A DNA stretch of 58,164 bases, taken from Candidatus Gallilactobacillus intestinavium. Its GTDB lineage: Bacteria; Bacillota; Bacilli; Lactobacillales; Lactobacillaceae. Shown in pieces: positions 1-58,164 of this stretch (the stretch's first letter is position 1; each line of letters begins with the position of its first letter). The translations under genes and the position numbers were made by a program. The notes under the pieces were generated by a model that was given only the letters and a program-made list of their open reading frames with translations, was not told where the DNA came from and searched no databases. The DNA is taken from NCBI GenBank assembly GCA_017694665.1, contig JADIMP010000053.1, positions 1 through 58,164 of the forward strand. The letters run 5' to 3'.

Positions 1-341
1 ATATTAAAAATCAAAAATTTGATCTTATTGTTAGTAATCCTCCTTACATATCTAAAGATGAAATAGATTTAATGGATTCAAGTGTTCTTAATTATGAACC
101 TCATGACGCATTATTTGCTAGCGAGAATGGATTGCTTTTTTATAAAAAAATTTTACCTGAATTAGATTCATTTTTATCTGATCATGGAAAAGCTTACTTT
201 GAATTTGGTTTTCGTCAAAAAAATAAGATTAAGCAGTTGTGTAATAAATTTTGTGGAAATAAATTTATGTTTGAATTCAAAAAAGATGTAAGTAATAATG
301 ATCGGATGTTAAAAATAAAGAGGAATTTAAATAATAAATAA
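1..341 (+). CDS. prmC: Peptide chain release factor N5-glutamine methyltransferase, C-terminal part
   Basis: This is the 3' part of the enzyme that methylates the Gln of the GGQ motif in release factors RF1 and RF2, helping translation termination. The frame is open from base 3, and the start codon lies before the window. The NPPYI motif that binds the target glutamine is encoded near base 36, followed by the typical 'YEPHDALFASENGL' region, so only the catalytic C-terminal half is visible. The stop TAA overlaps the ATG of sua5 by one base, implying translational coupling. In Firmicutes prmC commonly precedes sua5 (usually behind prfA), which supports the call. Confidence 0.93.
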   Translation, partial: IKNQKFDLIVSNPPYISKDEIDLMDSSVLNYEPHDALFASENGLLFYKKILPELDSFLSDHGKAYFEFGFRQKNKIKQLCNKFCGNKFMFEFKKDVSNNDRMLKIKRNLNNK

Positions 342-1327
342 TGAAAACAATATTGTATGATTCTAGTGATTTATCGGAAATAATAAAGCAATTAAAGCTA
401 GGAGAGTTGATAGCTTTTCCTACAGAGACAGTTTATGGACTTGGTGCTGATGCAACTAATGAAAGTGCTGTTAAAAATGTTTTTTGTGTTAAGAATAGAC
501 CTTTAGATAATCCGCTGACGATCAATGTAAGTGGTGTTAAGATGCTAAATATGTATGTATCTAATATATCAACACCAGTTTTGAAACTTTTAAAATATTT
601 TTGGCCAGGACCTTTAACTGTAATATTAAATGCTCCAAATAAATTTTTAGATATCATTACTAACGGTAACGTAAACGTAGGCTTTCGCTGTCCTAGCAAT
701 AAAATAGCTAATGCAATTATTGACGGCTTGGGAAATGCTATGGTAGGTCCTTCAGCCAATATTTCAGGCAAACCTAGTCCTTTAACTAAAGAACATGTTT
801 TACATGATCTTAACGGTAAAATTAAAGGGATAGTGACTAATGATGAATCGCCGTTAGGGATTGAGTCGACGATTTTAGATTGTACTAAAGTTCCGTTCGA
901 AATTATTCGTCCAGGAGTGGTTTCAAAAGAAGAAATTGAAACAATTTTACAACAAAAAACAATCCAAAATACGGAAGGTCAAAAAAGTTTGAAACATAAA
1001 CATTATCAAACTAGTAATCAATTAGTTATGGTTCATAAAGAGGATTGGAATAAAGTTCAAGAGTACGTAAATCAAACAAATTCAAAAACATTTGGTATCT
1101 TAGCAACTAAAAAAATTTTGTCTATGTTTCATAATGAGAAAAATATTAAACGTTTTTCTTTAGGATCAAATGTAAAAGACGCAACTAGTAATTTATTTAA
1201 TGGATTGAGGTTTTTTGATGATCAGGTAAATGTATTAAAAGTTTTTGTTCAAACTTTTAACGGTCCTGATAGTGATGCTTATATGAACCGCTTGAAAAGT
1301 TCTGCAAATGATGTATTCTTCAATTAA
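341..1327 (+). CDS. sua5: L-threonylcarbamoyladenylate synthase (Sua5 type)
   Basis: Sua5 makes threonylcarbamoyl-AMP from threonine, bicarbonate and ATP, the first step of the t6A37 modification in ANN-decoding tRNAs. The 328-residue length is that of the two-domain Sua5 type rather than the short TsaC type. A YrdC domain fills about residues 10-190 ('PTETVYGLGADA', the K-x-R pair in 'VKNRPLDNPL', 'PSANISGKPSP'), and a Sua5 C-terminal domain follows at about 215-325. The ATG overlaps the prmC stop by one base. A gap of 24 bases leads to upp, so all three genes may share one transcript. Confidence 0.96.
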   Translation: MKTILYDSSDLSEIIKQLKLGELIAFPTETVYGLGADATNESAVKNVFCVKNRPLDNPLTINVSGVKMLNMYVSNISTPVLKLLKYFWPGPLTVILNAPNKFLDIITNGNVNVGFRCPSNKIANAIIDGLGNAMVGPSANISGKPSPLTKEHVLHDLNGKIKGIVTNDESPLGIESTILDCTKVPFEIIRPGVVSKEEIETILQQKTIQNTEGQKSLKHKHYQTSNQLVMVHKEDWNKVQEYVNQTNSKTFGILATKKILSMFHNEKNIKRFSLGSNVKDATSNLFNGLRFFDDQVNVLKVFVQTFNGPDSDAYMNRLKSSANDVFFN

Positions 1328-1351
1328 TAGATTAATTTAGGAGTAATTATT

Positions 1352-1981
1352 ATGGGACAATTTAAAGTTTTAGATCATCCATTAATTCAACATAAGTTAA
1401 ATTATATTCGTGATAAAAATACTGGAACTAAAGAATTTAGAGAAATTGTTAATGAAATTTCTACTTTAATGGCATATGAAGTATCTCGTGATATGCCTTT
1501 AAAAGATGTCACTATAGAAACCCCAATTGCTACTACTGTAAAAAAACAATTAAGTGGTAAAAAAGTGGCAATTGTTCCTATTTTAAGAGCTGGACTAGGC
1601 ATGGTAGATGGAGTGCTTAGTTTGATTCCTGCAGCTAAGGTAGGACATATTGGTATGTACAGGGATGAAGATACATTAAAACCTGTTGAATATTTTGTTA
1701 AATTACCTGCTGATATTGATCAAAGACAAATTTTTGTTGTAGATCCAATGCTAGCAACTGGTGGATCAGCCATTATGGCTTTTGATGCTTTAAAAAAACG
1801 AGGTGCTAAGAATTTTAAATTTATGTGTTTAGTAGCTGCACCAGAAGGGGTTAAAGCATTGCAAGATAAACATCCGGATGTTGATATTTATGCAGCAGCT
1901 TTAGATGAAAAATTAAATGAAGATGGATATATAATTCCCGGACTTGGTGATGCTGGAGACCGTTTATTTGGGACTAAGTAA
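1352..1981 (+). CDS. upp: Uracil phosphoribosyltransferase
   Basis: Upp salvages uracil by joining it to PRPP to give UMP in the cytosol. The 209-residue protein has the family length. The PRPP-binding loop '[11 protein letters not shown]' lies around residues 130-140, and the uracil-binding C-terminus '[13 protein letters not shown]' is intact. A good ribosome site (GGAG) precedes the ATG. It stands between sua5 and the ATP synthase operon, a conserved lactobacillus neighbourhood, and is followed by a strong hairpin at 2040-2079. Confidence 0.98.
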
Positions 1982-2008
1982 AATTTACATTAAAAAGTAG
2001 TAAAATTT

Positions 2009-2037
2009 TTGGTGTTAAAAACAGATAGTTGTATTAC
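2009..2037 (+). promoter_or_regulatory. Candidate promoter before the atp operon
   Basis: TTGGTG at 2009-2014 and TATTAC at 2032-2037 are separated by 17 bases, with an overlapping TACAAT at 2035-2040. The match is mediocre. It is reported because no better promoter lies between upp and atpB; a start site here would fall inside the hairpin at 2040-2079. Confidence 0.3.
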
Positions 2038-2039
2038 AA

Positions 2040-2086
2040 TAACAGGTGTATTGTTAAGAATTTTTCAATACACCTGTTAATTTTTT
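2040..2086 (+). terminator. Intrinsic terminator or attenuator between upp and atpB
   Basis: A perfect 14-bp stem (2040-2053 with 2066-2079) with a 12-base loop is followed by a T tract at 2081-2086. It would end the upp transcript. Only 33 bases remain before atpB and no convincing promoter lies there, so the atp message may have to pass through this hairpin. Confidence 0.88.
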
Positions 2087-2119
2087 AAATGATACTTACA
2101 GTAATAAGAGGTGACATAA

Positions 2120-2824
2120 TTGGGTTCATTTAAATTTTTAGGTCTAACTTTCAATATAGCTAATGTAATTTCAATTACCGTTACGTTCATTATAATGGCA
2201 TTGATATTGATCATTTTTTCACGTAATTTAAAGGAACGACCAAAGGGTTTGCAAAATGCTTTGGAATGGTTAATTGATTTTACTAATGGTATTGTTAAGG
2301 ATCAATTGTCTGGCGATGAAGGAAGTAGATTAGGATTATATGCCTTTACTCTATTTGTATTCATTTTTATATCAAATCAATTAGGTTTATTTATTGAAAT
2401 TTCAGCTCATGGTGTGGATTATGTTCATAGTCCAACAGCAAGTCCAATAATTACCTTTACTATGGCAATGATTACTTTGGCATTTGCTCATTATCTAGGA
2501 GTGAAACAAAAGGGATATAAAAAGTATCTTTCAGACAATTATTTGAAACCTTTTATAGCAATGTTACCAATCAATATAATTGATGAATTTACTAATTTAT
2601 TAACGTTAGCTCTACGTTTATATGGAAACATTTACGCTGGAGAAGTTTTAGTAGAATTGTTAGCTAAAATGGCCTTTTCTCATGGTTGGATTACAATTGC
2701 TGTTTCGTTACCTCTTGAAATGATTTGGCAAGGATTTTCTGTATTTATCGGAGCAATTCAAGCCTATGTTTTTGTTACTTTAAGTGTTGTTTACGTTTCT
2801 CAAAAAATGTTACCTGAGGAATAA
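2120..2824 (+). CDS. atpB: F1Fo ATP synthase subunit a
   Basis: Subunit a forms the proton half-channels against the c-ring in the membrane. The protein has 234 residues with several hydrophobic segments. The essential arginine is visible in 'LALRLYGNIYAGE' (R166). The start is TTG at 2120: the nearby GTG at 2111 runs into a stop, and the AGAGGTGA site at 2107-2114 is correctly spaced for the TTG. It opens a complete atpBEFHAGDC operon on the plus strand. In homofermentative and heterofermentative lactobacilli this enzyme mainly works as an ATP-driven proton pump for pH control. Confidence 0.97.
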   Translation: MGSFKFLGLTFNIANVISITVTFIIMALILIIFSRNLKERPKGLQNALEWLIDFTNGIVKDQLSGDEGSRLGLYAFTLFVFIFISNQLGLFIEISAHGVDYVHSPTASPIITFTMAMITLAFAHYLGVKQKGYKKYLSDNYLKPFIAMLPINIIDEFTNLLTLALRLYGNIYAGEVLVELLAKMAFSHGWITIAVSLPLEMIWQGFSVFIGAIQAYVFVTLSVVYVSQKMLPEE

Positions 2825-2831
2825 TTATTAA

Positions 2832-3059
<228 letters not shown>

Positions 3060-3102
3060 TGAATTACTTTTATTTATTCAAGTTAGGAAGGAGGTGCAAT
3101 AG

Positions 3103-3618
3103 ATGAATAGTCAATTATTTTTATTATCACTAGGTGATTTTGATTTAGGAGATATGTTATTTTACGTTATTTCCTTTATTTTAATGATTTGGTTGGTAAA
3201 GGTTTTTGCTTGGCAACCAGTGATGAAAATTATGCATGATCGTGAAAATAAAATTGCTGACAATATTGATTCTGCTGCTAAATCTAAAGAAGATGCAGAA
3301 AAGTTAGTTTCTCAGAGAGAAGAAGAGTTAGCTCATTCAAAGAAGGAAGCAATACAGATTATCGATCAAGCTAAAAAAACTGGTAAAGAGCAGAGTGAAC
3401 AAATCATTGCTCAAGCTCGCGTTGATGCACAAGATATACAAGAAAAGGCTTCAGCAGATATAGAACGTGAACGTAAGGAAGCAATGAGTGATGTAAAAAA
3501 TCAAATTGCAAATTTATCTATTGAAGTTGCTTCTAAATTAATAAAACAACAATTAAATGTGAATGATCAAAAAGACTTGATTGACTCTTATATCAAGGAG
3601 TTAGATGAAGATGACTAA
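3103..3618 (+). CDS. atpF: F1Fo ATP synthase subunit b
   Basis: Subunit b is the peripheral stator stalk. The 171-residue protein has one N-terminal membrane helix (about residues 13-33) and then a long charged coiled coil rich in Ala, Lys, Glu and Gln. AGGAAGGAGGTG directly upstream is one of the strongest ribosome sites in the window. The end overlaps the start of atpH, so the two stator subunits are probably translationally coupled. Confidence 0.97.
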   Translation: MNSQLFLLSLGDFDLGDMLFYVISFILMIWLVKVFAWQPVMKIMHDRENKIADNIDSAAKSKEDAEKLVSQREEELAHSKKEAIQIIDQAKKTGKEQSEQIIAQARVDAQDIQEKASADIERERKEAMSDVKNQIANLSIEVASKLIKQQLNVNDQKDLIDSYIKELDEDD

Positions 3619-4153
3619 ATTAAACAAAAATCAAGTTGTTAGACGTTATGGAAAAGCTTTATTTGAAGTTTCCTGTGATCAGGACAATTTAGTTGATATA
3701 TATAACGAATTATTAGAAATCGAAAAAATTTTCATAGAAAATACAACTTTATCAACTTGTTTATCAAGTAAGTTGTTAACTAATGATCAAAAGAAACAAT
3801 TGATAAAGCCATTGCTTGATAATGCTAGTGAGCTTATTAATAGATTTTTAAACTTATTACTTGAATACTCTCGTATTGAATATTTAAAAGATATAATAGA
3901 TTTTTTTAAGGATGAATATAATAAAAAATCTGGCATTGTTAATGCTAAAGTGACTACAGTAGTTGATTTGGATGATAATCAAATAGATAAAATTAAAAAA
4001 ATATTATCTAAAAAATTATCTGTTAAGAAGATTAATTTAGAACAAAAATGTGATCCTGATATTATTGGTGGAGTTGTTATTAAAGCTAATGATATGTTAA
4101 TTGATGGATCAATTAAAACTAAATTAAATATGATTAAAAAAATTTTAGATTAA
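3605..4153 (+). CDS. atpH: F1Fo ATP synthase subunit delta
   Basis: Subunit delta joins the b stalk to the top of the alpha3beta3 head. The 182 residues have the OSCP/delta family pattern, with a helical N-terminal domain ('RRYGKALFEVS') and the C-terminal 'DPDIIGGVVIKANDMLIDGSIKTKL' type signature. Two starts are possible: ATG 3605 and ATG 3611. The AAGGAG at 3595-3600 sits only 4 bases from the first and 10 from the second, so either could be used. Both overlap the end of atpF. Confidence 0.96.
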   Translation: MKMTKLNKNQVVRRYGKALFEVSCDQDNLVDIYNELLEIEKIFIENTTLSTCLSSKLLTNDQKKQLIKPLLDNASELINRFLNLLLEYSRIEYLKDIIDFFKDEYNKKSGIVNAKVTTVVDLDDNQIDKIKKILSKKLSVKKINLEQKCDPDIIGGVVIKANDMLIDGSIKTKLNMIKKILD

Positions 4154-5695
<1,542 letters not shown>

Positions 5696-5697
5696 TA

Positions 5698-6615
5698 ATG
5701 CCAGCATCATTAAATGAAGTTAAACGTAGAATTAGTTCTACTAAAAAAACTGCTCAGATAACTACTGCTATGCAAATGGTATCTACTTCTAAACTAAGTA
5801 GAATTCAACAGCATACCGGTGGATATCAGGACTATATATCTAAAATAAAACTTGTCATGGGACATCTTTTAAAATCTCATTTATTAAATAAAAATAATGT
5901 TGTTAATAATGACACTAATAAGATTAGTAAATGGGTTAAAGAAGACAATGATAATAAAAAAATAGGACTGATAGTCATTACTTCTGATCGTGGTTTAGTA
6001 GGAAGTTATAATAGTAATGTAATTAAATTAGCGAATGATTTTATTAAAGATAGTGATGATGAAAGCAAATTTTCTATTTTAGCTTTAGGAAATAATGCAA
6101 TTGAATTTTACAATAACAGAGATCTAGATATTTCCTATACTTATCGTGGTATAAATGATACGCCAAATTTTTCTGAAGTAAAAAGTATAGTGAAAAACAT
6201 TACTAAAATGTACGATGATGGTAAATTTAGCAAATTATATGTTTGTTATAGTCATTTTGTTAATAGGCTTACTTCCAAATGTAAAGTAGAACAAATTTTA
6301 CCAATCTCAGAAAAAAATTTAAAAGATATGTCTAACGATGATGATGTAAGTTATTTACCAGAATATGATATCGAACCTAGTCCCGAAGTTGTATTTGCAA
6401 ACTTATTACCTCAATATGTTGAAAGTTTGCTTTATGGAATAATATTGGATTCTAAAACTTCAGAACATGCATCTAGTTCTACCGCAATGAAAACTGCTTC
6501 GGATAATGCAAATGATTTAATAGATAGTTTAAATTTGCAATATAATCGTGCACGTCAAAGTGCAATAACTACTGAAATAACTGAAATAACCGGTGGACAA
6601 GCGGCATTAGAGTAA
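5698..6615 (+). CDS. atpG: F1Fo ATP synthase subunit gamma
   Basis: Gamma is the rotating central stalk. The 305-residue protein has the diagnostic N-terminal helix ('EVKRRISSTKKTAQITTAMQ') and C-terminal helix ('SEHASSSTAMKTASDNANDL') that form the coiled coil in the head. The middle contains the usual Gram-positive variable region. It is embedded between atpA and atpD in standard order. Confidence 0.98.
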   Translation: MPASLNEVKRRISSTKKTAQITTAMQMVSTSKLSRIQQHTGGYQDYISKIKLVMGHLLKSHLLNKNNVVNNDTNKISKWVKEDNDNKKIGLIVITSDRGLVGSYNSNVIKLANDFIKDSDDESKFSILALGNNAIEFYNNRDLDISYTYRGINDTPNFSEVKSIVKNITKMYDDGKFSKLYVCYSHFVNRLTSKCKVEQILPISEKNLKDMSNDDDVSYLPEYDIEPSPEVVFANLLPQYVESLLYGIILDSKTSEHASSSTAMKTASDNANDLIDSLNLQYNRARQSAITTEITEITGGQAALE

Positions 6616-6620
6616 TATAG

Positions 6621-8045
<1,425 letters not shown>

Positions 8046-8059
8046 GAGGAATTATTCTA

Positions 8060-8491
8060 ATGGATGATGAAAAATATTTGTCTGTTAATATTGTTACTCC
8101 TGATGGTTCTAAATATAGTAATGATAAAGTTTCTATGTGTCTATTGAGAACATTAACAGGTGAATTGGGAATTTTACCAAATCATGTGCCAATTATTGCA
8201 TCACTTGATATAGATCAAGTTAAGATTAAATATGGTGATAAAGAAGACAAAATTGCTGTGAATGGTGGTTTTGTAGAGTTTTCTAATAATATAGCCACAA
8301 TAGTTGCTGATTCTGCAGAAACAGAAGATGAAATAGACTTACAAAGAGCTAATAAAGCAAAATCGGAAGCTGAGAATAAAATTAATAAAGCCCAAAGTGT
8401 TAATGATTCAGATGAATTGAAGCGGGCAGAAGTTTCTTTGAAAAAGGCTATTAATAGAATTAATGTAGCTTCACAAAAAATGAATAAATAA
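8060..8491 (+). CDS. atpC: F1Fo ATP synthase subunit epsilon
   Basis: Epsilon belongs to the central stalk and can inhibit ATPase activity through its C-terminal helices. The 143-residue protein has the N-terminal beta-sandwich ('VNIVTPDGSKYSNDKV', 'GELGILPNHVPIIASL') and a helical hairpin of about 45 residues rich in Ala, Lys and Glu. It ends the operon, just ahead of a clear terminator at 8504-8535. Confidence 0.97.
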   Translation: MDDEKYLSVNIVTPDGSKYSNDKVSMCLLRTLTGELGILPNHVPIIASLDIDQVKIKYGDKEDKIAVNGGFVEFSNNIATIVADSAETEDEIDLQRANKAKSEAENKINKAQSVNDSDELKRAEVSLKKAINRINVASQKMNK

Positions 8492-8503
8492 TTGTTATTG
8501 AAG

Positions 8504-8535
8504 AATAGCACTTTATATAAGTGCTATTTTTTTTT
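8504..8535 (+). terminator. Intrinsic terminator of the atp operon
   Basis: A 10-bp stem (8504-8513 with 8519-8528) with a 5-base loop is followed by a run of T to 8535. Confidence 0.92.
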
Positions 8536-8580
8536 ATAATTAAACATTGTGTTATTAATATTTTATTTAGGAGCTGAATT

Positions 8581-8799
8581 ATGTTAGTATACGGTTTGTC
8601 AGCTTTAATTAAACTAGTTGTACAATTAGGCTTTGTTTGGTTAGCTTTTTGGTCTCTTAAGGATATTCCTTGGAATAAGTTAACCTCACATTTTCAAAAA
8701 GCTAAAATTTTACATATTTTGTTAGCTATTGTTATTGGATATACAACTAGTAATTTTTTTATTGGTTTGTTTAATTTAATTATTGGTTATAGACCATAA
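8581..8799 (+). CDS. DUF1146 family small membrane protein (YwzB-like)
   Basis: The 72-residue protein has two hydrophobic segments (about 8-25 and 44-66) and the family's 'LKDIPWNKL' linker. Its function is not known. In Bacillus and lactobacilli a member of this family lies between atpC and murA, exactly as here, so the context is the strongest evidence. It ends 26 bases before murA and is probably cotranscribed with it. A TTTAGGAGC ribosome site precedes the ATG. Confidence 0.88.
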   Translation: MLVYGLSALIKLVVQLGFVWLAFWSLKDIPWNKLTSHFQKAKILHILLAIVIGYTTSNFFIGLFNLIIGYRP

Positions 8800-8825
8800 T
8801 CTTTTAAGTTAAGAAGTGATTAATT

Positions 8826-10130
8826 ATGAGTAAAGAAAAAATGATAATTCGTGGTGGTAATAGTTTAAATGGAACTGTTACTATTGAAGGAGCTAAAAAC
8901 GCAGTTTTACCTATTCAAGCGGCAACTATTTTGGCTTCTGAAGGAAAAGTTATTTTGAAAAATGTTCCTAATTTATCTGATGTTCATATGATGGATAAGG
9001 TTTTGAATTTTTTAAATGTTGAAGTAAAGGAAAATTTTGAAGAAAATGAGTTGGTTTTTGATGCAACTAATCATATAACTTCAAATGCTCCGTTTAAATA
9101 TGTTTCTAAAATGCGTGCTTCAATGTTTGTTATGGGTCCATTACTAGCTAGAACTGGAAGAGCCCACGTTGCTATGCCTGGTGGTTGTGCAATTGGTAGT
9201 AGACCGGTTGATTTGCATCTAAAGGGTTTTGAAGCAATGGGAGCTATTGTTGAACAAAGTGAAGGATATATCGATGCTAAGGTTGATAAGTTACATGGAG
9301 CAGACATTTATTTAGATTTTCCGAGTGTAGGGGCTACTGAAAATATTATGATGGCTGCTACTTTAGCTGAAGGAACAACAGTTATTAGAAATGTCGCTAG
9401 AGAACCGGAAATAGTAGATCTTGCGATTGCTTTAAAGAAAATGGGAGCAGATATTTCTGGTGAAGGAACAGAAATAATAACTGTTAATGGTGTTCCTAGT
9501 TTACATGGATGTGAACATGAAGTTGTTCAAGATAGAATAGTTGCAGGAACTTTTATGATAGCTTCAGCAATTACAAATGGGAATATTTTAATAAAAAATG
9601 CTATTGCTGATCATAATGGTCCATTAATTTCAAAATTACAAGCAATGGGTGTTACTGTAAAAGAAGAAAATGGTGGAATTAGGGTTATCGGTTCTGATAA
9701 TTTAAAACCTGTTGATATAACGACAGCTCCTTATCCTGGTTTTCCAACTGATATGCAAGCACAAATGTCAGTATTGCAATTAACGGCTAATGGTATTTCT
9801 AATTTAACAGAAAATATTTTTGAAAATAGATTTAAGCATTTGGATGAATTAAGAAGAATGAATGCTGATTTTTCAATTAACGGTAGAACTGCTTTATTAA
9901 AGGGACCTGTTAAATATAGTGGTGCTGAAGTTGCTGCTACAGATTTAAGAGCTGCTGCAGCATTGATTTTAGCAGGATTAGCTGCTAATGGTTATTCTGT
10001 AGTTACGGAATTACATTATTTAGATCGCGGATATGTTGATTTTAAAGATAAGTTAAAAAAATTAGGTGCTGATATTTATCGTGTTGATGAATCAGTTGAT
10101 CTACAAGATTTTATTAAAGGTTTAGATTAA
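8826..10130 (+). CDS. murA: UDP-N-acetylglucosamine 1-carboxyvinyltransferase
   Basis: MurA transfers enolpyruvate from PEP to UDP-GlcNAc, the first committed step of peptidoglycan synthesis, in the cytosol. The 434-residue protein is full length and begins with the typical '[22 protein letters not shown]'. The fosfomycin-target cysteine is present as C121 in '[13 protein letters not shown]', so the enzyme should be of the fosfomycin-sensitive type. The UDP-GlcNAc-binding '[13 protein letters not shown]' is present near the end. A strong terminator follows directly. Confidence 0.98.
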
Positions 10131-10133
10131 TTT

Positions 10134-10169
10134 AAAAGACGGTTAATTAACTTTATTAACCGTCTTTTT
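10134..10169 (+). terminator. Intrinsic terminator after murA
   Basis: A perfect 13-bp stem (10134-10146 with 10156-10168) has a 9-base loop, with T residues at its 3' side. Only 18 bases separate it from yidD. Confidence 0.93.
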
Positions 10170-10186
10170 ATAAATGGATTTATTTA

Positions 10187-10471
10187 ATGAAAAAATTATT
10201 AATAAACATAGTTAAATTATATCAACATTATATTTCACCACTTTTCCCTCCAACTTGTAGATACTATCCAACTTGTTCTAATTATATGATACAAGCTATA
10301 AGTGAGCATGGGATTATTTTGGGATTACTTATGGGATTTTTTAGAATATTGAGATGTAATCCCTTTGTTAAAGGAGGATATGATCCAGTACCAGATCATT
10401 TTTCTATTTTTAGAAATAAAGATGCTAAATTAGATCCTGTTGTTGAAAATTTTTTTAAAAAGGAGAATTAA
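10187..10471 (+). CDS. yidD: Membrane protein insertion efficiency factor YidD
   Basis: YidD is a small membrane-associated protein that helps YidC insert proteins. The 94 residues hold the family hallmark '[15 protein letters not shown]' with its cysteines and '[20 protein letters not shown]'. It is only one base from the following DUF2969 gene, whose ribosome site lies inside the yidD 3' end. The two are clearly one transcription unit, probably with rodA. Confidence 0.96.
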
Positions 10472-10472
10472 A

Positions 10473-10685
10473 ATGAAAAAGCAAAATAGAGAAATTCCTG
10501 TAAAAATTGATAAAAAAGATGATATAACTGATAATGTTTTAATAGATAATAAAATAATTGGTCAAATTATTACTCAATCGTCCGAAAAGTTTACTGCACG
10601 TACTTATAGTAAAAAAGTTATTAATAATCAAAGTTATGATCAATGTTTACAAGAAATATTAGCTGATTTTAATTTATATAATTAG
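10473..10685 (+). CDS. DUF2969 family small protein
   Basis: This is a 70-residue, charged, soluble protein of unknown function; the sequence resembles the DUF2969 family of lactic acid bacteria. A longer frame opens at 10440, but AAAAAGGAGA at 10457-10466 fits only the ATG at 10473, so that start was chosen. It lies between yidD and rodA with very short gaps, so it may be coexpressed with the elongasome gene rodA; a role in cell-wall growth would be pure inference. Confidence 0.72.
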   Translation: MKKQNREIPVKIDKKDDITDNVLIDNKIIGQIITQSSEKFTARTYSKKVINNQSYDQCLQEILADFNLYN

Positions 10686-10699
10686 AAGGATGTTTTTAT

Positions 10700-11866
10700 A
10701 TGAAACGATATAAATCACATCGATTGGAATCAAGTAGAATTGATTGGAGTATTATATTGTGTGTATTAATTTTAGCATTAATAGGAATTGCTTCTATTTA
10801 TGTTGCTGCTTCACATGATACTAATCATATTAATGTTGCTAGAGAAGTTACTACTCAAATAATATGGTACATTTTAGGAATAATTTTAATAGCCATAATT
10901 ATTAGGTTTGACGCAAAGAAATTATGGCAATTAGCTCCGTATTTTTATGGATTAGGATTATTTTTATTGATTGCAGTATTAATATTTTATAGTCGTTCAT
11001 ATTATGTACAGACTGGAGCGAAAAGTTGGTTTTCTTTAGGAGATTTTACTTTTCAACCATCAGAAATAATGAAGCCAGCTTATATTTTAATGATGGCTAG
11101 GATATGTGTTTTACATAATCGTAATTATTCTCACAATAATACAAATGATTGGCGTTTAATAGGAAAATTATTTATATGTACATTACCAGTTTTAATCTTG
11201 CTTAAGTTACAAAATGATTTTGGAACTAGTTTAGTTTTTGCCGCAATTTTTGCTGGATTTTTATTAATTTCGGGAATTAATTGGCATCTTTTAATTAAAA
11301 TATTTGGAACAACGTTTATCATTGGCATTGTATTGTTAATGTTAGTTGCTACTCAATGGGGACGAATAATTTTGACTCATTTGGGATTTCAATCCTATCA
11401 ATTTGCTAGAGTGGATACTTGGCTTCATCCTTCAGCTAATACGTCTAATCAAAGTTATCAAATTTGGCAAAATATAAAAGCTATAGGTTCCGGAAGATTA
11501 TTTGGTACAGGGTACAATGTATCTCATGTATACGTTCCTGTAAGAGAATCTGATATGATTTTCTCTGTGATTGGAGAAAATTTTGGCTTTTTAGGTTGTA
11601 CATTATTAATATTGCTATATTTTTATTTGATATATCAGATGATTCATATTGCATTAAATAGTAAGAATATTTTTTATTCTTATATTTCAGCAGGAGTCAT
11701 AATGATGATTTTATTTCATGTTTTTGAAAATATTGGAATGAATATCGGTTTATTACCATTGACAGGTATTCCTTTACCTTTTGTTAGTCAAGGTGGATCG
11801 TCATTAATTGGGAATTTAATAGGTGTAGGTTTAATAATGTCGATGAAATATCATTATAGTAATTAA
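10700..11866 (+). CDS. rodA: SEDS peptidoglycan glycosyltransferase RodA
   Basis: This is a 388-residue polytopic membrane protein of the FtsW/RodA/SpoVE family, which polymerises lipid II glycan strands and works with a class B PBP. About ten membrane helices are visible. SEDS features include 'GAKSWFSLGDFTFQPSEIMK', 'ESDMIFSVIGENFGF' and the C-terminal 'PLPFVSQGGSSLIGNLIGVGL'. RodA rather than FtsW is preferred because of its length, the neighbouring genes and the FQPSE element. An elongation role fits mreC, mreD and rodZ elsewhere in the window. Confidence 0.93.
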   Translation: MKRYKSHRLESSRIDWSIILCVLILALIGIASIYVAASHDTNHINVAREVTTQIIWYILGIILIAIIIRFDAKKLWQLAPYFYGLGLFLLIAVLIFYSRSYYVQTGAKSWFSLGDFTFQPSEIMKPAYILMMARICVLHNRNYSHNNTNDWRLIGKLFICTLPVLILLKLQNDFGTSLVFAAIFAGFLLISGINWHLLIKIFGTTFIIGIVLLMLVATQWGRIILTHLGFQSYQFARVDTWLHPSANTSNQSYQIWQNIKAIGSGRLFGTGYNVSHVYVPVRESDMIFSVIGENFGFLGCTLLILLYFYLIYQMIHIALNSKNIFYSYISAGVIMMILFHVFENIGMNIGLLPLTGIPLPFVSQGGSSLIGNLIGVGLIMSMKYHYSN

Positions 11867-11882
11867 TGTTTGGAGTGGTTAT

Positions 11883-12188
11883 ATGAGTAATAGTTATTTT
11901 TGGGTTAAAACAAGTGGTGACATTTGTACTTTAGGTTTAACTAAGCAAGCCCTGGAAGATTTAGGAAATATAAATTATTTGGATTTTCCAGACATTGATC
12001 AAGAAATTAATGCTGGGGATGAATTATTAAGTGTAGAAGCAGAAAAAGCGGTTTCTGAATTGGATAGTCCTGTGAGTGGAACAGTTTATAAAATTAATAA
12101 TGATTTGATTGATAATTTAGATAAACTAAATAACGATCCACTATCTGAGAAAAATTATTTGTTACAATTAAGGCAGATAAATAATTAA
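11883..12188 (+). CDS. gcvH: Stand-alone GcvH-like lipoyl carrier protein
   Basis: This 101-residue protein matches glycine cleavage H protein over the lipoyl domain: 'GDELLSVEAEKAVSELDSPVSG' style core, with the lipoyl lysine predicted at K55, then 'INNDLIDNLDKLNNDPLSEKNYLLQL'. It is about 25 residues shorter than usual H proteins, mostly at the N-terminus. No gcvT, gcvP, lpd or lipoate ligase gene is near. Many lactobacilli keep a single such gene without the rest of the cleavage system; here it sits between rodA and a B3/B4-domain gene. Its role in these bacteria is not clear to me. Confidence 0.82.
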   Translation: MSNSYFWVKTSGDICTLGLTKQALEDLGNINYLDFPDIDQEINAGDELLSVEAEKAVSELDSPVSGTVYKINNDLIDNLDKLNNDPLSEKNYLLQLRQINN

Positions 12189-12203
12189 GGTAGGTACTTC
12201 TTT

Positions 12204-12920
12204 ATGAAAAAGTTTATTTTAGATGATTCTTTGTTTGAATTATTTCCTGATGCAAAGATTGAATATTTTACTGTATTTAATATAGATAATCATTTAATGC
12301 AAGATAATTATTCATATTTTTTAGATTTATTAAAAAAAGCTAAAAAAGAAGCTCAACAATATATTAAAATAGACCCATTTAGAGATAATGAAGTTGTTTC
12401 TAGTTGGAGAAGTGTCTATCAAAAATTTAAAAAGAAGAAGGGCGCTAGATCATCTATTGAGGCTTTGCTGAAAAGAGTAAGTCAGGATCGTGATTTTGAA
12501 CCAATTATTCCTTTAGTGGATTTATATAATAGTATTTCTTTACGTTATGGAATCCCTTGCGGTGGGGAAAATATTGATGCAATTTCTGATAATATGCATT
12601 TAGGTGTAACTGAAGGTGGAGATAAGTTTTTACCCTTGGGATCTGATAAAGATGAGCCAACTTTAAATGGTGAAGTTTGTTATTATGATGATGAAGGTGC
12701 TATTTGTCGTTGTTGGAATTGGCGTGAAGCTCAAAGAACAATGCTTACTGAAGATACAAAGAATGCTGTTTTAGTAACTGAAGCTGCTACTAGAGAACAA
12801 GCTAAATCTTTACATGAAGCTATGAAAGAACTTCAAGCATTAGTAAACAATGTTTTTGATGTTGTACCTAATGAACTAATAACTTTAGATAAGAATAATA
12901 AAGAAGGAATCATAGTTTAA
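12204..12920 (+). CDS. B3/B4 tRNA-binding domain protein
   Basis: The 238-residue protein resembles the B3/B4 domain of the phenylalanyl-tRNA synthetase beta chain, which in that enzyme hydrolyses mischarged Tyr-tRNA(Phe). Visible signatures include 'YNSISLRYGIPCGGENIDAI', 'LGVTEGGDKFLPLG', 'NGEVCYYDDEGAICRCWNWREA' and 'TKNAVLVTEA'. It has no catalytic aminoacylation or anticodon domain, so it is a free-standing copy. Such proteins are widespread in Firmicutes and are often assumed to act in trans editing, which has not been shown for this one. It follows the GcvH-like gene by 15 bases. Confidence 0.82.
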   Translation: MKKFILDDSLFELFPDAKIEYFTVFNIDNHLMQDNYSYFLDLLKKAKKEAQQYIKIDPFRDNEVVSSWRSVYQKFKKKKGARSSIEALLKRVSQDRDFEPIIPLVDLYNSISLRYGIPCGGENIDAISDNMHLGVTEGGDKFLPLGSDKDEPTLNGEVCYYDDEGAICRCWNWREAQRTMLTEDTKNAVLVTEAATREQAKSLHEAMKELQALVNNVFDVVPNELITLDKNNKEGIIV

Positions 12921-12923
12921 ATA

Positions 12924-12959
12924 AAAAAAGAGTTTCATTTATAAGTGAAACTCTTTTTT
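12924..12959 (+). terminator. Bidirectional terminator hairpin
   Basis: A 14-bp A/T-flanked stem (12924-12937 with 12946-12959) carries A and T runs on its two sides, so it can stop transcripts from both directions. It ends the rodA-B3/B4 unit and at the same time encodes the last residues of the minus-strand toxin. Confidence 0.9.
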
Positions 12960-13310
12960 ATTTAACAATATAAAATCATTGCTTCTTAATTCTTTTATTG
13001 CTTGATTAATTTCTTTTTGCGGAGTTGTTTGTGTTTTTTTTCTAAATGCATGTAAAAGAATATAATTTTCTTTGTTTTTTATAAAAAATAAACGGAATTT
13101 ACCTAAACGTAACTTATATAAATTTTTATAATTACAACGTGCGTTCATACTTTTAACGTTTGGTTTTATTAATGGTAGTTCGTCTTTAAACATTAGATTA
13201 ATATTATAAATTGTTTTTTTATAAATACTTGGATTATTTTTTTTAATGTTGTTAATCCATTCAAGAAAAGGACTTTGTTCTTTATTATTTTGAAAAAAAT
13301 AAATTTGCAT
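12939..13310 (-). CDS. Orphan RelE/HigB (Gp49-like) toxin
   Basis: This 123-residue basic protein resembles the phage-derived Gp49/HigB branch of RelE-type mRNA interferases: 'FLEWINNI', 'NLYKLRLGKFRLFFI', 'ILLHAFRKKTQTTPQKEINQAIK'. Toxins of this branch are normally followed by a helix-turn-helix antitoxin gene. None is present on either side. The stop codon and the last six residues are encoded by the terminator hairpin at 12924-12959, as if a deletion had removed the original 3' end. No clear ribosome site precedes its ATG (bases after 13310 read as an A/T-rich stretch), so expression may be poor. It could be an inactive remnant or a solitary host-tamed RNase. Confidence 0.8.
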   Translation of the reverse strand: MQIYFFQNNKEQSPFLEWINNIKKNNPSIYKKTIYNINLMFKDELPLIKPNVKSMNARCNYKNLYKLRLGKFRLFFIKNKENYILLHAFRKKTQTTPQKEINQAIKELRSNDFILLNKKEFHL

Positions 13311-13353
13311 GACATTATCTTATAATTTTTATAAATAATATTTTATACTTTAA

Positions 13354-13382
13354 TTTTAAAAAAAGAAATATTCTGTTATAAT
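13354..13382 (+). promoter_or_regulatory. Extended -10 promoter of ddl
   Basis: A perfect TATAAT at 13377-13382 is preceded by TGT (13374-13376), giving an extended -10. The -35 element (TTTTAA, 13354-13359, 17-base spacer) is poor, as is common with extended -10 promoters. Confidence 0.75.
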
Positions 13383-13414
13383 GAAATTTCTAATTTCTAT
13401 AAAAGAGGAAAAAT

Positions 13415-14545
13415 ATGAGTAAAAAATTACATATAGCATTATTGTTTGGTGGAAATTCTTCTGAACATGATGTTTCTAAACGTTCTGCACATAATATTTA
13501 CGATGCTATGAGTAAAGATAAATATGATGTTAGTTTGTTTATGTTTACTAAAGAAGGGTATTTATTAAATCATGAATATTCTAAGCGAATTTTTGATGGT
13601 GAAGATGAAGATGCTGTAGTAGATGAATATATGAAAACTATTGATGTTAGTGATCCATTATCAAATATAAAAGCTTTATCGAGTGTTAAAAATATTGATT
13701 TATTTTATCCAGTTATTCATGGCAATTTGGGAGAAGATGGAACAATTCAAGGATTGTTTAAATTGTTGAATAAACCTTATGTGGGCAGTAATGTTTTATC
13801 TTCTGCAATGGCTTTTGATAAAGATATAACTAAAAGAATCTTAAATGAAGCTGGTATCAGAAATACTAAATATATTTTAGTTACAGATGATACAGTTGAT
13901 AGCATTTCATATACTGAAGCTGCTCATCAATTAGGAAGTACAATGTTTATAAAACCTGCTAATCAAGGATCATCTGTAGGAATACACAAGGTCAATAATG
14001 AAGAAGAATTTGATGAAGCACTTAAAGATGCTTTTCAATATGATTATAAGGTATTAGTAGAAGAATGTATTAATAATCCACAAGAAATAGAAATTTCTAT
14101 TTTGGGTAATGAAAATCCTAAAACTTCTAAATTAGGTGCTGTTGTTGTCCCTAAAGAAGACCAATTTTATACTTATGATAATAAATTTGTAGATGCTAGT
14201 GGAGTAGTGTTTGAGCTTCCTATTAAATTAGATAAAGTTTTAACTAATGAAATAACAGATATGTCATTAAGAGCTTATAAAGCTTTAGGATTGAAAGGCC
14301 TTGCTAGAATAGACTTTTTAGTTTCTGAAGATGGTGTACCTTATTTAGGAGAGCCAAATACTTTACCAGGATTTACTAATATCAGTTTGTATCCTCAAAT
14401 GTGGGAAGTATCGGGAATAGATTATTCAACATTAATTGATAAAATAATAGAATATGCATTGGCCGAATTTGAACGTAATAGTAAAATAAGTCATGCTTTT
14501 ACTAGTTTAGGAAAAGAAAAAGTTGGAACGAAAAATTATAATTAA
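13415..14545 (+). CDS. ddl: D-alanine--D-alanine ligase family, predicted D-Ala-D-Lac type
   Basis: Ddl ligates D-Ala to a second D-residue to give the end of the peptidoglycan stem peptide. The 376-residue ATP-grasp protein shows 'FGGNSSEHDVSKRSA' near the start, 'KPANQGSSVGI' and 'FLVSEDGVPYLGEPNTLPGFT'. In the omega loop the Lys is followed by Phe ('YDNKF', K257-F258). Tyr at this site (Y216 in E. coli DdlB) is typical of D-Ala-D-Ala ligases; Phe (F261 in the Leuconostoc enzyme) is typical of D-Ala-D-Lac ligases and intrinsic vancomycin resistance. It has its own promoter and terminator. Confidence 0.96.
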   Translation: MSKKLHIALLFGGNSSEHDVSKRSAHNIYDAMSKDKYDVSLFMFTKEGYLLNHEYSKRIFDGEDEDAVVDEYMKTIDVSDPLSNIKALSSVKNIDLFYPVIHGNLGEDGTIQGLFKLLNKPYVGSNVLSSAMAFDKDITKRILNEAGIRNTKYILVTDDTVDSISYTEAAHQLGSTMFIKPANQGSSVGIHKVNNEEEFDEALKDAFQYDYKVLVEECINNPQEIEISILGNENPKTSKLGAVVVPKEDQFYTYDNKFVDASGVVFELPIKLDKVLTNEITDMSLRAYKALGLKGLARIDFLVSEDGVPYLGEPNTLPGFTNISLYPQMWEVSGIDYSTLIDKIIEYALAEFERNSKISHAFTSLGKEKVGTKNYN

Positions 14546-14546
14546 T

Positions 14547-14579
14547 AAAAAGCAAGAGATTTAAAATCTCTTGCTTTTT
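14547..14579 (+). terminator. Bidirectional terminator between ddl and usp
   Basis: A 15-bp stem (14547-14561 with 14565-14579) has a very short loop and A and T tracts on either side. It serves both ddl and the convergent usp gene. Confidence 0.93.
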
Positions 14580-14591
14580 ATTTTAAATATC

Positions 14592-15059
14592 TTATTTTTT
14601 TGAAAATTTATTATTTAGATCTGTTTTAACGACTAATACATCACATATTGCTGTTCTAGTTACATATTCTGTCACTGAACCAATTAAAATTCTTTCTACG
14701 GCATTTAAACCTGTAGCCCCAATCATTATTAAATCTGTATTTAATTGTTCAGGAACATCGTGAGCAATTATATTTTTAGGAGATCCATATTCAATAGAAT
14801 ATTCGCATGAAACACCAGCATCTTTAGCTTGTTTAGCATATTCCTCTAATGTTTGTTTAGCTGTTTCTGTAACTTGTTCTACCATAGTTGTATCAAAACT
14901 GGAAATACTTTGAAAAGCTCTTGTATCTACAACGTGTAATAAATGTAATTTAGTTTTATCACCATTTCTTTGAGCAACTGATACAGCCTTTTTAAAAGCT
15001 AATTCTGCTTCTTTAGAACCATCAATAGGAACTAAAATATTTGAGTATTCTTGTGCCAT
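14592..15059 (-). CDS. usp: Universal stress protein, ATP-binding type
   Basis: This is a 155-residue UspA-fold protein. The nucleotide-binding signature G-x2-G-x9-G-S is complete in 'GATGLNAVERILIGS', placing it with the ATP-binding MJ0577-like subgroup. 'NILVPIDGSKEAELAFKKA' at the N-terminus is typical. AGGATGTGATC forms the ribosome site. It is the distal gene after a small membrane-protein gene and the structured RNA at 15404-15632, the arrangement described for Lacto-usp RNAs in lactic acid bacteria. Confidence 0.96.
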   Translation of the reverse strand: MAQEYSNILVPIDGSKEAELAFKKAVSVAQRNGDKTKLHLLHVVDTRAFQSISSFDTTMVEQVTETAKQTLEEYAKQAKDAGVSCEYSIEYGSPKNIIAHDVPEQLNTDLIMIGATGLNAVERILIGSVTEYVTRTAICDVLVVKTDLNNKFSKK

Positions 15060-15128
15060 TAGATCACATCCTTTATATTTCTTCTAACTTAATTTTACTG
15101 TAAAAATAATAAATGTTAAATTATATGA

Positions 15129-15383
15129 CTATAATAATTTAGAAATTTGAAATCCAAATGCCATTGTTAATAAACATCCGCTTATTAATGCGATGATAGT
15201 AAATATAACATTAAATATTCCTATTATAGAAATGATGGTAATTATAATGAATAAATATTTCCATATTTTAGATATTTTATATTTTTTGTGATTTCCTAGT
15301 TGAATTGTATTCTTTTTAAACAAAAAAATTGTAAAAGTTAATAAAATTAATGTAAAAATTATCATTAGTAATTTGATTAACAT
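15129..15383 (-). CDS. Small hydrophobic membrane protein of unknown function
   Basis: The 84-residue protein is almost wholly hydrophobic, with three likely membrane helices (about 3-22, 43-60 and 62-80) and a short basic loop 'KKYKISKIWK' after the first. I do not recognise a family. AAGGAA, ten bases before the ATG, is a reasonable ribosome site. It lies between the Lacto-usp-like RNA and usp on the same strand; the 'hypothetical gene then usp' order is what is known for that RNA motif, so this is probably the conserved hypothetical member. Confidence 0.75.
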   Translation of the reverse strand: MLIKLLMIIFTLILLTFTIFLFKKNTIQLGNHKKYKISKIWKYLFIIITIISIIGIFNVIFTIIALISGCLLTMAFGFQISKLL

Positions 15384-15401
15384 GTAAAATTATTCCTTAT
15401 T

Positions 15402-15436
15402 TTTAATAAAAATGGCGAGTTTAATGAACTCGCCAT
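15402..15436 (-). terminator. Intrinsic terminator of the structured RNA
   Basis: On the minus strand a GC-rich 10-bp stem (15436-15427 with 15421-15412) with a 5-base loop is followed by five T residues and an A/T-rich tail. It ends the RNA 19 bases before the start of the small membrane-protein gene. Confidence 0.93.
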
Positions 15437-15632
15437 CCAAAGAAAACTTTGTAATCGATAAGTACCGACATAACAGCTCTTACAAGTTGACCTGCATTAT
15501 GAGCAGAAATAAATTAATCATAAAAAATTTTGATTACCTAGAGAGGCTTATCATCATAGTTTATTAACTAATTTTAATTATTATAGTTGTAAGGTAACGT
15601 TGATAACTGAGCTGTGCGTATACTTTAGATCT
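15404..15632 (-). ncRNA. Lacto-usp-like structured RNA (possible 6S-type RNA)
   Basis: About 230 bases between rpsD and the membrane-protein/usp pair hold no gene but have RNA hallmarks: an extended -10 promoter, a final intrinsic terminator and nested complementarity. On the minus strand an outer helix pairs 15615-15610 with 15478-15473, and next to it 15593-15587 pairs with 15485-15479, enclosing small hairpins, including a CTGC/GCAG one. The place upstream of a hypothetical gene and usp in a lactic acid bacterium is that of the Lacto-usp RNA motif, which has been suggested to be the 6S RNA of these species. The identification rests on synteny and hand folding, not on a covariance search. 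Confidence 0.72.
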
Positions 15633-15638
15633 GAATTA

Positions 15639-15647
15639 AATATAACA
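15639..15647 (-). promoter_or_regulatory. Extended -10 promoter of the Lacto-usp-like RNA
   Basis: The minus strand reads TGT then TATATT (15647 to 15639). The -35 region is not convincing; it falls in the T-rich tail of the rpsD terminator. The start would be near 15632. Confidence 0.5.
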
Positions 15648-15661
15648 CATAATTGTGATAA

Positions 15662-15694
15662 ATAAAAAAACAGGTACATTAGATACCTGTTTTT
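15662..15694 (-). terminator. Intrinsic terminator after rpsD
   Basis: An 11-bp stem (15694-15684 with 15676-15666) with a 7-base loop is followed on the minus strand by T residues (A run at 15664-15670 on the plus strand). Confidence 0.9.
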
Positions 15695-15698
15695 CTTA

Positions 15699-16307
15699 TT
15701 ATAGTTTGTTGTAGTATTCAACAATAAGAGCTTCGTCAATGTCAGCATCTAGATCTTCACGTTCTGGCAAGCGAACTAAATGTCCTTTTAATGATTCAGC
15801 ATCAAAATCAACATAAGATGGACGACTAACTACTGATTCTACAGCTTCTTGAATTGTTACCATTTTTTTTGACTTTTCTTTAACGGCAATTTCTTGTCCT
15901 ACATTAACTTCATATGAAGGGATGTCGACGCGTTTACCATCAACGGTTATATGACCGTGGTTAACTAATTGTCTAGCTTGACGTCTAGTAGTTGCTAAAC
16001 CTAAACGATAAACAACGTTATCTAATCTTCTTTCAAGTAAAATTAAGAAATTATCACCGTGAGTACCTTTTTTAATTTTACCTGCTTTAATAAATAAATT
16101 AGAAAATTGACGTTCAGTTAAACCATACATAAAACGTAATTTTTGTTTTTCTTTTAATTGAAGTCCATATTCTGATAATTTTCCACGGCGATCTTTACCA
16201 TGATCTCCAGGTGCATATGGTCTTCGTGAAAGTTCTTTTCCTGTTCCTGAAAGTGATACGCCTAAGCGACGTGATATTTTCCAGGAAGGACCTGTATAAC
16301 GAGACAT
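15699..16307 (-). CDS. rpsD: 30S ribosomal protein S4
   Basis: S4 binds 16S rRNA and starts small-subunit assembly; in Firmicutes it also represses its own gene by binding its mRNA leader. The 202-residue protein starts '[10 protein letters not shown]' after GGAGGTT; an in-frame upstream ATG five codons earlier lies before that ribosome site and was rejected. The S4 RNA-binding domain is visible at about residues 92-155 ('[20 protein letters not shown]'). It is monocistronic, with its own promoter, leader and terminator, divergent from ezrA. Confidence 0.98.
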
Positions 16308-16477
16308 ATATATAACCTCCAAAAAAATTTGTTGGAGTAAAAATGCGTGTAGATTCAGTAATCGTACAGATTAATCTAGAGCTTTCACCAATGCAGCTAA
16401 AAGGTTACTAACTAATCTAGTTATTAAGTGAATTAATCTGTTGACGTTTTTACCATCTACTGCTGCAAATTTACAAC
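16308..16477 (-). promoter_or_regulatory. rpsD 5' leader with possible S4-binding pseudoknot
   Basis: The 170-base leader contains no gene. Two crossing 6-bp complementarities are seen: 16349-16354 with 16455-16460, and 16392-16397 with 16462-16467. This is an H-type pseudoknot topology, and a small hairpin lies at 16410-16422 inside. Autoregulation of rpsD by S4 through a pseudoknotted leader is established in Firmicutes; the pairing here is by eye and short helices can arise by chance. Confidence 0.55.
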
Positions 16478-16483
16478 TAGTAT

Positions 16484-16512
16484 ATGATACTAAAATTTAA
16501 CTAAATAATCAA
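16484..16512 (-). promoter_or_regulatory. rpsD promoter
   Basis: On the minus strand TTGATT (16512-16507) and TATCAT (16489-16484) are separated by exactly 17 bases. The start would be near 16477, giving the long leader. Confidence 0.68.
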
Positions 16513-16551
16513 TTTTATTAAAAAAGATTATTTTTTTAATAAATCGTTTAA

Positions 16552-16580
16552 TTATTGAAATTAAAGTATTATATTATAGT
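16552..16580 (+). promoter_or_regulatory. Candidate ezrA promoter
   Basis: TTATTG (16552-16557) and TATAGT (16575-16580) have a 17-base spacer. The match is moderate, but the site lies in the right place between the divergent rpsD and ezrA units. The rest of 16513-16634 shows only A/T-rich DNA. Confidence 0.4.
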
Positions 16581-16634
16581 AAGGTGTCTATTTAGGTACA
16601 TGATTATAAAGTAATAAAAGGCGGAATTTTTATT

Positions 16635-18335
16635 ATGATGCAGATACTTATGAGTATCATTGTTTTAGCAATTATTTTATTTGGATCTGTCTTTGCGTTT
16701 CAACAAATAACTATCAAAAAAGTTAATAAAATGCAAACTCAGATTGATTCATTACATGATAAATCTGTTCAAAATAAGATTAACAAAGTTAATGACATGC
16801 GCTTAACAGGGAAGTCTTTAGATGCGTTGAACACTTTATTAGATAAATATGATAATATCAATAATTCAATTGTACCTGAATTAAATGATGTTATTGATGA
16901 TATTTTGTTTAATGTCCGTGGCTTTAATGTTGTAAAAACATATAATGAAAGAAAAAAAGCTCATAAACTTTTATCTAATGCAAAAGAGGAAATGGATCGT
17001 GTTTTATCTGAGTTAGATAAGATAGATAAAATAGAAGAAAAACATAAAAAAGTTATAGATGAACTACAAGATAGTTATGATTCTTTAGAAGAATCATTTT
17101 CTTTAGAAAAAGATAAATACGGTGATAGTGTTGTTCTGTTAAAAGAAAGGTTAGCTAAAATTTCCGAACAGTTTGAAGATTGCGCTGTTGTTTCTTCTCA
17201 GCATGACTATGTGGCAGCTGATGAAATAATAAAGGAATTATCATCTAATTTAAAAGATCTAGAAGAATTATCGAGCAAAATTCCTCCTTTATATTCTGAT
17301 CTAAATGTAGAATATACAGAACAAATAGGTGACATTGAGGATGGATATAATCAGATGCTTGCAGCTCATTTTGTTTTTCCAACTACAGGTATTCCTGAAA
17401 AAATTAAAGGTATTAAATCTGATATTGAAATAGCTAAAAAGCATTTGAAAGAATTAGACGTTTCTACAACTGTTGTAGATGGGCAAAATATAGAATCACA
17501 AATTGATGAATTGTATGACATATTAGAAAAAGAAATTAAAATAAAACCTAAAGTCATGCAACAAAGGAAAAAGATTATTCAGTTTATTGAACATGCCCGT
17601 AAACAAAATGCATTACTTCAATCTGAATTGGATAAATTAAATCAAGGATTTATATTAGATCATGGGGAAATAGACCAAGCAAAATCTTTAGCAGATAGAA
17701 TTCAAATTAATGCAACTAGATTTCAAGAAGATAATGATGCTATTCAATTGCATACAGAAAGCTTTTCTAGTATTTATCAACATCAAATTCAACAAATTCA
17801 GAATTTAACAGACATTGAACAAGAGCAGAGAGAATTAAATAATTCAGTTAAGGATTTACCAGTTGAAGAGAAAAGTGCTATTTCCAAATTAAGATCTTTT
17901 GATAATCAAGTTAGAACTTTAAAAAGAGAAATAAATAATTTGAATTTACCTGGTTTGACGGATGATTTTTTGGATGAATTCGATATTGTTGAAAATGGCA
18001 TAGATAAATTATCTAATGAGTTAAGTCATGTACAAATAAATATGGAAGATGTTGATAAACAATTAATGGTTGTTCAATCTGACTTTACTAGTTTGAATGA
18101 ACGTGTAAGTAAATTAAAAGATAATGTTCTTTTAGTGGAACAATCGCTACAGTATGCTAATTTGTATAAAAATAATAGTGAAGTTTTGTCTGCGATAGAA
18201 CATGCTAAACAATTATTTAGATATGAATATAAATATGGTGCTGCATTACAGGTAATGAAGGATATTTTAGATAAAATAGAACCTGGTTCTTATCAAAGAA
18301 TAGAAAATAGTTATTATGGTATAAAACAAAAATAA
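16635..18335 (+). CDS. ezrA: Septation ring formation regulator EzrA
   Basis: EzrA is a membrane-anchored regulator of FtsZ rings in low-GC Gram-positives. The 566-residue protein has one N-terminal membrane helix (about 4-23) and then an almost uninterrupted set of charged coiled-coil helices facing the cytosol, which is the family's spectrin-like architecture and length. Two adjacent ATG codons (16635, 16638) could serve as the start behind GGCGGA. It lies divergent from rpsD and upstream of nifS-thiI, as in other lactobacilli. Confidence 0.95.
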   Translation: MMQILMSIIVLAIILFGSVFAFQQITIKKVNKMQTQIDSLHDKSVQNKINKVNDMRLTGKSLDALNTLLDKYDNINNSIVPELNDVIDDILFNVRGFNVVKTYNERKKAHKLLSNAKEEMDRVLSELDKIDKIEEKHKKVIDELQDSYDSLEESFSLEKDKYGDSVVLLKERLAKISEQFEDCAVVSSQHDYVAADEIIKELSSNLKDLEELSSKIPPLYSDLNVEYTEQIGDIEDGYNQMLAAHFVFPTTGIPEKIKGIKSDIEIAKKHLKELDVSTTVVDGQNIESQIDELYDILEKEIKIKPKVMQQRKKIIQFIEHARKQNALLQSELDKLNQGFILDHGEIDQAKSLADRIQINATRFQEDNDAIQLHTESFSSIYQHQIQQIQNLTDIEQEQRELNNSVKDLPVEEKSAISKLRSFDNQVRTLKREINNLNLPGLTDDFLDEFDIVENGIDKLSNELSHVQINMEDVDKQLMVVQSDFTSLNERVSKLKDNVLLVEQSLQYANLYKNNSEVLSAIEHAKQLFRYEYKYGAALQVMKDILDKIEPGSYQRIENSYYGIKQK

Positions 18336-18343
18336 TTTTTAAC

Positions 18344-18378
18344 AATACTTTGTCTATTTTTGGATAAAGTATTTTTTT
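18344..18378 (+). terminator. Intrinsic terminator after ezrA
   Basis: An 8-bp stem (18344-18351 with 18366-18373) with a 14-base loop is followed by a T run. It directly abuts the nifS promoter. Confidence 0.72.
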
Positions 18379-18381
18379 GTA

Positions 18382-18390
18382 TGCTATACT
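18382..18390 (+). promoter_or_regulatory. Extended -10 promoter of nifS-thiI
   Basis: TGC (18382-18384) precedes TATACT (18385-18390). The -35 region lies in the terminator's T run and is poor. The expected start is close to 18397, leaving about 25 bases of leader. Confidence 0.6.
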
Positions 18391-18422
18391 TTATTAGTTA
18401 TTTGGGCGTGGAGGAGATTATT

Positions 18423-19571
18423 ATGATTTATTTTGATAATAGTGCTACTACAAAGATTTTACCTGAAGTTTTAGACACTTATGTACAGGTAAGTAATAAT
18501 TATTGGGGAAATCCTTCCTCATTACATGGCTTAGGTGAAGAGGCATTTAATTTATTAAATCAATCACGTCAACAAATTGCTAATTTATTAAAGGTTCGAG
18601 CTAATGAAATTATTTTTACTAGCGGAGGATCTGAAGGGGATAATTGGATAGTAAAAGGCGTTGCTATGCAAAAACAGAGATTTGGTAAACATATAATAAC
18701 TTCGTCAATAGAGCATCCTGCCATTTATAATGCTATGCACCAGCTAGAACAAAATGGTTTTGAAGTTACTTATTTACCAGTTACGAATGAAGGATTAGTT
18801 TCCATTAGTGCTTTAAAAAAAGCTATTCGTAAAGATACAATTTTAGTTTCTATTATGGCAGTTAATAATGAAATAGGAACTATTCAACCATTAGAAGAAA
18901 TAACAAATGTTTTAAAACAATATCCTTCAATTATTTTTCATGTTGATGCAGTTCAAGCTTTGGGAAAGGGATTGGAAAAACGAATATTTGGTAATGACAG
19001 AGTAGATTTTGCTAGTTTTTCTGGACATAAGTTCCATGCACCTAGAGGAACTGGTTTTATTTATAAACGTAGTGGTAAAAAAATTTGTCCTTTGATTAAT
19101 GGTGGTGGTCAAGAACAAAACTTACGAAGTGGAACAGAAAACGTTCCTGGCATTGCGTCTATGGCTAAAGCATTGAGGATATTATTAAGTAATGAAGAAG
19201 AATACAATCAACGTGAACATAAAGTTTTAAATGTTATTTTAAACCACATTAACAAGTTTAAAAATGTTCGAACATTTTATAAAAACGAAAAAAATCATGT
19301 ACCTACAATTTTATGTTTTGCAATTTTAGGTGTTAGAGGAGAAACGATAGTACATGCTTTTGAAGAATATGGAATATATATATCAACGACAAGCGCGTGT
19401 TCTTCTAAAAAAGGTATGCCTGCAAGTACATTAAAGGCCATGAAAATACCAGATGAAATATCTAATTGCGCAGTTAGAATTAGTTTAAATGGATTTAATA
19501 CGGTAGAAGAAGCTGAAGAATTTAATAATGTATTTGATAAATTGTATGATCGTTTTAAAAAAATAAATTAA
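18423..19571 (+). CDS. nifS: Cysteine desulfurase (NifS/IscS-like)
   Basis: This PLP enzyme takes sulfur from cysteine and hands it on as a persulfide. The frame opens 63 bases earlier, but GGAGGAG at 18409-18415 and the family N-terminus 'MIYFDNSATTK' fix the start at 18423 (382 residues). The PLP lysine is K203 in 'SGHKFHAPRG', and the active cysteine is C326 in 'TSACSSKKG'. The next gene, 15 bases away, is thiI, so this copy is probably the sulfur donor for 4-thiouridine in tRNA rather than a general Fe-S cluster enzyme. Confidence 0.96.
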   Translation: MIYFDNSATTKILPEVLDTYVQVSNNYWGNPSSLHGLGEEAFNLLNQSRQQIANLLKVRANEIIFTSGGSEGDNWIVKGVAMQKQRFGKHIITSSIEHPAIYNAMHQLEQNGFEVTYLPVTNEGLVSISALKKAIRKDTILVSIMAVNNEIGTIQPLEEITNVLKQYPSIIFHVDAVQALGKGLEKRIFGNDRVDFASFSGHKFHAPRGTGFIYKRSGKKICPLINGGGQEQNLRSGTENVPGIASMAKALRILLSNEEEYNQREHKVLNVILNHINKFKNVRTFYKNEKNHVPTILCFAILGVRGETIVHAFEEYGIYISTTSACSSKKGMPASTLKAMKIPDEISNCAVRISLNGFNTVEEAEEFNNVFDKLYDRFKKIN

Positions 19572-19586
19572 TTTTGGGAGTACATA

Positions 19587-20801
19587 GTGAAGTATAGTGA
19601 AATAATGGTTCGTTATGGCGAACTTTCTACTAAAGGCAGAAATCGCAAGTCTTTTATTGATAGATTGGGTAATAATGTTCGCAATGTATTAAATGACTAT
19701 AATGTAGAAGTTAAAGCTAATCACGACCGAATGCATATTATTTTGCATGATGAAGATGCTAAGGAAATAATGAACAAATTGTCTAATATTTTTGGAATAG
19801 AAAATTATTCTCCTGTTGTTAAAGTCAACTTAAATATTGATGATTTGAAAAAAGTTGTTTTAAATCTTTTTAAAGAAATTTATCATTCAAAAATTAGTTT
19901 TAAAGTGGATACTAAAAGATCTAACCATAATTTTGAGTATGATACTTATGATTTAAATAAATTAATAGGTGAAACCTTATTAAATAATTTTGATGATGTT
20001 TGTGTAAAAATGAAAAATCCAGATGTTACTCTAGCTTTGGATGTTCGTAATGATGGTATATATGTTTCTTTAAATAAATATACGGGTGCATGGGGATTAC
20101 CAGTAGGAACTTCAGGAAAAGCATTGATGATGATTTCTGGTGGAATAGATTCTCCCGTAGCTGCATATTTAGCGATGAAACGTGGTGTTAAAGTTGAAAT
20201 GATTCATTTTTATAGCCCACCGTATACTAGTGAATTGGCGTTAAATAAAACAAAAGATTTAGTTGTTAAATTAACAAAGTATTGTGGACCAATTACTTTT
20301 ATAGAGGTACCGTTTACTAAAATACAGGAGGAAATAAAAAATAAGGTTCCATCGGGATATTTAATGACTATTCAGAGAAGGGCAATGTTAAGAATTGCTG
20401 ATATAATTGCGCATAAAAGAAAAGATTTAGCGATATTTACTGGTGAATCTTTAGGACAAGTTGCCTCTCAAACTTTGGAAAGCATGGTTGCAATTAATGA
20501 TGTAACAAAATTGCCTGTTTTACGTCCATTAATTTCTATGGATAAAAATGAAATAATTGCTATTGCTAAGAATATAGATACTTATGGTTTATCAATTTTG
20601 CCTTATGAAGATTGTTGTACTATTTTTACTCCTCCTTCACCTAAGACAAAACCTAATTTATTGAAGTCACGGGAGTTTGAAAAATTAGTTGATTTTGATA
20701 AATTATGTGAAGAAGCAGTTAATAATATAAAATTAACTAAAATTTCTAATAATGATAAGTATATTGACAATAAGATAAACGAATTTAATAGTTTATTATA
20801 A
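19587..20801 (+). CDS. thiI: tRNA 4-thiouridine synthase ThiI
   Basis: ThiI adenylates U8 of tRNA and inserts sulfur; in some bacteria it also serves thiamine synthesis. The 404-residue protein has a ferredoxin-like plus THUMP region (about 1-165) and a PP-loop ATPase domain with 'SGGIDSP' near residues 184-190. There is no C-terminal rhodanese domain, as is usual in Gram-positives, so sulfur must come from a partner, and the adjacent nifS fits this. The start is GTG at 19587 behind GGGAG. Confidence 0.96.
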   Translation: MKYSEIMVRYGELSTKGRNRKSFIDRLGNNVRNVLNDYNVEVKANHDRMHIILHDEDAKEIMNKLSNIFGIENYSPVVKVNLNIDDLKKVVLNLFKEIYHSKISFKVDTKRSNHNFEYDTYDLNKLIGETLLNNFDDVCVKMKNPDVTLALDVRNDGIYVSLNKYTGAWGLPVGTSGKALMMISGGIDSPVAAYLAMKRGVKVEMIHFYSPPYTSELALNKTKDLVVKLTKYCGPITFIEVPFTKIQEEIKNKVPSGYLMTIQRRAMLRIADIIAHKRKDLAIFTGESLGQVASQTLESMVAINDVTKLPVLRPLISMDKNEIIAIAKNIDTYGLSILPYEDCCTIFTPPSPKTKPNLLKSREFEKLVDFDKLCEEAVNNIKLTKISNNDKYIDNKINEFNSLL

Positions 20802-20813
20802 TAGGAGCTTTTT

Positions 20814-23468
20814 ATGACAGTAAATTTGTCTAGTAAATATAATCATAAAGAAGTTGAAGAAGGTCGTTATCAAAAATGGCTAGATGATGGATTGTTTAAA
20901 CCATCTAAAGATAAAAAAGCTAAGCCTTATTCTGTAGTTTTACCACCTCCTAATGTGACGGGAAAATTACATTTAGGTCATGCTTGGGATACTGCTATTC
21001 AAGATATGTTGGTAAGATACAAACGAATGGATGGTTACGATACTTTATGGGTTCCCGGAATGGATCATGCAGGTATAGCTACACAAGCTAAAGTAGAAGC
21101 TAGATTAAGAGAACAAGGAATAAGTCGTTATGATTTGGGCCGAGAAAAATTTATTCAACAAGTATGGGATTGGAAGGACGAGTATAGTGAAATAATTCAT
21201 AAGCAATGGGCTAAATTAGGCTTATCAATGGATTATGATCATGAAAGATTTACCCTAGATAAGGGACTATCAAAAGCAGTTCGTAAAGTTTTTGTTGATT
21301 TGTATAATAAAGGATTAATTTATAGAGGAGAATATATAATCAATTGGGATCCTCAAGCAAGAACTGCATTGTCTGATATTGAAGTTATTCATAAAGATGA
21401 TAAAGGTGCATTTTATCATGTTAAATATCCATTTGTTAATGGCGTTACTTTCAATGGTAAAAACTACATAGAAATTGCTACTACTAGGCCTGAAACAATG
21501 TTTGGAGATGTTGCTGTAGCAGTTAATCCAGATGATGATCGATATAAAGAATTAGTAGGAAGTAAAGTAATTGTACCTTTAGTTAATAGAGAAATTCCTA
21601 TTATTGCTGATCAATATGTTGATCCCAAATTTGGAACTGGAATGGTTAAAATTACTCCAGCTCACGATCCTAATGATTTTTTGGTTGGAAATAGACACAA
21701 CTTAGAGCGCATTAATACAATGAATGAAGATGCTACATTAAATGAAAATGCTGGTAAATATAATGGAATGGATCGTTTTGAAGCAAGAAAAGCAATTGTA
21801 AAAGATCTTGATGAATTAGGTGATTTATTAAAGGTTGAACCTATAGTTCATTCTGTAGGACATTCAGAAAGAACAGGAGTTCAAATTGAATCGAGATTGT
21901 CAACTCAATGGTTTGTAAAAATGAAACCATTAGCGGAACAAGCGTTATCACATCAAAAAACTGAGGATAAAGTTAAGTTTTGGCCAGAAAGATTTGAAAA
22001 TACATATACTCAATGGATGAATGAAGTGCATGATTGGGTTATTTCTAGGCAATTGTGGTGGGGTCATAGAATACCTGCCTGGTATCATAAAGATACTGGA
22101 GAAATTTATGTCGGTATGGAGGCTCCTTCTGATATTGATAATTGGGAGCAAGATCCTGATGTGTTAGATACATGGTTTAGTTCTGCATTATGGCCTTTTA
22201 GCACATTAGGATGGCCTGACGTTGAAAATGAAGACTATAAAAGGTATTTTCCCACTAATGCATTAGTAACTGGATATGACATCATTTTCTTTTGGGTATC
22301 TAGAATGATGTTTCAATCAATTGAATTTACTGGTAAGAAGCCATTTAATGATGTTCTTATTCATGGATTAATGCGTGATAATCAGGGTAGAAAAATGAGC
22401 AAATCCTTAGGTAATGGTATAGATCCTATGGATGTGATTGAAGAATATGGCGTTGATGCTATGCGTTGGTTTTTAGCTACTGGTTCAACACCAGGATTAG
22501 ATGTTAGATATGATGATACTAAATTAAAATCGGCTTGGAATTTTATTAATAAAATTTGGAATGCTAGTCGTTATGTCATTATGAATTTAGATGAAGATAT
22601 AACTAATACATCATTGCCTAAACTTGATGAATTGAATGTTACCGATAAATGGATATTAAATAAGTTAAACAATGTTGTTCTTAAAGTTAGACACTTATTT
22701 GATAAATATGATTTTGGAGAAATTGGAAGAGCACTTTATAATTTTGTTTGGAATGATTTTTGTGACTGGTATATTGAGTTTTCTAAAGAATACTTAACTA
22801 AACAAACAGCTCATAGTAAAATTACTCAGAAAGTTTTAGCTTTTGTTTTAGATAAAACGTTAAGGTTATTGCATCCAATAATGCCTTTTGCAACAGAAAA
22901 ATTATGGCTCAGTATGCCACATACTGGAAAATCTATAATGGTTGCATCCTATCCTAATTACGATGAAAATCTTAGTTTTAAAAATGCAGAAAAAGATGTG
23001 AACTATTTAATTGAATTAATTACTGCAGTACGTAATATTAGAAATGAAGCTAATGCTGCCTTAAGTAAACCAATAGATTTATTTATTGATATTGAAGATC
23101 CAAAATTAAATTCAATTTTTAAAGAAAATGAAGATTTGATTAATCGCTTTTGTAATATAAATAAATTAATTATTAATAGTCAAATAAATGTTCCAAAATT
23201 ATCAATGTCAAAGGCAATTAATGGAGCAAGTGTATATATACCTTTAGGAGACTTAATTGATTTAGATAGAGAAATTAATAGATTAGAAAAAGAAATTGGT
23301 AAATTAAAAGGTGAAGTAGAAAGATCTAATAAAAAATTGAATAATGACAAATTTATCAGTAATGCTCCCGATGATGTGGTGAATTCTGAAAAGGAAAAAC
23401 AAAAGCAATGGCAAAATAAGTTGAATTTAACTATTCAAAGATTAAATGAATTAAAAAATAATAAATAA
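20814..23468 (+). CDS. valS: Valyl-tRNA synthetase
   Basis: This class I synthetase charges tRNA(Val). The 884-residue protein has the HIGH motif as 'HLGH' in '[15 protein letters not shown]' and KMSKS at K527-S531. It also has the editing domain and the C-terminal coiled-coil arm of ValS ('[18 protein letters not shown]'). It follows thiI by 12 bases with no T-box leader between, unlike many Firmicutes valS genes, so it would be expressed with nifS-thiI or from a promoter inside thiI. Confidence 0.98.
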
Positions 23469-23497
23469 AAAAGGCTTAGTTAATCTAAGTCTTTTTT
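23467..23497 (+). terminator. Intrinsic terminator between valS and folC
   Basis: A 13-bp stem (23467-23479 with 23485-23497, one G-T pair) has a 5-base loop and a T run on its 3' arm. The ribosome site of folC begins only a few bases later. Confidence 0.87.
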
Positions 23498-23515
23498 ACA
23501 ATGAGGAATTGTTTT

Positions 23516-24829
23516 GTGATAAAGACATATAATGAAGCTATTAATTATATACATGGACGTAGTAAATTTAAGAAAGATTATTCTCTTAGTATTATTAAAA
23601 AATTTTTGCATGAATTTAATGATCCACAAAATAAATTAAATGCTATTCATGTTACAGGGACCAATGGCAAGGGATCTACAGTAAACTTTTTAAGAAATAT
23701 TTTTCAAAGGGACGGATACGTTGTTGGCACTTTTACTTCTCCCTATATAAGTAAATTTAATGAACGAATTGAAATTAATGGAAACCCTATTTCTGATGAT
23801 GATTTATTGAAATTAGTTCAGTTAATAGAACCAGTATTAAAAAGGTATGATCAGTTATATAAAGAAAACAGTTTGACCGAATTTGATTTAGTTACGGTCA
23901 TTATGCTAATTTTTTTTGCAAGTCATGAAAATGATTTGGATGTTGTCATTATAGAAGTTGGTATAGGAGGAAGGTTTGATTCTACTAATGTGATAAATCC
24001 AATTATTTCTGTAATAACAAATGTGTCATGGGATCATATGAATATTTTAGGAAATACGTTAAAAGATATAGCTTGGCAAAAAGTAGGAATATTAAAAAAT
24101 AATATTCCTTTGATTACAGGGAAATTAGACGATGATTGTGTAACTTCAATTATTCAAAGAGAAGTTATGAAAAATAATAGTTCTTGGTATATGTTAAATA
24201 GGGATTTTTCTGTTTTAAATAGAAATTTTTATAATTTAAGTTTTGATTTTGATGGATTTGGTAGTCAATTTAAAAATTTAAGATTAAGTATGCTAGGTAG
24301 TTATCAGTTTGACAACGCTGCTGTAGCATTAGCAGTATATTTAGTTTTTAAAAAGATTAACAATAAAAATATAAATAAGAAAGCAATATTTAATGGATTG
24401 TTGAATAGTAGGTGGAAAGGGAGATTTGAGTTAATTAATCAACAACCTTCAATTTATATTGATGGTGCTCATAATGTACCAGCTATCGATAAATTAATTG
24501 ATTTAATAAATGATTGTTTTTCAAATAAAAGAGTTTTTATATTGTTTTCGGCATTAATAGATAAAAACTATTTAACTATGATAAAGAAACTAAATAGTAT
24601 AAATAATGTTCATCTTTATTTAACTAATTTTAGTAGCCCTTATGGTAAAAGAAGTTCAATTTCTTATAAAGATGTAAATAATAAATTTGATAATATTTTT
24701 ATTAAAGATTGGAAAAATGCATATAATACTATTATTAAATTTATTACATTAGATGATATATTTATTATTACAGGTTCGTTATATTTTATATCAGATGTCA
24801 GAAATTATTTTTATAAATCTAATTATTAA
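23516..24829 (+). CDS. folC: Folylpolyglutamate synthase / dihydrofolate synthase
   Basis: FolC adds glutamate to folates (and may make dihydrofolate). The Mur-ligase-type P-loop 'TGTNGKGS' is at residues 47-54, followed by 'GTFTSPYISKFNERIEING', 'EVGIGGRFDSTNV' and 'YIDGAHN'. An ATG exists at 23501, but it lies directly behind the terminator without a ribosome site; GAGG at 23503-23506 is correctly spaced for GTG 23516, which was chosen (437 residues). mreC follows after 13 bases; radC and mreB, often found here, are absent. Confidence 0.95.
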   Translation: MIKTYNEAINYIHGRSKFKKDYSLSIIKKFLHEFNDPQNKLNAIHVTGTNGKGSTVNFLRNIFQRDGYVVGTFTSPYISKFNERIEINGNPISDDDLLKLVQLIEPVLKRYDQLYKENSLTEFDLVTVIMLIFFASHENDLDVVIIEVGIGGRFDSTNVINPIISVITNVSWDHMNILGNTLKDIAWQKVGILKNNIPLITGKLDDDCVTSIIQREVMKNNSSWYMLNRDFSVLNRNFYNLSFDFDGFGSQFKNLRLSMLGSYQFDNAAVALAVYLVFKKINNKNINKKAIFNGLLNSRWKGRFELINQQPSIYIDGAHNVPAIDKLIDLINDCFSNKRVFILFSALIDKNYLTMIKKLNSINNVHLYLTNFSSPYGKRSSISYKDVNNKFDNIFIKDWKNAYNTIIKFITLDDIFIITGSLYFISDVRNYFYKSNY

Positions 24830-24842
24830 TTAGGATGATTTT

Positions 24843-25679
24843 ATGAAAAAAGATTTTAGCAAAAAAGTTGTAATTATTATTTTGGGATTAATTATATGTT
24901 TAGGATTGATGACATTTTCGGTTGTTATCCATAATAGAAAAAATAAATCTCTTTTAATACAAAGAGATAGTACTAATTTTGTTACTGATACAACTAAATT
25001 ATTAAATTATCCAGCTTCTTTTTTTAAAAAAACTAGTACGTCTATAAGTCAATTATTTAGTACATATTCTGAAAATAAACAGTTAAAAAAGAGTATGTAT
25101 AATTTCTTAATTATTAAAAATGAAAATGAAGTTTTGAAAAATGAAAATAAACAGTTAAGAAAAGAATTGAAATTAAATGATGGCTTAACATCTTATGTTA
25201 GATATAACGCAAATGTAATTGCAAGAACTCCATCAACATGGCAACAGCAGCTTATTATTGATAAGGGTTATAAAAATGGTGTTGTTAAAAATATGCCTGT
25301 TATGTCCCAAAACGGTCTTGTTGGTCGGGTTATGGAAGTTAATGGCAATAATAGTAAGGTTGAATTAATAACTGATAATAGTGCAGGAGCGAATAAATTT
25401 TCTGTACAAATTAATTCTAATAATTCTGTTGTGAATGGGATTATAAATAATTATAGTGATGGTTATTTTATTATTAACCAATTATCTAAAAATAGTAATA
25501 TAAATGTGGGAGATAGCGTATTAACAAATGGCTTAGGTGGTGTAACCCCTAAGGGACTTTATATAGGTAAAGTTTATAAAATTGTAAAAAATAAATATGA
25601 TTTATCTGAAAAATTATATGTAAAACCAGCAGAAGATTTGAATAATATTGATTTTGTCACTGTATTAGGTAAAAAATAG
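24843..25679 (+). CDS. mreC: Rod shape-determining protein MreC
   Basis: MreC is a bitopic protein that organises the elongation machinery outside the membrane. The 278 residues comprise a short cytosolic start, a membrane helix (about 9-28), a coiled coil (about 70-105, 'NEVLKNENKQLRKELKL') and the beta-barrel domain ('VIARTPSTWQQQLIIDKGYKNGV', 'GLVGRVMEV'). It is followed by mreD after 7 bases. No mreB is found in this window. Confidence 0.96.
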   Translation: MKKDFSKKVVIIILGLIICLGLMTFSVVIHNRKNKSLLIQRDSTNFVTDTTKLLNYPASFFKKTSTSISQLFSTYSENKQLKKSMYNFLIIKNENEVLKNENKQLRKELKLNDGLTSYVRYNANVIARTPSTWQQQLIIDKGYKNGVVKNMPVMSQNGLVGRVMEVNGNNSKVELITDNSAGANKFSVQINSNNSVVNGIINNYSDGYFIINQLSKNSNINVGDSVLTNGLGGVTPKGLYIGKVYKIVKNKYDLSEKLYVKPAEDLNNIDFVTVLGKK

Positions 25680-25686
25680 GGAAATT

Positions 25687-26220
25687 ATGAAATTTAAAAA
25701 AACGAAAATTTGTTTTGTATTAGTTTTATTTATTTGTTTATTGTTAGATGGTGTGTTAACTCAACAATTAAGTTCTTATTTTTTTTCTTCTAATTTTAAA
25801 ATGATTCCTGAGTTAGCTTTATTGTGGATAATTTTTAGTTTATTTTTTTTAAGTGATGATGTCTTAAATGGATCATTAACTATAATTTATTTATCTACAA
25901 TATTGGTTGGAATAATATTCGATTTTTTTTATATTGGATATTGGGGAATATATATATTTATATTTCCGTTAGTTGTTTGGATAATGACTTATTTACGTAT
26001 ATTTTTTAATAAATCAATTTTATCAATGATAATTATAACGATATTATGTATAAGTTTATCAATGTTTATTTCTTGGAACATGTCTCTAATTATGGGGATT
26101 TGTAGTTTGTCTTTTGTTAATTTTATGGTTAATAATTTATTTCCTACACTGTTGTTAAATGAAGTTTTAGTTATATTTACTTATTTTCCTTTAAAAAAAT
26201 TAATTTTATTTATTAGTTAG
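25687..26220 (+). CDS. mreD: Rod shape-determining protein MreD
   Basis: MreD is a small integral membrane protein of the elongasome. The 177 residues show about five or six hydrophobic helices and little else, as usual for the family. Identification rests on hydropathy, length and position directly behind mreC. Codons are extremely A/T biased, like those of the rest of the window. A RodZ-like gene follows after 11 bases. Confidence 0.9.
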   Translation: MKFKKTKICFVLVLFICLLLDGVLTQQLSSYFFSSNFKMIPELALLWIIFSLFFLSDDVLNGSLTIIYLSTILVGIIFDFFYIGYWGIYIFIFPLVVWIMTYLRIFFNKSILSMIIITILCISLSMFISWNMSLIMGICSLSFVNFMVNNLFPTLLLNEVLVIFTYFPLKKLILFIS

Positions 26221-26231
26221 GATTTGTTTTT

Positions 26232-26636
26232 ATGAATAATAATCGAACTTCAATAGGTAATGAATTATATCAAGCAAGAAAAAAACTCAAATTGACTTTA
26301 TCAGATATTCAAAATAAAACTAAAATACCAGAACGATATTTAAAAGATATTGAGATTAATAATTTTTCTTCGTTACCTGATACATTTTATATAAAATTAT
26401 TTATAGTCCAATATGCAGAAGCCGTATTATTAGATGGTGATGAATTAATTAAAAAGTATGCGGGTCATTTAGACACTCATATTGATATTAAAGATAAAAA
26501 TAAATTTGATATTCCTAGTCGAGTTACTAAAAAATATGTGTCCCAAAATAATGAATGGCCTGCAATGTTAATAACTTTTTTAGTATTACTAATACTGATT
26601 ACAATTTTTGTTTGTTTTATAATTAATTTGAAATAA
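26232..26636 (+). CDS. rodZ: RodZ-like helix-turn-helix membrane protein, shortened
   Basis: The 134 residues start with a Cro/CI-type helix-turn-helix ('IGNELYQARKKLKLTLSDIQNKTKIPERYLKDIE'), as in RodZ/YmfM, and end with one membrane helix (about 112-131) followed by only three residues. Full RodZ proteins of lactobacilli continue with an extracellular domain of well over 100 residues, which is missing. The next gene starts 16 bases later, so no remnant is left. Its location between mreCD and pgsA supports the RodZ call; whether the short form still works with the elongasome is not known. Confidence 0.85.
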   Translation: MNNNRTSIGNELYQARKKLKLTLSDIQNKTKIPERYLKDIEINNFSSLPDTFYIKLFIVQYAEAVLLDGDELIKKYAGHLDTHIDIKDKNKFDIPSRVTKKYVSQNNEWPAMLITFLVLLILITIFVCFIINLK

Positions 26637-26652
26637 TTTAATGGAGGGTAAT

Positions 26653-27236
26653 ATGAATTTACCAAACAAATTGACATGTTTTAGGATATTGTTGATTCCA
26701 ATATTTATATTGTTATTAGCTATACCATGTAATTGGACTCAATTAAATGTATTAGGAACATATGTAGGAGTTAATTATTTATAGCAACATTAGTTTTTAT
26801 TGTTGCATCAATAACAGATTTTTTAGATGGTCAAATAGCTAGGAAGCAAAAATTAATAACTAATTTTGGAAAATTTGCTGATCCACTTGCTGATAAAATG
26901 TTAGTTATGACTGCATTTATATTTTTGACTTTTATAAATAGAGTACCTGCGTGGGTTACAGCCATTATTGTTTGTAGAGAACTGGCTGTGACAGGATTAC
27001 GTTTATTAATAATTGAAAATAATGGAACAGTTTTGGCCGCTGCCTATCCTGGTAAAATTAAAACATTAACGCAAATGTTATCTATAATAATATTGTTATT
27101 AAATAATATATTTTTTAATAATATTCATATTCCTATGGGAATTATATTATTATATGTGTGTTTGTTTTTTACAATTTATTCAGGAATAGACTATTTTTAT
27201 AAAAATCGTTCTGTATTTAATGATGGATTTAAATAA
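26653..27236 (+). pseudogene. pgsA: CDP-diacylglycerol--glycerol-3-phosphate 3-phosphatidyltransferase, frameshifted
   Basis: PgsA makes phosphatidylglycerol phosphate, the precursor of phosphatidylglycerol and cardiolipin. The start (ATG 26653 behind GGAGGG) gives 'MNLPNKLTCFRILLIPIF' but stops at TAG 26782-26784. The rest continues in the -1 frame: 'ASITDFLDGQIAR' with the CDP-alcohol phosphotransferase motif DG-x2-AR-x8-G-x3-D-x3-D, to 27236. The two frames overlap only at 26775-26784, so a single missing base, probably in the TTT at 26778-26780, explains it. One added base gives a normal 194-residue protein. Since the gene is normally essential, a sequencing error is quite possible. Confidence 0.93.
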
Positions 27237-27252
27237 TTAAAGGATTAATTTT

Positions 27253-28302
27253 ATGGTAGAAGAAAGAGAAAAAGCTTTAAATGAAGCATTAAAAAAGATT
27301 GAGAAAAATTTTGGTAAAGGTTCAGTGATGCGCTTAGGAGATAATGCTAATGTGCATGTTTCTACTATTTCCTCTGGGTCTTTAAAATTGGATAGTGCCT
27401 TAGGAGTTGGAGGATATCCTAAAGGTAGAATAATAGAGATTTATGGTCCAGAATCTTCTGGAAAAACAACATTAGCTTTGCATGCTGTTGCGGAAGTACA
27501 AAAAAAAGGTGGAACCGCTGCATATATTGATGCTGAAAATGCTTTAGATGCTCAATATGCTGAAAACTTAGGAGTTAAAGTGGATGATTTATTATTATCT
27601 CAACCTGACACAGGAGAACAAGCATTATCTATAACTGATGCTCTAGTTGCTTCAGGAGCTATAGATTTGGTTGTTATTGATTCAGTTGCAGCTTTAGTAC
27701 CTCAAGCTGAAATTGAAGGTGAAATGGGAGATCAGCATGTTGGTTTGCAAGCTCGTTTGATGTCACAAGCATTGAGAAAATTATCCGGAACTATTAATAG
27801 AACTAGAACTATAGCTATTTTTATTAATCAAATTCGTGAGAAAGTTGGAGTAATGTTTGGTAATCCAGAAACTACGCCTGGAGGTAGAGCACTGAAATTT
27901 TATTCTACAGTTAGATTAGAGGTAAGACGTGGAGAGCAAATAAAAGATAGCAAAAACGTTATGGGAAATAAAACGAGGATTAAAGTTGTTAAAAATAAAG
28001 TTGCTTCTCCTTTTAAAGTTGCTGAAGTTGATATAATGTACGGCAGTGGTATATCTAAATCTGGAGAATTACTAGATATGGCTGTAGATAAGGATATTAT
28101 TCAGAAATCAGGTTCTTGGTATTCATATAATTCAGAAAGGATAGGTCAGGGAAGAGAAAACGCTAAAGCTTACTTGTCAGATCCTGAACATAAAAGTATT
28201 TGGGATGAAATTTATAATAAAGTTCGTTCTGAATATGGCATGAGTGAAGATACTGATGAATCTAAAAATGAAAAAGATGAAACAAACTTATTAGATAATT
28301 AA
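27253..28302 (+). CDS. recA: Recombinase RecA
   Basis: RecA forms filaments on single-stranded DNA for strand exchange and triggers LexA self-cleavage. The 349-residue protein has Walker A 'GPESSGKTT' at about residues 66-74, the '[18 protein letters not shown]' segment and the acidic C-terminal tail. It follows pgsA after 16 bases. In many lactobacilli cinA stands between them, and here it is absent. No obvious SOS box is visible immediately upstream, so it probably depends on a promoter further up or inside pgsA. Confidence 0.99.
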
Positions 28303-28323
28303 TAATAACTAGGGGAGACTATA

Positions 28324-29883
28324 ATGATTAAAAATGGTATATTCCCCATGCTTTTATATGTGTTTGTTGGATTTATTATAAGTTTTATACTGTTTTGGAT
28401 TTTTAATAAGTTTAATTTAGTTAAATCTAGATCTTTAGCTAAAGACATATTAAATAATGCTAAATTAAAAGCGGAAAATATGAGAAAAGATTTATTACTT
28501 TCTGCTAAAGAAGAAGTTGAAAAATATCGGAAAGAACTTAATTTAGATTTACAAGAACAGAAAAAAGATTTAAAAGATAAAGAGCTTAGATTAATAAAGC
28601 AAGAGGAAGATTTATTAAAAAAAGATAATTTATTACAATTAAGGGAAGATAAATTATCAAAAAAAGAGGATATTTTATCAAGTAAATTAAAAAATATTGA
28701 GCAACAAAAAGAAAAAGTTGATGAACTTATTAATGAGCGAAAGGAAAATATTGAAAAAATTGCTTCTATGACTTCTGCTGAGGCTAAGCAATTAATTATT
28801 AAAGAAACAAAGATTGAATTAGAACATGACCGTTCATTAATGATTCGTAGAAATTTGGAATTAATTAAGCAAAATAGTGAAAAAGAGGCAAAAAAAATTA
28901 TTGCTTCTGCTATTCAGAATAGTGCTGCTGATACGGTGTCTGAAACAACTGTTAGTGTTGTTTCATTACCTAATGAAGATATGAAAGGAAGAATAATTGG
29001 TAAAGAAGGAAGAAATATTCGTACATTTCAATCTTTAACAGGAGTAGATTTAATAATTGATGATACACCTAAAGCTGTTGTTTTGAGTGCCTATGATCCT
29101 ATTAGAAGAGCTATAGCTAAGTTGGCTTTGGAAAGGTTAATTGTTGATGGAAGGATTCATCCTTCAAAAATAGAAGAGATTGTAAATAAATCTGAAAGAG
29201 ACATAGATAATAAAATTAAAGATTTAGGTGAACAAACTATTTTTGAGTTAGGTTTACATAATGTACATCCTGATTTAATTAAAATTATTGGTAGGATGAA
29301 TTATCGTACTAGTTATGGACAAAATGTTTTAAATCATTCTATAGAAGTTGCTAAATTATCTGGAATAATGGCAGCAGAATTAAATGAAGATGTTGTTTTA
29401 GCAAAGCGTGCAGGATTATTACATGATATAGGAAAAGCTGTTGATAAAGATATTAATAAATCACATGTGGAATTAGGAGTAGAAATAGCTAATTATTTTC
29501 ATGAAAAAGAAGTTATTGTAGACTCTATTGCGTCACATCATGGAGACGAAGATCCTAAATCTGTTATAGCTGTATTAGTGAGTGCTGCTGATGCAATTTC
29601 TGCAGCTCGTCCTGGCGCTAGATCAGAATCATTAGAAGAGTATATTCAACGGTTAAAGAATCTTGAAGAAATAGCTAATAGTTTTAGTGGTGTAAAGAAA
29701 AGTTATGCTATTCAGGCTGGTCGTGAGGTAAGGATTATAGTTAATTCAAAACTTATAAATGATGATAAAATGGTTTTGTTAGCTCAAAATATTAAAAATA
29801 AAATTGAAAGTAGTTTAGAATATCCGGGAAATATAAAGATTAATGTTATTAGAGAAACAAGATCTGTTGAGTATGCTAATTAA
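28324..29883 (+). CDS. rny: Ribonuclease Y
   Basis: RNase Y is the membrane-anchored endoribonuclease that starts bulk mRNA decay in Firmicutes. The 519-residue protein has one N-terminal membrane helix (about 8-27), a long coiled coil (about 40-200), a KH domain with '[21 protein letters not shown]' and an HD domain with 'HDIGKA' and 'HHGDEDPKS'. It lies behind recA, as throughout the Lactobacillales. Confidence 0.98.
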
Positions 29884-29913
29884 AAGTGTTTATCTATATG
29901 ATAAACACTTTTT
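29882..29913 (+). terminator. Intrinsic terminator after rny
   Basis: A perfect 13-bp stem (29882-29894 with 29900-29912) with a 5-base loop ends in a T run. Confidence 0.93.
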
Positions 29914-29941
29914 AATTATTATTTAGTGAGTTGTGGCAATT

Positions 29942-32473
29942 ATGAAGAATAAAAATACTCCAATGATGGAACAATATATTAAAATCAAAAAAAATTATTC
30001 AGATGCATTTTTATTTTATAGAGTAGGAGATTTTTATGAACTTTTTAATGATGATGCAATTAAAGGAGCAAAATTATTAGAACTAACTTTAACTTCTAGA
30101 AATAAGAATTCTTCTAATAATATACCTATGTGTGGGGTTCCATACCATTCTGTACAAAATTATATTAATGTTTTAGTTGATAAAGGATATAAAGTTGCAA
30201 TTTGTGATCAAGTAGAAAATCCTGCGGAAGCTCAAGGAACTGTAAAAAGAGAAGTTACTCAGGTTATAACTCCAGGAATTCGTATAAATAATAAAAGTGA
30301 TGAAAATAATTATATTTCTGTTTTATTAAAAAAGAATGGTCTTTATGGGTTTGCATATTCTGATATTTCTACAGGTGAAATTTATTCGACGCATTTAGAG
30401 TCTTTTGAAGAAGTATTAGATGAAATTAATTCCATTCAAACTAAAGAATTAGTTTTAGATGAATCAATAGATAGTAAAGATTTAATTTTATTAAAAAAAA
30501 TTGGAGTTCTGATTTCTAAATATGATGATAATAAAGAATTTGATGAATTTGAATTTACTAAGTTGGTTTCTAATATTTCTAATAATTTGGAAAAAGATGC
30601 AATTTTATTACTAATTGCTTATATGCAAAACACACAAAAAAGATCTTTAAGTTATCTACAGTCTCCTGTTAGTTACATTCCTAATAATTTTTTAAGAATG
30701 GATCGTTATGCAAGAAAAAATTTAGAATTGATAGTAAATAATACTACTAATAAGCATAGTGGAACTTTATTGTGGATCATCAATGAAACTAAGACAGCAA
30801 TGGGAGGGAGATTATTAAAACAATGGCTTGAAAGACCATTATTATCTAAGGAAAAAATATTAAATAGGCAAAATATAGTTCAAGAATTCATAGATAATTA
30901 TTTTGAAAGAGCTAATTTACAAGATAGTTTGGAAGGTGTTTACGATTTAGAAAGGTTAGTTTCTAAGGTTTCATTTGGTAATGCTAATGCTAAAGATTTA
31001 ATTCAATTAAAAAATTCTTTAAAACAAGTTCCTAAAATTGTTTATTCAATTAGTAACTTAAATAGTAAATACTTTTCTAAATTAATCAGTGAAATATATA
31101 ATGTTGACGATTTGGTTGAAATGATAGAAAGTTCAATAATTGATGATCCTCCTTTATCTATTACGGAAGGGAATATAATTAAGGATGGATTTAGCGATTC
31201 ATTAGACGAATATAGGAACATCATTAACAATAATCAACAATGGATAGCTAATTTAGAAGCTAAAGAACGTAAATTGACTGGAATTAAAAAATTAAAAATA
31301 GGTTATAACAAAGTATTTGGTTATTATATTGAGGTTTCTAAAAACAATATTGATAAAGTGCCAACTGAAAGGTATATAAGAAAACAAACTTTAACTAATT
31401 CAGAACGTTTTTCTACTGTTGATTTAAAAGAAAGAGAATCAAAAATTTTAGAAGCAGAATCTAAAACTGTTGCTTTAGAATATGATTTATTTAATGAAAT
31501 TAGAAATAAATTAAAAAATTCCACCGAAAAATTGCAAAAAATAGCTAAATCAATAGCTGAATTGGATGTTTTACAAAGTTTTGCAAATGTTTCAGAAAAA
31601 TTTAATTTTACAAGGCCAATAATAAATAATGGCCATAACATTAATATTATTGATGGCAGACATCCTGTAGTTGAAAGAGTAATAGGTAGAGAAAATTATG
31701 TTCCTAACGATATTTTGTTGAGTAAAAATAATAATATTCAATTGATAACTGGGCCTAATATGTCAGGTAAAAGTACTTATATGCGTCAGTTAGCTTTAAT
31801 TGTGATTTTAACTCAAATTGGATGTTTTGTACCTGCTAAGGAAGCTTCTTTGCCTATATTTGATCAAATTTTTACTAGAATAGGAGCAGCAGATGATTTG
31901 GTTTCTGGAAATTCTACCTTTATGGTTGAAATGCAAGAAGCAAATGATGCATTACGGAATGCAACTGAAAATAGTTTAATTATTTTTGATGAAATAGGAA
32001 GAGGAACTGCAACTTACGATGGAATGGCGTTAGCTCAATCTATAATTGAATATATTCATAATAATATTCATGCTAAAACATTGTTTTCAACTCATTATCA
32101 TGAATTGACTTTATTAGAAAAAAAATTACCTGAATTAGTTAATGTGCACGTTGGTGCTATTGAGAAAAATGGAGAACTTATTTTTTTGCATAAGGTAAAA
32201 AATGGAGCTGTAGATAAATCTTATGGTATACATGTTGCTAAATTAGCAGGATTACCTAATGATTTATTACAACGTGCTAAAGATATCTTACAAATTTTAG
32301 AACAAGAGGATCATCAAAAAGTAAATGAAGATTCTAAACAATTAACGTTATTTGACTCTGGTGATAGTAATAGTCAAATTTTAAGAGAATTAAAGAAAAT
32401 TGATTTAATGAATATTACTCCATTAGAATTAATGAATAAAATTGATAAATTAAAAAGGAAGATTGATGATTAA
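29942..32473 (+). CDS. mutS: DNA mismatch repair protein MutS
   Basis: MutS recognises mismatches and recruits MutL. The protein of about 843 residues has the mismatch-binding motif 'FYRVGDFYELF' near residues 25-35, Walker A 'GPNMSGKST' near 604-612, 'FDEIGRGTATYDG' and the STHYHEL signature. A GTG at 29933 would add three codons but leaves only two bases after the GTGAG site, so ATG 29942 is preferred. mutL follows after five bases. Confidence 0.98.
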   Translation: MKNKNTPMMEQYIKIKKNYSDAFLFYRVGDFYELFNDDAIKGAKLLELTLTSRNKNSSNNIPMCGVPYHSVQNYINVLVDKGYKVAICDQVENPAEAQGTVKREVTQVITPGIRINNKSDENNYISVLLKKNGLYGFAYSDISTGEIYSTHLESFEEVLDEINSIQTKELVLDESIDSKDLILLKKIGVLISKYDDNKEFDEFEFTKLVSNISNNLEKDAILLLIAYMQNTQKRSLSYLQSPVSYIPNNFLRMDRYARKNLELIVNNTTNKHSGTLLWIINETKTAMGGRLLKQWLERPLLSKEKILNRQNIVQEFIDNYFERANLQDSLEGVYDLERLVSKVSFGNANAKDLIQLKNSLKQVPKIVYSISNLNSKYFSKLISEIYNVDDLVEMIESSIIDDPPLSITEGNIIKDGFSDSLDEYRNIINNNQQWIANLEAKERKLTGIKKLKIGYNKVFGYYIEVSKNNIDKVPTERYIRKQTLTNSERFSTVDLKERESKILEAESKTVALEYDLFNEIRNKLKNSTEKLQKIAKSIAELDVLQSFANVSEKFNFTRPIINNGHNINIIDGRHPVVERVIGRENYVPNDILLSKNNNIQLITGPNMSGKSTYMRQLALIVILTQIGCFVPAKEASLPIFDQIFTRIGAADDLVSGNSTFMVEMQEANDALRNATENSLIIFDEIGRGTATYDGMALAQSIIEYIHNNIHAKTLFSTHYHELTLLEKKLPELVNVHVGAIEKNGELIFLHKVKNGAVDKSYGIHVAKLAGLPNDLLQRAKDILQILEQEDHQKVNEDSKQLTLFDSGDSNSQILRELKKIDLMNITPLELMNKIDKLKRKIDD

Positions 32474-32478
32474 AGTTT

Positions 32479-34320
32479 ATGGGATTAATTCATGAATTAT
32501 CTGATTTAGTAGCTAATCAAATAATAGCTGGAGAAGTAATTAATAGGCCAGCTTCTGTGGTTAAAGAATTAGTTGAAAATTCTTTGGATGCAAATTCTGA
32601 TGAAATTACTGTTAAATTAACAGATTCTGGTATAAATAAAATAGAAGTAATAGATAATGGTGACGGAATAGAAAAAGACGATGTTAAATTAGCTTTTATG
32701 AGACATACAACTAGTAAAATAAATAAATCATCTGATTTATTTAATCTTAGTTCATTAGGATTTAGGGGAGAAGCACTGGCAAGTATAGCTGCAGTTTCTA
32801 AGGTAATTGTAAAAACAGCTGTTCCTAATGAAAATGGTAATGAATTGCATGTTGAAAATGGAGAATTTACTATATTTAAACCTTGTATTTCTAGGGTAGG
32901 AACATCAATTATTGTTAGTGATTTATTTTATAACATTGCTGATAAATTGCGGTTTATTAAAAAACCTCAGACTGAATTATCTTATATAGTTAATATCATG
33001 CATAGATTTTCTTTAGCTTATCCTGATGTTAGGTTTAATTTATTTAATAATGATAAAGAAATTTTTAGAACCAGTGGAAATGGAAATTTAAAGCAAGTTA
33101 TTGCAAATATTTATGGAAGAAAATTAACTAATAAATTACTTTATGTAGAAAGTTCGAACGAAGATTTTAAAATATCAGGATATGTCTCTTTACCGGAAGT
33201 AACAAGAGCTTCTTATAAATATATATATACATTTGTGAATGGTAGATATGTAAAAAATACCTTATTTAATCGTGCTATTTTTGAAGGATATGGAACTAAA
33301 TTAATGGTAGGACGTTATCCGATAGTAGTGATAAATATAACAAGCGATCCTCATTTATTAGATGTAAATTTGCAACCCGACAAGCAACAAATAAGGATAA
33401 GCAAAAAAAATGTTCTAGATAATTTGATAGAAAAATCTATAAAAACAAAATTTGAAAATATAGATTTAATACCTGATACTCATTCATATATGGATGAAGA
33501 TGATTGTAATAATCATATTATTAATTCAATAAATTATAATTTCGATAGTGTTAATGACGAGCAAATAATAAATATAAAAAATGAAAAAGATTTATCAAAT
33601 GAACAAATTGGTAGTTTTTTTAGTAAATATAAATCAGTTGATCTAAAAAATTATCAAATTAATGATAAATTAATAAATGATTATCACTCTAAAAATGGTT
33701 TTCCTAATTTATCATATATAGGTCAATTGAATGGAACATTTCTTTTTGCTCAAGGAGTTGATGGATTATATATAATTGATCAACATGCTGCTCAAGAAAG
33801 AATAAAATATGAGTTTTATCGTAAGGAAATAGGTAATGTAAACGATGAGTCGCAAGAATTATTAATTCCTATAATATTAAGTTATCCTACAGATGAATTT
33901 TTAATTATAAGTGAAAATATTTCTGTTTTAGAAAAAATAGGTATATTTTTAGAACCATTTGGAAAAAATAGTTTTATTTTAAAAAGGCATCCTTCGTGGT
34001 TCATTAATGGTCAAGAAGAAGATACTCTTAAAGAAATAATTGATTGGTTATTAAATAATAAGAAATTAACGGTTGAACTTTTTCGTGAAAGAACTGCAAT
34101 TATGATGAGTTGTAAACGTTCTATTAAAGCTAATCATTATTTGAATGATTTACAGGCTAAACAATTATTGAATGATTTAGCTAATACTGAAAATCCATAT
34201 AATTGTCCTCATGGAAGGCCGGTTCTTGTTCATTTAAGTAATTTAGATCTTGAAAAAATGTTTAAACGAATTCAAGATAATCATAATTCTTGGAATGAGT
34301 TTGATGAGCATGAATTTTAA
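32479..34320 (+). CDS. mutL: DNA mismatch repair protein MutL
   Basis: MutL links mismatch recognition to strand removal. The GHKL ATPase domain is visible in 'VKELVENSLDANS', 'DNGDGI' and 'GFRGEALASI'. The C-terminal domain carries the endonuclease motif DQHA-x2-E-x4-E ('DQHAAQERIKYE') and 'CPHGRP', so this is a nicking MutL, as expected in bacteria without MutH. The length of 613 residues is typical. The ribosome site lies inside the end of mutS. Confidence 0.97.
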   Translation: MGLIHELSDLVANQIIAGEVINRPASVVKELVENSLDANSDEITVKLTDSGINKIEVIDNGDGIEKDDVKLAFMRHTTSKINKSSDLFNLSSLGFRGEALASIAAVSKVIVKTAVPNENGNELHVENGEFTIFKPCISRVGTSIIVSDLFYNIADKLRFIKKPQTELSYIVNIMHRFSLAYPDVRFNLFNNDKEIFRTSGNGNLKQVIANIYGRKLTNKLLYVESSNEDFKISGYVSLPEVTRASYKYIYTFVNGRYVKNTLFNRAIFEGYGTKLMVGRYPIVVINITSDPHLLDVNLQPDKQQIRISKKNVLDNLIEKSIKTKFENIDLIPDTHSYMDEDDCNNHIINSINYNFDSVNDEQIINIKNEKDLSNEQIGSFFSKYKSVDLKNYQINDKLINDYHSKNGFPNLSYIGQLNGTFLFAQGVDGLYIIDQHAAQERIKYEFYRKEIGNVNDESQELLIPIILSYPTDEFLIISENISVLEKIGIFLEPFGKNSFILKRHPSWFINGQEEDTLKEIIDWLLNNKKLTVELFRERTAIMMSCKRSIKANHYLNDLQAKQLLNDLANTENPYNCPHGRPVLVHLSNLDLEKMFKRIQDNHNSWNEFDEHEF

Positions 34321-34335
34321 TTAGGAGATAATTTA

Positions 34336-34905
34336 ATGTTAGAATTTTTAAAAGGCAAAATTGTAGATGTTAATCCTATATATGTCACACTAGATAATAA
34401 TGGAATAGGATATAAAATTAATGTTGCTAATCCTTATTCTTTTTCTGTTAGTGATGAATTATGCATATACGTGCATATGCATGTTAAAGATAATGATATT
34501 CAATTATATGGTTTTAATAGCCTTGACGAGAAAAAATTATTTTTGGATTTATTGACTGTTTCTGGTGTAGGACCTAAAAATGCTTTAGCGATTATTGCTG
34601 GATGTAGTTTAGAGGAATTAAAGAATGCTATTGATGTGGGAAATATAAATTATTTAGTTAAATTTCCAGGAATAGGTAAAAAAACGGCGCAACAAATTGT
34701 ATTGGATTTAAAAGGCCATCTTAATGTTAATGATCATGAAGAAGAAAACGCTACTAATCGCAATTTACATGATGCATTATTAGCATTAAAATCATTAGGA
34801 TATAAATCTAATGAAGTTAAAAAAGTAGAAAAAGAATTAATTGGTGAAAAAACATTAGCAACAAATGAATATTTAAAATTAGCTTTAAAAAAACTTAATA
34901 AATAA
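34336..34905 (+). CDS. ruvA: Holliday junction branch migration protein RuvA
   Basis: RuvA binds four-way junctions and loads the RuvB motor. The 189-residue protein has the N-terminal OB-fold ('LEFLKGKIVDVNPIYVTL'), two helix-hairpin-helix motifs ('LLTVSGVGPKNALAI', 'LVKFPGIGKKTAQQIVLDLK') and the C-terminal RuvB-contacting helices. It is linked to ruvB by 11 bases and sits behind mutSL, a standard repair cluster. Confidence 0.97.
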   Translation: MLEFLKGKIVDVNPIYVTLDNNGIGYKINVANPYSFSVSDELCIYVHMHVKDNDIQLYGFNSLDEKKLFLDLLTVSGVGPKNALAIIAGCSLEELKNAIDVGNINYLVKFPGIGKKTAQQIVLDLKGHLNVNDHEEENATNRNLHDALLALKSLGYKSNEVKKVEKELIGEKTLATNEYLKLALKKLNK

Positions 34906-34916
34906 TGTGAGGAAAA

Positions 34917-35912
34917 TTGATTTTGGATAATTTAGATCCTAATTTAAATAAAATGGATAATGAAATTGAAGAATCTTTACGACCATCTTGTTTAAATCAA
35001 TATATAGGCCAGGATGTAATTAAAAAGCAATTACAAGTGTATATTTCTGCAGCTTTAAAGCGTAAAGAATCTTTAGATCATGTTTTGTTATATGGTCCAC
35101 CAGGATTAGGAAAAACTACATTAGCAATGATAATAGCTAATGAACTGCATGTTAATATTAAAATTACTAGTGGTCCAGCCATTGAAAAATCAGGGGATTT
35201 AGTTGCGTTGCTAAATGACTTAGATCCCGGAGATGTATTATTTATTGATGAAATTCATCGATTGCCTAAATCAATTGAAGAAATTCTATATTCTGCTATG
35301 GAAGACTTTTTTGTTGATATAATTATTGGTCAAGGTTCTGAAGCACATTCAGTGCATTTACCATTACCTCCGTTTACGTTAATTGGAGCAACTACTAGAG
35401 TAGGATTGTTAAGTTCACCTTTAAGAGATAGGTTTGGCATAATAGAACATATGAATTTTTATAATTCTTATGATTTAGATGAAATTATTAAGCGATCTGC
35501 TAAAATTCTACAAGTTCAAATTAATAGTGAAGGTTCCAAAGAACTAGCTTTAAGATCTAGAGGCACTCCTAGAATAGCGAATAGACTTTTGAAGAGGGTA
35601 CGAGATTTTGCTGAAATTTCTGAAAAAAAAGAGATAGATGAAGATATTGTTAAATCGTCCTTACATTTATTAAATATTGATAATTTAGGATTAGATGAAT
35701 TAGATATTAAAATTTTAAAAACAATTATTTATGATTATTCTGGAGGACCAGTTGGTTTATCTACCTTGGCTTCTAGTATAGGTGAAGAAAAGGATACCAT
35801 TTCTGATGTTTATGAACCCTATCTTATGCAAATAGGAATGTTAAAGCGGACAACAAGAGGTAGAGTTGCAACAAAAAAAGCTTATGATCATTTCAATTTA
35901 TCGCATGAATAA
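34917..35912 (+). CDS. ruvB: Holliday junction branch migration ATPase RuvB
   Basis: RuvB is the AAA+ motor of branch migration. The 331-residue protein shows '[11 protein letters not shown]', Walker A 'GPPGLGKTT', Walker B 'LFIDEIHRL', '[18 protein letters not shown]' and the winged-helix C-terminus '[15 protein letters not shown]'. The start is TTG: 34917 or 34923 are both compatible with GTGAGGA at 34907-34913. queA and tgt, which usually follow in Firmicutes, are missing. Confidence 0.98.
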
Positions 35913-35915
35913 AAG

Positions 35916-35944
35916 TGGTAAAATGAAATTCAATTTGTTATAGT
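35916..35944 (+). promoter_or_regulatory. Extended -10 promoter before yajC
   Basis: TGT-TATAGT (TGT at 35936-35938, TATAGT at 35939-35944) has a weak -35, TGGTAA, at 35916-35921 with a 17-base spacer. Confidence 0.45.
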
Positions 35945-35982
35945 GTTACGCGTTAAGAATAATTATTAAGGGAGTATTTATT

Positions 35983-36336
35983 ATGATTTTTTTAACTACA
36001 ACTGCACAAAATAGTTCTTTTAGTATGATTTTCTTTCTTGTTTTAATTTTTATAATGATGTATTTTTTCTTTTTCAGACCTCAAAAAAAACAACAAGAAG
36101 AAAGAAAAAAGTTAATGAATGGTTTAAAAGAAGGAGATCATGTTGTAACTATTGGTGGTTTACATGCAAAAATCGATAAAATACATGATGATAAAAAAAC
36201 TGTTACTTTAGATGCTGATGGTGTTTATTTGATTTATGATATAAGAGCTATTAATAATGTACAAACTCCGGCTATTGAAAGTAACGTTAATAAAGATGTT
36301 GAAAAAAATGATTCTTCTAAAGAAAATAAAAATTAA
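35983..36336 (+). CDS. yajC: Preprotein translocase subunit YajC
   Basis: YajC is the small auxiliary subunit of the Sec translocon. The 117-residue protein has one membrane helix (about 13-30) followed by 'FFFFRPQKKQQEERKKLMNGLKEGDHVVTIGGLHAKI', the family signature, and an acidic tail. AAGGGAG precedes the ATG. It is probably monocistronic, between its own promoter candidate and the terminator at 36339. Confidence 0.96.
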   Translation: MIFLTTTAQNSSFSMIFFLVLIFIMMYFFFFRPQKKQQEERKKLMNGLKEGDHVVTIGGLHAKIDKIHDDKKTVTLDADGVYLIYDIRAINNVQTPAIESNVNKDVEKNDSSKENKN

Positions 36337-36338
36337 TT

Positions 36339-36375
36339 AAAATCGAAGTTTATTAAAATAAACTTCGATTTTTTT
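36339..36375 (+). terminator. Intrinsic terminator after yajC
   Basis: A perfect 14-bp stem (36339-36352 with 36359-36372) with a 6-base loop is followed by T residues. Confidence 0.93.
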
Positions 36376-36395
36376 AGAAATATGAAAAAACAGCT

Positions 36396-37502
36396 ATGAT
36401 AAATGATTTTAACAGAAAAATAATTCATGTAGATATGGATGCTTTTTATGCTTCGGTTGAAGAAAGAGATAATTCCAAGTTAAAAAAATATCCCTTGATT
36501 ATATCTAGAAATCCGCAAAAGACTGGTGGAAAAGGAGTAGTTGCAACAGCTAATTATATTGCTAGATCTAGGGGAGTACATTCAGCTATGAGTGCTGATA
36601 AGGCTTTACAACTTTGCCCAGATGCAATTTTTATTAAACCTAATTTTAAAAAATATCGAGAGAACTCTGAAAAAATTCATAATATATTTAAAAAATATAC
36701 AGATTATATTGAATCTGTAGCTTTAGATGAAGTTTACTTGGATGTGTCAAAAAATAAGTTTGATTATGATTCAAGTGTTCAACTAGCTCACGATTTACAG
36801 AAAGAAATATGGGAAAAAGTTAAGTTAACGTGTTCTGTAGGGATATCTTATAATAAATTTTTAGCTAAATTAGCCTCTGATTATGCTAAACCTGTCGGTA
36901 ATACTATTATTTTACCAGGAGACGCTGAAAATTTTTTATCTAAATTATCTATAAGTAGGTTTAGAGGAGTAGGCAAAAAAACGATACCTAAAATGCATAA
37001 GTTAGGTGTATATACTGGAGCTGATTTACTTGAACAAAGTGAATCGAATTTGATTAAAAACTTTGGGAAATTAGGGCATATTTTATATAATCAAGTACGT
37101 GGTATTGACAATAGTCCAATAAAATGGAATGTTGATAGAAAGTCGATTGGGCATGAAAGAACTTTTGATAAATTTTTGAATGGTGATCAAATATTACTGC
37201 AGTTAAAATTAATAGCACAAGAGTTATCCGATCAATTAAATAAAGAAGAAAAACATGGTAGAACATTAGTAATTAAAGTTAGAGATAGTAAATTTAATAC
37301 TTATACAAAAAGATTTACTAATGAAGACTATTATAAAAATAGTTCAGATATTATATTCAATGTTGCTAAAGATTTATTTAGTAAAATTCCTGTACATTCT
37401 AATATAAGGTTATTAGGAATAACGATGACGTCTTTAGCACCATTAAATTATGAAAATGTGTCTTTAGATTTATTTTCGTTTAGTTCTCATAAAGCATTTT
37501 AA
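36396..37502 (+). CDS. dinB: DNA polymerase IV
   Basis: This Y-family translesion polymerase has 368 residues. The catalytic 'VDMDAFYASVEERD' is near residues 11-24 and the S-x-DE-type motif is 'SVALDEVYLDVS'. 'CSVGISYNKFLAKLASDYAKP' and the little-finger domain are intact. No good ribosome site precedes the ATG; instead a five-codon frame (36382-36399) ends with a TGA that overlaps the dinB ATG, which could couple initiation. Confidence 0.97.
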   Translation: MINDFNRKIIHVDMDAFYASVEERDNSKLKKYPLIISRNPQKTGGKGVVATANYIARSRGVHSAMSADKALQLCPDAIFIKPNFKKYRENSEKIHNIFKKYTDYIESVALDEVYLDVSKNKFDYDSSVQLAHDLQKEIWEKVKLTCSVGISYNKFLAKLASDYAKPVGNTIILPGDAENFLSKLSISRFRGVGKKTIPKMHKLGVYTGADLLEQSESNLIKNFGKLGHILYNQVRGIDNSPIKWNVDRKSIGHERTFDKFLNGDQILLQLKLIAQELSDQLNKEEKHGRTLVIKVRDSKFNTYTKRFTNEDYYKNSSDIIFNVAKDLFSKIPVHSNIRLLGITMTSLAPLNYENVSLDLFSFSSHKAF

Positions 37503-37516
37503 TTTAGGAAGTAATT

Positions 37517-38482
37517 ATGAACATACAAGAACAAATTTATAAAAAAATTAATGATTATGATACTATTATAATTCATAGACATCAACGCCCCGATCCTGAT
37601 GCTATAGGATCTCAAATTGGTTTATCTAGTATTCTTAAAAAAAATTTTCCTAATAAACAAATTTATGTAGTCGGTAAAAAAATAGATGGTTTATCTTGGA
37701 TAGGTGATCCAGATAAAGTAGATGAAAATAAATTTCAAAATGCATTAATTTTTGTGTTAGATACGGCTAATAAACCTAGAATAGATGATAATCGTTGGCA
37801 AAAAGGTTCTTATATTATAAAAATAGATCATCATCCTGAAGATGATGTATTTGGTGATCTTTCATTGGTTAATGTTAAAGCATCAAGTACATCAGAAATA
37901 TTAGTAGATTTTTGTCGTAAATTTCGTCTAAAATTCACTTATCAAGCTGTTAAGTCATTTTATGCAGGTATAGTAGGAGATACTGGAAGATTTTTATATT
38001 CTAATACGACATCTCATACTATGGAAGATGTTTCTTTTTTAATGAGTGCAAGAGAAGATTTAGATTTTACTAAAATTAATAGATGTGAGTGTGAAATAAA
38101 TTTATCTTTGGCAAGACTTGTTTCGTATGTTTATGAAAATTTGGTTATTACAAAATATGGATTGGGATACATCATTTTAAAAAAAGATATTTTAAATAAA
38201 TTTGATTTAGAAAATTGTGGAACTTCTTCAATTGTTCCTTTGCCAGGAAATTTAAAAGAAATTAATAGTTGGATAATTTTTGAGGAAAACACAGACGGAA
38301 GTTACCGTGTACGTTTAAGATCAAAAAAGGTGTTTATTAATGATATCGCTAAAAAGCATCGTGGTGGAGGACACCCGCTTGCTAGTGGTGCCAAGGCAAA
38401 AAATGAAACAGAAATAAATCAAATAATTTCGGAAGTAAATGATTTATTAAAAGAAGAGAAGTTATATGACAAAAAAATTTAG
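37517..38482 (+). CDS. nrnA: Bifunctional oligoribonuclease / PAP phosphatase NrnA
   Basis: NrnA degrades very short RNAs (nanoRNAs) and dephosphorylates pAp. The 321-residue DHH/DHHA1 protein has 'RPDPDAIGSQ', 'LDTANKPRI', the 'IDHHPEDD' motif that names the family, 'AGIVGDTGRF' and the C-terminal glycine-rich 'HRGGGHPLASGA'. Its 3' end overlaps the start of the DEAD-box helicase gene by 17 bases, so two RNA-decay proteins are translationally linked. Confidence 0.96.
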   Translation: MNIQEQIYKKINDYDTIIIHRHQRPDPDAIGSQIGLSSILKKNFPNKQIYVVGKKIDGLSWIGDPDKVDENKFQNALIFVLDTANKPRIDDNRWQKGSYIIKIDHHPEDDVFGDLSLVNVKASSTSEILVDFCRKFRLKFTYQAVKSFYAGIVGDTGRFLYSNTTSHTMEDVSFLMSAREDLDFTKINRCECEINLSLARLVSYVYENLVITKYGLGYIILKKDILNKFDLENCGTSSIVPLPGNLKEINSWIIFEENTDGSYRVRLRSKKVFINDIAKKHRGGGHPLASGAKAKNETEINQIISEVNDLLKEEKLYDKKI

Positions 38483-39776
38483 TGATTTTGGATTAAATCA
38501 AAAATTGGTTGACTCACTTAAAGAAATAGGTTTTTATAATTCAACCTCAATACAAGAACAAATAATACCCTTAGTTTTAAAGGGTAAAAATGTTGTTGGT
38601 AAGTCTCAGACTGGTAGTGGTAAAACACATGCATTCATAATTCCTATTTTAAATAATTTAAATAAGACAAAATTACAATCAATCATTATTGCTCCTTCTA
38701 GAGAATTATCTGAACAAATTTTTAATTATTTTAAAGAATTATCATTGATTTTTGATAAAGATATAAAAATCGCAACATATATAGGAGGAACAGATAGAGA
38801 ACAGCAATTATATAAAATAAAAAAAGAAGTTCCTCAAGTTATTATTGGTACTCCTGGGAGGATAAAAGATTTATTAAGCGATTCTATAATAGAAACTAAA
38901 TATATTAGTAGTTTAGTAATTGATGAAGCTGATATGACCATGGACATGGGATTTATTGATGATATCGATTATATTTTTAAATCCTTACCAATAAAAAAAC
39001 AGATAATGTTTTTTTCTGCTACATTTTCTCAAAAAATGAAAGTTTTTTTAAAAAAATATTTGCCATCTAACACGGTTTTTATTGATAATAATGAAACTTT
39101 TATAAGTGAAAATATAGATAATTTTTTAATTTTTACTAAAGGTAGAGATCATAATTTAATAATTAAGAAATTGCTTAACATTTATAATCCCTATTTAGGA
39201 ATAATTTTTTGCAATACTAGAAATAGAGCGGAAGAAGTATACAGATATTTAAAGGAAAGTAAGTTAAAAGTTGTAAAAATATCAGGAGATATACCGTCTA
39301 GGCGAAGAAGACAAATAATTAAACAAATTAGAGATTTAAAATATCAATATGTTGTAGCAACTGATTTAGCTGCTAGAGGGATAGATATCGATGAGGTTTC
39401 ACTGGTTATTAATGATGATATTCCTTATGATAGAAGTTTTTTTGTTCATAGAATTGGTAGAACTGGAAGAAGTGGAACACATGGAACAGCCTTGACATTA
39501 TATGATCCTGAGGAAGAAAATAAAGTATCAATTTTAGAAAAAAACGGAATTCGTTTTATAAACAAAGAAATTGGTCATAATAAAATAATTGATCATTATG
39601 ATCGTGATCGTAGAAAAAAACGAGTGAAGGATCATACAAAATTAGATCCAGGTATGTTGGGATTAATCAAAAAGAAAAAGAAGAAAGTCAAACCTGGTTA
39701 TAAACGTCAAATTAAACAAAGAATAAAAATAGAAGAACAATATAAACGAAGAGTAAAGAAGAGAAACAATAAATAG
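38466..39776 (+). CDS. DEAD-box RNA helicase (CshB-like)
   Basis: This 436-residue ATP-dependent RNA helicase has the Q motif near 'GFYNSTSIQEQIIP', motif I 'SQTGSGKTHAF', motif II DEAD, motif III SAT and motif VI 'HRIGRTGRSG'. A short, strongly basic tail of about 50 residues follows, rich in Lys and Arg and suited to RNA binding. Size and position beside nrnA and alaS resemble CshB of Firmicutes, which works in cold adaptation and RNA turnover. The subfamily assignment is less sure than the helicase call. Confidence 0.93.
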   Translation: MTKKFSDFGLNQKLVDSLKEIGFYNSTSIQEQIIPLVLKGKNVVGKSQTGSGKTHAFIIPILNNLNKTKLQSIIIAPSRELSEQIFNYFKELSLIFDKDIKIATYIGGTDREQQLYKIKKEVPQVIIGTPGRIKDLLSDSIIETKYISSLVIDEADMTMDMGFIDDIDYIFKSLPIKKQIMFFSATFSQKMKVFLKKYLPSNTVFIDNNETFISENIDNFLIFTKGRDHNLIIKKLLNIYNPYLGIIFCNTRNRAEEVYRYLKESKLKVVKISGDIPSRRRRQIIKQIRDLKYQYVVATDLAARGIDIDEVSLVINDDIPYDRSFFVHRIGRTGRSGTHGTALTLYDPEEENKVSILEKNGIRFINKEIGHNKIIDHYDRDRRKKRVKDHTKLDPGMLGLIKKKKKKVKPGYKRQIKQRIKIEEQYKRRVKKRNNK

Positions 39777-39788
39777 AGGACATAAAAA

Positions 39789-42431
39789 ATGAAAACTAAA
39801 AGTAGTAGTGAAATAAGACAAATGTATTTAGATTTTTTTGCTGAACATGGTCACAAAATAATGCCTAGTATGTCATTGATTCCGGTTGATGATCCAACTT
39901 TGTTATGGATTAATTCTGGAGTTGCAACGATGAAAAAATATTTTGATGGATCTGTAGTTCCTGATAATCCAAGAATGACTAGTTCTCAAAAAAGCATAAG
40001 AACTAACGACATTGAAAACGTAGGTAAAACTGCTAGACATCATACATTATTTGAAATGTTAGGTAATTTTTCTGTTGGGGATTACTTTAAGTCTGAAGCT
40101 ATTCATTGGGCTTGGGAGTTATTAACGAGTGACAAGTGGTTTGGATTTGATCCTGAAAAACTATATATTACTGTATATCCTAAAGATTTGGATGCAAAGA
40201 AAGAATGGTTAGATGCTGGTGTATTAGAAGATCATATATTGGAAAATGAGGATAATTTTTGGGATATAGGTGAAGGCCCATCTGGACCAGATTCAGAAAT
40301 CTTTTATGATCGTGGTCAGAATATGAATAATGTATCCGAAGATGATCCGGAAAATTATCCTGGTGGAGAAAATGAACGATATTTAGAAATATGGAATATT
40401 GTTTTTTCACAATATAATCATACACCTGATGGTAAGTATGAACCGTTACCTAATAAGAATATTGATACAGGTATGGGATTGGAAAGAATAGTTTCTATTT
40501 TTCAAAATGCTAAAACTAACTTTGAGACTGATCTGTTTATGCCTATTATTAATGAAGTAGAATCTATTAGTAATAAAAAATATGGTGTAGATAATAATTA
40601 TGATGTTTGCTTTAAAATAATAGCTGATCATATTAGATCGATTACTTTTGCTATTTGTGATGGAGCTTTGCCATCTAATGATGGCCGAGGATATGTTATT
40701 AGAAGGTTGCTTAGAAGGGCTGTATTAAATGGTGAAAAATTAGGTATTAATAGTTCATTTTTATATAAGTTAGTTCCAGTAGTTGGTAAAATTATGGAAA
40801 GTCATTATCCAGAAATTACTCAGCAAAAAGATTATATAAGTAAAATAGTAAAGTCTGAAGAAGAAAAGTTTAATAAAACTTTAACTTCTGGATTAAATTT
40901 ATTAAATAATGTTATAAAGGAAGCTAAAGAAAGCGGATATAGTGTAATTGATGGTAAAACATCATTTAAATTATTTGATACGTATGGTTTTCCTTTAGAA
41001 TTAACTAAAGAATACGCTAATGATAATGGTTTAGATGTAGATGAAAAAGAGTTTAACGAAGAAATGTCTAAACAAAAAGAACGTGCAAGAAATGCACGTG
41101 AAAAAAGCGATTCTATGAAATTACAAAATCCAGAATTAAGATCATTTAAAGAACAAAGTTATTATTTAGGATATGATCAATTATCAGTTAATAATGCAAA
41201 AATAATAGCTATGTTTAAAGATGAAAAGATTGCGGATAAAGCATTTGCAAAAGATGAAGTGCAAATTATATTTGACAATACTCCATTTTATGCTGAAATG
41301 GGAGGACAAGTAGCAGATACAGGAAATATATTATTAAATAATGAAGTAGTAGGAAAAGTCATAGATGTACAAAAGGCACCTAATGGACAACATTTACATA
41401 ATGTTAAAGTATTAAATGATTTTGAGTTAAATAACACTTTTACTCTAGAAGTAGATGTTGAAAGACATAAAAAGATATCTAAAAATCATACTGCTACACA
41501 TTTGTTAGATCAATCATTACGTAATATACTTGGTAGTCATACACATCAGGCGGGATCTTTAGTTGAACCAGAATATTTAAGATTTGATTTCAATCATTTT
41601 GGTCCAGTTAGCCAAGAAGATTTGAATAAAGTGGAACAACTTGTAAATGAACAGATATTCAACTCTATTGATGTTAAAACAATAGAAACAGATCTAGATT
41701 CTGCAAAAAAAATGGGAGCTATCGCTATGTTTTCTGATAAATATGGAGAAAATGTTAGAGTAGTTTCTATAGGAAAGTTTAATCAAGAATTTTGTGGTGG
41801 TAACCACGTTGATAATACAAGTGAAATTGGTTTATTTAAAATAATTTCTGAAAGTGGTATTGGTTCTGGCATAAGGAGAATTGAAGCTGTTACTTCTTTA
41901 GAAGCATTTAATTATTTAAATGATCAAAGTAGTTTATTAAAAAATATTTCTATATTAGTTAAAGAACAAAATGAAAGTAAAATTCCTGAAAAAATTATAG
42001 AATTACAAAATTCAGTAAAAAAATTGAATCAAACAGTTAATAAATTACAGGATAAAGTGGCTAATTCTCAATCAAGCAAAATTTTTGATAATGTTGTTGA
42101 TGTAAATGGCATTAAATTGGTTACATTTAGTTTAAATGATTCAAATATGGATCAATTAAGAAAGATATCCGATACTTGGCGTCAAAAAGAAATATCTGAT
42201 ATTTTAGTTCTCGCTACAAATAATGATAGTAAAGTTAATTTATTAGCTACAGTATCTGATTCTTTAGTTGAAAAAGGATACTTTGCTGACGATTTAATTA
42301 AATATATTTCTAAGGAAATTAAAGGTGGCGGTGGAGGACGTCATAATTTAGCTCAAGCTGGAGGAAAAGATGCAACAGGAATTTCCAAAGCATTTATTAA
42401 AGTTGTTGAATGGATTAAAAATAAGGATTAA
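39789..42431 (+). CDS. alaS: Alanyl-tRNA synthetase
   Basis: This class II synthetase charges tRNA(Ala). The 880-residue protein has '[12 protein letters not shown]', '[13 protein letters not shown]' and 'DTGMGLERI' in the catalytic domain. The editing domain has the HxxxH zinc ligands in 'HTATHLL' and the C-x3-H pair in 'CGGNH'. The C-terminal C-Ala domain ends with '[15 protein letters not shown]'. No T-box leader is present in the 12-base gap upstream. Confidence 0.98.
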
Positions 42432-42436
42432 TTACG

Positions 42437-42862
42437 ATGAGATTAATGGGATTAGATGTTGGTTCTAAAACAGTTGGAGTAGCAGTGAGTGATCCATTAG
42501 GATGGACTGCTCAAGGTATTACGGTAATTTCTATAGATGAAAATCAAAATGATTATGGATTGGATGAATTATCAAATTTAGTTAATAAATATGACATTAC
42601 TAAGTTTGTTTTAGGATTACCTAAAAATATGAATAATTCTTCTGGTGAAAGAGTATTAGCTGTTAAACATTATGGAGAGATAATTAAAAGTAAATTTCAT
42701 AAAGATGTTGACTATATTGATGAAAGATTAACAACTGTGGAAGCTGAAAGAATGCTTGTTGAAGAAGGAAATGTCTCTAGGGAAAAAAGAAGAAAAAAAA
42801 TAGATAAGGTTGCTGCAACATTGATTTTGCAAAATTATTTAGATTTGAAAGGAAATATTTAA
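42437..42862 (+). CDS. ruvX: Putative pre-16S rRNA nuclease / Holliday junction resolvase RuvX
   Basis: This is a 141-residue RNase H-fold protein of the YqgF/RuvX/YrrK family, implicated in 16S rRNA 5' end processing. It has '[15 protein letters not shown]' with the first catalytic Asp, '[12 protein letters not shown]', '[11 protein letters not shown]' and '[15 protein letters not shown]'. Its stop overlaps the next ATG by one base (TAATG). The alaS-ruvX-yrzB order is universal in lactobacilli. Confidence 0.96.
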
Positions 42863-43152
42863 TGAGTTCATTAAATGAAAAAGACCAAATAACGTTGGTA
42901 AATGAAGATGGTGAAGAAGAATTATTTAATGTATTGTTTACGTTTACTTCTGATAAAAATGGTAAGTCTTATATTTTAATTTATCCCGCATCAGATGAAG
43001 ATAAAGAGGAAGTAGATATTCAGGCTTACGCATTTAATCCTGATGATAATAATTTAGAAGGAGAATTAGTTCCTATTGAAAATAATGATGAGTGGAAAAT
43101 GGTAGAAGAAGTTTTAAATACTTTTTTAGATGATCCATCTTTAAATAATTAA
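42862..43152 (+). CDS. DUF1292 family protein (YrzB-like)
   Basis: This 96-residue, strongly acidic, soluble protein has the DUF1292 pattern: 'ITLVNEDGEEELFNVLFTF', 'KSYILIYPA', 'DIQAYAFNPDD' and 'EWKMVEEVLNTFLDD'. Its biochemical role is unknown. The TAATG overlap with ruvX indicates coupled translation and hence a conserved alaS-ruvX-yrzB unit. Confidence 0.93.
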   Translation: MSSLNEKDQITLVNEDGEEELFNVLFTFTSDKNGKSYILIYPASDEDKEEVDIQAYAFNPDDNNLEGELVPIENNDEWKMVEEVLNTFLDDPSLNN

Positions 43153-43167
43153 CTGAGGTAAATTGGC

Positions 43168-43689
43168 ATGTTTTTGTCTTTAGTCATAATAGTTTCATTA
43201 TTATTGAGTTTTAAACATGGATACAATAAAGGATTTGTAGTTGAGTTATTTAATACTTTTAGTTTTTTTATAATTATTTTTTGTGTGCGATTTATAACTC
43301 CTTATTTAGTTAAAGTTTTTAATAATGTTATTCCTAGTAGTCAAATTTCGATAAATACTCATTTGTATAATAATCAAATTAATCATTTTTGGTATAGTGG
43401 AATAGTTTTTCTTTTTTTACTAATACTGGGTTTATTTATTTTTAGGTTAATAAAAAAGCCATTAATTTTCTTATCAAAAATTCCTGTAATTCATTTATTT
43501 AATAAAATAATTGGTGGTTTATTGTCATTCGTAATTATGTATGTTTTGATATTTTTTATATTAAATGTAATTTCTGTTGTGCCAATTCCATATTTACAAC
43601 AATTGATAGTAAAGTCTCCATTAAGTTTATTGATTTTGCATCAGACTCCTATTTTGTCTACTAAAATTTATTATTGGTGGTTAAATTAA
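43168..43689 (+). CDS. cvpA: CvpA family membrane protein
   Basis: The 173-residue protein has four membrane segments, with 'GYNKGFVVELFNTFSFFIII' early and 'INKIIGGLLSFVIMYVLIFF'-like helix 4 later, as in CvpA/YshB. CvpA was named from colicin V production, but its molecular role is unclear. The start of mutS2 overlaps its stop codon by one base. cvpA-mutS2 pairs are usual in Firmicutes. Confidence 0.88.
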   Translation: MFLSLVIIVSLLLSFKHGYNKGFVVELFNTFSFFIIIFCVRFITPYLVKVFNNVIPSSQISINTHLYNNQINHFWYSGIVFLFLLILGLFIFRLIKKPLIFLSKIPVIHLFNKIIGGLLSFVIMYVLIFFILNVISVVPIPYLQQLIVKSPLSLLILHQTPILSTKIYYWWLN

Positions 43690-46031
43690 TGATAGATAAT
43701 TGGTCTATTGAGGAATTAGAATTTAATAAAGTTAAAAATAACGTTTCTAGTTATATACATTCAACAATAGGGCAAAAAATTTTAAATAATTTAAAGCCTA
43801 GTAGTGATGTCAACACTATTAAGAGGAATTTGTCTGAAACTAAAGACGCTGTTAATTTATTGAATCAAAATTTTGAATTACCAATATCTAATTTTAATGA
43901 TCTTACTTTTGAGTTAAACCGCTTATCTAAAAAAGCTTATTTAAATAATGAAGAATTATTACATTTAAAAGATTTTTTGAATTTATTAAACAAATTCAAA
44001 TATTTTTTCGAATCAGTAAATAAGAATAATATAGTGCTGTTTTCTTTATCTTATTATCATGAACATTTAATTTTTTTCTCTAATTTATTAAAAAAATTAA
44101 ATAATTGTTTAGATGATCGTGGAAATATTAAGGACGAAGCAAGTGATACTTTAAAATTAGTAAGGAATAAAATTTCGTCTTTAAAATTAAGACTAAGTGA
44201 TTTTATAGATAAAGTAATTAAAAAGAATAAATCTTATTTAACTGAAATTAATTATACTAAGCGAAATGGATATTATGTGATCCCTGTTAAATCAGAATAT
44301 AGAGGTAAAATCAATGGTACTATCATAGATAAAAGTCAGAGTGGACAAACATTATATATTGAACCATTAGAGTTGGAAAAGCTAAGAGAAAATTTACATT
44401 CGTTAAAATTAACTGAAAAAAATGAAGAATTAAAGATCTTAAAGCAGTTGTCAGAAATTTTTTTCCCCTATGTTAAGGATCTTAAATTAGATTTACAAAT
44501 CATAGGAAAATTAGATTTTATTAATGCTAAAGCAAAATATGCTTTGGCATTAAATGCTATTGAGCCTGAAATATCTGATTGTGTTAAATTGAAATCTGTG
44601 TGGCATCCATTAATAGATAAGAATAAAGCTATTTCTAACGATATTGTATTAGATAACCATAAAAAAATAATGATTATTACTGGTCCTAATACGGGAGGCA
44701 AAACAATTACTTTAAAGACTTTGGGTCTTAATCAATTAATGGCACAGTCTGGTTTATTTATAACTGCTAAATATGATAGTAAAATAAAAGTATTTGATAA
44801 CATTTTTTCTGATATTGGTGATGATCAGTCAATAGAGGCTTCTCTAAGTACTTTTAGTGCTCATATTAAGAAAATAATTAACATTATTAATAAATCTTCT
44901 AATAATAGTTTAATTTTATTAGATGAATTAGGTTCTGGTACGGATCCTAAAGAAGGAGCATCTTTAGCAATTTCTATCTTACAGTATTTGAATAAACTAA
45001 ATAGTATGGTTTTAGCTACTACTCATTATTCAGAGGTTAAAGTTTATGGAATAGATTCTCCTAATGTAATAAATGCTAGTATGGAATTTAATGAAAATAC
45101 TTTTCAACCAACATATAAATTGTTAATAGGAATTCCTGGACAATCTGAAGCACTAAGTATTGCTTCTAAATTGGGTTTAAATAAAGATATAATTGAAAAT
45201 GCTAAAAGTTTATTAGATGATGATCAAAAAAACGTAAATCATACGATTAATCGATTAGTACATCAAACTAAATTTTTCAAAGATGCAACTGATAGGTTAA
45301 TGAAAACTTTAAATTGTAGTGAGAAATTATTAAAAAACATAACTGTTATTTTTAATCAATTAAATAAACAAAAAAATAATTTAATTAATGAAGCTAAAAT
45401 AAAAGCTAATGAAATTGTTAAAAAAACTAAATTAAAATCTGATCAACTAATAAGTCAAGCAAGACAAGTTAACAAAAATGGGTTGAATGAAAAGTCAATA
45501 ATTGATATTCAAACAGGATTAAATAATTTAAGGCAAAATCCTAATTATTTTGAAAATGATAAAATTAGATTAAATGATAATACAAATAATAAATTTCAAA
45601 TTGGAGATAGTGTTTTAGTAATTCCGTATAATCAAGAAGGCACTTTATTGGAAAAAGTAAATGACGATGTATGGAAATTACAATTAGGATCTCTAAAGAC
45701 AAAAATAAATATTAAAGATTTACGATTAATAAAATCAACAAATAATGAGTTTACAAAGCATGATTTAAAATTTAGTTCTAAGGTTACAACTTTAGGTAAG
45801 TCTAAATTAGATTTAAGAGGTTTTAGGTATGATGAAGCTATACATAAATTAGATAAATTTATAGACTCCGCTTTATTGAATAATTTAGAAGTAGTTACGA
45901 TAGTACATGGAAAAGGTAGTGGTATACTAAGAAAAGCGGTTTCTAATTATTTAAATGAAAAAAAATTAAAACATGAATTTGCACCTATCAATGAAGGAGG
46001 AGATGGAGCAACAATTGTATATTTAAAATAG
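43689..46031 (+). CDS. mutS2: Endonuclease MutS2
   Basis: MutS2 is a MutS paralogue that lacks mismatch-binding domains and acts in recombination control and ribosome-collision rescue. The protein of about 780 residues begins at ATG 43689, which overlaps the cvpA stop as TAATG; an earlier in-frame codon at 43674 was rejected because GGTGG fits the later start. Walker A 'GPNTGGKT' is near residue 331, 'LDELGSGTDPKEG' is the Walker B region, and a C-terminal Smr nuclease domain ('LDLRGFRYDEA', 'IVHGKGSGILR') completes it. Confidence 0.97.
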   Translation: MIDNWSIEELEFNKVKNNVSSYIHSTIGQKILNNLKPSSDVNTIKRNLSETKDAVNLLNQNFELPISNFNDLTFELNRLSKKAYLNNEELLHLKDFLNLLNKFKYFFESVNKNNIVLFSLSYYHEHLIFFSNLLKKLNNCLDDRGNIKDEASDTLKLVRNKISSLKLRLSDFIDKVIKKNKSYLTEINYTKRNGYYVIPVKSEYRGKINGTIIDKSQSGQTLYIEPLELEKLRENLHSLKLTEKNEELKILKQLSEIFFPYVKDLKLDLQIIGKLDFINAKAKYALALNAIEPEISDCVKLKSVWHPLIDKNKAISNDIVLDNHKKIMIITGPNTGGKTITLKTLGLNQLMAQSGLFITAKYDSKIKVFDNIFSDIGDDQSIEASLSTFSAHIKKIINIINKSSNNSLILLDELGSGTDPKEGASLAISILQYLNKLNSMVLATTHYSEVKVYGIDSPNVINASMEFNENTFQPTYKLLIGIPGQSEALSIASKLGLNKDIIENAKSLLDDDQKNVNHTINRLVHQTKFFKDATDRLMKTLNCSEKLLKNITVIFNQLNKQKNNLINEAKIKANEIVKKTKLKSDQLISQARQVNKNGLNEKSIIDIQTGLNNLRQNPNYFENDKIRLNDNTNNKFQIGDSVLVIPYNQEGTLLEKVNDDVWKLQLGSLKTKINIKDLRLIKSTNNEFTKHDLKFSSKVTTLGKSKLDLRGFRYDEAIHKLDKFIDSALLNNLEVVTIVHGKGSGILRKAVSNYLNEKKLKHEFAPINEGGDGATIVYLK

Positions 46032-46098
46032 TTTAATTAGTATACAATTTACTTATATTTTTTTATCATTTAATTAATAGTTTTAGGAGGTTATTTTT

Positions 46099-46413
46099 AT
46101 GACAGTAAAAGAAACAAATGATCAAAATTTTGAAAATGATACTAATAATGGATTAACAGTTATTGATTTTTTTGCTACATGGTGTGGTCCTTGTAAAATG
46201 CAAGCTCCAATAATGGATCAATTATCAGATGAAATGAGTGAAGTTTCATTTTATAAAATTGATGTTGATGAGAATCCTCAAACCGCTGCTAAGTTTAATG
46301 TAATGAGTATTCCTACTTTGTTGATTAAACAAAATGGTAGTGTTGTTGAGACCGTAATTGGTTATCATCCTAAAGAACAATTGAAAAATTTATTATCTAA
46401 ATACATTAATTAA
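46099..46413 (+). CDS. trxA: Thioredoxin
   Basis: This is the 104-residue cytosolic thiol-disulfide reductant, with the active site WCGPCK and the cis-proline segment 'SIPTLLI'. A strong TTAGGAGG site precedes the ATG. It follows mutS2, as usual in lactobacilli. Only 17 bases separate it from dltX, with no terminator or promoter between, so here it probably reads into the dlt genes. Confidence 0.98.
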   Translation: MTVKETNDQNFENDTNNGLTVIDFFATWCGPCKMQAPIMDQLSDEMSEVSFYKIDVDENPQTAAKFNVMSIPTLLIKQNGSVVETVIGYHPKEQLKNLLSKYIN

Positions 46414-46430
46414 TAGTGGTGTAATTTATT

Positions 46431-46589
46431 ATGCATGATTTAATTAAAAATATAAAAAAATGGTACCAAAAGCCATTAGTTAAATTTTGTTGTAGAACAA
46501 TATTCTATTTTGCAATTTTATTGTTTTTGGTTTATCTTTATGGATATTCTGGTTTAAACCAAGCAAAATTTATTTATAACGAATTTTAA
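46431..46589 (+). CDS. dltX: Teichoic acid D-Ala incorporation-associated protein DltX
   Basis: This 52-residue membrane protein is easily missed because of its size. It has one membrane helix (about 23-41) and ends in 'KFIYNEF', the conserved C-terminal motif of DltX, which has been shown to be needed for D-alanylation and to act near DltB/DltD. The ATG has only a weak GGTG ribosome site. It ends six bases before the dltA ribosome site and heads a complete dltXABCD set. Confidence 0.93.
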   Translation: MHDLIKNIKKWYQKPLVKFCCRTIFYFAILLFLVYLYGYSGLNQAKFIYNEF

Positions 46590-46600
46590 AGAGGATGTTT

Positions 46601-48124
46601 ATGCTAGACAACATAATAACAACTATTGATAATTGGGCTTCTATAAATTCTGATAAGTTAGTTTATAAATACTTAGAAGAAAAATTTACTTATGGGAAAT
46701 TAAAATATTTTTCAGATTCTATTGCTGATTATTTAGATTTTTTAAACATTAGAGATAAAGCGCCTGTTATTGTTTATGGTGGTCATAAATTTGAAATGTT
46801 AGCTAGTTTTTTAGGAGCCGTAAAATCAGGACATGCATACATTCCAATCGATACTCATTCACCTAATTCTAGAATTAGTATGATTAAAGAAATTGCAAAT
46901 CCTGGTGCAATAATTGCTACTGAACAATTACCCGTAGAAGTTAATGATATTCCTGTTATTAATCCGGAAAAATTATCTGAACTATCTAATAAAATTGTAG
47001 ATTATTCTTTATCTCATCCAGTTGATGGTGATGATAATTTTTACATAATTTTTACTTCTGGGACTACTGGAAAACCTAAGGGAGTTCAAATAAGTCATGA
47101 TAATGTGGTTAATTATATAAATTGGATGATTAGCGATGCATTTAAATTACCGTTAAATATATCGGCTACTGCTCAAGCATCTTTTTCATTTGATGTTTCT
47201 GGAATGGGATGGATAACTACCTTGGTTAAAGGAGGTCATTTAACTGCTTTGCCAAGAGAAATAACAAATGATTTTAAGAAATTATTTACTATGTTGCCAC
47301 AACTAGATGTAAATACATTTATTTCTACTCCTTCTTTTGCTGAAATTTGTTTATTAGAACCATCATTTAATGAAAAAAATATGCCTAATTTAAATATATT
47401 TTTATTTTGTGGTGAGGAGTTGACAATTTCTACTACTAAAAAATTGTTTGACAGATTTCCCAATGCCCATATTTATAATACTTATGGTCCAACAGAAGCA
47501 ACTGTGGCAGTTACAGCGGTTGAAATAACAAAAGATTTATTAAAAAAGGGACGTTTACCAATAGGGTACGCAAATCCTGCAGTAAATATTAAAATCTTTG
47601 ATGAAAAAGGAAACGAGTTAGGTACTGGAGAAAGTGGAGAAATAATAATTACAGGTAAGACTGTATCTAAGGGATATATGAATAATCCTAAAAAAACTAA
47701 AAAAGCATTCTTTATGATTGATGGAATACCTGCTTATCATACCGGTGATCTAGGATTTATTGATAGTGATGGTTTGGTTCATTATTTAGGAAGAATGGAT
47801 TTTCAAATTAAATTGCATGGTTATCGAATAGAATTAGAAGAAATTAATCATTATTTAAATAATAATAAACATATTAAACAAGGTGTAGCTGTCCCTAAAT
47901 ATGATAAAGATCATAAAGTGGCCAAGTTATATGCTTATGTTGTTCCAGAAAATAATGATTTTGAAAATGAATTACAATTAACAACTACTATTAAAAAAGA
48001 ATTAAAAGATTCTATGATGGAATATATGATTCCAAATAAATTTATTTATAAAGATAAACTTCCACTAACTACTAATGGAAAAGTTAATATTAAATCATTA
48101 ATTGCTGAGGTGAATCCTGAATGA
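46601..48124 (+). CDS. dltA: D-alanine--poly(phosphoribitol) ligase DltA
   Basis: DltA activates D-Ala with ATP and loads it onto the carrier DltC for D-alanylation of teichoic acids. The 507-residue ANL-superfamily enzyme has 'FTSGTTGKPKGVQISH', 'YNTYGPTEATV', 'YHTGDLGF' and the C-terminal lysine in 'TTNGKVNIKSL'. ATG 46595 overlaps the AAAGAGG site, so ATG 46601 was chosen. The stop overlaps the dltB start (ATGA). Confidence 0.97.
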   Translation: MLDNIITTIDNWASINSDKLVYKYLEEKFTYGKLKYFSDSIADYLDFLNIRDKAPVIVYGGHKFEMLASFLGAVKSGHAYIPIDTHSPNSRISMIKEIANPGAIIATEQLPVEVNDIPVINPEKLSELSNKIVDYSLSHPVDGDDNFYIIFTSGTTGKPKGVQISHDNVVNYINWMISDAFKLPLNISATAQASFSFDVSGMGWITTLVKGGHLTALPREITNDFKKLFTMLPQLDVNTFISTPSFAEICLLEPSFNEKNMPNLNIFLFCGEELTISTTKKLFDRFPNAHIYNTYGPTEATVAVTAVEITKDLLKKGRLPIGYANPAVNIKIFDEKGNELGTGESGEIIITGKTVSKGYMNNPKKTKKAFFMIDGIPAYHTGDLGFIDSDGLVHYLGRMDFQIKLHGYRIELEEINHYLNNNKHIKQGVAVPKYDKDHKVAKLYAYVVPENNDFENELQLTTTIKKELKDSMMEYMIPNKFIYKDKLPLTTNGKVNIKSLIAEVNPE

Positions 48125-49317
48125 TAAATTTACAACCATATGGGAATCCTCAATATTTTGTTTACTTAATTATTGCTTTATTGCCATTAATAATAGGAAT
48201 ATATAATGGTTATCGTTGCCGTTGGTATCAGAGTTTAATTTCTCTTGTATTTATATTTTTAATGTTTGATGGACCCAAAAGTCATCAAGGATTAATGCTA
48301 ATATTTTATGTAATTTGGCAATGGATAATAGTCGGATTATATATGGTCTATAGAAAAAAGTACAATAATAAGTGGATTTTTTATTTAGCAGTAATATTAA
48401 GTATTATTCCTGTTGCTACAGTTAAAATAACGCCTGCTGTTGCACCTGATCAATCCAATTTGTTTGGATTCTTAGGAATTAGTTATTTAACATTTAGGGC
48501 TGTAGGCATGATTATGGAAATTAGAGATGGATTCATAAAAGAATTTCATCCTATATTATTTATAGAATTCCTGACTTTTATGCCTACTATATCTAGTGGA
48601 CCTATTGATAGATATAGACGATGGATAAAGGATTATAATGTAGTTCCCGATAGAGACAAATATTTAAGTATGCTTGATAAAGCTGTGCATTATATATTTT
48701 TAGGTTTTTTATATAAATTTTTATTGGCACATTTATTTGGTTCTATAATTGTTCCTAAGATGTCAGCTATGGCAATAGCTTCAGGTAAGGGATTATCTTG
48801 GGGTCTTGTAGGTTACATGTATGCATGGTCTATGGATCTTTTTTTTGATTTTGCTGGATATTCATTATTTGCAGTTGCAATTTCATATTTAATGGGGATT
48901 GAAACTCCTATGAACTTTAATCGACCATGGCAATCTAAAAATTTAAAAGAATTTTGGAATCGTTGGCATATGACGTTATCTTTTTGGTTTCGTGACTTTG
49001 TCTTCATGAGATTAGTTTATGCAATGATGAAAAATAAAGTATTTAAAAATAAAAATACTGTAAGCAATGTGGCGTATGTTTTAGATATGGCATTAATGGG
49101 ATTTTGGCATGGTGTTACATGGTATTATGTTGCTTATGGATTATTACATGGAATTGGATTAGCTGTTAATGATACTTGGTTAAGGTTTAAGAAAAAGCAT
49201 CAAGACAAGATTCCACATAATAAGTTTACAAAATGTTTTTCTATATTTTTGACTTTTAATGTAGTTTGTCTAAGTTTCTTATTGTTTTCTGGATTTTTAA
49301 ATACATTATGGTTTTAA
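48121..49317 (+). CDS. dltB: D-alanyl transfer membrane protein DltB (MBOAT)
   Basis: DltB is the membrane O-acyltransferase that passes D-Ala from DltC across the membrane. The 398-residue polytopic protein has the MBOAT core 'FNRPWQSKNLKEFWNRWHMTLS' region and the catalytic histidine at about H330 in 'MGFWHGVTWYY'. Its ATG overlaps the end of dltA by four bases, giving tight translational coupling. Confidence 0.97.
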   Translation: MINLQPYGNPQYFVYLIIALLPLIIGIYNGYRCRWYQSLISLVFIFLMFDGPKSHQGLMLIFYVIWQWIIVGLYMVYRKKYNNKWIFYLAVILSIIPVATVKITPAVAPDQSNLFGFLGISYLTFRAVGMIMEIRDGFIKEFHPILFIEFLTFMPTISSGPIDRYRRWIKDYNVVPDRDKYLSMLDKAVHYIFLGFLYKFLLAHLFGSIIVPKMSAMAIASGKGLSWGLVGYMYAWSMDLFFDFAGYSLFAVAISYLMGIETPMNFNRPWQSKNLKEFWNRWHMTLSFWFRDFVFMRLVYAMMKNKVFKNKNTVSNVAYVLDMALMGFWHGVTWYYVAYGLLHGIGLAVNDTWLRFKKKHQDKIPHNKFTKCFSIFLTFNVVCLSFLLFSGFLNTLWF

Positions 49318-49344
49318 CATTAATAATTATTAGAGGAGATAGAA

Positions 49345-49581
49345 ATGGATATAAAAGAAACAGTATTATCAATATTAAATGATTTAACAGGTAGTGATTT
49401 GTCAGACAATTTAGATACTAATTTGTTTGATACTGATTTGCTTGATTCTATGGGATCGGTACAACTTTTATTAGAATTACAAAATCAATTAGGTATTGAA
49501 GTTGCTGTGTCAGAGTTTGAACGTTCTGAATGGGATACACCAAACAAAATCATTAAAAAAGTTGAGGAATTAATGAACTAA
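49345..49581 (+). CDS. dltC: D-alanyl carrier protein DltC
   Basis: This 78-residue acyl-carrier-like protein has the phosphopantetheine attachment serine S35 in '[12 protein letters not shown]'. It carries D-Ala from DltA to DltB. TTAGAGGAG is a good ribosome site. Only two bases separate its stop from dltD. Confidence 0.97.
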
Positions 49582-49583
49582 TT

Positions 49584-50858
49584 ATGAAGTCTTCAAAAAA
49601 ATTGTGGATGATTATTGGTCCGGTGATAACTGCTTTTTTAATATTAGGAGTATTATTACTACTTCCATTAAGATTTGACCATAATTCTAAACTATCAGAA
49701 GAAAAAGCAGCTGTTTCATTATCACCACAAATATTTAAAGGTAGACAGTTTAAAGAACAAGCTTTATCTGGTAAGTATGTTCCTTTTTTTGGTTCTAGTG
49801 AATTAAAACGAATGGATCCTTATCATCCTTCTGTATTAGCAGCTAAATATCATAGAAATTATAGGCCATTTTTATTAGGTAACGCGGGAACACAATGTTT
49901 GACGCAGTATTTTGCAATGCAAACTATTTTGTCACAACTAAAAGATAAAAAAGCTGTATTTATTATTTCTCCTCAATGGTTTGTTGCAAAGGGAGATGAT
50001 CCTAATGCTTTTGCCTATTATTATTCTAAGTTACAAGCAATTACTTGGTTACAACATGAGAATGGGTCAAAAATGGATAAATATGCTGCTAGAAGATTAT
50101 TGCAAATGCCTTCTGGGAGATCAGATAAATTTATAAAGAATTTATTGTATAAGGCTAAATTTGGTCATAAAATAACCAGGTTTGATAGATTCAGATTAGA
50201 TGTAGATGCTAATATTTTAAATCATGAAGATCAATTGTTTTCTGCAGTTGGTTTGAATAATAACTTAAATAAAATAAAACGTGGTGAAAAGCGTCTTCCT
50301 AATTCTGAAAATTATTCAGTTTTAGATAAACATGCTTATAGTTACGGCAAAAAAAGAACTAACAATAATAGATTTAGAATAAATAATAATTTTTATAAAA
50401 GAAGATTAGTTGGATATGTTAAAGGATTAAAAGGAGAACAGAAAAACTTTGATTATCGAAAATCACCAGAGTATGGAGATTTAGAGTTAGTTTTAAATCA
50501 GTTTGCTAAGACTCATACTAATGTATTGTTTATAATTCCACCGATTAATTCTTTATGGACTAAATATACTGGGTTAAATTCTAAAATGGTACAACAAACA
50601 GATAATAAAATCGTTCATCAATTGAAAAGTCAAGGATTTAATCATGTAGTTGATTTAAATAAATATGGTAGTGAGCCGTACTTTATGGAAGATACTATTC
50701 ACATTGGATATAGAGGATGGGTTAAAGTGGATGAGTATGTAAGGCCATTTATGAAAGAAAAAAATAAAAAAGTTAATTATGATATAAAAAACAAATTTTA
50801 TTCTTATAAATGGCAACAACTTTTCCCATCTAAGAAAAATTTAACGAATTTTAATTAA
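49584..50858 (+). CDS. dltD: D-alanyl-lipoteichoic acid biosynthesis protein DltD
   Basis: DltD is a membrane-anchored extracellular SGNH-like esterase needed for the last step of D-alanylation. The 424 residues begin with one membrane helix (about 7-28). The catalytic serine is in 'FFGSSELKRMDPYHPS', and the Asp/His pair is in 'EDTIHIGYRGW'. It completes the dlt operon and is followed by a terminator. Confidence 0.96.
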   Translation: MKSSKKLWMIIGPVITAFLILGVLLLLPLRFDHNSKLSEEKAAVSLSPQIFKGRQFKEQALSGKYVPFFGSSELKRMDPYHPSVLAAKYHRNYRPFLLGNAGTQCLTQYFAMQTILSQLKDKKAVFIISPQWFVAKGDDPNAFAYYYSKLQAITWLQHENGSKMDKYAARRLLQMPSGRSDKFIKNLLYKAKFGHKITRFDRFRLDVDANILNHEDQLFSAVGLNNNLNKIKRGEKRLPNSENYSVLDKHAYSYGKKRTNNNRFRINNNFYKRRLVGYVKGLKGEQKNFDYRKSPEYGDLELVLNQFAKTHTNVLFIIPPINSLWTKYTGLNSKMVQQTDNKIVHQLKSQGFNHVVDLNKYGSEPYFMEDTIHIGYRGWVKVDEYVRPFMKEKNKKVNYDIKNKFYSYKWQQLFPSKKNLTNFN

Positions 50859-50863
50859 TATTT

Positions 50864-50897
50864 AGTGTGCTAAAATTAATTTAAGCACACTTTTTTT
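50864..50897 (+). terminator. Intrinsic terminator of the dlt operon
   Basis: An 8-bp stem (50864-50871 with 50884-50891) with a 12-base loop is followed by seven T residues. Confidence 0.88.
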
Positions 50898-50920
50898 ATA
50901 AAAGAAAAAGGAAATATTAA

Positions 50921-51715
50921 ATGAAGCATAATAATTTTCCAATAGGATTTTTAGATTCTGGGGTTGGGGGATTAACTGTTGTTAATGAATTATTAAAATT
51001 AAATAATAAGGAAAATATTTTTTTTATTGGTGATCAGAAGAATGCACCATATGGAACAAAGAAAATAAAAGAAATAGAATCTTTAGTTCAACAAGATATC
51101 AATTTTTTATTGAAACATAATGTTAAGGCCATTGTCATGGCTTGTAATACAGCTAGTGCTGTTTATATTAATAAGGCACGATCTTACTTATCTATCCCAG
51201 TTATTGGAATGATTGATTCTGGTGCAGTTTCTGCTTCAAAAGTTACTTTAACAAAAAGAATAGGAGTAATAGCTACTAGTGCTACAGTAAATCAACATTC
51301 ATATCAGAAAGCAATAACTGCTTTAATACCCGATGCTCAAATATTTGAATTATCTTGTTCAGAATTTGTGCCATTAATTGAAGAAAATGCTGATATCAAT
51401 CAAATTCGGTCTATTGTTAGTAAAAAATTATCATATTTTGACGATAAGAGTATTGATTGCTTGGTTTTGGGATGTACTCATTTTCCAATTATAAAGAATG
51501 TAATATCTGATTGTATAAATAGTAATATTGAAATTGTAAATCCTGCAATTGAAGTAATTCGAAAATTAATGGATATCCTTACAGAGGAAGAATTATTGTC
51601 TAATATAAAAAAACATGATTATTTTTATACTACGTATGATAATGGTGTTATGAATAAACTGGCTTATAAATTATTTCATAGGCAAGTTAAAATAAAGGTT
51701 ATTGGTAATGAGTGA
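50921..51715 (+). CDS. murI: Glutamate racemase
   Basis: MurI supplies D-glutamate for peptidoglycan. The 264-residue protein has both catalytic cysteine regions, 'MACNTASA' (with 'GDQKNAPYGTK' before) and 'LGCTHFPII'. AAAAGGAAA is the ribosome site. Its 3' end overlaps rdgB by eight bases. The racE/murI-rdgB pair is common in Firmicutes. Confidence 0.97.
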   Translation: MKHNNFPIGFLDSGVGGLTVVNELLKLNNKENIFFIGDQKNAPYGTKKIKEIESLVQQDINFLLKHNVKAIVMACNTASAVYINKARSYLSIPVIGMIDSGAVSASKVTLTKRIGVIATSATVNQHSYQKAITALIPDAQIFELSCSEFVPLIEENADINQIRSIVSKKLSYFDDKSIDCLVLGCTHFPIIKNVISDCINSNIEIVNPAIEVIRKLMDILTEEELLSNIKKHDYFYTTYDNGVMNKLAYKLFHRQVKIKVIGNE

Positions 51716-52301
51716 ATCAAAAATTATAATTGCAACTAACAATAGTGGAAAACTATTAGAATATAAGAATGCTTTTAGTTCATTTAACTTTAATGTTGTT
51801 GGTTTATCTGATTTAAATTTGAATTTAGATCCTCCTTTAGAAACAGGTAATACTTTTTTAGAAAATGCGGAAATAAAGGCTAAATATTATAGTATTCATT
51901 TAAACGAAATTGTTATTGCTGATGATTCTGGATTAGTTGTTGATTCTTTAAATGGAGAACCTGGAGTTTATTCTGCACGTTATGCAGGGGATCATGACGA
52001 TGAAGCAAATAATGAAAAATTATTGTTAAAATTGCAAAATAAATCTGATAGATCGGCACATTTTGTTACTAATATTGTGGCTATAAAACCCACAGGAGAA
52101 AAAATGGTTGTTACAGGTAGGTTAAATGGAGAAATCTTGAAAAAAAAGAGAGGTATTAACGGTTTTGGTTATGATCCATTATTTTATGTGCCACAAAAAG
52201 ATAAAACATTAGCCGAAATGACTATAAGTGAAAAAAATAGTATAAGTCATAGAGGTATAGCTTTTAAAAAATTAATGAATGATTTTTATGAATGGATTTG
52301 A
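51708..52301 (+). CDS. rdgB: XTP/dITP diphosphatase (non-canonical purine NTP pyrophosphatase)
   Basis: This house-cleaning enzyme hydrolyses ITP, dITP and XTP so that deaminated purines do not enter nucleic acids. The 197-residue HAM1/RdgB protein has 'IATNNSGKLLEYKNAF', 'VIADDSGLVVDSLNGEPGVYSARYAG', 'NGFGYDPLFYVP' and 'SHRGIAFKKL'. ATG 51708 overlaps the end of murI; a TTG two codons earlier was rejected because it is a poorer start. Confidence 0.97.
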   Translation: MSESKIIIATNNSGKLLEYKNAFSSFNFNVVGLSDLNLNLDPPLETGNTFLENAEIKAKYYSIHLNEIVIADDSGLVVDSLNGEPGVYSARYAGDHDDEANNEKLLLKLQNKSDRSAHFVTNIVAIKPTGEKMVVTGRLNGEILKKKRGINGFGYDPLFYVPQKDKTLAEMTISEKNSISHRGIAFKKLMNDFYEWI

Positions 52302-52327
52302 ATTAATTTAAAGGAGAATTGTATTAT

Positions 52328-52675
52328 ATGTCAGGATTAACTTTTGCTGCATTATTAGCAGCTGTTGCATTTTTAGTTTTAGTTATTTTTTTGTGTATTT
52401 TTATTAGCAGATTTACTGTTATGATAAATGAGATTAAGAGAATCACATCTTTATTAACTGATGATATGCATGTTATTTTAAAACAGGTAGAAGTTTTATT
52501 GCATAGTACAAGTGATTTAATGGATGATGTTAATGATAAAAGCAGAAAATTAAATCCATTAATAACGGCAATTTCTAATTTAAGTATTAAGTTAAATAAT
52601 GTTTTTGATAGACAACACCATAGTATTTTAAGTAAGATAATTAAAATATTTAAAAATAAAAAAAAGGATGCATAG
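52328..52675 (+). CDS. DUF948 family membrane-anchored protein
   Basis: The 115-residue protein has an N-terminal membrane helix (about 5-27) and then a cytosolic helical region with 'LLTDDMHVILKQVEVLLHSTSDLMDDV', typical of DUF948. The function is unknown. TTG 52319 is only two bases from AAGGAG, whereas ATG 52328 is 11 bases away and was chosen. In many lactobacilli a YtxH-like gene follows; here a terminator follows at once. Confidence 0.82.
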   Translation: MSGLTFAALLAAVAFLVLVIFLCIFISRFTVMINEIKRITSLLTDDMHVILKQVEVLLHSTSDLMDDVNDKSRKLNPLITAISNLSIKLNNVFDRQHHSILSKIIKIFKNKKKDA

Positions 52676-52688
52676 AGCATCCTTTTTT
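52661..52688 (+). terminator. Bidirectional terminator between DUF948 gene and pepQ
   Basis: An 11-bp stem (52661-52671 with 52677-52687) has a 5-base loop and A and T runs on both sides. It serves two convergent units. Confidence 0.92.
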
Positions 52689-52698
52689 ATTTTTAAAT

Positions 52699-53802
52699 TT
52701 ATAATTGTAATAGTTTTTTAGTTGTATTAGTAAAAGTTTTGCAACCATTTTTAGTAACATAAACACAATCTTCAATTCTAACACCTAATTCGTTTGGAAT
52801 GTAAATGCCAGGTTCTATAGAAAAACACATACCTTTTTTAAGTATAATATTGCTACTTTGAGAAATATCAGGATATTCATGTTCTGATTGTCCTATACCA
52901 TGTCCTAAACGATGAATGAAATAATCTCCATATCCATATTTTGTGATTATATTTCTTGCAATACCGTCTAATTCTTTAGCAGATATTCCTGGTTTAATAG
53001 CATTAATAGCTTCTAGGTTAGCTTCTAAACATATGTTATATATATCTTTTTGTCTATCAGTAATTTTACCTAAAGCTACAGTACGAGTAGCGTCTGAAAT
53101 ATAATTATTATAAACTGTACCTAAATCTATTAAAATTAGCTCGTTTTTTGTTGCTTTAATGTCACTAGTTTCTCCATGAGGTTCTGCTGCATGTTTACCA
53201 AACTGGATTAATGGATCGAAACTAGTATGCATGATTCCTTTTTTCTTTAAAGAGTAATCTATTTCAGTACTAATTTGTTGTTCAGTAACTCCTTCATGTA
53301 TTTTATTAAAAGCAGTTTGAAAGGCAAAATCTGCATCCTTTCCAGCTTTTAATAATAATTCTATTTCTTGTTCACTTTTAATGACTCTCAGTTGATCAAT
53401 ATAATCATCAATGTAAGTTGAAAAATTTGTATTAGGAAATAAATTTGTTAATTTTTTAAGTTTAAAAACTGTTAAATTTTTAGCTTCAATTGCAATTTTT
53501 TGAGGATTGCTAATATTTTTGTATATTGTGTTTGCAATTAATTTATATGGATCTTCATCATCCATATAAGAATATATTTCATAAGGCCAATTATTTTCTT
53601 TAATTGCTTCTACTTCTAAGGAAGGACAAAATATGAACGGTTCTTTGTCTTTAAAAATTATTAAAGCTAATACTCTCTCTATAGGATCAGAGTTAAAGCC
53701 AGTTAAATACTTAATTGTATTAAAATTATTTATAAATGCTATATCTATATTTTTTTGTGATAACCATTTAGCAATTGACTGAATTTTTGAAATGTTGTTC
53801 AT
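52699..53802 (-). CDS. pepQ: Xaa-Pro dipeptidase PepQ
   Basis: This is a cytosolic prolidase that splits X-Pro dipeptides, useful to proline-requiring lactic acid bacteria. The 367-residue 'pita-bread' metalloprotein has the five metal ligands in 'LIDLGT...SDATRT' (two Asp), 'HRLGHGIG' (His), 'SIEPGIY' (Glu) and 'RIEDCV' (Glu). It is divergent from ccpA, the classic pepQ-ccpA arrangement of lactobacilli, in which pepQ is often under CcpA control. Confidence 0.96.
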   Translation of the reverse strand: MNNISKIQSIAKWLSQKNIDIAFINNFNTIKYLTGFNSDPIERVLALIIFKDKEPFIFCPSLEVEAIKENNWPYEIYSYMDDEDPYKLIANTIYKNISNPQKIAIEAKNLTVFKLKKLTNLFPNTNFSTYIDDYIDQLRVIKSEQEIELLLKAGKDADFAFQTAFNKIHEGVTEQQISTEIDYSLKKKGIMHTSFDPLIQFGKHAAEPHGETSDIKATKNELILIDLGTVYNNYISDATRTVALGKITDRQKDIYNICLEANLEAINAIKPGISAKELDGIARNIITKYGYGDYFIHRLGHGIGQSEHEYPDISQSSNIILKKGMCFSIEPGIYIPNELGVRIEDCVYVTKNGCKTFTNTTKKLLQL

Positions 53803-53858
53803 GTTATGATGCTTCTTTCTATTTCAATTTATAAATAAATGATTTATAGTGCTTATTA

Positions 53859-53864
53859 TATAAT
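53859..53864 (+). promoter_or_regulatory. -10 element before ccpA
   Basis: A perfect TATAAT at 53859-53864 lies 20 bases before the ccpA start. No clear -35 and no convincing cre operator (consensus TGWAANCGNTNWCA) were found in the 82-base pepQ-ccpA gap. Confidence 0.45.
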
Positions 53865-53884
53865 AAAGCTTAAGAGAAAAAATT

Positions 53885-54877
53885 ATGGAAAAACAAAATA
53901 TAACTATTTATGACGTCGCTAATAAAGCTGGAGTTTCAATGGCTACTGTTTCCCGAGTTATAAATAATAGTTCTCGTGTTAGAGAAGATACTAAAGCTAA
54001 GGTTTTAAAAATTATTAACGATCTAAATTATAGACCTAATGTTGTAGCAAAGGGATTAGCTTCTAAAAGAACGACTACTGTTGGAGTTATTACTCCAGAT
54101 TTAATTAATTCTTATTTTTCTGAGTTAGCAAAGGGAATTGATGATGTTTCTTTAATGTATAATTATAATATTATACTTGCATCGTCAGACAAAGATGAAA
54201 AGAAGACAATTAAAGTGATTAACAATCTTTTAGCAAAACAAATAGATGGATTAATCTTAATAGGTGATCAGTTGTCTGACAATGCAAGTAGTTTATTGAA
54301 GAGTAGTAAAGTACCTGTTGTGTTAGCAGGAGCTTTGGATGATTATTTTCCGACAGTTAATATAGATTATGAAAAAGCTGTATATGAAGTAATTGTTAGA
54401 TTTATAAAAGAAAATAGAAAAAAAATAGCTTTTGTTGGTAATTTAGACAACTATATAGATAAAAAATTACGTTTAAATGGCTATAAAAAAGCACTAAATG
54501 AAAATAATATTAAATTTGATAATCAATTAGTTTTTGATTCTTATTATGAATCTTATGATTTTGGTTATGAGACTAGTAAGAAGATAAAAGAATTAGATTT
54601 AGATGCAGTTTATGCAGCTAATGATGATGTAGCGGTTGGGATTTTGAATGGTTTATTAGATCTTGGTAAGAGTGTTCCTTCGGATATAGCTATTGTTACC
54701 AGTAATAATACTAAAATAACTAATATGATACGTCCTAAATTAGGTTCTATAATTCAGCCTTTATACGATTTAGGAGCTGTTTCGATGAGATTGTTAACTA
54801 AATTAATTGATAATGAAACATTTGATGAAAAAAATGTTGTTTTACCACATAATTTTAAATCTAGGCAAACAGGATAA
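53885..54877 (+). CDS. ccpA: Catabolite control protein A
   Basis: CcpA is the LacI-family master regulator of carbon catabolite control; with HPr-Ser-P it binds cre sites. The 330-residue protein has the helix-turn-helix and hinge ('TIYDVANKAGVSMATVSRVI', 'NYRPNVVAKGLASKR') and a periplasmic-binding-like domain ending in 'VVLPHNFKSRQTG'. Position next to divergent pepQ distinguishes it from sugar-specific LacI paralogues. Confidence 0.95.
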   Translation: MEKQNITIYDVANKAGVSMATVSRVINNSSRVREDTKAKVLKIINDLNYRPNVVAKGLASKRTTTVGVITPDLINSYFSELAKGIDDVSLMYNYNIILASSDKDEKKTIKVINNLLAKQIDGLILIGDQLSDNASSLLKSSKVPVVLAGALDDYFPTVNIDYEKAVYEVIVRFIKENRKKIAFVGNLDNYIDKKLRLNGYKKALNENNIKFDNQLVFDSYYESYDFGYETSKKIKELDLDAVYAANDDVAVGILNGLLDLGKSVPSDIAIVTSNNTKITNMIRPKLGSIIQPLYDLGAVSMRLLTKLIDNETFDEKNVVLPHNFKSRQTG

Positions 54878-54884
54878 GTTTAAT

Positions 54885-54913
54885 TGATGTAAGAATGCTT
54901 ATATGCTAAACTA
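54885..54913 (+). promoter_or_regulatory. yebC promoter
   Basis: TTGATG (54885-54890), a 17-base spacer and TAAACT (54908-54913) preceded by TGC (54905-54907) form a convincing extended -10 promoter 38 bases before yebC. Confidence 0.65.
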
Positions 54914-54951
54914 TCTATGTTTTAAAGTGTCGAAAAGAAAGGAGATTTTGT

Positions 54952-55686
54952 ATGTCTGGACATAGTAAATGGCATAATATTCAAGGTCGTAAAAATGCTC
55001 AAGATGCTAAGCGTGGTAAAATTTTTCAAAAAATATCGCGTGATTTATATCAAGCTGCTAAGGATGGTGGGGCAGATCCCGACGGAAATCCACAATTACG
55101 TTTAGTAATGGACAAAGCTAAAGCTGCAAATATGCCTAAGAATGTTATTCAACGTGCTTTAGATAAGGCAACTGGTGCTGGTGGTCAAAATTATGAAGAA
55201 ATTATGTATGAGGGATATGGACCTGGTGGAACAGCGGTTATGGTTTTTGCATTAACTGATAATAAGAACCGTACTGCAGCAGCAATTCGTTCTGCTTTTA
55301 GTCATCATGGAGGAACATTAGGATCATCAGGCTCAGTATCATATATGTTTAATCGTAAGGGATACATAGTTATATTGCGAGATGGATTAGATGTAGATGA
55401 GGATACTATGTTAATGGATGCTTTAGATGCTGGAGCTGAAGACATGGACACGTTAGATGATAAATTTAAAATTTATACTGATCCGTCACAATTGGCTAGT
55501 GTAAGAGATGCTTTACAAAGTAAAGGATATACTTTGGATACTGCTGAAATAACAATGATTCCTGAAAATACAACTCCTGTACCCGAAGATAAGAAAACAC
55601 AGTATGATAATTTAATAGATGAATTAACTAATAACGATGATGTAGCTGATGTTTATGAAGCTGCAGTTAAAGAAGATGACAATTAA
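54952..55686 (+). CDS. yebC: YebC/PmpR family protein
   Basis: The 244-residue protein starts '[25 protein letters not shown]', which is diagnostic. Members were annotated as transcription regulators; recent work assigns YebC proteins to translation of difficult proline stretches, and either role may apply. It has its own promoter and a strong AAAGGAGA ribosome site. In many lactobacilli the comG operon follows; here a terminator and then a methyltransferase gene follow. Confidence 0.96.
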
Positions 55687-55691
55687 TTGAT

Positions 55692-55729
55692 ATGCTCTTT
55701 GAGAATTTGTTTTTCAAAGAGCATTTTTT
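55692..55729 (+). terminator. Intrinsic terminator after yebC
   Basis: A perfect 11-bp stem (55692-55702 with 55714-55724) with an 11-base loop ends in a T run just before the next ribosome site. Confidence 0.92.
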
Positions 55730-55738
55730 AGAGGACAT

Positions 55739-56752
55739 ATGGTTAATAATATAAATGATCTTTATAAAAAATTAAACGATTCCATTGAATTGTTGCGTTC
55801 TGAACTTAAATCTAGTTATTTAGATGCTTTAATTGAAGTTGGAGATGATTTATGTGATCACGGTGTTGTGAGAGTAGAAAATGGAATTCCAAGTGTTAAA
55901 GTACAGAAAAAATTGCAAGAAAATTATAATTTCATTTTAAGTTCTATTAATGAACCCAAAAAATTTAGAGAAATTTTTCAATTTATTTTAATAAACGCTT
56001 TACATAATGATAAATTTGATAGTAATCATCAGTTAACACCTGATACTATTGCATATATTATGGGTTATATGATTAATTGTTTAAATAATAAAACTAATTT
56101 ATCAATTGTAGATATAAGTGTAGGTACCGGAAATTTATTAGCTACTATTTTAAATCAACTTAAAGAAAACCATAATTTACTTAATATTAGAAGTTTTGGC
56201 ATTGATAATGATGAATCTATGATTGCGGTTTCTAATATTAATTTTACTTTACAAAATTTAAATACTGTTTTGATTCACCAGGATTCTTTGTCTAATTTGT
56301 CATTTAAAGATAGTATAGATTTTGTTATTGGTGATTTACCTGTTGGATATTATCCGTTAAATGTTCAAAATAGAGGATATAAAACATCTTTTGATGATGG
56401 TTTATCATATTCACATTATTTGTTAATTGAACAAGGTATGAATATTTTATCTAGTTCTGGTTGGGGATTATTTCTTGTTCCAAGTAATATCTTTAATGAT
56501 AAAAAATCCGAACAATTATTGAAATGGATTAATGATAATGTATACTTACAAGGGATAATAAATTTGCCAAGTGATATTTTTAAAAATAGTAAATCACAAA
56601 AGTCATTACTTCTTTTACAAAAAAAAGGTAAGACTGCACGACAAGCTAATCCTGTTCTTTTGGGAGATATTGCTTCATTTAAAAATGGAGATTCTTTTAA
56701 AAGGAATATAAATCAAATTACTAATTGGATAAATGAGTTAAAGGAGAATTAA
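55739..56752 (+). CDS. Class I SAM-dependent methyltransferase (YtxK-like)
   Basis: The 337-residue protein resembles YtxK, an adenine-N6-methyltransferase-like enzyme found between comG and ackA in Firmicutes. The SAM-binding motif I is 'IVDISVGTGNLL', and 'FGIDNDESMIAVSNIN' follows. The catalytic NPPY/F position reads 'GDLPVGYYP' (Asp-Leu-Pro), as in the YtxK branch, so DNA methylation is not assured. No restriction gene is nearby. It ends three bases before ackA's start and shares its message. Its target is unknown. Confidence 0.85.
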   Translation: MVNNINDLYKKLNDSIELLRSELKSSYLDALIEVGDDLCDHGVVRVENGIPSVKVQKKLQENYNFILSSINEPKKFREIFQFILINALHNDKFDSNHQLTPDTIAYIMGYMINCLNNKTNLSIVDISVGTGNLLATILNQLKENHNLLNIRSFGIDNDESMIAVSNINFTLQNLNTVLIHQDSLSNLSFKDSIDFVIGDLPVGYYPLNVQNRGYKTSFDDGLSYSHYLLIEQGMNILSSSGWGLFLVPSNIFNDKKSEQLLKWINDNVYLQGIINLPSDIFKNSKSQKSLLLLQKKGKTARQANPVLLGDIASFKNGDSFKRNINQITNWINELKEN

Positions 56753-56754
56753 TT

Positions 56755-57933
56755 ATGCCAAAGACGATAGCGGTTAACGCTGGTAGTTCAACATTGAAAT
56801 TTAAGTTATTTGATATGCCTTCTGAAAATGTAGTTGCTGAAGGGATTGTAGACCGTGTTGGATTTGATATGGGATCTTTTACTTTAAAGTATGGAAATGG
56901 TCAAAAATATAGTGTTGAACAAAAATTTGCTACACATCAAGAAGGAATTGATTTATTATTACAAAAATTAACAGAGTTAAAAATAATAAATGATTTTTCA
57001 GAAATTACTGGTGTCGGCCATCGTATTGTTGCTGGAGGGGAATATTTTACTGATTCAGTGCTAATAGATGATGATGTTTTGGATAAAATAGAATCTTTAA
57101 TAGAATATGCTCCATTACATCAACCTGCTCATATTATGGGAATTAAAGCTTTTAAGAAAGCTTTACCTAATGCCACTGCTGTAGCGGTTTTTGATACTTC
57201 ATTTCATGCAGGAATGCCAGAAGAAAATTATTTGTATTCGATTCCGTATGAATATTATGAAAAATATGGTGCCCGTAGATATGGGGCACATGGAACTAGC
57301 CATAGATATGTAGCTCAACGTGCAGCTGATTTGTTAGGAAAGCCTTTGGAAGAATTAAAATTAATAACTTTACATTTGGGAGCTGGAGCTTCAATAACTG
57401 CTGTAGATCATGGAAAATCTATTGATACTTCAATGGGATTTACTCCATTAGCTGGTATAACTATGGCAACGCGTTCTGGAGATATAGATCCTTCTTTAGT
57501 TGATTTTTTGAGAGAAAAATTAAATGTTAGTTCTGCTGATATGATTGATATTTTAAATAAGAAATCTGGTTTACTAGGAATATCTGGAATTTCTGCTGAT
57601 ATGCGTGAATTAGAAAGCAGTAATGATCATAGAGCAGAGTTAGCTATTAATATATTTAATAATCGCGTAATAAAATATGTTGGATCTTATATTGCTGAAA
57701 TGGGCGGAGTAGATGGATTAGTATTTACTGCAGGAATTGGAGAAAATTCTGCTGAAACTAGAGCTACTGTGTCTAATGCGTTTAATTATATGGGAATTAA
57801 AATTGATGATAATAAAAACAACGTTAGAGGAAAGGAAACAATTGTTTCCACTGATGATTCTAGCGCTGCAGTTATGTTAATTCCTACAAATGAGGAATTA
57901 ATGATTGCAAGAGATGTTGAAAGATTCAAATAG
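56755..57933 (+). CDS. ackA: Acetate kinase
   Basis: AckA interconverts acetyl phosphate plus ADP with acetate plus ATP, the energy-yielding end of the acetate branch of (hetero)fermentation. The 392-residue protein has 'VNAGSSTLKFKLF', 'RIVAGGEYF', 'VFDTSFHAGMP', 'HGTSHRYVAQ' and 'TAGIGENS'. It follows the YtxK-like gene by two bases, with its ribosome site (AAGGAG) inside that gene. A terminator follows. Confidence 0.98.
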   Translation: MPKTIAVNAGSSTLKFKLFDMPSENVVAEGIVDRVGFDMGSFTLKYGNGQKYSVEQKFATHQEGIDLLLQKLTELKIINDFSEITGVGHRIVAGGEYFTDSVLIDDDVLDKIESLIEYAPLHQPAHIMGIKAFKKALPNATAVAVFDTSFHAGMPEENYLYSIPYEYYEKYGARRYGAHGTSHRYVAQRAADLLGKPLEELKLITLHLGAGASITAVDHGKSIDTSMGFTPLAGITMATRSGDIDPSLVDFLREKLNVSSADMIDILNKKSGLLGISGISADMRELESSNDHRAELAINIFNNRVIKYVGSYIAEMGGVDGLVFTAGIGENSAETRATVSNAFNYMGIKIDDNKNNVRGKETIVSTDDSSAAVMLIPTNEELMIARDVERFK

Positions 57934-57946
57934 AATTTTTTATTTT

Positions 57947-57980
57947 AAAAGAAGTGCTACTTTTGTAGTACTTCTTTTAT
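57947..57980 (+). terminator. Intrinsic terminator after ackA
   Basis: A 14-bp stem (57947-57960 with 57965-57978, one G-T pair) has a 4-base TTTT loop and T-rich 3' flank. Confidence 0.92.
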
Positions 57981-58018
57981 TTTTGTTATTTATTTTAATT
58001 ATATTATTAACTTTTTGC

Positions 58019-58047
58019 TTGACCGTGATTATAATCCCTGATAACAT
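58019..58047 (+). promoter_or_regulatory. Upstream promoter (P1) of a probable rRNA operon
   Basis: TTGACC (58019-58024) and TAACAT (58042-58047) have a 17-base spacer. It pairs with a stronger site about 75 bases on, the usual tandem arrangement for rRNA operons. Confidence 0.5.
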
Positions 58048-58093
58048 ATATAAACGTTGATGATAATTCAACAATGATTTTAAAAGAAAGATA

Positions 58094-58127
58094 TTGACAA
58101 ACAATTAATATCTTGGTACATTATAAT
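58094..58127 (+). promoter_or_regulatory. Downstream promoter (P2) of a probable rRNA operon
   Basis: A consensus TTGACA (58094-58099) is followed after 17 bases by TACATT (58117-58122), and an overlapping consensus TATAAT lies at 58122-58127 (22-base spacing). Either could be the -10. Confidence 0.65.
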
Positions 58128-58164
58128 AGCTGCGATTGAGTAGCGTAGATCCTTGAAAACTGAA
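58128..58164 (+). other. Start of a probable 16S rRNA operon leader
   Basis: The last bases contain CCTTGAAAACTGAA, closely resembling the boxA-linked 'TTTGAAAACTGAA' element found ahead of 16S (and 23S) genes in lactobacilli. No rRNA gene sequence is within the window, so the call depends on this motif and the strong tandem promoters. Confidence 0.6.

Follow-up and report, generated by a model that had tools for sequence, protein, structure and literature searches.

A predicted, divergent 6S RNA gene beside usp in Candidatus Gallilactobacillus intestinavium

Results

Genes and features of the locus

The window analyzed here is the whole 58,164-nucleotide stretch of contig JADIMP010000053.1 from the draft genome of Candidatus Gallilactobacillus intestinavium. 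Between rpsD and the universal stress protein gene usp it contains a predicted free RNA of approximately 195 bases with an extended -10 and an intrinsic terminator, followed by a small membrane-type ORF, which is also found at this position in several relatives (Table 1). The gene order in relatives is rpsD, rarA, 6S, small ORF, usp and ddl, and the window has the same order without rarA, so that rpsD is directly upstream of the RNA. A single rarA-type gene was found in the genome, a paralogue on another contig (C57:1696-2934) that shares 36% identity with the rarA linked to 6S in relatives. By comparison, identity between the linked rarA of another genus and that of Furfurilactobacillus is 64-68%. 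The linked rarA seems to have been lost or to be sited in the missing part of the draft genome, which is 91% complete. In one other small genome (G017, L022 1000-1464) rarA is likewise absent from this locus and a 154-aa ORF is located between rpsD and 6S.

Table 1. Features of the rpsD-usp region, in window coordinates.
Feature	Position	Strand	Basis or remarks
rpsD	15699-16322		S4 domains; upstream neighbour of 6S
Extended -10 (TG T TATATT) of 6S gene	15639-15647	minus	Read from sequence; relatives' -10 boxes
6S RNA (ssrS), predicted	15438-15632	minus	Covariance model made without the window sequence; ends estimated; R1 match 15634-15449
Outer closing stem P1, 5' strand	15617-15628 (3' strand 15456-15467)	minus	9/10 pairs kept; two compensatory changes vs L029
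Closing stem P2, 5' strand	15609-15615 (3' strand 15473-15479)	minus	Outer helix of first-pass annotation plus one pair
5' central bulge with start of pRNA template	15577-15595	minus	Aligned to relatives' CCGAACA/CCTTACA block
Predicted pRNA GUAAGGUAACGUUG	15589-15602	plus	6S RNA as template; GG at 5/6, adjacent A
Apical arm with terminal loop, AU-rich in this genome	15509-15576	minus	Folding and pair comparison
Hairpin opposite central bulge (CTGC...GCAG)	15491-15507	minus	5/5 model pairs in window; 100% of alignment cells paired
Intrinsic terminator, 12-pair hairpin then T-rich tail	15404-15438	minus	-16.2 kcal/mol, z -6.14
Membrane-type ORF, 84 aa	15129-15383	minus	No Pfam family
Promoter-like element of usp (TTAACA-16-TAAAAT)	15092-15119	minus	Scan; -10-like hexamer conserved
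usp, universal stress protein	14592-15059	minus	PF00582, E 3.1e-32

Promoters and terminators

The extended -10 described in the first-pass annotation is present on the minus strand (TG at 15647-15646, TATATT at 15644-15639), and relatives carry TATGCT- or TAGACT-type -10 boxes at a similar distance upstream of the start of their 6S RNAs. The -35 of the 6S gene is weak. The rpsD terminator (15666-15694) immediately precedes the 6S promoter, and since its T-run overlaps the expected -35, promoter function seems to depend on the extended -10. A promoter scan of the window returned counts at chance level, and the promoter calls therefore rest on conservation. The intrinsic terminator of the same annotation was likewise confirmed as a strong hairpin (15438-15410), and terminators are found at the same place after the 6S RNAs of relatives; a simple pattern scan did not return this hairpin, which was taken as a limit of the scan. 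No catabolite-responsive (cre) site was found near the RNA and the window-wide count of such sites was at chance.

A -10-like hexamer approximately 28-32 bases upstream of usp was observed in the window and in 10 relatives, and transcription of usp most likely starts at a promoter of its own. A conserved block, TACAGTAaAAT-AAG-TAGAA, is located upstream of usp in the window (15090-15119) and in the Furfurilactobacillus sequences L025, L029 and L030, and in Furfurilactobacillus a AGCGCTTTCA stretch, which is cre-like in reverse, is found just upstream.

Covariance searches

At the curated gathering threshold no Rfam family was found in the window, including RF00013 (6S) and RF01710 (Lacto-usp), and at an E-value of 10 there were chance matches only, RF00013 also being absent in a local search. 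The search with these two models had been put forward in the first-pass annotation as a check on its proposal, and neither model matched the window. RF00013 gave no match anywhere else in the genome. Among the other genomes sampled, it detected 6S RNA in 9 of 24 from the family, as against 15 of 16 from elsewhere in the order. RF00013 is insensitive in Lactobacillaceae, and its gathering score is a detection threshold and not a biological feature.

A covariance model (R1) was built from the 6S RNAs of 23 relatives, aligned without the window sequence and with the canonical 6S structure imposed. The input comprised RF00013 matches from members of the family and the order together with syntenic stretches of Furfurilactobacillus, Lactiplantibacillus, Liquorilactobacillus and Ligilactobacillus. 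In this alignment the canonical structure gave 146 double-change cells as compared with 55.6 in shuffles. When R1 was run against the 1.28 Mb genome a single strong match was obtained at 15449-15634 on the minus strand, covering model positions 1-188 of 188 with 62.3 bits and an E-value of 6.7e-15; R1 E-values are rough, as calibration was short, but this does not affect the gap of 51 bits to the next-best match (11.2 bits). By this model of sequence and structure the RNA is homologous to the 6S RNAs of relatives which RF00013 recognizes. Across 301 family genomes R1 gave one match each in 209, covering 28 of 40 genera.

About a dozen genera of the family had no R1 match (g4, g9, g14, g24, g41, g46, g48-g50, g54), and still more divergent 6S RNAs may be found there. 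A more divergent 6S RNA has been reported for Weissella (PMC8414754).

Secondary structure and pRNA template

The minus-strand stretch 15647-15404 folds far better than its shuffles (z -4.44, 0 of 200 as good). A closing stem, a large 5' central bulge, a hairpin opposite and an apical arm were all identified, the apical arm being the weakest part. When the window was included (24 sequences), 86.1% of alignment cells were paired compared with 34-44% when the structure was slid, and there were 172 double-change cells compared with 59.7 in shuffles, although this alignment leans towards the model because it was fitted to it. Of the 43 consensus pairs, the window retains 34. In 7 of these both partners differ from those of Furfurilactobacillus L029 and pairing is preserved, and the pairs which are lost fall mostly in the AU-rich apical arm. 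In P1, 94% of cells are paired over the 24 sequences.

Two adjacent long-range helices had been described in the first-pass annotation. The outer helix (15615-15610/15478-15473) is the conserved 6S closing stem, which extends by a further pair, C15609-G15479, and most of its pairs are formed in about 92% of the folding ensemble. The inner helix (15593-15587/15485-15479, CTTACAA/TTGTAAG) is fully complementary in the window (7/7) but was rejected as a conserved element, as it is formed in 42 of 159 cells in relatives whereas the competing canonical closing arm (TTAtCAA/TTGTAA plus GTT/AAC) is retained in 114 of 173. Pair probabilities were 0.10-0.19 for the inner helix and 0.22-0.33 for the canonical arm, which is also slightly more stable (-36.3 compared with -35.1 kcal/mol for the inner-helix fold). 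The inner helix sequesters the pRNA template and competes with the normal closing arm. We consider it unlikely that this lineage makes use of two nearly isoenergetic central folds, one of them hiding the pRNA start within CTTACAA/TTGTAAG, whose refolding could gate pRNA synthesis and polymerase release.

The pRNA motif was defined according to PMC8414754. The template begins at C15589, with a predicted reading of GUAAGGUAACGUUGAU. The window has GG at pRNA positions 5/6, a feature shared by 22 of the 23 relatives, and in the 6S RNA the base immediately 3' of the pRNA start is an A, which is the case in all 23 relatives as well. The first six pRNA bases are shared with the three sequences of Furfurilactobacillus type and with three further relatives. 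The AA expected at pRNA positions 9/10 stands at 8/9, as it does in the nearest relatives.

Relationship to Lacto-usp

Although the RNA lies upstream of a small ORF and usp, the position known for Lacto-usp, RF01710 did not match the window in any search, whether at the gathering threshold or at an E-value of 10. No match was obtained in 40 relatives either, a result which is uninformative by itself, and the survey was widened to 398 family genomes. Matches were found in just 25 of these, 24 of them in one other genus, and membership in the Lacto-usp family was not borne out for the Lacto-usp-like RNA of the first-pass annotation. The link which it drew to this motif was nevertheless a fair one, since in that genus Lacto-usp occupies the same rarA-usp locus. 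Over all 25 loci, rarA is upstream at 23 and usp is downstream at every one. At every one of the 25 loci the match starts inside the pRNA template, just past GTTGACC, and is followed by GGG(T/A)TCAAC, and these two flanks are 6S central-bulge sequences. Of 19 such loci, 5 gave an R1 match where Lacto-usp lies (E 8e-6 to 0.04), and RF00013 found no other 6S RNA in 10 Lacto-usp genomes. Read most simply, these sequences suggest that Lacto-usp corresponds to the apical arm of that genus's 6S RNA. The RF01710 matches at the rarA-usp locus (L067-L091) extend over this arm alone, and the family as listed in Rfam may be no more than a piece of 6S.

In 2010 it was reportedly suggested that Lacto-usp might be a 6S RNA. 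In its main text the motif paper only lists Lacto-usp. An abundant non-coding RNA of L. delbrueckii has already been recognized as 6S (PMC8414754).

Discussion

We assign the gene at approximately 15632-15438 on the minus strand, with a probability of roughly 0.95, as 6S RNA (ssrS), orthologous to the 6S RNA located between rarA and usp in relatives. The assignment is comparative and is based on homology, the conserved fold, the locus, the promoter-like -10 and the terminator. Points against it are the RF00013 score below threshold, the AU-rich apical arm with several broken pairs, the weak -35 and the missing linked rarA. The first-pass annotation had favoured a free, trans-acting RNA of the 6S type, and this is strongly supported, the element being 6S RNA itself as judged by the R1 match, the fold and the pRNA motif. 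So assigned, it is a 6S RNA gene of the kind ordinarily found in lactic acid bacteria, though divergent in sequence and missed by the standard library.

The RNA resembles the 6S RNAs of lactic acid bacteria (RF00013; PMC8414754) in its usp-side locus, rod fold, 5' central bulge and opposite hairpin, in the GG at 5/6 and adjacent A of its pRNA, in the terminator that follows it and in being present as one copy per genome. Unlike these it is too divergent for RF00013, has an AU-rich apical arm and has no linked rarA. The nearest relatives among those compared are the Furfurilactobacillus 6S RNAs (L025, L029 and the MAG L030), with which it shares the CCTTAC template block, the closing arm, the type of extended -10 and the position of the terminator, whereas the Furfurilactobacillus RNAs are GC-richer and have rarA between rpsD and 6S. 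From its published description, Bacillus subtilis 6S-1 RNA is similar in fold type and in the pRNA hallmarks of GG and adjacent A (PMC8414754), and differs in gene neighbourhood and sequence.

Other explanations were considered. That the RNA is a member of the Lacto-usp family, as a motif distinct from 6S, would fit its position before a small ORF and usp and the finding of Lacto-usp matches at the same locus, but we give this almost no credence, as the 6S model matches over its full length where RF01710 has no match, and Lacto-usp itself looks like the 6S apical arm in one genus by its flanks and by the lack of another RF00013-detected 6S RNA in 10 Lacto-usp genomes. A cis-acting leader, in which attenuation or antitermination controls read-through into the membrane ORF and usp, is very unlikely. 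It would account for the placing of the terminator immediately upstream of the small ORF, whose start codon follows the hairpin after 26 bases, and because this gap is too short for a promoter, read-through into the 84-aa ORF may occur. However, the conserved fold closes upstream of the terminator, no antiterminator pairing is evident, the pRNA motif and the locus indicate 6S, and published RNA-seq points to a monocistronic 6S RNA in the order (PMC8414754). Read-through need not be invoked for usp, which is preceded by a conserved promoter-like box of its own; the suggestion that read-through or antitermination feeds usp is unsupported, and conditional antitermination is not indicated.

It is similarly improbable that the gene is a decayed, functionless 6S remnant in a reduced genome. 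Its R1 score is the lowest of the 24 sequences compared, although the higher scores of the other 23 are partly by construction because they built R1, and the broken apical pairs, the small genome and the loss of the linked rarA would also be in keeping with decay. Against this, compensatory changes, an intact pRNA template, a promoter -10 and a strong terminator have all been retained.

6S RNA is a small RNA which restrains RNA polymerase when nutrients run out. If the gene in the window is 6S RNA, the free RNA of approximately 195 bases would mimic an open promoter and bind the housekeeping sigma-A RNA polymerase holoenzyme, mainly in stationary phase. On the return of nutrients the polymerase would use the 5' central bulge as a template, starting at C15589, and the resulting short pRNA (GUAAGGUAACGUUG...) would open the closing arm so that the polymerase is released. 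Both sigma-A RNA polymerase binding and pRNA templating would be expected here from established 6S biology.

The result fills in a 6S RNA for a genome that has none according to the standard model. This would tidy annotation without changing the biology, as the 6S RNAs of lactic acid bacteria have been catalogued and their location at the rarA-uspA locus was described throughout Lactobacillales in 2021 (PMC8414754). It also allows a direct comparison in favour of the view that Lacto-usp, though listed as a separate motif, corresponds in one genus to the 6S apical arm, and if Lacto-usp is 6S, the expected pRNA start in Lactobacillus would be GAUCGGUCAAC.
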